From a virus, in the IMG/VR virus record IMGVR_UViG_3300032050_000922, positions 1 through 21,666 of that record: DNA of 21,666 bases, one strand, 5' to 3'. This document shows, one piece after another, positions 1 to 21,666 of the stretch; position 1 is the stretch's first letter; each line of letters opens with the position of its first letter. Under the pieces are notes generated by a model. The model had not been told where the DNA came from and did not search any database. It was given only the letters and a program-made list of their open reading frames with translations. The position numbers and the translations under genes were made by a program.

Positions 1-875
1 CGACGCTTTAGCTCAAGCATCTGCGTCTTACTAAGCTTATGTCGCTCAATGAAATAAGAAGACTCTGCAATGTTGCTAGCATCAGGATCAACATAGCTGT
101 TCCAAACGCTAACATGCGACGATTTCGGCATCGTCTTCATAATAGGCTTGTATTTGCCATTTTCCCAACGCGGATATTCCTTGTCTACAGCGAATGGGCC
201 TTTCATAATGCCTGTGCCAAACAATGCACATTCAAACGCTGTAGAACGAAGATGAGTGGCAGCACCGCTTTCGTCTAGCTGATCCCGTATCTTCTTATCC
301 ATCTTCTTCGCAGCAACTTGTGCAGGAGAAAACGTAATTTGTGTTGGAAGCTTGCCAGCGCCTTCTTTGACATTGAGTCCTTTGAAGGCATTCTTCATCG
401 ATCCGAGCAAGTCTCCAATCTTTGTGCCGGGAGGCAAAGGCTTGCTGATGTCAATGGCAGGCGCTGCAGGCTGTCCAGCAGCCTTCTTCTGCTCTTCTGC
501 CATGTCGATGTGGACATGCTCTGCAACACCAATGGGCTGCGGTGTAGGATCAACAGAAAGAGGAAACTTGTTGCCGGAAAACAAGACATCTACGATTTGT
601 CCATACGCAGCCAACACCTTTGTCTTCGTCACCTTGATGAATACGCGAGACTTCTCAGCCTCTGTAAACTTCATGTCGGGTCCATAGATGCCGCGATAGT
701 TGCGATAGGCACGAAGCCAGCGTTCTTCGTCATATCGACGGGATTGCTTAGAACGGCTATATCGTTCTTTGACAAAGCTGACAAGAGAGCCACCAGAGAA
801 GGTGGTTTCACCACTATCATCTGGTAAAGCTACAGACTTGTCATCCATAAAAGGTTTATCGTTACGAATAGCCAT
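1..875 (-). CDS. Portal protein, N-terminal 291 codons (runs off the left edge)
   Basis: The reading frame starts at the ATG whose complement is at 873-875 and stays open to the window edge, so only the N-terminal part is present. An AAGGAAAA Shine-Dalgarno sits about 6 nt upstream of the start. The protein begins MAIRNDKPFMDD and contains RYDEERWLRAYRNYRGIYG, KVTKTKVLAAYGQIVDVLFS and AFECALFGTGIMKGPF, followed by SHVSVWNSYVDPDAS. This pattern is typical of podovirus-type portal proteins, the dodecameric ring at the head vertex through which DNA is packaged. Its place just downstream of the terminase genes on the same strand agrees with that role. An Ala/Pro/Gln-rich stretch near residues 130-150 looks like a flexible insert. 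The family assignment rests on sequence pattern and synteny; the C-terminal half is not visible. Confidence 0.8.
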   Translation of the reverse strand, partial: MAIRNDKPFMDDKSVALPDDSGETTFSGGSLVSFVKERYSRSKQSRRYDEERWLRAYRNYRGIYGPDMKFTEAEKSRVFIKVTKTKVLAAYGQIVDVLFSGNKFPLSVDPTPQPIGVAEHVHIDMAEEQKKAAGQPAAPAIDISKPLPPGTKIGDLLGSMKNAFKGLNVKEGAGKLPTQITFSPAQVAAKKMDKKIRDQLDESGAATHLRSTAFECALFGTGIMKGPFAVDKEYPRWENGKYKPIMKTMPKSSHVSVWNSYVDPDASNIAESSYFIERHKLSKTQMLELKR

Positions 876-911
876 AAGTTTTCCTTGGTGTTCTGCGTTA
901 TATCTCAATTC

Positions 912-1421
912 TTACCGAATTGGGAAGTAGGGCTTGCAGTGTCGATTTCCCTTCGATAAGTTCCATTTCGCAGGAACAACTTGTATGTTGTAGGGATTGT
1001 GAAGACCTGATACTTGTTTAGAGCAAAGTGGATAAATGTGATCAAGATGCCAATCTGTTCCTAAATTTTTCTTACGGAGATCACATAGACGATATGCTTC
1101 TTCAAAAACAAACTCAAAAAACTCAACGTCCCACTCAACAATTCTTTGTTTTCTTTTTGCGCGATTTATAGACTTTAATGAGTTTCTATACGCTTTATTT
1201 TTAATATCAAACTGACGATCATACTCTGCCTTTTTATCTTTACGTGAATCTCTATACTCTTGAGTTTTTTTACGATAAGCATCAGTTTTTGTAAAGTGTG
1301 ACATGCACATTACACATGTTCCTGTAGATGTATATCTTAACGAATCGTGATTCTGAGGACACTTTTTATCACTACGATAAAAAAGTTCACTATTTTGTTT
1401 TGCAAGTTTACGATAGTTCAT
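912..1421 (-). CDS. Free-standing HNH endonuclease between terminase and portal
   Basis: The 169-aa product starting MNYRKLAKQN is the better choice over an upstream in-frame start at 1499. Its ATG lies one base after the terminase TGA (TGATATG), a typical coupling arrangement. The N-terminus has a probable zinc knuckle (C21, H25, C36, C39). A basic, helical, Lys-rich middle follows. The C-terminal HNH core has W124-H-L-D-H128, then N145 in NIQVVP and N154 in NLSKGN. These features fit HNH homing or structure-specific nucleases. The gene is visibly richer in A and T than the terminase and portal genes on either side, suggesting separate acquisition. It could be a selfish homing endonuclease or a terminase-associated nuclease helping packaging; sequence alone does not decide. 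Confidence 0.8.
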   Translation of the reverse strand: MNYRKLAKQNSELFYRSDKKCPQNHDSLRYTSTGTCVMCMSHFTKTDAYRKKTQEYRDSRKDKKAEYDRQFDIKNKAYRNSLKSINRAKRKQRIVEWDVEFFEFVFEEAYRLCDLRKKNLGTDWHLDHIYPLCSKQVSGLHNPYNIQVVPAKWNLSKGNRHCKPYFPIR

Positions 1422-1422
1422 A

Positions 1423-3012
1423 TCAATATCCAAAAGTTTTATCAAATGGATTATTGTATCGATCTTTATGGTTTGAATTGTAGTCAAAAATATTTGCACT
1501 ACGCGGACGAGTCATTATTCCATAACGTAGAGCGTCGATTGTATGGTCATTTTTTACCTTAGTATCGACATCCTCTGGATTATTTTTGTCTAGAGGAATT
1601 GAAGGAAGATCGGCAATCAATTGTGTGCAGTTTTGGAAGATGGTCATGCGAGGATGACCTGTGTAGGTGTCAATTTGCAGCCTACGATGTATCTCATTCT
1701 TACCAGCAATGCGACTACCAGCACTTCTGTCAGAAGGTCGCCACTTACATCCCTTCAATATCATTCGTTCGGCAATAGATGGCCCAGTATCTCCACGTTT
1801 TGCCCAACAAGAGCTATCCAACACACCATATCTGATGCGTTCACCAGCTTCAAGCGTCAATATTTTCTCTGCCAAGTCTTCGGCAAGCACTTTTGTAACG
1901 TATAGCTCACGATACACCACCAAACTATCATCAGGAGCAACAGCAATCCATAGCACAGCACTAAAACTGCCATAGCCATAGTCGCAAGCACGAAAACGAG
2001 TCCAATCGGAAGGGATAGAATAAGGCTCGACCACATGAATTGATCGTTTGAACTCAGGAAATGCAGCACCTTCCGCAACATCCCAATCTCCTTCTAGTAG
2101 TTGACGTCTTTGATGCTCTGGCAAAGACAAAAGCATTGTCTCATAGTCACCAGACTTAGTCAAAAACGGATTATCAGAGAGCTTTGCAGGAATAAATCGA
2201 CGCTTAAATAGCGGCTGTCCCTGTTTGCTGTGCCCTTCTGGGTAGGTCATCACATCGCCAGTGTCGATGTCAGTAGCCCAGAACGCTTCACCGGGTGGTG
2301 AAGGGTCAATGAACATCTTCTTAACCCATGCATGCCCTCTGTTGCCGGGGTTTGTAGACGCTCTCATATACACAGGCAAGTCAGACGCCGATGTACGAAG
2401 ACGAGAACGCATGTAGTTCCACGCAAACGGTGTTGCCCACTGTGTCAATTCGTCAAAACCAATCCAGCTAAACGACAAACCTTGATAGCGAAGCACATCT
2501 TCGTCTCTATCAAGGTAGGACATCCACAGCCTGCCACCACCCGGCACTTCCCATTGAAACTTACGCTCACTCCATTTGATGCCGGGAATGATTTTGGGAT
2601 AGAGTTCTTGAGACTTCCACACCAGTTCTCGTAGTTCTTCTGTGGTGTGACGAAGAAGCAGCCCAGAAAACTGCGGATGCGTGATGTAGCGCAGAGGGTC
2701 TGCAAGCATCGCATAGCTCTTGCCACCGCCTGCAGCACCCCCATACAGCACCTCACGCTCAGAAGACGCTAGAAAGGCTGTCTGAGGCCCTGCATTGGGC
2801 TTGAAGATGACGTTCTGCAGCGCAGCATCATTCAATTCGCTCTGGGATTGGGTGTCGCTCGTAGAGACTGAGATATGGCTCTTGATCGAAGAAGGCTGTT
2901 TTGTCTTTTTTGCCGAGGGTGGTTTCGAAGGCTTTTGCCTTTTCGAGCGCGTCTTTGTATCTGCTGGCAAGGGCAACATAGAAATTGTATTTATGCTTTC
3001 GCCGTCTTTCAT
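1423..3012 (-). CDS. terL: Terminase large subunit (packaging ATPase-nuclease)
   Basis: This 529-aa protein powers DNA translocation into the prohead and cuts the concatemer. The ATPase domain shows Walker A GGAAGGGKS at residues 91-99, Walker B WIGFDE at 183-188 and a coupling-motif-like ASTNPGN at 218-224. The RNase H-like nuclease domain has acidic residues at the expected places: D344 (CDYGYG), D399 (VLDSS) and D493 (NDHTIDALRYG). The first 60 residues are Lys/Ser/Pro-rich and probably disordered. The start at 3012 has AAGGAAA about 11 nt upstream. That start lies inside the preceding HTH gene, giving a 185-nt overlap, so a later start is possible, but the ATPase core begins well after the overlap. 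Length is normal for the family. Confidence 0.95.
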   Translation of the reverse strand: MKDGESINTISMLPLPADTKTRSKRQKPSKPPSAKKTKQPSSIKSHISVSTSDTQSQSELNDAALQNVIFKPNAGPQTAFLASSEREVLYGGAAGGGKSYAMLADPLRYITHPQFSGLLLRHTTEELRELVWKSQELYPKIIPGIKWSERKFQWEVPGGGRLWMSYLDRDEDVLRYQGLSFSWIGFDELTQWATPFAWNYMRSRLRTSASDLPVYMRASTNPGNRGHAWVKKMFIDPSPPGEAFWATDIDTGDVMTYPEGHSKQGQPLFKRRFIPAKLSDNPFLTKSGDYETMLLSLPEHQRRQLLEGDWDVAEGAAFPEFKRSIHVVEPYSIPSDWTRFRACDYGYGSFSAVLWIAVAPDDSLVVYRELYVTKVLAEDLAEKILTLEAGERIRYGVLDSSCWAKRGDTGPSIAERMILKGCKWRPSDRSAGSRIAGKNEIHRRLQIDTYTGHPRMTIFQNCTQLIADLPSIPLDKNNPEDVDTKVKNDHTIDALRYGIMTRPRSANIFDYNSNHKDRYNNPFDKTFGY

Positions 3013-3289
3013 CTCTAAGTCGTTTCCTTAACCCGTCGCCAGATATTGAGCGTCCTGTTTGCTTTGTAAGCCAGTTTGCAACCTGCTGAAATGTATATCG
3101 TTTGCAATATTGTTCAGCAATCTTTAGAGCATCAAGCTCTTTTGGTATTGGGACATACCAATTTGGATCGGATGGCTCAACATAATATCCAAAGGGAATG
3201 AGCATCCCTTTTCTAAGTCGTGGTATCTTGACGTATTCGGTGCGCTCTACAGGTTGCGGAAGAAGCCAGTGTCCTAAATCTCTAGTCAT
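2828..3289 (-). CDS. Helix-turn-helix protein between the terminase subunits
   Basis: The 153-aa product is basic and has a probable DNA-binding helix-turn-helix around residues 55-92 (YTFQQVANWLTKQTGRSISG followed by GLRKRLRDERRRKH), similar in feel to resolvase/recombinase-type HTH segments. The ATG overlaps the end of the small-terminase gene by 8 nt. The 3' part overlaps the large-terminase frame by 185 nt; both frames read as natural protein there. Sitting between terS and terL suggests a packaging role, for example DNA recognition or a second small-terminase component, but I do not recognise a named family. It is unlikely to be a shadow frame because it is the only minus-strand frame covering 3013-3281. 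Confidence 0.65.
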   Translation of the reverse strand: MTRDLGHWLLPQPVERTEYVKIPRLRKGMLIPFGYYVEPSDPNWYVPIPKELDALKIAEQYCKRYTFQQVANWLTKQTGRSISGDGLRKRLRDERRRKHKYNFYVALASRYKDALEKAKAFETTLGKKDKTAFFDQEPYLSLYERHPIPERIE

Positions 3290-3644
3290 TGTCCTTCGGA
3301 GGCAAAATCATAATACCACCACTCGACTGCACCTCTAGCTTCTCTGTCTTAACAACACCAGACCTGTCAAGCAAGTCTTTGGCAGCAGCCAGCTTTTCCT
3401 TGATGCCAAGCTCTGTAGGGTCGTCAATGCCGCTGATGACAGCCATAGCCGCTTTAGGCGCATGCATAGCAATGTATAGCTGCGTTGCTTCGATGATGTG
3501 CTCTTTCAGAGCAAACATCAACTCCTTTGTAGGATAGTTTTTGCTGTAGCCTGCAAGCTCTTTAGCGCGAACAGGACTACCATTGGCATCACCAAGCAAT
3601 GCATCAATGAATTTCTTCTGTTGTTCGTTGAGAGGTGTTTTCAT
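3282..3644 (-). CDS. terS: Terminase small subunit (probable)
   Basis: The 120-aa protein opens MKTPLNEQQKKFIDALLGDA with SPVRAKELAGYSKNYPTKEL after it, the Terminase_2-like pattern of an N-terminal helical DNA-recognition domain. The middle is a helical oligomerisation segment containing EKLAAAKDLLDRSGVVKTEK, and the tail contains GGIMILPPK. Small terminases bind the packaging site and load DNA onto the large subunit. The order terS, HTH gene, terL on one strand supports the call. The stop overlaps the next gene's ATG region by 8 nt. The start follows the upstream 111-aa gene by 2 nt, so translation is probably coupled. Confidence 0.8.
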   Translation of the reverse strand: MKTPLNEQQKKFIDALLGDANGSPVRAKELAGYSKNYPTKELMFALKEHIIEATQLYIAMHAPKAAMAVISGIDDPTELGIKEKLAAAKDLLDRSGVVKTEKLEVQSSGGIMILPPKDND

Positions 3645-3646
3645 AA

Positions 3647-3982
3647 TTAGAGTTTGGTAGCGTAATATTCTTCTGTCTTGATAGAAACAGTGATGGCGCT
3701 GCTGCCAACATTGGCAAAGCCAGTTATTTTATCGTTCTTGTCTAGATAGAGAGGCGCAGTGATTTGAAGAATACTACGAGGCTTCATTCTCACAGCATCC
3801 ATAATGTCATATGACACAGCATCAACAGCACTATACCACTGTATCGTTACATTAATCGTTACATCACTTCCATTAGAAACAAAGATGCTGCTAACGTCAG
3901 CTTTGAATGCTGAGGGGACAACGTAGATGTCTTGTGGACTTGTTGTCAGCGCCAACGCCACTGTTCGTTTCTTATTACTCAT
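3647..3982 (-). CDS. Small beta-rich virion-type protein, 111 aa
   Basis: The chosen start (MSNKKRTVALAL) lies one base after the TGA of the 419-aa gene (TGATATG) with GGTG just upstream. The longer in-frame start at 4030 would overlap that gene and has no advantage. The sequence alternates hydrophobic and polar residues (VSSIFVSNGSDVTINVTIQW, then SILQITAPLYLDKNDKITGF), which suggests an all-beta sandwich. No catalytic motif is visible. Its position between a large virion-type protein and terS makes a head-decoration, neck or fibre-accessory role reasonable, but that is inferred from context only. Confidence 0.75.
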   Translation of the reverse strand: MSNKKRTVALALTTSPQDIYVVPSAFKADVSSIFVSNGSDVTINVTIQWYSAVDAVSYDIMDAVRMKPRSILQITAPLYLDKNDKITGFANVGSSAITVSIKTEEYYATKL

Positions 3983-3983
3983 A

Positions 3984-5243
3984 TCACCTACTGATTTCTT
4001 CCCAATCCAATGACGCCAACACCTGATCACCGTTAGTTGCAGAGGTGCATATAAGCGTTAGTTCATATGGAGTGGGTGTAAACGAATTGCGTTCAAGCTG
4101 AAACTTAAACAAAGCTTCCTTCAAGATGTCAATTGTTGACGATCCCTGATTTGAGCCTTGGAAGAAACCAGAAGCAAGCGCTCTACCAGTGCCTATAGAA
4201 AATGATGTTCCGGTAGTGTTATATTCAACGGAGGAATCAGCACCAGCACTTGTCCAAGTGCCACCAGTTGTTGTTCCAGAAGCAACCAGTTGCCATTTAT
4301 AGTTGGCATTGTTAGTGATACCAAGTATTGAGATGGCTGTAAGAATGACAATGCCATCAAGCCTAGTAGACTTCAGACGAATAGAAACAATGGGATAAAT
4401 GGTGCCGGCTGTAGTGAGCGTCTTAGGGCTTGTTACATCAGTGCCGATAGTTTGCTGCACTCCACGAAGCTCATAGCCGCCTTCAGAAATAACAGACGAA
4501 CACACTTGCTTCAATGTGCTAGAGGATGCCGTCGTTGATGTGTTGGTCATCTCGTAACGAAGCGGCAATGACGCAGTGGTGATGTACGTTGTAGTGATGA
4601 GGTTTGCGTGATGGAAACTATGTGCAGGAACAAAGACACCATCGATGACAAAACCCATCCGCACAGTGCCAAGACCAAGCCATTCAACATCCATGTACAA
4701 AATCTGTGCTTTGGATGCGTCAAGAGTGATGCCGGACTCACCTGTACCATCAAGCTTGTCTTGATTCCAACTCGCCTGAGCTACACGTGTATTGGCTGTA
4801 GAGCCGCTAACACCGCTACGCTCAACAAAATATAGGGCTGTGCCGTCTCGTTCGAAATAGAGCCCGTTGCTGGCTCCAAAATATCCACATCGCTGACGCA
4901 AATTTGCTTTTGCTTCTCCGAACACAAACGTAGACATTACAAGCAAACTCTTACCGGGCTGATAAGAAAACACCTTCGTTGTTTCACGAATAATTTCATC
5001 ACCGCTGGCTGTACCAACAGAAAGATTGATGAGCCCTTCGTTAGCGCTGAAGGTGGCAGAAGCAGTGCCTGTAATTTTGTCTGCCCACAAGTCATTGTCA
5101 CTGAATCGATGTGACGAATCAAACAATGTCATTGGGCTGCTAACACGCACTCGCCCAAAGGCATCGACGGAAGTGCCGCCAATAGTGACGGTGTTTCCGG
5201 TTTCGTCAATGCGTACCAGCGCGGGATAGCTTGTTATGCTCAC
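3984..5243 (-). CDS. Virion structural / fibre-like protein, 419 aa, GTG start
   Basis: Translation begins at a GTG (complement of 5241-5243) that overlaps the stop of the upstream gene as GTGA. The N-terminus SITSYPALVRIDETGNTVTI, then DAFGRVRVSSPMTLFDSSHR with FSDNDLW, resembles virion proteins annotated in aquatic tailed phages. It is rich in Ser, Thr and Gly with predicted beta strands throughout and has no signal peptide or membrane segment. The C-terminal part (SFSIGTGRALASGFFQGSNQ onward) looks like a compact head or receptor-type domain. It is probably a tail or head fibre or an appendage protein. I cannot tell which organelle, and no enzymatic residues are apparent. Confidence 0.75.
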   Translation of the reverse strand: MSITSYPALVRIDETGNTVTIGGTSVDAFGRVRVSSPMTLFDSSHRFSDNDLWADKITGTASATFSANEGLINLSVGTASGDEIIRETTKVFSYQPGKSLLVMSTFVFGEAKANLRQRCGYFGASNGLYFERDGTALYFVERSGVSGSTANTRVAQASWNQDKLDGTGESGITLDASKAQILYMDVEWLGLGTVRMGFVIDGVFVPAHSFHHANLITTTYITTASLPLRYEMTNTSTTASSSTLKQVCSSVISEGGYELRGVQQTIGTDVTSPKTLTTAGTIYPIVSIRLKSTRLDGIVILTAISILGITNNANYKWQLVASGTTTGGTWTSAGADSSVEYNTTGTSFSIGTGRALASGFFQGSNQGSSTIDILKEALFKFQLERNSFTPTPYELTLICTSATNGDQVLASLDWEEISR

Positions 5244-5395
5244 TTCTTTTTCCTACGAGCTTCAGACAACGCAATAGCAACAGCCTGTTTCTGACTCTTG
5301 ACAACAGGAGCCTTCTTACCAGCACCGCTATGCAGAGCGCCAGCCTTAAACTCCTTCATCACTTTGCCAACTTTGGCTTGTTGCTTAGGTGTCAT
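5240..5395 (-). CDS. DUF6496-like small basic protein, 51 aa
   Basis: This short frame reads MTPKQQAKVGKVMKEFKAGA, then LHSGAGKK and KSQKQAVAIALSEARRKKK. The pattern KVGKVMKEFK...GSGKK...KQAIAIALSEARKK matches, from memory, the DUF6496 family of small phage and bacterial proteins of unknown function. The ATG overlaps the upstream stop by one base (TGATG), with GGGAG about 12 nt before it. Its own TGA overlaps the GTG start of the 419-aa gene. The protein is strongly basic and ends in KKK like several neighbours, so nucleic-acid or capsid-interior binding is plausible but unproven. Confidence 0.8.
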   Translation of the reverse strand: MTPKQQAKVGKVMKEFKAGALHSGAGKKAPVVKSQKQAVAIALSEARRKKK

Positions 5396-5601
5396 CACTT
5401 CTTCTTACTCCCGCACATGCCACCCATATTCATCTTCGTCTTGCCTTTGCCCTTAGCAGGCATAGCAATCATAATGGCTACAGCAGCACCGGGCTTCTTG
5501 CCTTTGACAGCACCACCCTTTGCCATTTTCTTCTCAGCCATCATGCACTTGCCTGCTTTCTTACAGGCAGCGGTGTTGGGACATCCTGCACATGGCTTCA
5601 T
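5395..5601 (-). CDS. Cys- and Lys-rich small protein, 68 aa
   Basis: The product starts MKPCAGCPNTAACKKAGKC, with CxxC plus two further cysteines that could bind a metal. It then has MAKGGAVKGKK, a short hydrophobic Ala/Ile/Met stretch (AAVAIMIAMPA, too short to be a confident membrane segment) and a GSKKK end. The start overlaps the previous gene as ATGA and is preceded by AAAGGGGAAAAAGAA, which is at once the Shine-Dalgarno and the codons for the upstream protein's Lys tail. The AKGGxV motif recurs in the next two proteins. Function unknown; packaged internal or virion-associated protein is a guess from position. Confidence 0.7.
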   Translation of the reverse strand: MKPCAGCPNTAACKKAGKCMMAEKKMAKGGAVKGKKPGAAVAIMIAMPAKGKGKTKMNMGGMCGSKKK

Positions 5602-5978
5602 TTCTTTTTCCCCTTTGCTGCAACAGTTTTCTTCTTAACAACACCACCCTTTGCAAAGTCTGATGGCATAGTAAATTGTTTACCTACAGCACCCCTAAGA
5701 ATTTGTTCTGCACCAGCTTTGTTGCCGGTACGACGAAGATAACGCAAAGCATCTGCTGATGTATATCGACGTTGTTGTGCTGGAGCTGTTGGTGCAGCAC
5801 CACCGCCCGGCATATACGGAGCAGATTGTGGAGCAGACTTAGCCATTTCAGATTGCTGTGCCATCATTTGTGGTTGTTTAGCTGCCATATCTTTCGGAGG
5901 TGCTTGCATTCCTGTATTAGGAACGCCACCACCCATAGCATACTTCTTAGCAGGCTTCTTTGTCATCATCGTCTTCAT
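5598..5978 (-). CDS. Gly/Lys-motif protein, 126 aa
   Basis: The protein carries an N-terminal YAMGGGVP motif (residues 13-20), a Met/Gln/Pro/Ala-rich low-complexity middle, a short folded-looking part (YTSADALRYLRRTGNKAGAE, then QILRGAVG) and a C-terminal FAKGGVVKKK motif followed by a KGKKK end. The start overlaps the 249-aa gene as ATGA, and the AAAGGA in that gene's last codons serves as ribosome site. No known domain is recognised. The repeated A-x-GG-x-V motif shared with both neighbours suggests a common binding or localisation signal. Confidence 0.7.
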   Translation of the reverse strand: MKTMMTKKPAKKYAMGGGVPNTGMQAPPKDMAAKQPQMMAQQSEMAKSAPQSAPYMPGGGAAPTAPAQQRRYTSADALRYLRRTGNKAGAEQILRGAVGKQFTMPSDFAKGGVVKKKTVAAKGKKK

Positions 5979-6724
5979 TTCTTCTTTCCTTTCACAGCAC
6001 CGCCATACGCCAGCTTCTTAGGCGCAATGGCTTTCGTCTTCATAGAAGACGCACGTGCAAGCATGGGCTTCTTAGGGCCTTTAACGCCTGCATAGATGGT
6101 GGGGACGCTGCCACCCTTTGCCAAGCCAACAGACGCCCGCGCACGTTCGCGAGTGTCGTCAGAGATGTTCTCATGTTGTCCTTCATCTACCTTAGCAGAC
6201 TTAGGCTTTGCCATCTCTGTTGTATAGCGCTTGCCCTGCCACGTAAACGTAGCCTTGTCGTCCTTACGCGCAGCAGCAAACGCTTCCTTGAACGTCATGT
6301 CAGCCTTCTTAGGCTCTTCCTTCTTAGCCTCTTCTTTACGCGGAGCAGGCTTGTCTTCATCCATTGTCCGAGGAGCAACAGAAACACGCTTAGGAGCGCT
6401 GTCTTCTTCGTCATCCATCATAGCCCTACCAGCACCATAGCCAGCGAGCCCAGCGCCTGCTACAGCGCCTGCACGGCTACCTGTACGAAGCATAGCCCTA
6501 CCACCAGCCTCTTGCACACTACGACGACGAAGTTCAGCGCCCTTCTTGATGTCTTCAGCTTCGTCAACACGTGCGCCCAAAGCCTTACGCATCTGAGCAA
6601 CATCGCTCTTGGTTTCCTTGACAACATCGTCGTCAAGATCGCCAGCAAGCCTGTTCTTGCCTTTGTTAGCAGCACCACGACGGGTAGTGCCACCAACACC
6701 CCTAGTCAACAAACGAGCTAACAT
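5975..6724 (-). CDS. Large basic virion-type protein with an EAFAAAR...FTWQGKRY module, 249 aa
   Basis: The N-terminal third is Arg/Lys-rich and helical, followed by a Gly/Ala stretch at about 85-100 and an acidic/Lys low-complexity linker at 103-142. Residues 143-171 form a compact module beginning MTFKEAFAAARKDDKATFTW and continuing QGKRYTTEM, which I have seen at the ends of various tailed-phage proteins, although I know of no assigned function. The C-terminal tail has LAKGGSVP (201-208) and LAYGGAVKGKKK (238-249). The gene starts 3 nt after the upstream stop with AGGAAG as ribosome site. A scaffold-like, internal or DNA-binding virion protein is possible. Confidence 0.7.
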   Translation of the reverse strand: MLARLLTRGVGGTTRRGAANKGKNRLAGDLDDDVVKETKSDVAQMRKALGARVDEAEDIKKGAELRRRSVQEAGGRAMLRTGSRAGAVAGAGLAGYGAGRAMMDDEEDSAPKRVSVAPRTMDEDKPAPRKEEAKKEEPKKADMTFKEAFAAARKDDKATFTWQGKRYTTEMAKPKSAKVDEGQHENISDDTRERARASVGLAKGGSVPTIYAGVKGPKKPMLARASSMKTKAIAPKKLAYGGAVKGKKK

Positions 6725-6727
6725 ATT

Positions 6728-7099
6728 TCATTTCTTCCTATATTTAGCTGTCTTAGCAGCTACGCTTTCTGGTTGAGCAACAAATTGCTTACCAGCTTTA
6801 CCACCAGCAGCCTTAGCAGCGTTTGTGGCTTTCTTTTCGCTATCACTCAAAGCAGACCAAGCCGCTTTAGGCAAATAACGCCGCTTTCCATCAGAGGGCT
6901 TCCCAGAAGACGTTGTCCACTCCTGCTTAGTCCATTTTGTCATAGACTTTTGAGCTTCTGTCTTTTCTCCTGTATAGCCACCACCCTTATCCTTATACAT
7001 CTTACCAGCAAGCTGCATGGCTCTAGCTGAATGACCACCCATCTTAGCCTTCGCCTGAGCCTTTGCAGACTCCCACAGCCTTTCGTTAGTGCGTCCCAT
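6728..7099 (-). CDS. DUF5872-like protein, 123 aa
   Basis: The sequence RLWESAKAQAKAKMGGHSAR leads into AMQLAGKMYKDKGGGYTGEK. A second block, KWTKQEWTTSSGKPS, then KRRYLPKAAWSALS and GKAGKQFVAQP, follows. This two-block pattern is, from memory, that of DUF5872, found in phages and large DNA viruses, with no established function. The protein is strongly basic and ends KYRKK. Its ATG overlaps the TAA of the small HNH gene by one base (TAATG). The family match is by motif recognition and was not searched. Confidence 0.8.
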   Translation of the reverse strand: MGRTNERLWESAKAQAKAKMGGHSARAMQLAGKMYKDKGGGYTGEKTEAQKSMTKWTKQEWTTSSGKPSDGKRRYLPKAAWSALSDSEKKATNAAKAAGGKAGKQFVAQPESVAAKTAKYRKK

Positions 7100-7371
7100 T
7101 AACGTAAACTTCCGTCTTGCTTACGCTTAACGCTTCTGTTCTTGCTGGCAGCGACAACGCGCAAATTACCACGCCCATTGCCACCACCCTTCGACAAAGG
7201 CTTTTTGTGATCGACATCACGCCCGTCTCCTTTGTAAGCCCTTCCCTCTTCCATCATCAACGCTCTAGCAGCATTACGCTTTGAACGCTCTTTGACACGT
7301 GTGGGCTTGTTGTCCTTTTCCCACTCAAGCTCGGCAGAATAGTTTCTCTGCCCATTCTTCATAAACGGCAT
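7099..7371 (-). CDS. Small HNH endonuclease, 90 aa
   Basis: The C-terminal half shows an HNH core: DVDHKKPLSKGG (H55), NLRVV (N69) and SKNRS (N78). The N-terminal half is a charged helix, EWEKDNKPTRVKERSKRNAA. Small HNH proteins of this kind occur near packaging genes in many tailed phages, where some assist the terminase in cutting; others act alone as nickases. The protein is shorter than typical HNH nucleases but retains the full metal-finger core. It sits in the leftward operon 5 nt after the coiled-coil gene. It shares no obvious similarity with the 169-aa HNH protein elsewhere in this arm apart from the core motif. Confidence 0.8.
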   Translation of the reverse strand: MPFMKNGQRNYSAELEWEKDNKPTRVKERSKRNAARALMMEEGRAYKGDGRDVDHKKPLSKGGGNGRGNLRVVAASKNRSVKRKQDGSLR

Positions 7372-7376
7372 ATGTG

Positions 7377-7643
7377 TTAATGGAAAAATTTACTACCAAA
7401 CTGAATAAGAGCAAACAACGTAATGGCAAGGCTCCATACACCAATGCCTCTGTTCACCCACATCTGCACCGTCTTGTCTGTCTTGCCTACAGCAGTCTCA
7501 ACAGCTACAACACGCTGCTCCACTCTACCAATACGTTCGCCTTGATTTGCCAGCCGCTCTTCAACAAGAACAAGCTTCATAACAGCATCAGCCAACTTAT
7601 CCACTTTGCCTTCAAGGCGACGAAAGTCTTCATCATTCATCAT
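7377..7643 (-). CDS. Coiled-coil protein with C-terminal membrane helix, 88 aa
   Basis: Residues 1-60 form a heptad-rich coiled coil (FRRLEGKVDKLADAVMKLVL, then RIGRVEQRVVAVETAVG). A single hydrophobic helix (about 66-87, GIGVWSLAITLFALIQFGSK) ends the protein. This layout resembles the XhlA/haemolysin-type holin accessory proteins and similar small phage membrane proteins, so involvement in lysis or membrane anchoring is possible. Two adjacent ATGs (7643 and 7640) could both start it; neither has a strong Shine-Dalgarno, and coupling to the DUF6321-like stop one base upstream may drive translation. Confidence 0.75.
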   Translation of the reverse strand: MMNDEDFRRLEGKVDKLADAVMKLVLVEERLANQGERIGRVEQRVVAVETAVGKTDKTVQMWVNRGIGVWSLAITLFALIQFGSKFFH

Positions 7644-7644
7644 G

Positions 7645-7896
7645 TTAACATGCCCAAGCTTTTAATGACAACGCCTTGCGCGTTGGCTTACCTTTATCAT
7701 CCTTCATAGGCCCCGGCATAGCTCCCATGCGGGAGCAAAAGCTCTTGCGCCTGTTAGCGTCCTTCTTCGTCTTTGGATTGGGTGCTGGAGGCTTCAGATT
7801 GCCACCAGTGGCTTTGTTGTAAGAGGCTCTGCCTTTGGCATTGAGGCCGCCTTTGGCATCCTGTCCCTCTTTACGTTGCCACGCTAAAGTTTTCAT
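7645..7896 (-). CDS. DUF6321-like protein, 83 aa
   Basis: The protein reads MKTLAWQRKEGQDAKGGLNA, KGRASYNKATGGNLKPP, then SRMGAMPGPMKDDKGKPT and ends LSLKAWAC. The order AWQRKEG, GGLNAKGRASY, RMGxMPGP, GKPTR, LSLKAW matches my memory of DUF6321, a family of short proteins in phages and some bacteria with unknown function. The ATG at 7896 was preferred to a TTG at 7926 because the conserved block begins exactly there. No convincing Shine-Dalgarno is visible, so the upstream start cannot be fully excluded. Confidence 0.75.
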   Translation of the reverse strand: MKTLAWQRKEGQDAKGGLNAKGRASYNKATGGNLKPPAPNPKTKKDANRRKSFCSRMGAMPGPMKDDKGKPTRKALSLKAWAC

Positions 7897-7941
7897 AGGA
7901 GCGCGTTGTATCACTAAAAGAAACAACAGACAACATGTCTG

Positions 7942-8217
7942 CTATTTCTTCCTTCTATTAACAACACCCTCATACCAGCCTTCGGCACGCATCGCTTTTT
8001 CAACAAGAGGAAGGGGTATAACAAATCCTGTATGCTTCTCTAATGCACTTCGTAAATAATAGACATCAGAATGAAACGCAACTGTCTTTACTTCTTCTCG
8101 TTGCTTAAAAACTTCCTTCATTGCTAACGAATAGTAGCTATGAGGAGGCTTATTAATTTTGTTCTTAAGTTCTTCTCGCGTTTGAAATGGCATTGAAATG
8201 GCTTTCTGATGAAACAT
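7942..8217 (-). CDS. First gene of the leftward arm, unknown 91-aa protein
   Basis: This is the gene nearest to the leftward promoter; the -10 box ends about 20 nt upstream of the ATG at 8217. A second in-frame ATG at 8193 (MPFQTREELKNKINKPPHSY) is an equally reasonable start, and neither has a strong Shine-Dalgarno. The sequence is soluble and charged with a basic end (NRRKK). No family is recognised. Being promoter-proximal in the late arm it might be a regulator or a small virion protein, but nothing in the sequence shows this. Confidence 0.65.
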   Translation of the reverse strand: MFHQKAISMPFQTREELKNKINKPPHSYYSLAMKEVFKQREEVKTVAFHSDVYYLRSALEKHTGFVIPLPLVEKAMRAEGWYEGVVNRRKK

Positions 8218-8236
8218 AGAGCTTCAACAAAAATAC

Positions 8237-8265
8237 ATTCTAAACAACTATGCATGTGTTGTCAA
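8237..8265 (-). promoter_or_regulatory. Main leftward sigma70-type promoter
   Basis: On the minus strand TTGACA (complement of 8260-8265) and TAGAAT (complement of 8237-8242) are separated by 17 bp, close to the ideal bacterial promoter. It would start RNA at about 8230, just ahead of the leftward operon. A perfect 16-bp palindrome lies directly upstream of the -35 box. Confidence 0.75.
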
Positions 8266-8281
8266 CTATATAGCTATATAG
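8266..8281. repeat. 16-bp perfect palindrome abutting the leftward -35 box
   Basis: CTATATAGCTATATAG equals its own reverse complement. It touches the -35 hexamer of the leftward promoter, a position suited to an activator or repressor dimer, or to AT-rich upstream contact by RNA polymerase. Confidence 0.7.
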
Positions 8282-8463
8282 ATGTTATCGTTGCTATAGC
8301 GCTGATAGCGCTAATGAAATCGTTGATGTATCAACAAAATAAACAATGATGTATCAATGATTCCATCAGTGCAAATTAGAAAACGTTGACAAGTGTTAAG
8401 GATATTTTTAACTGATAGCGCTGATGTATATTCATTAATTACTTCAACACTATGTTATTACTA

Positions 8464-8506
8464 TTGTGTAGACGGACTTAGCCTTCCTGCTTAGTCCTTT
8501 ACACAA
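8464..8506. repeat. 43-nt imperfect inverted repeat
   Basis: Arms TTGTGTA (8464-8470) and TACACAA (8500-8506) enclose GGACT (8474-8478) and AGTCC (8493-8497), with the outer part of the loop still able to pair apart from one T-T mismatch. There is no T run after it, so it is not a normal terminator; it could be an operator or a structured RNA or DNA element. Confidence 0.55.
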
Positions 8507-8653
8507 CATGGTTGCGACTCGGAAGCCTTTCGACATTAGGACGCTGCCTTCGCCATCCTGTTGCGCTGTTTCAATGTCTATCCCGCAGTAGCGCTTTAAC
8601 GTCTTTGCAGACGCTGCCAGATGCTGCCGTTATCCGTTCATCCGACAGCGCCA

Positions 8654-8682
8654 GTTTTACACGCGGTGACATGTGTTGTCAA
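8654..8682 (-). promoter_or_regulatory. Second leftward promoter candidate
   Basis: TTGACA (complement of 8677-8682) and TAAAAC (complement of 8654-8659) have a 17-bp spacer. The stretch TTGACAACACATG is identical to that of the main leftward promoter (8253-8265 against 8670-8682), which supports a shared function although the -10 box is weaker. Confidence 0.5.
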
Positions 8683-8963
8683 GAGCTTTGGCAAAAATGA
8701 TGTTGTTCCTAAGATCGTCAGTATGCTGATGAAAGTGACATTGTCGTTGGAGCTGTGTTTGGATGGTGGCGTGTGGGGGAGACTATGTTAGTAGGCGCTA
8801 ACATGTGTTAAAATACCTGTTCTGTGTGTCAGCGTGTATATAGTAGCGCTGCCACCCCCCAGTGGCCCACGCCCGCCCCCGTCATGCCAGCGCCTCACGC
8901 ACAGCGCATCAGGCATGTGCGATCACGCATAATGCGCTGCGTCATGTGATCACGTGTGTGTGG

Positions 8964-8987
8964 ATTTCCTATAGAAATCAACAACTT
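8964..8987 (+). promoter_or_regulatory. Conserved CTATAGAA...CAACAACTT element, copy 1
   Basis: CTATAGAA (8969-8976) followed two bases later by CAACAACTT (8979-8987) recurs at 21614-21630 after the primase-helicase gene. Here the element also forms GATTTC/GAAATC arms. Function unknown; a phage-specific control site is possible. Confidence 0.4.
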
Positions 8988-9017
8988 AGCTCTATGTCTA
9001 TGACATAAACGAAATTG

Positions 9018-9194
9018 CCGTCAGACGGTGAAAATCGTTATATAAGTAGTCGCTTATATAAGCCTTCATCGAAGATGAAGAGACGATGTATGACATCAAC
9101 CCCCATCACCCTACGTCACAATGCACACCCCCTATGATGCGTGACATCATGCGCCTACACCGCATATACGCGCATGCACGGCAACGTAGTTGCC
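9018..9194. repeat. Cluster of five short perfect inverted repeats
   Basis: In 177 bp there are CCGTC/GACGG (9018-9028), TTATATAAG/CTTATATAA with a 6-nt loop (9038-9061), CTTCATC/GATGAAG with loop GAA (9064-9080), ATGATG/CATCAT with a 5-nt loop (9134-9150) and GGCAAC/GTTGCC with loop GTA (9180-9194). They lie just upstream of the first rightward promoter. Possible roles are replication origin, hairpin promoters, or protein-binding sites. Confidence 0.65.
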
Positions 9195-9220
9195 AATGAA
9201 GGACGACAAAGACCCTACGT

Positions 9221-9250
9221 TTGACTCGGACATTAAAAGGTCGGCACAAT
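9221..9250 (+). promoter_or_regulatory. Rightward promoter P1
   Basis: TTGACT (9221-9226), 18-bp spacer, CACAAT (9245-9250), followed at once by GCATCCCATCG, which is shared with P2 and P6. It precedes the 73-aa gene. Confidence 0.6.
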
Positions 9251-9282
9251 GCATCCCATCGAAACAACGGCATCCCGCCGAG

Positions 9283-9293
9283 TCCTGAAAGGA
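9283..9293 (+). promoter_or_regulatory. Shine-Dalgarno hairpin of the 73-aa gene
   Basis: TCCT-GAA-AGGA: the ribosome site AAAGGA forms one arm of a small hairpin with a GAA loop, 8 nt before the ATG. This is the shortest (4 bp) of the family. Confidence 0.5.
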
Positions 9294-9301
9294 AACATAG
9301 C

Positions 9302-9523
9302 ATGTGCAATCAAGTGGAAGTTATCCGCATCGTCTTTCACGAAGTGAAAGGGGATGATGGCAAGTGGACGAAGACGAGCCGTGCGTTTATGAGCAATGCT
9401 GACGCAGTGCGTGAGATTGAAACGCTGCAAGAGTTTGCAAAGCAAAGGCGCCCATTCATCCGTAAGGTGGTGCCTGAGCCTATGCTGACGGTGCTGTACC
9501 CGACACAAAACCCCTTCGCTTGA
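9302..9523 (+). CDS. Unknown 73-aa early protein
   Basis: The product begins MCNQVEVIRIVFHEVKGDDG and is a small soluble, mixed alpha/beta-looking protein. The start at 9302 is fixed by the AAAGGAAAC ribosome site 8 nt upstream; a longer frame would begin inside promoter P1. The stop codon overlaps the -35 box of promoter P2. I do not recognise a family. As the first gene of the rightward arm it is likely expressed very early and might modify host functions, which is inferred from position only. Confidence 0.7.
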   Translation: MCNQVEVIRIVFHEVKGDDGKWTKTSRAFMSNADAVREIETLQEFAKQRRPFIRKVVPEPMLTVLYPTQNPFA

Positions 9524-9533
9524 CAGGGTTTTT
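9507..9533 (+). terminator. Intrinsic terminator overlapping promoter P2
   Basis: AAAACCC (9507-9513) pairs with GGGTTTT (9526-9532) and ends in a T run. The hairpin loop contains the stop codon of the 73-aa gene and the -35 box of P2. Confidence 0.5.
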
Positions 9534-9549
9534 CGTAAGCCCCGATAAT
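9520..9549 (+). promoter_or_regulatory. Rightward promoter P2
   Basis: TTGACA (9520-9525), 18-bp spacer, GATAAT (9544-9549), then GCATCCCATCG. Strong match to the sigma70 consensus; drives the gp88-like gene. Confidence 0.7.
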
Positions 9550-9579
9550 GCATCCCATCGACGGCACAGTGTCATCGTC

Positions 9580-9592
9580 TTCCTGAAAGGAA
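9580..9592 (+). promoter_or_regulatory. Shine-Dalgarno hairpin of the gp88-like gene
   Basis: TTCCT-GAA-AGGAA, 5 bp with a GAA loop, encloses the ribosome site 5 nt before the ATG. Confidence 0.5.
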
Positions 9593-9597
9593 ACATC

Positions 9598-10242
9598 ATG
9601 ATCCGTATCAGCGTCACCAGCAAGCTTGATGGCAATCGCTCATGGAGCTTGCAAGCTCTCGACACTTGCCCCGGTAGCATCTCTGCCGCTGGTGTACTTG
9701 TAGATGCATGCTCTGGTTGCTATGCAACGACGGGCAACTACCACTATCCCAACGTGAAGGAGCCACGCATTGCCAATCGTGAAGATTGGAAGCGTGATGC
9801 ATGGGTTGATGACATGGTGGTTGCATTGGCGAAGGACAAGTTCTTTCGCTGGTTCGACAGTGGCGACATGTATGCTCTCGGCCTTGCCGAGAAAATCTAT
9901 CAAGTGATGCAGCGTACACCATTAACCCGCCATTGGTTGCCTACTCGCATGGCGAAGTTTGCCAAGTTTGCCGACGTCATCCGTAGGATGAAGGCGCTTG
10001 ACAATGTGTCCGTTCGCTTTAGCAGCGACAGCATCGATGGTGTGTATGGTGCAGAACATGGCTCTGTCATTGTCCACGATGCTGAGTCTGCCCCTGAAGG
10101 TGTGTTTCTGTGCCGTGCTTACGAGAACGATGGCAAGTGCAGCGGATGCCGTGCATGCTGGAACAAGGATGTGCCTGTCATTGCCTACCCTGCCCACGGT
10201 GCGAAGATGATGAAGGTGATTAGGTTGAGCGCCGTACACTGA
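9598..10242 (+). CDS. Gene-product-88-like cysteine protein, 214 aa
   Basis: The sequence matches the phage gp88 domain pattern (mycobacteriophage L5 gp88 type): TCPGSIS with C24, ACSGCYATTGNY with C38 and C41, a conserved RWFDSGDMYALGLAEKI block (about 84-100), TRHWLPTRM, and a C-terminal CRAYENDGKCSGCRACW with C172, C181, C184 and C187. Seven cysteines in two groups suggest a metal or iron-sulphur site, but no activity is established for the family that I know of. The ATG follows a strong AAAGGAAAC site; an earlier in-frame ATG at 9520 is inside the promoter and is rejected. It has its own promoter (P2) and a GC-rich hairpin after the stop. Confidence 0.8.
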   Translation: MIRISVTSKLDGNRSWSLQALDTCPGSISAAGVLVDACSGCYATTGNYHYPNVKEPRIANREDWKRDAWVDDMVVALAKDKFFRWFDSGDMYALGLAEKIYQVMQRTPLTRHWLPTRMAKFAKFADVIRRMKALDNVSVRFSSDSIDGVYGAEHGSVIVHDAESAPEGVFLCRAYENDGKCSGCRACWNKDVPVIAYPAHGAKMMKVIRLSAVH

Positions 10243-10250
10243 ACGACGGA

Positions 10251-10273
10251 GGGGCTGTAAGCCCCACGTTTTC
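10251..10273 (+). terminator. Terminator-like hairpin after the gp88-like gene
   Basis: GGGGCT-GTA-AGCCCC (10251-10265) is followed within 2 nt by GTTTTC. The T run is short, so termination may be partial. Confidence 0.45.
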
Positions 10274-10287
10274 GAAAGACCCTACGT

Positions 10288-10317
10288 TTGACAGGGCTTT
10301 TCGAAAGCGTCAATAAT
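10288..10317 (+). promoter_or_regulatory. Rightward promoter P3
   Basis: TTGACA (10288-10293), 18-bp spacer, AATAAT (10312-10317). The -35 box lies in the loop of CCCT/AGGG (10280-10296), followed by TTTT, the same promoter-in-terminator layout as P2. No gene follows directly. Confidence 0.6.
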
Positions 10318-10323
10318 GTAAGC

Positions 10324-10465
10324 AATGCAGCACGATGCGAGTCGGTGAGAAGCTAGCCGGGTGATGCCGGGTTCCGACAGACACATCATGCTGAAGTGTG
10401 ACGGAGCATGTAGGTTACATGTAACGTTGTGCGAAAGCTGACGGCAGAGTCGAAAGGCCCTGCAG
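10324..10465 (+). ncRNA. Candidate structured RNA from promoter P3
   Basis: No open frame longer than a few codons follows P3. Instead there are GTCGG/CCGAC (10341-10378) enclosing CCGG/CCGG (10357-10370), CATGCT/AGCATG (10387-10410) and the perfect palindrome GTTACATGTAAC (10414-10425). It does not fold as a tRNA. Ends are guesses; it may be a long leader or a small RNA. Confidence 0.35.
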
Positions 10466-10495
10466 TTGACTCGGGAAATGACATCGCCCTACAAT
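10466..10495 (+). promoter_or_regulatory. Rightward promoter P4
   Basis: TTGACT (10466-10471), 18-bp spacer, TACAAT (10490-10495). It leads into a hairpin-rich stretch rather than a gene. Confidence 0.6.
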
Positions 10496-10501
10496 GGATG
10501 C

Positions 10502-10740
10502 CTCGGCAAGCCTCGGTTTGCCATCGATGCGAAAGCGTCAACGCTCTTTAACAACCCGCTGCTAGTGTCGGTGCATGTGACAGATGCACTATGGACTAGC
10601 GTGAATGATGCATACGTCAATGTGTCATGCACCATCACACATGGTGCTGAAAATGTGTGAGCTTCCCCGAGTGAGAGTGGGTGCTCTTGCGTTAGGGGGT
10701 TTTCTTCAGCGTTGCGAGTCAGCGCTGAACAAAGCAATGG
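10502..10740 (+). ncRNA. Candidate structured RNA from promoter P4
   Basis: Perfect stems follow one another: GCTAGT/ACTAGC (10561-10566 with 10595-10600) enclosing GTGCAT/ATGCAC (10571-10576 with 10584-10589), GCACCAT/ATGGTGC (10629-10647) and TTCAGCG/CGCTGAA (10705-10729). The only open frame (64 codons, to 10660) starts inside the promoter, has no ribosome site and is not protein-like. A regulatory RNA or structured leader fits better; the ends are not determined. Confidence 0.4.
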
Positions 10741-10742
10741 CT

Positions 10743-10756
10743 TTTCCGAAAGGAAA
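10743..10756 (+). promoter_or_regulatory. Shine-Dalgarno hairpin of the 65-aa gene
   Basis: TTTCC-GAAA-GGAAA: here one T of the usual loop is missing, leaving a GAAA tetraloop while the stem is kept. The ATG is 6 nt downstream. Confidence 0.5.
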
Positions 10757-10761
10757 CAAAC

Positions 10762-10959
10762 ATGTGGAATAAGCAAGGCATGCAAGTGAAGGCAACGTAT
10801 CACGGCAAGTATGTGTCGGGCGTTGTCACATCTAGCCGCGTCAAGTATGGCGGCACAGTGCAGCACACCATCTCCCTCAATGCACCTATCATGCTGCGTT
10901 GGCGCAGTGAGCCGGTGCATACTGTTCTGGTTGACGACGACAACGTTGTCCTTTCCTGA
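10762..10959 (+). CDS. Small beta-rich early protein, 65 aa
   Basis: The product MWNKQGMQVKATYHGKYVSG continues with VVTSSRVKYGGTVQHTISLN and ends TVLVDDDNVVLS. The alternation of strands and turns suggests a small beta-barrel fold. I recall similar short phage proteins with the VTSSRVxYGG...QHT pattern but no function. A clear GGAAA ribosome site lies 6 nt before the ATG. The TGA stop is also the loop of the next gene's Shine-Dalgarno hairpin, so termination here should directly affect the next start. Confidence 0.75.
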   Translation: MWNKQGMQVKATYHGKYVSGVVTSSRVKYGGTVQHTISLNAPIMLRWRSEPVHTVLVDDDNVVLS

Positions 10960-10966
10960 AAGGAAA
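10952..10966 (+). promoter_or_regulatory. Shine-Dalgarno hairpin of the 24-aa membrane peptide gene
   Basis: TTTCCT-GAA-AGGAAA, a perfect 6-bp stem. The upstream gene's TGA stop supplies the first bases of the loop, so ribosomes finishing that gene would open the hairpin. Confidence 0.55.
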
Positions 10967-10970
10967 CATC

Positions 10971-11045
10971 ATGACATACACACTGCTTGTGCTATTCGCT
11001 CCCATCATTCTGATGGGCATCGCCATCATCATCGCTGGAGAATAA
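10971..11045 (+). CDS. 24-aa single-pass membrane peptide
   Basis: The peptide MTYTLLVLFAPIILMGIAII plus IAGE is almost entirely hydrophobic and long enough to span a membrane once. It is preceded by the same AAAGGAAACATC site as its larger neighbours, which argues that it is truly translated. Promoter P5 starts 8 nt after its stop. Small phage membrane peptides can alter host membrane proteins, superinfection or lysis timing, but no specific role is shown. Confidence 0.65.
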   Translation: MTYTLLVLFAPIILMGIAIIIAGE

Positions 11046-11053
11046 CCCCACGC

Positions 11054-11083
11054 TTTACTCGGCTTTGATAACGTCGATATAAT
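11054..11083 (+). promoter_or_regulatory. Rightward promoter P5
   Basis: TTTACT (11054-11059), 18-bp spacer, TATAAT (11078-11083). The spacer is nearly identical to that of P6, showing duplication of the cassette. Drives the 72-aa gene at 11121. Confidence 0.7.
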
Positions 11084-11120
11084 TGTCGGCATCACTTCCT
11101 CCTCACACAAAGGACACACC

Positions 11121-11339
11121 ATGTACATGAACGCAATGGTCACAGAATGCGACGTCACTGGTGCCCGTTATGATGCACCAGTTGCGGGTTCATATGCGGT
11201 AGCACGTGGTGCTACAGGGCGTTGGTGTGTAGTGCTTGCCTTCGGCCCAGAGGCAACAAAGCAACATGCTGGTAAGCTGTTGAGCGAAGACGATGTAAGA
11301 AACATCGTCGAAGCAAAGGGGGAATGGCTCGACTATTAA
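11121..11339 (+). CDS. Unknown 72-aa early protein
   Basis: The protein MYMNAMVTECDVTGARYDAP continues with a beta-rich segment (GSYAVARGATGRWCVVLAFG) and a C-terminal helix (LLSEDDVRNIVEAKGEWLDY). The ribosome site AAAGGA lies 8 nt before the ATG; unlike its neighbours it is not in the compact GAA hairpin, although TCCT occurs further upstream. No family recognised. It has its own promoter P5 and ends 8 nt before promoter P6. Confidence 0.7.
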   Translation: MYMNAMVTECDVTGARYDAPVAGSYAVARGATGRWCVVLAFGPEATKQHAGKLLSEDDVRNIVEAKGEWLDY

Positions 11340-11347
11340 CCCCACGC

Positions 11348-11377
11348 TTTACTCGGCTTTCACAACGTCGATATAAT
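11348..11377 (+). promoter_or_regulatory. Rightward promoter P6
   Basis: TTTACT (11348-11353), 18-bp spacer, TATAAT (11372-11377), followed by GCATCCCATCG as in P1 and P2, then a GCAGC/GCTGC hairpin (11389-11403). Confidence 0.7.
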
Positions 11378-11408
11378 GCATCCCATCGGCAGCACTTCGC
11401 TGCTCTCT

Positions 11409-11419
11409 TCCTGAAAGGA
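11409..11419 (+). promoter_or_regulatory. Shine-Dalgarno hairpin of the 59-aa gene
   Basis: TCCT-GAA-AGGA, 4 bp, 6 nt before a GTG start. This site is the reason the GTG at 11426 is chosen over an in-frame ATG at 11324. Confidence 0.5.
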
Positions 11420-11425
11420 CACAAC

Positions 11426-11605
11426 GTGAACGACATCATCTCCGCCATCCGCCGCACCCTGCAACGTAAGCTTGCCCGCTACGTCATCACCGTCTATTGG
11501 GAAGGCGACACGTTCAAGCACTATACATTCAAGCGTAATGAAATCAGGGAATGGGTTGACGCCTACCCTGCCGACGTTGACACCATCGTCATTGCCCGTT
11601 ACTAA
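11426..11605 (+). CDS. Unknown 59-aa early protein, GTG start
   Basis: Starting at GTG, the product is MNDIISAIRRTLQRKLARYV followed by ITVYWEGDTFKHYTFKRNEI and REWVDAYPADVDTIVIARY. It is a basic N-terminal helix followed by strands and a helix. The upstream in-frame ATG at 11324 lies in the end of the previous gene and would read through promoter P6, so it is rejected. The AAAGGA site fits the GTG. No known family. Confidence 0.7.
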   Translation: MNDIISAIRRTLQRKLARYVITVYWEGDTFKHYTFKRNEIREWVDAYPADVDTIVIARY

Positions 11606-11613
11606 CCCTCCGC

Positions 11614-11628
11614 TTTCCTGAAAGGAAA
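11614..11628 (+). promoter_or_regulatory. Shine-Dalgarno hairpin of the 135-aa gene
   Basis: TTTCCT-GAA-AGGAAA, a perfect 6-bp stem identical to that at 10952-10966. The short spacer here lacks a -35/-10 cassette, as if the promoter had been lost between CCGCTTT and CCTGAAAGG. Confidence 0.55.
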
Positions 11629-11632
11629 CACC

Positions 11633-12040
11633 ATGACATTGTCCGCATCAATCGCAGGTAAAGTATTCGTCTACTTCAATCTGCATCGCAAGTGCCTCAG
11701 CATCAAGGCGCTGGAGGGTGAATACAAGGGTAAGGTGATAGGCTATGCCGACACGGTGGCGCTGCACAATTGCAAGTTCAAGGTGTCAGAGGCAGGGCGT
11801 CAGCGTGTCATCCGTGAGAAGCGCAAGAATGTGCATGCTGGTGTTGTCGGACACCTCATAAGCCTCAATCCCTGCGGCTATTTCATCGACGCCATCAAGA
11901 ACATCGGCAGCCCCGTCAAATATAACCCATACAAATATACGTCATTCGTTCATGCTGTGAACGAGACACCTGTACATGAGGCACGACACGTTGCCATCAT
12001 TGCCAGCAATGGCAAGGCTTCCATCTTTGCGGAGACTTAA
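11633..12040 (+). CDS. Unknown 135-aa early protein
   Basis: The protein MTLSASIAGKVFVYFNLHRK contains KVIGYADTVALHNCKFKVSE, RVIREKRKNVHAGVVGHL and NIGSPVKYNPYKYTSFVHAV. The KRKNVHAGVVG stretch followed by conserved-looking aromatic residues suggests an enzyme or nucleic-acid-binding fold, but I cannot name one. It starts after a perfect AAAGGAAAC site. It probably depends on promoter P6 or upstream transcripts because no promoter of the local type precedes it. The next gene starts 2 nt after its stop. Confidence 0.75.
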   Translation: MTLSASIAGKVFVYFNLHRKCLSIKALEGEYKGKVIGYADTVALHNCKFKVSEAGRQRVIREKRKNVHAGVVGHLISLNPCGYFIDAIKNIGSPVKYNPYKYTSFVHAVNETPVHEARHVAIIASNGKASIFAET

Positions 12041-12042
12041 AC

Positions 12043-12261
12043 ATGCTCTCACATCGTTTCTACCTATCAGGTGGCAGCAACGGCTGGTGCATCAACGACG
12101 CAGCAATGGGCATGCCAGTGTGTGCTGACAAGCGTACACCACAGGCTGCGTTGGAGGTGGCGAAGGAGCTGAAGCTCGACATCTCCCCGCAGATGTGGTG
12201 CAGGAACACGCTGCAATGGGTTGACATCGTTGCCACGCTGTACAAAAGCCCCTCTGCTTGA
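12043..12261 (+). CDS. Unknown 72-aa early protein
   Basis: The product MLSHRFYLSGGSNGWCINDA continues AAMGMPVCADKRTPQAALEV and ends DIVATLYKSPSA. The start lies 2 nt after the previous stop, with GGAG in the last codons of that gene as ribosome site, so the two are coupled. The TGA overlaps the -35 box of promoter P7. No family recognised; it looks like a small alpha/beta protein. Confidence 0.7.
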   Translation: MLSHRFYLSGGSNGWCINDAAMGMPVCADKRTPQAALEVAKELKLDISPQMWCRNTLQWVDIVATLYKSPSA

Positions 12262-12287
12262 CTCAACAAATATCTTTCGCTTACACT
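12258..12287 (+). promoter_or_regulatory. Rightward promoter P7
   Basis: TTGACT (12258-12263), 18-bp spacer, TACACT (12282-12287). The -10 is weaker than in P5 and P6, but the spacing and the overlap with a stop codon match the series. Drives the DUF932 gene. Confidence 0.5.
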
Positions 12288-12296
12288 TCAATCCGT

Positions 12297-12336
12297 CGCA
12301 GCAATGTCGCTGCAACAAACGCAGCAATGTCGCTGC
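12297..12336 (+). repeat. Tandem 17-bp repeats forming two leader hairpins
   Basis: CGCAGCAATGTCGCTGC occurs at 12297-12313 and again at 12320-12336. Each copy can form GCAGC/GCTGC with a 6-nt loop, in the leader of the DUF932 gene. The same stem sequence appears in the leader after P6. Confidence 0.7.
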
Positions 12337-12340
12337 CTCC

Positions 12341-12351
12341 TTCTGAAAGAA
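12341..12351 (+). promoter_or_regulatory. Shine-Dalgarno hairpin of the DUF932 gene
   Basis: TTCT-GAA-AGAA: compared with TTCCT-GAA-AGGAA elsewhere, one C and its partner G are both missing, so the stem is kept although the ribosome site becomes weaker. Confidence 0.45.
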
Positions 12352-12356
12352 ACATC

Positions 12357-13211
12357 ATGCGTCAATCCCTCATCTTCTCCCGTCGCACCGACAACGGCAT
12401 CATGTCTGCAAACGACATCATGTCCCGTGCTCCTGCCGTGTTCTCTGACACGAAGGCATCACGACTGACCGACCGTTACCAATCTCTGCGTACTAGCGAC
12501 CTGCTGCCTGTCATGGCAGACTACGGCTACTTCCCGACACAGGCTGCACAGAAGCGTGTGACGAAGGCATCGCCGGTTGCTGCCGAGCATAAGACACACA
12601 TGGTTGCGTTTGCCAAGCATGACGACAACGGCAACGGTAATGTGAGAGGCGAGATCATTGTGTACAACAGCCACGACGGCACCTCTGCAGTGCGGTTGTT
12701 TGCTGGTGCCTATCGCTTCATCTGCAGCAACGGCATCGTTGCTGGTGAAGGCATGCAACAGCGCATCCATCACACTGTCAAGTCGCTGGCAAACTTCGAG
12801 GAGTCGCTGCGTACCACCGTCAGCAATCTGCCGATGGTGCTGGCAGCGCTTGAGGCTGCACGTAACATCACCCTCGACGGACAACAGCGCTATGAGCTGG
12901 CGAAGCAAGCGGTGATGAAGCGTTGGGGCTTGTTCGACGACACCATCGTCGACGTTGACGGACGCCCCGTGAAGGGCAGCTATGCCACGACGAAGACCAT
13001 TGCTGATGCTCTCGGTGTACAGCGTAGTGAAGACGACTTGTCCGACGCCTTCACTGTGTGGAATCGCATTCAGGAGAATGTGTTGCGTGGCAACGTGATG
13101 ATCAAGTCCATCACCGACAACAACGTCGGCATGCGTAAGGCTCGACCCATCACCGCAGTGGCAGAGCATGTCCGTGTCAACACGGAGTTGTTCGACCTGC
13201 TGCCTGCATAA
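12357..13211 (+). CDS. DUF932 family protein, 284 aa
   Basis: The sequence fits the DUF932 / phage-plasmid-like (TIGR03299-type) pattern: RYQSLRTSDLLPVMADYGYF near 41-60, VAFAKHDDNGNG, GEIIVYNSHDGTSAVRLFAG, FICSNGIVAGEG and a helical second half ending NVGMRKARPITAVAEHVRVN. The family is widespread on phages and plasmids; its molecular role is not established. The ATG at 12357 is fixed by the AAGAAA site; an in-frame earlier start at 12258 lies in the promoter. Its length is within the usual range. A strong hairpin follows the stop. A 236-codon antisense frame over this gene is a shadow. Confidence 0.85.
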   Translation: MRQSLIFSRRTDNGIMSANDIMSRAPAVFSDTKASRLTDRYQSLRTSDLLPVMADYGYFPTQAAQKRVTKASPVAAEHKTHMVAFAKHDDNGNGNVRGEIIVYNSHDGTSAVRLFAGAYRFICSNGIVAGEGMQQRIHHTVKSLANFEESLRTTVSNLPMVLAALEAARNITLDGQQRYELAKQAVMKRWGLFDDTIVDVDGRPVKGSYATTKTIADALGVQRSEDDLSDAFTVWNRIQENVLRGNVMIKSITDNNVGMRKARPITAVAEHVRVNTELFDLLPA

Positions 13212-13238
13212 GGGCTGACGTCTTGTGACGTCATGCCC
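13212..13238 (+). repeat. Strong hairpin directly after the DUF932 stop
   Basis: GGGC-T-GACGTC-TTGT-GACGTC-AT-GCCC forms a 10-bp stem with a small bulge. There is no T run. The GTG of the small proline-rich frame lies in its loop. Confidence 0.6.
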
Positions 13239-13350
13239 TCAGCCTCCGAAGGTGTGGCCCTTCCCAACGTGGAAGGGTCTGCCTTACAAGCCTCCGAAGA
13301 AGCCTAAGCCTGAGCCGGTGTGGAAGACAACTCCCCCGGCTCCTTTTTGA
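13225..13350 (+). CDS. Possible proline-rich microprotein, 41 aa
   Basis: From GTG at 13225 the frame reads MTSCPQPPKVWPFPTWKGLP then YKPPKKPKPEPVWKTTPPAP and F. Proline is encoded by all four CCN codons, and tryptophan and lysine alternate, which looks like a real proline-rich peptide rather than a repeat artefact. AAGGG precedes the GTG by about 10 nt. Against it, the start is in a hairpin loop, and the end overlaps an intrinsic terminator. A competing 24-codon ATG frame at 13233 is less convincing. Confidence 0.4.
   Translation: MTSCPQPPKVWPFPTWKGLPYKPPKKPKPEPVWKTTPPAPF
13312..13348 (+). terminator. Intrinsic terminator ending the promoter-cassette region
   Basis: GAGCCGG (13312-13318) pairs with CCGGCTC (13336-13342) and is followed by CTTTTT. 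A further CCCTTCC/GGAAGGG hairpin lies at 13258-13277. The downstream genes have no promoter of the P1-P7 type, so read-through or antitermination would be needed. Confidence 0.55.
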
Positions 13351-13360
13351 AGGAACACAT

Positions 13361-13552
13361 ATGCAACACGTTTGGGTAGTGGAGTCTCTTGGTGACGACA
13401 CACCAACATTGTTATCGGTGCATACCGATAAAGAATCAGCCAATGCAGCCCGCGATGCTTACGTCAAGAGCTACAGATATGGCGGCATTCAATCCGATTA
13501 TTGGATTCACTCTATGAAACTCAACCCGTGTTTGGTTGAGGATGATATTTGA
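13361..13552 (+). CDS. Unknown 63-aa protein
   Basis: The product MQHVWVVESLGDDTPTLLSV continues with HTDKESANAARDAYVKSYRY and ends CLVEDDI. The beginning resembles small phage proteins that start with a short strand pair and a helix. AAGGA lies 7 nt before the ATG, directly after the terminator. It is the first gene of the long coupled operon. No known function. Confidence 0.7.
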   Translation: MQHVWVVESLGDDTPTLLSVHTDKESANAARDAYVKSYRYGGIQSDYWIHSMKLNPCLVEDDI

Positions 13553-13569
13553 AAACGAAAGGACATCAC

Positions 13570-13836
13570 ATGAAAACCTTCACCGTCATCATCTACAGCG
13601 ATCCCGGTCATGCTTGGGCTAAATGTCGTAGAGAGGTATTGAGCAACCTCGGCATTGCTAACAAGGTGTCAGCGTATTCCTATCAGCGTGGAGACTACGT
13701 CTACCTTGAAGAGGATTGCGACTACCCTCTGCTGGTGGATGCGTTGCGTCAGCGTAACACCCGCGTCAAATGCGTAGAGCGTAGTGCCAACAACAGCAGC
13801 CGCATCCGTGGCTATGAACGCTACGTGAATGTCTGA
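13570..13836 (+). CDS. Unknown 88-aa protein
   Basis: The chosen start MKTFTVIIYSDPGHAWAKCR has GAAAGGA 7 nt upstream. An in-frame TTG at 13549 is less likely. The sequence contains GIANKVSAYSYQRGDYVYLE, EEDCDYPLLVDALRQRN and RIRGYERYVNV. The pattern of a strand, SDPGHAWAK, YQ/S-x-R-G-D-xx-YLEED-CD is one I recall from small phage proteins in several hosts without a known function. Its end overlaps the next microprotein by 8 nt. Confidence 0.75.
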   Translation: MKTFTVIIYSDPGHAWAKCRREVLSNLGIANKVSAYSYQRGDYVYLEEDCDYPLLVDALRQRNTRVKCVERSANNSSRIRGYERYVNV

Positions 13837-13903
13837 CGACGACAGCATATTCTGGGCAGCAGCTATATTGGCGCTGCCCTTCTTCCTTCAATTCATTGTG
13901 TGA
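13829..13903 (+). CDS. 24-aa membrane peptide with an acidic start
   Basis: The peptide MSDDDSIFWAAAILALPFFL plus QFIV has an acidic N-terminus and one hydrophobic helix, and overlaps the preceding gene by 8 nt, a typical coupled start. No strong ribosome site is visible. It has the same length as the membrane peptide at 10971 but a different sequence. It may be a small membrane-acting protein; function unknown. Confidence 0.5.
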   Translation: MSDDDSIFWAAAILALPFFLQFIV

Positions 13904-13907
13904 ACAA

Positions 13908-14051
13908 ATGAACATCGAACAAACCCTGTTGGAAATACGTAGCCGTAATGAAGAACGTCTGCGTGATGCCATCGCTAGGATGGGTACAAAATATCTTCTG
14001 CATCCTGCTAACAGGGTGAAGAAGCTTTCGAAGAAAGGAAAACGCAAGTGA
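13908..14051 (+). CDS. Basic helical protein, 47 aa
   Basis: The product MNIEQTLLEIRSRNEERLRD, AIARMGTKYLLHPANRVKKL, SKKGKRK is a long amphipathic helix followed by a strongly basic tail. The start is 4 nt after the previous stop and the TGA overlaps the GTG of the next gene (GTGA). The AAAGGAAAA inside its Lys codons serves the next gene as ribosome site. The shape suggests a nucleic-acid-binding small protein; no family recognised. Confidence 0.65.
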   Translation: MNIEQTLLEIRSRNEERLRDAIARMGTKYLLHPANRVKKLSKKGKRK

Positions 14052-14257
14052 TAAGCGAAGTCGATCTGCGTGATTGGGAACAGCTTGATACAGTGCCGCT
14101 GTATTCTGTGCCGCGTAACACCTACATCAAATTGGGTGACGACTACTTCTTCTTCGATCACATCGATGGCATGTATTCATTCTGTCTCGACATGAATAAT
14201 ATGGTCTATCACATCATGGCAACAACCCCTGTCATTCCTCTGAGGAAACCTGCATGA
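14048..14257 (+). CDS. Unknown 69-aa protein, GTG start
   Basis: Translation begins at GTG 14048, overlapping the previous TGA, with AAAGGAAAA well placed upstream. The protein MISEVDLRDWEQLDTVPLYS contains NTYIKLGDDYFFFDHIDGMY and ends VIPLRKPA. It looks like a small beta-rich fold with many aromatic residues. The stop overlaps the ATG of the ADP-ribosylglycohydrolase-like gene, so the two may be produced together. No family recognised. Confidence 0.7.
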   Translation: MISEVDLRDWEQLDTVPLYSVPRNTYIKLGDDYFFFDHIDGMYSFCLDMNNMVYHIMATTPVIPLRKPA

Positions 14258-15081
14258 AACGTGAACAAGTTGTCGGTATGTTCGTCGGCGTATTCCTTGG
14301 CGATATGCTGGGTGCGCCATACGAGTTTCAAGATGAGATGGACGTTGACGACGTTGTTCTCAAGACAGGCGGCGCTCACAAGGTGTCGTTGGGCGAATAC
14401 ACCGACGACGGAGCGCTGACGTTAGCTCTTGCAGAGAGCTACATTGCCCGTGGCTGCTTCGATGCACACGATGCCAGCAATCGGTTTAAGCAATGGAAGA
14501 CCACTGGCAAGTATGGCACACGTGGCTATGCCTTCGACATTGGACGCACCACTGCAGCAGCCATCGACAGGATGCCTTCTGTTGTGTACGCTGCAGATGG
14601 TGGAGACATGGACAGTGGCAACGGTAGCATGATGCGTATTGCTGCCTGCATTGCTGCCAACCACAACAACCCAATGAAGGCATTAGCAGATAGTATAGCT
14701 GCCAGCCTGATGACGCATGGCAACAGCGACATCCTCGCCTATACCACAGCATATGTCGATGAGATATTTAATGGAGCAATGTCGCGATATAAGTCGCTGA
14801 AGTCTCATCCAAATAAATATGCCCATGCCAGAGGCACGGTGATGTATGCATACAACGCTGCTCGACATGCCCTGCATCATGGTGGCAGAGATGGTGGCGC
14901 TGTGCTGCGTCATGCCATATCATATGGACACGACACCGACACCAACGCTGCCATTGCTGGTGCTTGGGTAGGTGCGAAGTATGGCATCGATTGCTTCCCA
15001 CAGGAATATATCGATGTGCTGCAGAATAAGCAACGCATCTTCGATGTGGCAAATAAGTTGTTTGAGATGGGAGAGATGTGA
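14254..15081 (+). CDS. ADP-ribosylglycohydrolase family (DraG/ARH-type) protein, 275 aa
   Basis: The ARH fold signatures are in order: GVFLGDMLGAPYEF (12-25), the metal-binding EYTDDGALTLALAES (T50, D51, D52), SGNGSMMR (121-128), MTHGNSD (H155) and the second metal site GHDTDTNAAIAGAWVGAKYG (D227, D229, T230). Such enzymes use two magnesium ions to remove ADP-ribose from proteins, DNA or small molecules. The usual S/T after TDD is a Gly here (TDDGA), which may alter substrate choice or activity. The start overlaps the previous stop (ATGA) with GAGGAAA upstream. In a phage it may reverse host or phage ADP-ribosylation, including a defence based on ADP-ribosylation; that role is inference. Confidence 0.88.
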   Translation: MKREQVVGMFVGVFLGDMLGAPYEFQDEMDVDDVVLKTGGAHKVSLGEYTDDGALTLALAESYIARGCFDAHDASNRFKQWKTTGKYGTRGYAFDIGRTTAAAIDRMPSVVYAADGGDMDSGNGSMMRIAACIAANHNNPMKALADSIAASLMTHGNSDILAYTTAYVDEIFNGAMSRYKSLKSHPNKYAHARGTVMYAYNAARHALHHGGRDGGAVLRHAISYGHDTDTNAAIAGAWVGAKYGIDCFPQEYIDVLQNKQRIFDVANKLFEMGEM

Positions 15082-15446
15082 TGACCGACCTTCGCAGAAT
15101 GCGTGAAGCCGACTACCATCCCGACCGCTGGATGATATTGAAGATATTTGAACGTGAGTCTGCAAAGACTCACTATCGCGTCTTTGCTACATGGGGTGGC
15201 AGCTATCTCGGTGGTCAATCATGGCAGATGAACAGTGGCATCGTCTCAGTTGATGAGGATGATGCATATTTCTATTTCAATGGTTCTTCTGGTAGCGTCT
15301 ATGCCTGCCACAAGAGTGATGGTGCATATGGTGCATTCTCCTTTGGACTATCGCAGCTTCATTACATGATGGAGCAGGCAAGAGGCATGATAGAAGTGAT
15401 TGAAATGCCTGAACATACAAACTGGAAAGGACTAAAATATGACTGA
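15081..15446 (+). CDS. Unknown 121-aa protein
   Basis: The ATG at 15081 shares one base with the previous TGA; a GTG at 15078 is an alternative. The sequence MTDLRRMREADYHPDRWMIL has WGGSYLGGQSWQMNSGIVSV, FYFNGSSGSVYACHKSDGAY and LHYMMEQARGMIEVIEMPE. The W/Y/G-rich middle resembles small phage proteins with the WxGGYLxGDSWRxNSGI pattern that I recall without function. Probably soluble, alpha/beta. It overlaps the next gene by 8 nt. Confidence 0.75.
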   Translation: MTDLRRMREADYHPDRWMILKIFERESAKTHYRVFATWGGSYLGGQSWQMNSGIVSVDEDDAYFYFNGSSGSVYACHKSDGAYGAFSFGLSQLHYMMEQARGMIEVIEMPEHTNWKGLKYD

Positions 15447-15633
15447 AACAATGGATTATTTAGCTAGCGACTTCGCACGTTGTGCCAGCAACCCGTTGCA
15501 TGTTGAATGCAGCACATGCCTGCGTAACGTCAACATCAGTCCTGTCAAGCCTGACACGCGGCAGGTATGGATAGGATTTTGGGTGCTTGATACACCCTGT
15601 GCTTCACGTGTACCAATGGAGACATCGAAATGA
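15439..15633 (+). CDS. Cysteine-containing 64-aa protein
   Basis: The protein MTETMDYLASDFARCASNPL includes HVECSTCLRNVNISPV and DTPCASRVPM. The grouping C15, C24, C27 with a later C53 suggests a small zinc finger, and the HVECSTCLRNVNI stretch is reminiscent of short phage zinc-ribbon proteins. AAAGGA lies 8 nt before the ATG. The stop overlaps the next ATG (ATGA). Function unknown. Confidence 0.65.
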   Translation: MTETMDYLASDFARCASNPLHVECSTCLRNVNISPVKPDTRQVWIGFWVLDTPCASRVPMETSK

Positions 15634-15785
15634 AAATGTGTAACGGCACCTGTCAGCAGGGACGCAAAGAATGCAATTGCAACTACGACGAAGTCGATGA
15701 AATATATGTTGCATTCATCAAGAGGATAGTGCTTGTCACCATCATCTTCGTTTGCTTGATTGGCTATTTGATGGTGGCAGCATGA
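15630..15785 (+). CDS. Cys-rich single-pass membrane protein, 51 aa
   Basis: The product MKMCNGTCQQGRKECNCNYD has four cysteines (C4, C8, C15, C17) in the N-terminal part, then an acidic linker and a C-terminal membrane helix (RIVLVTIIFVCLIGYLMV). Both ends overlap neighbours as ATGA, which supports real translation. It could expose a metal-binding head to the cytoplasm from the inner membrane. No homologous family recognised. Confidence 0.6.
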   Translation: MKMCNGTCQQGRKECNCNYDEVDEIYVAFIKRIVLVTIIFVCLIGYLMVAA

Positions 15786-16081
15786 GCGGTGGATATTTCA
15801 ACTACGATCAATATAAGATTGGATATATCGTCCACTCCATTGAGCAGCTTGTTATTAATAATGACAGCAAAGAGCTTAATGACTGGGGAAATGCCAAAGG
15901 CAGAGGCTATTCCAAAGACACCATCGAAGCCTTCGAAGAAGCCATCTTCTTTCTACGCACTGCACAGATATATGCACATCGCATAGATTGGTTGGTGAGT
16001 GGAGATGATGGTGAAGAAAACTTTCACATCCGTCTCAACAAAGAACTGGAAGAGGAACAGCATGATAAAGCTGAAACGTAA
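15782..16081 (+). CDS. Conserved phage protein with IYAHRIDWL...SGDDGEENFHIRL, 99 aa
   Basis: The start at 15782 (MSGGYFNYDQYKIGYIVHSI) overlaps the previous stop as ATGA; an earlier in-frame TTG at 15752 is less likely. The protein has an acidic, helical composition with AFEEAIFFLRTAQIYAHRID and WLVSGDDGEENFHIRLNKEL. I recognise this pattern as a widely distributed phage family of about 100 aa that I cannot assign a function to. The 3' end overlaps the next gene by 20 nt. Confidence 0.75.
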   Translation: MSGGYFNYDQYKIGYIVHSIEQLVINNDSKELNDWGNAKGRGYSKDTIEAFEEAIFFLRTAQIYAHRIDWLVSGDDGEENFHIRLNKELEEEQHDKAET

Positions 16082-16325
16082 CGAACGTGTCGTTGCTGTC
16101 ATTCCGGAAATAATTACTGGTGCAGGCTATCGCAACAGTCCTCTGTGGGTCTACATTGTTGACAACATTGCTGGGACATACAGAGAAGAATGTTTACAGC
16201 CTGAAGACCAGAACGCTAGAATGCGTGTGTTGTTTTCAACACTTGAAACAGCGCATGAGACGATGAAGGCTCTGGTGATGGTGAACAATGTTGTTCGTGA
16301 AGACATTCAACCACATGGGTATTGA
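16062..16325 (+). CDS. Unknown 87-aa protein
   Basis: The ATG at 16062 (MIKLKRNERVVAVIPEIITG) has GAGGAA upstream inside the previous gene and is preferred to an in-frame start at 15999, which lies deep in that gene. The sequence is alpha/beta with SPLWVYIVDNIAGTYREECL and a helical end, HETMKALVMVNNVVREDI. It overlaps its upstream neighbour by 20 nt. No family recognised. Confidence 0.65.
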   Translation: MIKLKRNERVVAVIPEIITGAGYRNSPLWVYIVDNIAGTYREECLQPEDQNARMRVLFSTLETAHETMKALVMVNNVVREDIQPHGY

Positions 16326-16327
16326 CT

Positions 16328-16504
16328 ATGATCGATGACAAGTTTCAACAACTCTGCAATACCTTTGGCTTCGCCCCGTCACGGGCACTGCGGGAGTTGA
16401 TTGATTGCGTGAGAACGCAGGAGATTGAGGCGTGTGTGCGTCTGGCCGAGGAGACGAAGGCTCCGTTTACAGCGGATGTAATTAGGGCAAGGAGTAACAC
16501 ATGA
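16328..16504 (+). CDS. Helical 58-aa protein, start of the GC-richer block
   Basis: The product MIDDKFQQLCNTFGFAPSRA continues LRELIDCVRTQEIEACVRLA, EETKAPFTADVIRARSNT. It is helical and resembles short segments at the N-terminus of several Burkholderiales phage proteins, as I recall them. The ATG comes 2 nt after the previous stop. From about 16370 onward, GC content and codon choice shift visibly from the neighbouring genes. No function known. Confidence 0.6.
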   Translation: MIDDKFQQLCNTFGFAPSRALRELIDCVRTQEIEACVRLAEETKAPFTADVIRARSNT

Positions 16505-16782
16505 CACAACCCGAAGCCCTGCGGCTGGCTGATGAGTGCGACGAAGGCATGGTTGATTTTCCAGATGTCGCTGCCGAACTGCGCCGCCTTCATGCTGAAC
16601 TGGAGCGGTGCAAACAAGTGTGCTCTGCCACTTCTGAGAGTTGGCGGGCAGATGCTGAATCGTGGAATGCCCAGCGTGATGCGCTGCTGGAGGCGTTGAA
16701 GAACATTGAACACAGAACCAACGATCCCGTGACTGTTGCAATGGCGCAGGTGGCTATTGCCAAAGCAGAGGAGAACACATGA
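16501..16782 (+). CDS. Coiled-coil protein with LERCKQVC module, 93 aa
   Basis: The protein MTQPEALRLADECDEGMVDF is a largely helical, coiled-coil-like protein with AAELRRLHAELERCKQVCSA and SESWRADAESWNAQRDALLE. The LExELxRCKQVCxAT module recurs in the 149-aa protein 750 bp downstream, with 15 identical bases. Both ends overlap neighbours as ATGA. I remember this LADE...ELRRLHAEL type in many Burkholderiales phages without a function. Confidence 0.65.
   Translation: MTQPEALRLADECDEGMVDFPDVAAELRRLHAELERCKQVCSATSESWRADAESWNAQRDALLEALKNIEHRTNDPVTVAMAQVAIAKAEENT
16609..16623 (+). repeat. 15-bp repeat TGCAAACAAGTGTGC, copy 1
   Basis: It is identical to 17338-17352 and encodes the same CKQVC residues in both genes, marking a shared coding module. 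Confidence 0.7.
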
Positions 16783-16874
16783 CCCGCATCCATTACTGGT
16801 GCCCGGTGTACCGGGCGTATGTCTATGCCTTGGTGCCGACCGAGGTTGCTTTCAAACTGATGGGGTGGGTATGA
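16779..16874 (+). CDS. 31-aa protein MTRIHYWCPVYRAY...
   Basis: The small frame MTRIHYWCPVYRAYVYALVP TEVA FKLMGWV is flanked by ATGA overlaps on both sides, which is the main evidence for translation. It is rich in aromatic and hydrophobic residues. No family recognised. Confidence 0.45.
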   Translation: MTRIHYWCPVYRAYVYALVPTEVAFKLMGWV

Positions 16875-17257
16875 CCACCCTGCGAACCGCCGCCCAGCAG
16901 GCGCTGGAGGCGTTGGAAGAAAGCCTGTACGCAACCACAGACAAATCGCAATTCCTTGCATTTGAAGCCATCACCGCCCTCCGCGCCGCGCTGGCAGAGC
17001 CGGTGCAGGAGCCGGTGCAGGAGCCTGACCTTTCCCGCTGCCCCCAATGCGGAGGCCCTGCCGACAACGGCCACGACCGAAGCATTCCACCATCACCGTA
17101 CTTCTGTACCAAGTGCATGGCAGAGCCAGTTCCCGTGGCGTGGATGCACGTACCGTACCCCGGAAACGCAATTAGCCCGATGCTCAGCCTGAGCAAGCAC
17201 CGAGAGCCAAGCATATACGCAGCGTCGGTGCCGTTGTATATCAAGGAGCAGCTATGA
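16871..17257 (+). CDS. Zinc-ribbon accessory protein, 128 aa
   Basis: An N-terminal helix (MTTLRTAAQQALEALEESLY) leads to an in-frame EPVQ repeat, a CxxC...CxxC zinc ribbon (CPQCGGPA and FCTKCMAEP) and a C-terminal EPVPVAWMHVPYPGN...PLY module. The zinc ribbon resembles that of Lar-type restriction-alleviation proteins, but the match is only to the metal site. The EPVAW...PLY module recurs in the next gene. Both ends are ATGA overlaps. Its GC-rich codons differ from the surrounding operon. Confidence 0.65.
   Translation: MTTLRTAAQQALEALEESLYATTDKSQFLAFEAITALRAALAEPVQEPVQEPDLSRCPQCGGPADNGHDRSIPPSPYFCTKCMAEPVPVAWMHVPYPGNAISPMLSLSKHREPSIYAASVPLYIKEQL
16985..17003 (+). repeat. 19-bp repeat GCCGCGCTGGCAGAGCCGG, copy 1
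   Basis: Identical to 17383-17401 in the following gene; both encode AALAEP in the coding frame. Confidence 0.75.
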
Positions 17258-17703
17258 AGGACTTAGCCGACGACCTTGCACTAAACGTGCGTAACGCCAT
17301 TGCGTACATCAAGGAACTAGAGGCAGAGCTTGCAAGATGCAAACAAGTGTGCGCTGCTACCGCCGAGGCATGGCGCGAGGAGGCCGCGCTGGCAGAGCCG
17401 GATGTTCCCGCAACCAACTTCGGGAACATGGAGCCGGTGGCGTGGCTGTGGCAGCACAGAGAGACAGGCCGCACCCGTGTGCTTATGCCCGATGAGCGCA
17501 CCGCGACTGATGTTGCAGCCGCATGGGATGTGGTCGGCCCGTTGTATCTTGCCCCGCCCCAGCGCAAGCCCATGAATGAATTTGATGCTTTGCGCCTTGT
17601 TACGGAATCAATAGGTCGCCTGCAATCCGCAGGCCCGGTGGAAGGGTTGATAGGAATAATTCGCGCCATCGAGCGGGCGCATGGGATTGGAAAACATCGA
17701 TGA
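17254..17703 (+). CDS. Modular accessory protein, 149 aa
   Basis: It begins MKDLADDLALNVRNAIAYIK and has the LEAELARCKQVCAATAEAWR module of the 93-aa protein, then AALAEPD and MEPVAWLWQHRETGRTRVL...VVGPLYLAPPQ, the module shared with the zinc-ribbon protein. The end is a short helix, RLVTESIGRLQSAGPVEGLI. It looks assembled from pieces of the two preceding genes. Starts and ends as ATGA overlaps. No function known. Confidence 0.65.
   Translation: MKDLADDLALNVRNAIAYIKELEAELARCKQVCAATAEAWREEAALAEPDVPATNFGNMEPVAWLWQHRETGRTRVLMPDERTATDVAAAWDVVGPLYLAPPQRKPMNEFDALRLVTESIGRLQSAGPVEGLIGIIRAIERAHGIGKHR
17338..17352 (+). repeat. 15-bp repeat TGCAAACAAGTGTGC, copy 2
   Basis: Second copy of the CKQVC-coding repeat (first at 16609-16623). 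Confidence 0.7.
17383..17401 (+). repeat. 19-bp repeat GCCGCGCTGGCAGAGCCGG, copy 2
   Basis: Second copy of the AALAEP-coding repeat (first at 16985-17003). Confidence 0.75.
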
Positions 17704-18017
17704 CCTGCCGCTACCCATATTGCGATGCTGGAGAAATGGGAGCATTCTGCAAAGATGAATGCCAATCATGTCCACACGGTGTAGACGATGGCAATTGCAA
17801 AGAATGCTATGAACAAAACACTCGCGAAGTATGCAAACATTTCAATCCAGTAGACCAGCCTTGCGACAAATGCAAAGTCGAAAACGCCGCATCCAAAGAA
17901 CGTCAATTCATCATCAATTTTCTGGAGAGTATGCATGAGCGCTGTCTTGGAACACACAACTACTACCTCCACGCAGCCCATTGCATCCGCAACCTGCCTT
18001 CCACTAAATCTACGTAG
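17700..18017 (+). CDS. Cysteine-rich zinc-binding type protein, 105 aa
   Basis: The N-terminal 60 residues hold ten cysteines: MTCRYPYCDAGEMGAFCKDE, CQSCPHGVDDGNCKECYEQN, EVCKHFNPVDQPCDKC. A second helical part has KERQFIINFLESMHERCLG. Multiple zinc sites are likely. The start overlaps the previous stop as ATGA and the 3' end overlaps the integrase start by 83 nt, with GGAG inside this gene as the integrase ribosome site. Base composition returns to that of the rest of the phage here. Function unknown. Confidence 0.65.
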   Translation: MTCRYPYCDAGEMGAFCKDECQSCPHGVDDGNCKECYEQNTREVCKHFNPVDQPCDKCKVENAASKERQFIINFLESMHERCLGTHNYYLHAAHCIRNLPSTKST

Positions 18018-19125
18018 ACGCGCTGCCGATCTCTATTACAACCCAACACAGGGTGTCATCGACGCTGGTGTTGTGAAGAGGAAGTCATTTCCTCTGAGCA
18101 AGATTGAAGAAGCATGCAGATATGCTGTCGAATGCAATGAGCGCATCGAAGAGTGGCGTAAAGAAACATCACACATTGCAGGCTTACAGAAGGATGGCAA
18201 AGTGAAAGACGTTGTCTTTGCCTATCTGCATAGCATCGACTTCACCCGTCTTGCTGACATTACGAAGACGCAATATAAGTCATCGATTGAAGCGTGGCGT
18301 AATGTTCGTGTCGCTGGCATGGCTCTGCAACATCACAAGCTTTCCAATTTGGAAACGCCGATGATTCAGCGCATGTATGACGAACAAGTGAGGCAGACAT
18401 CCCCACACATCGCCAACTACAACATGACGGTCTATCGCATCGTCCTCAACTACGCAATTAGATGTGGCTATACACGCCACAACCCGTTTGAGAAGGTGAG
18501 GAAGAAGGCGACAAAACATCGCAAGGTGATGTGGGAGCGTGACAACGTTCGTGCCTTCCTAAACGTAGCCTTCAGCCGCTGGCAATGGCGCAACATTGGC
18601 ATTGTCTTTTACATGATTTACGAATGGGGACAACGTGTCAGCGACATCCTCAATCTCAAATGGGACAATATTAACTTCGACACCAACACTGTCACCATCA
18701 CGCAGAGTAAGCGTGGCGCAACAGTGAAGTTGCCCATCTCTGAAGGGCTTGCTACAATGCTGAAGCAGCAACAGAAAGACTTCTTCTTGTCTTCCTATGT
18801 TGCCCCGCAGATGGTACGTAGGCAGGGCAAGTGGACACCGTACAGCATTGCCACGTTGAACAATCATGTCATTGACATCATGGCTGAAGCAAGGCTCGAC
18901 AAGGAATTACAGCTTCGTGATCTTCGTCGCACTGCCATCACCGAAACCATTGAAAATGGTGGCGACTTGTTGACAGTGATGCAGATGAGTGGACACCAGC
19001 ATGCTGCGTCAGTGACACCGTATTTCGTTCACACCCGGCGAGGCGCTGCCAAGGCTCAAGAGATAAGGCAGTTTCCTCAACATCTCATGCAGCAACCTAC
19101 GCTGCTACAAAGGAGTGCAAGATGA
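17935..19125 (+). CDS. int: Tyrosine recombinase / integrase, 396 aa
   Basis: The C-terminal catalytic domain has R234 (GQRVSD), K259 (QSKRG), R331 in RDLRRTAITE, H354 (SGHQ) and the nucleophile Y363 (PYFVHT). The first His of the usual HxxR box is R328 here, a substitution seen in other phage integrases as far as I recall. Residues about 87-185 form the core DNA-binding domain (RLADITKTQYKSSIEAWRNV). The ATG has GGAG 8 nt upstream. It may integrate the phage or resolve multimers; no attP was recognised. Located in the early operon and not beside a tRNA-like site. Confidence 0.9.
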   Translation: MSAVLEHTTTTSTQPIASATCLPLNLRRRAADLYYNPTQGVIDAGVVKRKSFPLSKIEEACRYAVECNERIEEWRKETSHIAGLQKDGKVKDVVFAYLHSIDFTRLADITKTQYKSSIEAWRNVRVAGMALQHHKLSNLETPMIQRMYDEQVRQTSPHIANYNMTVYRIVLNYAIRCGYTRHNPFEKVRKKATKHRKVMWERDNVRAFLNVAFSRWQWRNIGIVFYMIYEWGQRVSDILNLKWDNINFDTNTVTITQSKRGATVKLPISEGLATMLKQQQKDFFLSSYVAPQMVRRQGKWTPYSIATLNNHVIDIMAEARLDKELQLRDLRRTAITETIENGGDLLTVMQMSGHQHAASVTPYFVHTRRGAAKAQEIRQFPQHLMQQPTLLQRSAR

Positions 19126-19262
19126 TTGAAGAAGCATTGGAAATATTGTTATGGGCTAGTCTTGAACGACCAACCCCATTGACAGAAGATGAACTAAGTA
19201 ATGCTCTCATGGGACTTATTGTCCTTGTGAAGCTCGACAAAGAACGAAAGGTGATGCTATGA
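19122..19262 (+). CDS. Unknown 46-aa helical protein
   Basis: The small product MIEEALEILLWASLERPTPL continues TEDELSNALMGLIVLVKLDK. AAAGGAG is well placed upstream and the ATG overlaps the integrase stop as ATGA. The next gene also starts with an ATGA overlap. No family recognised; the strong ribosome site and coupling support translation. Confidence 0.6.
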   Translation: MIEEALEILLWASLERPTPLTEDELSNALMGLIVLVKLDKERKVML

Positions 19263-19441
19263 CACCGAAGTTTAATACTGTCCTTGAATATGCCATCGAA
19301 ACTGGCATCAAGATTGGATATGCACGTGCCCATAAGCACACGGATAAGCCTGATGAATATGTCATCTATCGCTACATCGAAGATGCTATCTGGAATGAAA
19401 TACATGAATGGTTTGACTTCGATGAGAAGGGAATAGAATGA
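19259..19441 (+). CDS. Unknown 60-aa acidic protein
   Basis: The protein MTPKFNTVLEYAIETGIKIG is followed by YARAHKHTDKPDEYVIYRYI and an acidic, aromatic end, WFDFDEKGIE. It is a predicted helical protein similar in style to short phage proteins of about 60 aa. Both ends are ATGA overlaps, so it is probably translated with its neighbours. No known function. Confidence 0.65.
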   Translation: MTPKFNTVLEYAIETGIKIGYARAHKHTDKPDEYVIYRYIEDAIWNEIHEWFDFDEKGIE

Positions 19442-19581
19442 GCGAGATAGAACGCATGTGGGCGGCATTAAACCAAAAGTTTAATACCAATCGTCAATGG
19501 CATCTGCTTGACCCTATGGAGCAGATGTCAGTAGTGCAGGCAGTGAATGCCATTCTTTCAATTATTCATCGACGACAATGA
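19438..19581 (+). CDS. Unknown 47-aa protein
   Basis: MSEIERMWAALNQKFNTNRQ WHLLDPMEQMSVVQAVNAIL SIIHRRQ is a small helical protein. Coupled at both ends by ATGA overlaps. Too short for a family assignment; translation is supported by the arrangement. Confidence 0.55.
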   Translation: MSEIERMWAALNQKFNTNRQWHLLDPMEQMSVVQAVNAILSIIHRRQ

Positions 19582-19850
19582 ACGATCTACGAAACGCTGT
19601 AATAAGTGCTCTAGACTTTCTAGAGTTTGGTGGAAGACGACATGATCGTGTTCTACACATCGATGCGCTGAGAGAGGCTTTGAGATATGACACCACTTCA
19701 CCAACTGGTCCGGTCGATTGCAGACAATGTCAACATCTGGATCGAAAGAAAAACTGCGCGAGTGACCGACCTTGCTCCAATGGAGACGCATTCGTTGCCA
19801 CACCGCCCCTACAGCTATACGCTACGGGTGAAGGTGAAGCGCTGTCGTGA
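19578..19850 (+). CDS. Zinc-finger-like 90-aa protein
   Basis: The N-terminal helix (MNDLRNAVISALDFLEFGGR) is followed by VDCRQCQHLDRKKNCASDRP CSNGDAF and VATPPLQLY. The C-x2-C-x-H...C...C group plus ATPPxxLY end matches small zinc proteins I recall from Burkholderiales phages. The start overlaps the previous stop as ATGA. A second frame over 19687-19850 is a shadow. Role unknown. Confidence 0.65.
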   Translation: MNDLRNAVISALDFLEFGGRRHDRVLHIDALREALRYDTTSPTGPVDCRQCQHLDRKKNCASDRPCSNGDAFVATPPLQLYATGEGEALS

Positions 19851-19986
19851 TATCTATTGGTATGGACGATACATTGGTGATACCTTTGCTGTTGTCTATC
19901 AAGATGCAGATCGATGGTGGGTGAGAGAGCCTGATGAATTTGGCTTTCTAAATTTCATCCTAAAAGATGACGCTGAAATAATTTGA
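19828..19986 (+). CDS. Small YIGDTF...WWVREP protein, about 52 aa, start uncertain
   Basis: The conserved-looking part is VKVKRCRDIYWYGRYIGDTF AVVYQDADRWWVREPDEFGF LNFILKDDAEII. I recall similar short phage proteins with a RC-x-D...WY...GxxF...WVREP...LNFVLKxDAE pattern. The start is uncertain: GTG at 19828 or 19834 both fit, whereas an ATG at 19687 would add a shadow-like N-terminus over the upstream gene. It ends 1 nt before the primase-helicase ATG. Function unknown. Confidence 0.55.
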   Translation: MKVKRCRDIYWYGRYIGDTFAVVYQDADRWWVREPDEFGFLNFILKDDAEII

Positions 19987-19987
19987 C

Positions 19988-21607
19988 ATGGCATTTTTAC
20001 GCACACATCTGTCATGTGATGAATGCGGGAGCAGCGATGCACGTAGCGTCAACGTGGACGGCAGCAGCTATTGCTTCTCCTGCAACCACTTCACTCCACC
20101 GGATGACGATGTTGTCATCGAATATTCCAAACCTGTAACGAAGAAAGTGAACATGAATTTCAAGAGTTATTTCGACGACTACTACTCTCCCTCCATCACT
20201 ACTCGTAGGTTGACGAAGTCCACAGCCGAGCGTTATGGGGTGACGTCAGACGGCAACAACTATTATTTCCCCTACTACGACACCAACGGCACTCTCGTTG
20301 CTGCGAAGGTGAGGAGCAAGCAAGAGAAGAAGTTTTCCACTGAAGGTGAGTGGACGAAGGCATCTCTGTTTGGACAACAACTGTTCAGCAGCGGTGGCAA
20401 GTATGTCACCATCACAGAGGGTGAATTCGACACGCTGGCAGTGTTTCAGGCGACGGGTAGCAAATGGCCCTGCGTCAGCATCAGAAACGGTGCTACAGGC
20501 GCTCTAAAAGACTGCCGCGCTGCCTATGAATGGCTCAACAGCTTTGAGAACATCGTTGTCTGCTTTGACAACGACGAGCCGGGTAAGAAGGCAGCGAAGG
20601 AAGTGGCTGAGTTGTTTGGCAGCAAGGCGAAGGTGTACAAGCATGACGTCGATATGAAGGACGCATGCGACTACGTTGCTGCAAATAAAGAAGCCATCTT
20701 CGTTCAGCGTTGGTGGAGTGCTGAGTCTTACATTCCAGATGGCATTGTTGCTGGTAATAATTTGTGGGACTTGGTGTCAACGCCACCAGCGCCAGCACAA
20801 TGCATGTATCCGTGGGATGGGTTGAATGGATTGACATATGGCATCCGTCACGGAGAGCTTGTCACCATCACTGCCGGTAGCGGCTTGGGCAAGTCGCAAT
20901 TGCTTCGTGAAATTGTTTGGCATCTGCTTCAGAACACCGAAGACAACATCGGGCTGATGTTCCTTGAGGAAGGCATTCGCAAGACAGGCTTGTCTGTGAT
21001 GTCGCTTGCTGCCAACAAGCCTCTGCACTTGCCCGACACGGTGGCAAGCGAAGAAGAACGTAAGGACGCTTTTGATCGTACACTTGGCACAGGCAGGCTG
21101 TTCTTGTTCGATCACTTCGGCAGCACCAGCACAGATAATATTGTCAACCGTGTTCGCTACATGGCGAAGGCTCTCAATTGCAAATACATTGTTGTCGATC
21201 ACATCTCTATCATTGTGTCCGCGCAAGACAATGGTGATGAGCGCAAAGCCATTGATGAGATAATGACAAAACTTCGCATGCTTGTGCAAGAAACTAACGT
21301 TGCGTTGTTTGTTGTGTCACATCTGAAGCGTCCGAATGGAGTTGGACACGAAGAAGGCGCTGCAACATCTCTTGCACAGCTTCGCGGCAGCGGCTCCATT
21401 GCACAACTCAGTGACATAGTGTTGGGTGCAGAGCGTAATGGACAAGACGACGATGTGACAAAGCGTAACACTACATATCTTCGCGTTTTAAAGAACAGAT
21501 TCAGCGGACTCACCGGACCTGCATGTTCGTTGCTGTACACTAAGGAGACAGGACGCATGCTAGAGTACACTCCACCACCTGACGATGAGGAAGACGATGT
21601 TCTCTGA
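19988..21607 (+). CDS. T7 gp4-like primase-helicase, 539 aa
   Basis: Domain order matches T7 gp4. An N-terminal zinc finger has C10, C13, C29 and C32 with the same spacing as gp4. The TOPRIM primase has EGEFD (144-148) and CFDNDE (192-197). A RecA-type hexameric helicase has Walker A AGSGLGKS (296-303), acidic Walker B VVDH (402-405), SHLKR (H445) and LKNRFSGLTG with the probable arginine finger R504. The last residues, DDEEDDVL, form an acidic tail like that which contacts DNA polymerase in T7. It unwinds DNA and makes RNA primers at the fork. The ATG is 1 nt after the previous stop. Confidence 0.93.
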   Translation: MAFLRTHLSCDECGSSDARSVNVDGSSYCFSCNHFTPPDDDVVIEYSKPVTKKVNMNFKSYFDDYYSPSITTRRLTKSTAERYGVTSDGNNYYFPYYDTNGTLVAAKVRSKQEKKFSTEGEWTKASLFGQQLFSSGGKYVTITEGEFDTLAVFQATGSKWPCVSIRNGATGALKDCRAAYEWLNSFENIVVCFDNDEPGKKAAKEVAELFGSKAKVYKHDVDMKDACDYVAANKEAIFVQRWWSAESYIPDGIVAGNNLWDLVSTPPAPAQCMYPWDGLNGLTYGIRHGELVTITAGSGLGKSQLLREIVWHLLQNTEDNIGLMFLEEGIRKTGLSVMSLAANKPLHLPDTVASEEERKDAFDRTLGTGRLFLFDHFGSTSTDNIVNRVRYMAKALNCKYIVVDHISIIVSAQDNGDERKAIDEIMTKLRMLVQETNVALFVVSHLKRPNGVGHEEGAATSLAQLRGSGSIAQLSDIVLGAERNGQDDDVTKRNTTYLRVLKNRFSGLTGPACSLLYTKETGRMLEYTPPPDDEEDDVL

Positions 21608-21644
21608 CATTTTCTATAGAACAACAACTTTTCTTTCAGAATGA
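21597..21644 (+). pseudogene. 15-codon duplicated gene start
   Basis: From ATG 21597 the frame reads MFSDIFYRTTTFLSE and then stops as ATGA on the next ATG. It looks like a short remnant from duplication of the downstream gene's first codons, overlapping the end of the primase-helicase gene. Confidence 0.35.
21614..21630 (+). promoter_or_regulatory. Conserved CTATAGAA-CAACAACTT element, copy 2
   Basis: CTATAGAA directly followed by CAACAACTT, matching 8969-8987 except for a 2-nt gap there. It also lies within the perfect palindrome TTCTATAGAA (21612-21621). Confidence 0.4.
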
Positions 21645-21666
21645 CGATGTTCTCTGACATTTTCTA
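21641..21666 (+). CDS. Start of the next gene, partial (MTMFSDIF...)
   Basis: An ATG at 21641 opens a frame MTMFSDIF that runs off the window. It overlaps the short upstream frame as ATGA. Nothing can be said about function. Confidence 0.35.

Follow-up and report, generated by a model that had tools for sequence, protein, structure and literature searches.

Background

Translation start sites are usually expected to be free of structure. The nearest published kind of element to the one described here is the Start-Associated Sequences (SAS) of actinophages, reported with extended SAS (ESAS) from cluster K mycobacteriophages (PMC3203893) and cluster EF Microbacterium phages (PMC7302621). In the parts of these papers that deal with them, SAS are fixed 13-bp sequences, GGGATAGGAGCCC in cluster K and GGGAAAGGACCCC in cluster EF, in which the Shine-Dalgarno (SD) sequence lies between an outer GGG and CCC. 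About half of the cluster K SAS carry a 17-bp inverted repeat with a consensus just upstream (PMC3203893).

Start sites in hairpins are described for the RNA phage MS2, where the coat protein clamps the TR hairpin that contains the replicase start, and where coat translation opens the downstream replicase start (PMC9894550). The T4 literature summarized in PMC3014915 includes RegA, one factor that acts at the starts of about 30 mRNAs at sites that are A+U rich and unstructured, and the autocontrol of gene 43, in which a protein targets a hairpin close to the ribosome site on an early message.

SD hairpins in the window

The window, the whole 21,666-nt stretch that was analysed, is part of a 59,944-bp phage record, one of 19 records in a group of uncultured phages of about 52–62 kb. 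A sequence-only reading had placed the ribosome site of seven early genes in one arm of a 4–6 bp hairpin with a GAA loop (once GAAA), and all seven hairpins are present. These and the features below are on the + strand. Before the gene at 9302 (73 aa) the SD hairpin is TCCT-GAA-AGGA (9283..9293, 4 bp, −1.4 kcal/mol at 37°C), preceded by a promoter-like site, TTGACT-18-CACAAT (9221..9250), and an upstream hairpin, CGGC-ATCCC-GCCG (9268..9280). The GP88-family gene (9598–10242) has a promoter-like site TTGACA-18-GATAAT (9520..9549), an upstream hairpin GGCA-CAG-TGTC (9563..9573) and the 5 bp SD hairpin TTCCT-GAA-AGGAA (9580..9592), which in the near relative L125 reads TTCCC-GAA-GGGAA. The GTG-start gene at 11426 follows a promoter-like site TTTACT-18-TATAAT (11348..11377), an upstream hairpin GGCAGC-ACTTC-GCTGCT (11388..11404) and the 4 bp SD hairpin TCCT-GAA-AGGA (11409..11419).

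The gene at 10762 (65 aa) has the SD hairpin TTTCC-GAAA-GGAAA (10743..10756), a variant said to have lost a loop T while keeping its stem. Its 5 bp stem is indeed intact, and the fold predicted for 10742–10756 has −3.9 kcal/mol at 37°C. The gene at 10971, of 24 codons only, follows the 6 bp hairpin TTTCCT-GAA-AGGAAA (10952..10966), the apex of which contains the TGA stop (10957–10959) of the upstream 10762 gene. The same 6 bp hairpin (11614..11628) precedes the L5-gp82-like gene (11633–12040). For the DUF932 gene (12357–13211) there is a promoter-like site TTGACT-18-TACACT (12258..12287), a possible upstream hairpin GCAGC-AATGTC-GCTGC in two copies within 12298..12336 (12298–12313 and 12321–12336) and a degenerate 4 bp SD hairpin, TTCT-GAA-AGAA (12341..12351). 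This last had been read as the joint loss of a C and its partner G with the pairing kept; the arms are complementary in sequence, but the predicted stability is 0.0 kcal/mol at 37°C and −0.9 at 10°C.

Two further SD hairpins have other loops, TCCTT-TTTG-AAGGA (13341..13354) before the gene at 13361 and TTCCT-CTG-AGGAA (14235..14247) before the ADP-ribosylglycohydrolase gene (14254–15081). At 11121, a gene with a promoter-like site lacks an SD hairpin of this type. Stretches of the window leaders are nearly identical, and the 21-mer TTCCTGAAAGGAAACATCATG has four window matches when up to 3 mismatches are allowed, where shuffled sequences give a mean of 0.01. Six of the seven SD hairpins are predicted to fold at 37°C, so that by sequence and predicted fold the SD or start lies inside a hairpin, as in MS2. 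The SD hairpins matched no Rfam covariance model; the only model matched was RF02932, elsewhere in the window. A separate boxA-bearing RNA with strong covariation is found in the same span as the hairpins.

Distribution of the element

The sequence TCCTGAAAGGA is present in 86 copies in the 19 records, and 84 of these sit 3–12 nt before a start codon, compared with 4204 out of 19000 random positions. Start-linked copies of the five motifs tested are found on a single strand per genome. SD hairpins are in excess only in the early block, where 132 out of 258 leaders have one against a mean of 58.8 and a maximum of 76 when the 5' sides are shuffled; the other 126 lack one. For other genes of at least 80 aa there is no enrichment (86 out of 639, against 85.9 shuffled). 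The early-block count covers 18 of the 19 genomes, since G018 lacks such a block; the analyst set the block limits, and gene calls for this and the other leader counts were made by a simple in-house caller or simple rules. The element is found repeatedly ahead of genes that are unrelated to one another, some with a promoter and some without, and GAA loops dominate. A 22-mer pattern had five matching stretches in GTDB species genomes and a looser 20-mer pattern at least 119 in viral contigs, which suggests that this is mainly a phage feature. The pool of loci was fetched largely by the canonical motif, through these at least 119 stretches, and counts of canonical stems in the pool are therefore biased upward.

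This distribution points to a start-associated translation-initiation element before many early genes of this phage group, and the pairing, which tends to persist as the sequence changes, points to shared translation control. The distribution is like that described for SAS in that the element recurs at the SD position within a few nt of starts, is rare in the host and has one orientation with rare exceptions. It may also resemble SAS in having a subset with a second element just upstream, which is an inverted repeat in cluster K. The limitation of the excess to the early block likewise matches the restriction of cluster K SAS to non-structural genes. The elements of this group do not have either of the fixed 13-bp SAS sequences and instead read TTTCCTGAAAGGAAA and variants. 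Here the SD is a hairpin arm, stem and loop vary and the arms compensate, whereas the sections of the two papers that describe SAS report no hairpin covariation.

Merging identical 38-nt upstream stretches reduced 125 hairpin leaders to 121, a set in which a few non-early chance hits remain. Of the 66 promoter-proximal leaders, 49 have an upstream hairpin, against a shuffled mean of 25.7 and maximum of 35; of the 55 operon-internal leaders, 19 have one, against 17.2. Its sequence is variable, with 26 inner arms among the 49, and it has no ESAS-like consensus. For two of three window leaders inspected by eye, an ATG in the −10 box shares its frame with the apex stop. A leader peptide from this ATG was dropped because the ATG is upstream of the expected transcription start.

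Variation of the stems

Stems that differ in sequence form at one and the same position ahead of start codons. In 337 leaders, a set from which those matching the search pattern were omitted and in which all loci are pooled, including some sites in coding sequence or before chance frames, Watson-Crick pairs are in excess at pair 3 (231 against 153.7 expected, 0 of 2000 permutations) and, in this set only, at pair 4 (205 against 155.0, 0 of 2000). In a second set there is an excess at pair 3 (76 against 51.3, 0 of 5000), a weak one at pair 1 (59 against 49.0, reached in 79 of 5000) and none at pairs 4 to 6. These permutations ignore relatedness. G-U pairs are not enriched: fewer than expected occur at pairs 3 and 4 in the 337 leaders and at pairs 1 and 3 in the second set. 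Among 126 cores chosen by their 3' side alone, stem length is bimodal: 67 have no stem, 49 have 4–6 bp and 10 are between. Across the leaders with the 3' arm AGGAA there is just one C-to-T change in the 5' arm. One analysis used 19 of 22 search hits, L100:6628, L109:6273 and L241:39125 having been removed by eye as unrelated, and the window stretch replaced L001.

In all 40 distinct leaders of GP88-like orthologs a stem of 4 bp or more forms at the SD, with TTACC/GGTAA in six. In the named relative MW202701 the leader reads UGUUC-UAUA-GGACA, with one U-G pair, and genome G016 carries both TTACC/GGTAA and TTCCT/AGGAA stems. The covariation check proposed by the sequence-only reading was run as a tree-based test on these 40 leaders and gave no pair with E below 0.05. 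The test is of low power, because the alignment lost register at the loops and there is little variation among the stems, yet it counts against selected pairing. Of 75 L5-gp82-like leaders, 55 have a stem, and at least four of the 75 rows read a leader a second time from a different start.

Loss of the pairing arm with the SD kept, which the earlier reading had named as a refuting case, does occur: 12 out of 100 early leaders with AAGGAAA have no 4-bp stem, among them DUF932 leaders reading CCCCGAAAGGAAAC. Noncanonical early leaders pair in 44 of 158 cases, against a mean of 31.5 and a maximum of 43 in 200 draws with their 5' sides exchanged among themselves. Canonical 5' sides placed on the noncanonical SDs pair in a mean of 107.8 out of 158, a swap from which nothing can be concluded, AGGA being present in many noncanonical SDs as well. 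Selection on the hairpin structure, as first proposed, is likely given the pairing of different stems, the Watson-Crick excess at pairs 1, 3 and 4 and the bimodal stem length; the tree-based result and the lack of G-U enrichment go against it. A repressor target or an early-to-late switch, the functions suggested for the hairpins at that time, are possible.

Stem strength and a proposed mechanism

The window stems have predicted energies of −1.4 to −3.9 kcal/mol at 37°C, apart from the one at 12341. By the fit for the MS2 coat hairpin (PMC9894550) they would leave more than 99.9% of expression, which makes unaided repression unlikely. Behaviour as an RNA thermometer is not predicted, since the median SD pairing probability is 1.00, 0.99 and 0.98 at 10, 25 and 37°C over 125 leaders chosen for having the hairpin. 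The contrast between 0.98 in hairpin leaders and 0.57 in other genes at 37°C was not used as evidence, because the sets were chosen for having and lacking the hairpin.

The best explanation, put forward tentatively and a little short of probable, is that start-associated hairpins are opened by the 30S subunit and are later clamped in trans to lower early translation. The element is placed behind the gene's own σ70-like promoter, often with the second, sequence-variable upstream hairpin, or inside an operon. The SD is the 3' arm of a weak 4–6 bp hairpin, with the complementary bases just upstream as the 5' arm. The 30S subunit would open this hairpin easily, and early genes could therefore be translated at once after entry. 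Later, a phage or host RNA-binding factor, or an RNA, may clamp or stabilise the hairpin in trans, so that translation of the early genes would be lowered together. The clamp is the least certain part of this explanation, and the two stem types in G016 are a poor fit for a sequence-specific binder. An early-gene translational regulon, in which a weak SD hairpin before many unrelated genes would let one putative trans factor lower early translation at a set time, is doubtful.

As in MS2, starts would be held in hairpins; MS2, as described, is an RNA phage with one such operator, whereas here there are many sites in DNA phages and the clamp is putative. Control of many starts by one factor, of the RegA kind, is what is proposed, although the RegA sites described are unstructured and A+U rich and those here are predicted hairpins. 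The gene 43 case would be similar in that an early gene has, close to its ribosome site, a hairpin that serves as a protein target. No RegA family member was found among the window proteins scanned (10 in one scan and 9 in another).

The sole candidate trans factor examined was the L5-gp82-like protein, which is encoded in 18 of the 19 genomes, is absent only from the hairpin-poor G018, and is basic (+9 to +10 in three checked). The Pfam name, which refers to mycobacteriophage L5, indicates a family wider than this group. A structure model with a mean pLDDT of 89.1 had no Foldseek match with E ≤ 0.001 and none of 750 chains with Z ≥ 2 in VIA-align, and the sequence search gave one weak match, to 60S ribosomal protein L21 (E 0.036). 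With no match to a solved structure, the candidate was not retained. One protein comparison used 26 of 67 proteins, with the window protein standing for its identical L089 copy.

Alternative explanations

A hairpin acting only in cis, as an insulator that keeps the SD off upstream pairing so that cassettes can be shuffled and translated evenly with nothing bound, is possible though on the unlikely side. Such an element would be expected to have weak stems that the ribosome opens easily, to keep its pairing while loop and stem sequences vary, and to recur before unrelated genes whether or not a promoter is present, all of which are seen here, but alone it leaves the early-block confinement and the dominance of GAA loops unexplained. 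Translational coupling is rather improbable. In this case an upstream ribosome would stop at UGA or UAA in the apex and melt the hairpin, freeing the SD for re-initiation, much as coat translation does for the MS2 replicase start; the position of the 10762 gene stop in the 10952 hairpin would allow this. The stop of an upstream frame of at least 40 codons is in the apex in 31 of the 125 hairpin leaders, but this is an upper bound that includes chance frames (at G001 16010, for instance, the true upstream gene has already ended ahead of the hairpin), and 66 of the 121 distinct leaders either are promoter-proximal or lie a long way from the preceding gene.

Copying of a strong ribosome site and its flank, without selection on structure, would account for the near-identical window leaders, for the stems missing from AAGGAAA leaders and for the lack of a significant pair in the tree-based test, and the permutations that ignore relatedness leave it some room. 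It is improbable in light of complementary stems of different sequence at the same place, the bimodal stem length and the noncanonical leaders, which pair more often than in any of the exchanges. Two further explanations are very improbable. Pairing could shield the SD from an SD-cutting endoribonuclease of phage or host; T4 RegB cleaves within GGAG/U, and secondary structure inhibits it (PMC3014915), properties that suit an SD inside a stem, but the stems here are weak. The element is also an inverted repeat, with several copies close behind promoter-like sites and no G-U enrichment in the pooled loci, as would be expected of a DNA operator bound by a dimeric repressor behind early promoters. 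Against this, 55 of the 121 distinct copies, about half, are operon-internal, the distance to the start is short, the orientation is single, and U-G pairs are present in MW202701 as well as in the similar hairpins of two unrelated phages, P1201 and JEGGS.

Conclusions

Actinobacterial phages (P1201 and JEGGS) also seem to have evolved a similar design, in which SDs lie in YUU-GAA-ARG hairpins, and this could therefore be a general, overlooked form of phage control. Arthrobacter phage JEGGS was tried as a second case and rejected, as its SD hairpins are not enriched (14 out of 82, against 11.8), with only six leaders that have TT-GAA-AGG and paired outer bases in support. In the phage group described here, many early SDs are kept in hairpins with changes on both arms, which provides a testable case of coordinated translational control. 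The hairpins also offer a structural reading of the unexplained Start-Associated Sequences, which may belong to the same kind. Should there be a trans factor, it would give phages a new means of switching a large number of messages together.

Gene organisation of the phage

The window, a 21,666-bp virus record, has no close match among the named phages searched. The same phage is represented by a 59,944-bp IMG/VR record (G001), in which the GP88 and DUF932 proteins are identical. The DUF932 protein is closest, of those in named phages, to that of MW202701 (Caudoviricetes sp. ctYwJ313), at 47.4%; the primase-helicase of this phage matches at 51.4%, with that of Pelagibacter phage HTVC115P slightly closer at 53.1%. 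Long genes occupy the minus strand left of approximately 8.4 kb and a plus-strand block begins at 9.3 kb, the label 'early' for this block being taken from the gene layout. Products encoded in and behind it are a GP88 family protein, an L5-gp82-like protein, a DUF932 protein, an ADP-ribosylglycohydrolase, an integrase and a primase-helicase, together with several short genes without assignment. Between 9.2 and 12.3 kb there are seven plus-strand promoter-like sites, all with an 18 nt spacer; over both strands, 8 were found against 3.3 expected. The L5-gp82-like protein (11633–12040; PF25735, phrog_586) is basic, present in 18 of the 19 genomes of the phage group and well conserved, with a mean column identity of 55% across 26 sequences. 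Its predicted model is confident and has no PDB match. The hairpin-led gene at 10971 (10971–11045) reads as a 24-codon hydrophobic ORF, perhaps encoding a small membrane protein.

Between the late and early blocks, on the minus strand at 8517–8648, there is a match to the Rfam Betaproteobacteria-1 RNA (RF02932; 68.8 bits, gathering score 49.4), which suggests a betaproteobacterial host. No RF02932 match was found in five 20-kb stretches from five relatives, most of which miss the corresponding junction.

Hairpins at the Shine-Dalgarno sites of early genes

The seven hairpins described in the sequence-only reading, each with the Shine-Dalgarno (SD) sequence as the 3' arm of its stem (9283, 9580, 10743, 10952, 11409, 11614 and 12341), are all present, and the motif recurs within the window far above chance. 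Two more SD hairpins with other loops are found downstream, at 13341 and 14235. Apart from 12341, the window sites have predicted stabilities of -1.4 to -3.9 kcal/mol at 37 C; at 10 C the range is -3.7 to -7.4. The 12341 variant, cited as one that keeps the pairing, can still be paired on paper, but at 37 C no stability is predicted for it.

The early block has 258 leaders with an SD. In 132 of them a stem of at least 4 bp is present at the SD, compared with a mean of 58.8 and a maximum of 76 when the 5' side is shuffled. Among genes elsewhere of 80 aa or more the count is 86 of 639 against a shuffled mean of 85.9, so that SD stems are in excess in the early block only.

At least 119 viral-contig stretches contain a 20-mer pattern of the motif, with as many as six copies per stretch among the matches listed; a 22-mer form occurs in 5 stretches of GTDB species genomes. 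Nineteen records of 39–62 kb, fetched whole or nearly so, contain 86 copies of TCCTGAAAGGA, of which 84 are 3–12 nt upstream of a start (frame of at least 25 codons); for random positions the figure is 4204 of 19000. One of the two unlinked copies is that of the 24-codon gene at 10971. Start-linked copies are on a single strand in each genome. When 39 GP88 loci were fetched by protein similarity alone and judged by eye, six (L123, L124, L125, L127, L131 and L132) had a hairpin leader; L123 and L124 are the window phage, and L131 and L132 are one sequence. The stems include TTCCC/GGGAA (L125) and TCACC-ATA-GGTGA (L127). The remaining 33 showed no hairpin leader, and some of them equal L127 or L131 in protein similarity. 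Judged by these loci, the element is limited in spread. In MW202701, TTCTATAGGA is at the SD at 3751 and 4572 and is able to form a hairpin with U-G pairs.

Probable selection on the pairing

Different stems are complementary at one and the same place: TTTCC/GGAAA, TTACC/GGTAA, TATCC/GGATA, TTCCC/GGGAA, TCACC/GGTGA and AAACCT/AGGTTT. In 337 CC-loop-GG leaders, from which matches to the search pattern were excluded, Watson-Crick pairs exceed expectation at pair 3 (231 against 153.7) and pair 4 (205 against 155.0), neither being reached in 2000 permutations. In 126 distinct GAA cores chosen by their 3' side only, where stem length is bimodal, the excess is at pair 3 (76 against 51.3; 0 of 5000 permutations) and pair 1 (59 against 49.0; 79 of 5000), with none at pairs 4 to 6. 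Significance from these permutations is overstated because relatedness is ignored. A stem at the SD is found in each of the 40 distinct GP88-like leaders, whose loci were mostly motif-fetched. For L5-gp82 homologs the count is 55 of 75 leaders; most of the others are quite different before the start.

The proposal that structure is selected, and that the sites are not just copies of a strong ribosome site, has evidence on both sides. The varied complementary stems and the pair excess favour it, but a tree-based covariation test on the GP88-like family gave nothing, and G-U pairs are below expectation in both sets. The ribosome site is also kept without its pairing arm, 12 of 100 AAGGAAA leaders being stemless. 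Several of these precede DUF932 genes, and at the DUF932 loci L166–L173 the leader has CCGAAAGG, with two or three pairs. Selection on structure is, on balance, very likely, though not proven.

In the 38 nt upstream of the SD hairpin, an extra hairpin is found in 49 of 66 leaders that have their own promoter-like site or a distant upstream gene; shuffled sequences give a mean of 25.7 and a maximum of 35. Leaders inside operons show no difference from shuffles (19 of 55 against 17.2). The upstream stem is highly variable, with 26 distinct inner arms among the 49, and after swapping of halves between leaders pairing is less frequent, with an average of 57% and at most 76% still able to pair.

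A candidate boxA-bearing structured RNA

Separate from the SD hairpins, although in the same span, is conserved non-coding sequence between 10270 and 10735. Its nine-sequence alignment folds at -232, whereas shuffled columns give -148.8 (sd 8.2). Two-sided change is seen in 31 of 133 pairs. One conserved stretch within it, 10318–10465, follows a promoter-like site at 10288–10317. A second promoter-like site (10466–10495) is followed by the 10537–10719 part and then the 10762 gene. This part starts with GCTCTTTAACAA at 10543, which we take to be a boxA of the rRNA type. It covaries strongly: across 19 aligned sequences it has two-sided change in 19 of 29 predicted pairs, with 18 of 551 cells broken or gapped. 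Rfam has no match to it at E <= 1. This part is a good candidate new phage RNA, possibly a nut-like antitermination site of the 10762 operon or an ncRNA.

Comparison with known systems

The nearest published kind is the Start-Associated Sequences (SAS) of cluster K mycobacteriophages (PMC3203893) and cluster EF Microbacterium phages (PMC7302621). As described there, SAS share with the SD hairpins their place before starts, their single orientation and their confinement to non-structural genes. Both have an upstream repeat, which in this phage group lacks a sequence consensus; they differ in sequence and in the place of the SD. In anatomy the element is SAS-like; by sequence it is not an SAS. 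T4 RegA sites (PMC3014915) are unstructured, unlike the SD hairpins. A similar core with U-G pairs (YUU-GAA-ARG, outer bases paired) is present in three leaders of Corynebacterium phage P1201 (4388, 5020 and 5607) and six of Arthrobacter phage JEGGS (24741, 28790, 30982, 32075, 32585 and 47452). JEGGS has no overall excess of SD hairpins. These phages are unrelated and the likeness is probably convergence. Among papers listed by literature searches on phage early-gene SD hairpins and SAS, mostly outside subscription journals, none was recognisable as a description of the element.

Possible mechanism

The SD hairpins are weak by prediction, the six commonest variants in the nineteen records having energies of -1.4 to -3.3 at 37 C and rarer variants -0.5 to -4.5. 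Predicted SD pairing in hairpin leaders is nearly constant from 10 to 37 C and therefore does not have the look of an RNA thermometer. By the MS2 fit of PMC9894550, such stems would hardly affect translation at 37 C, the fit having been made for 42 C and with another SD. Four readings are left: a clamp in trans, an insulator in cis, translational coupling or shielding of the SD.

Coupling fits part of the sites, since of 125 leaders as many as 31 have an upstream stop codon inside the apex, but promoter-proximal ones make up about half of the distinct leaders. A cis insulator, which needs no binder, is rather unlikely. The clamp in trans is tentatively favoured over it, mainly because the excess is restricted to early genes. 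The early SD hairpins would then be operators, opened by the 30S and later stabilised in trans.
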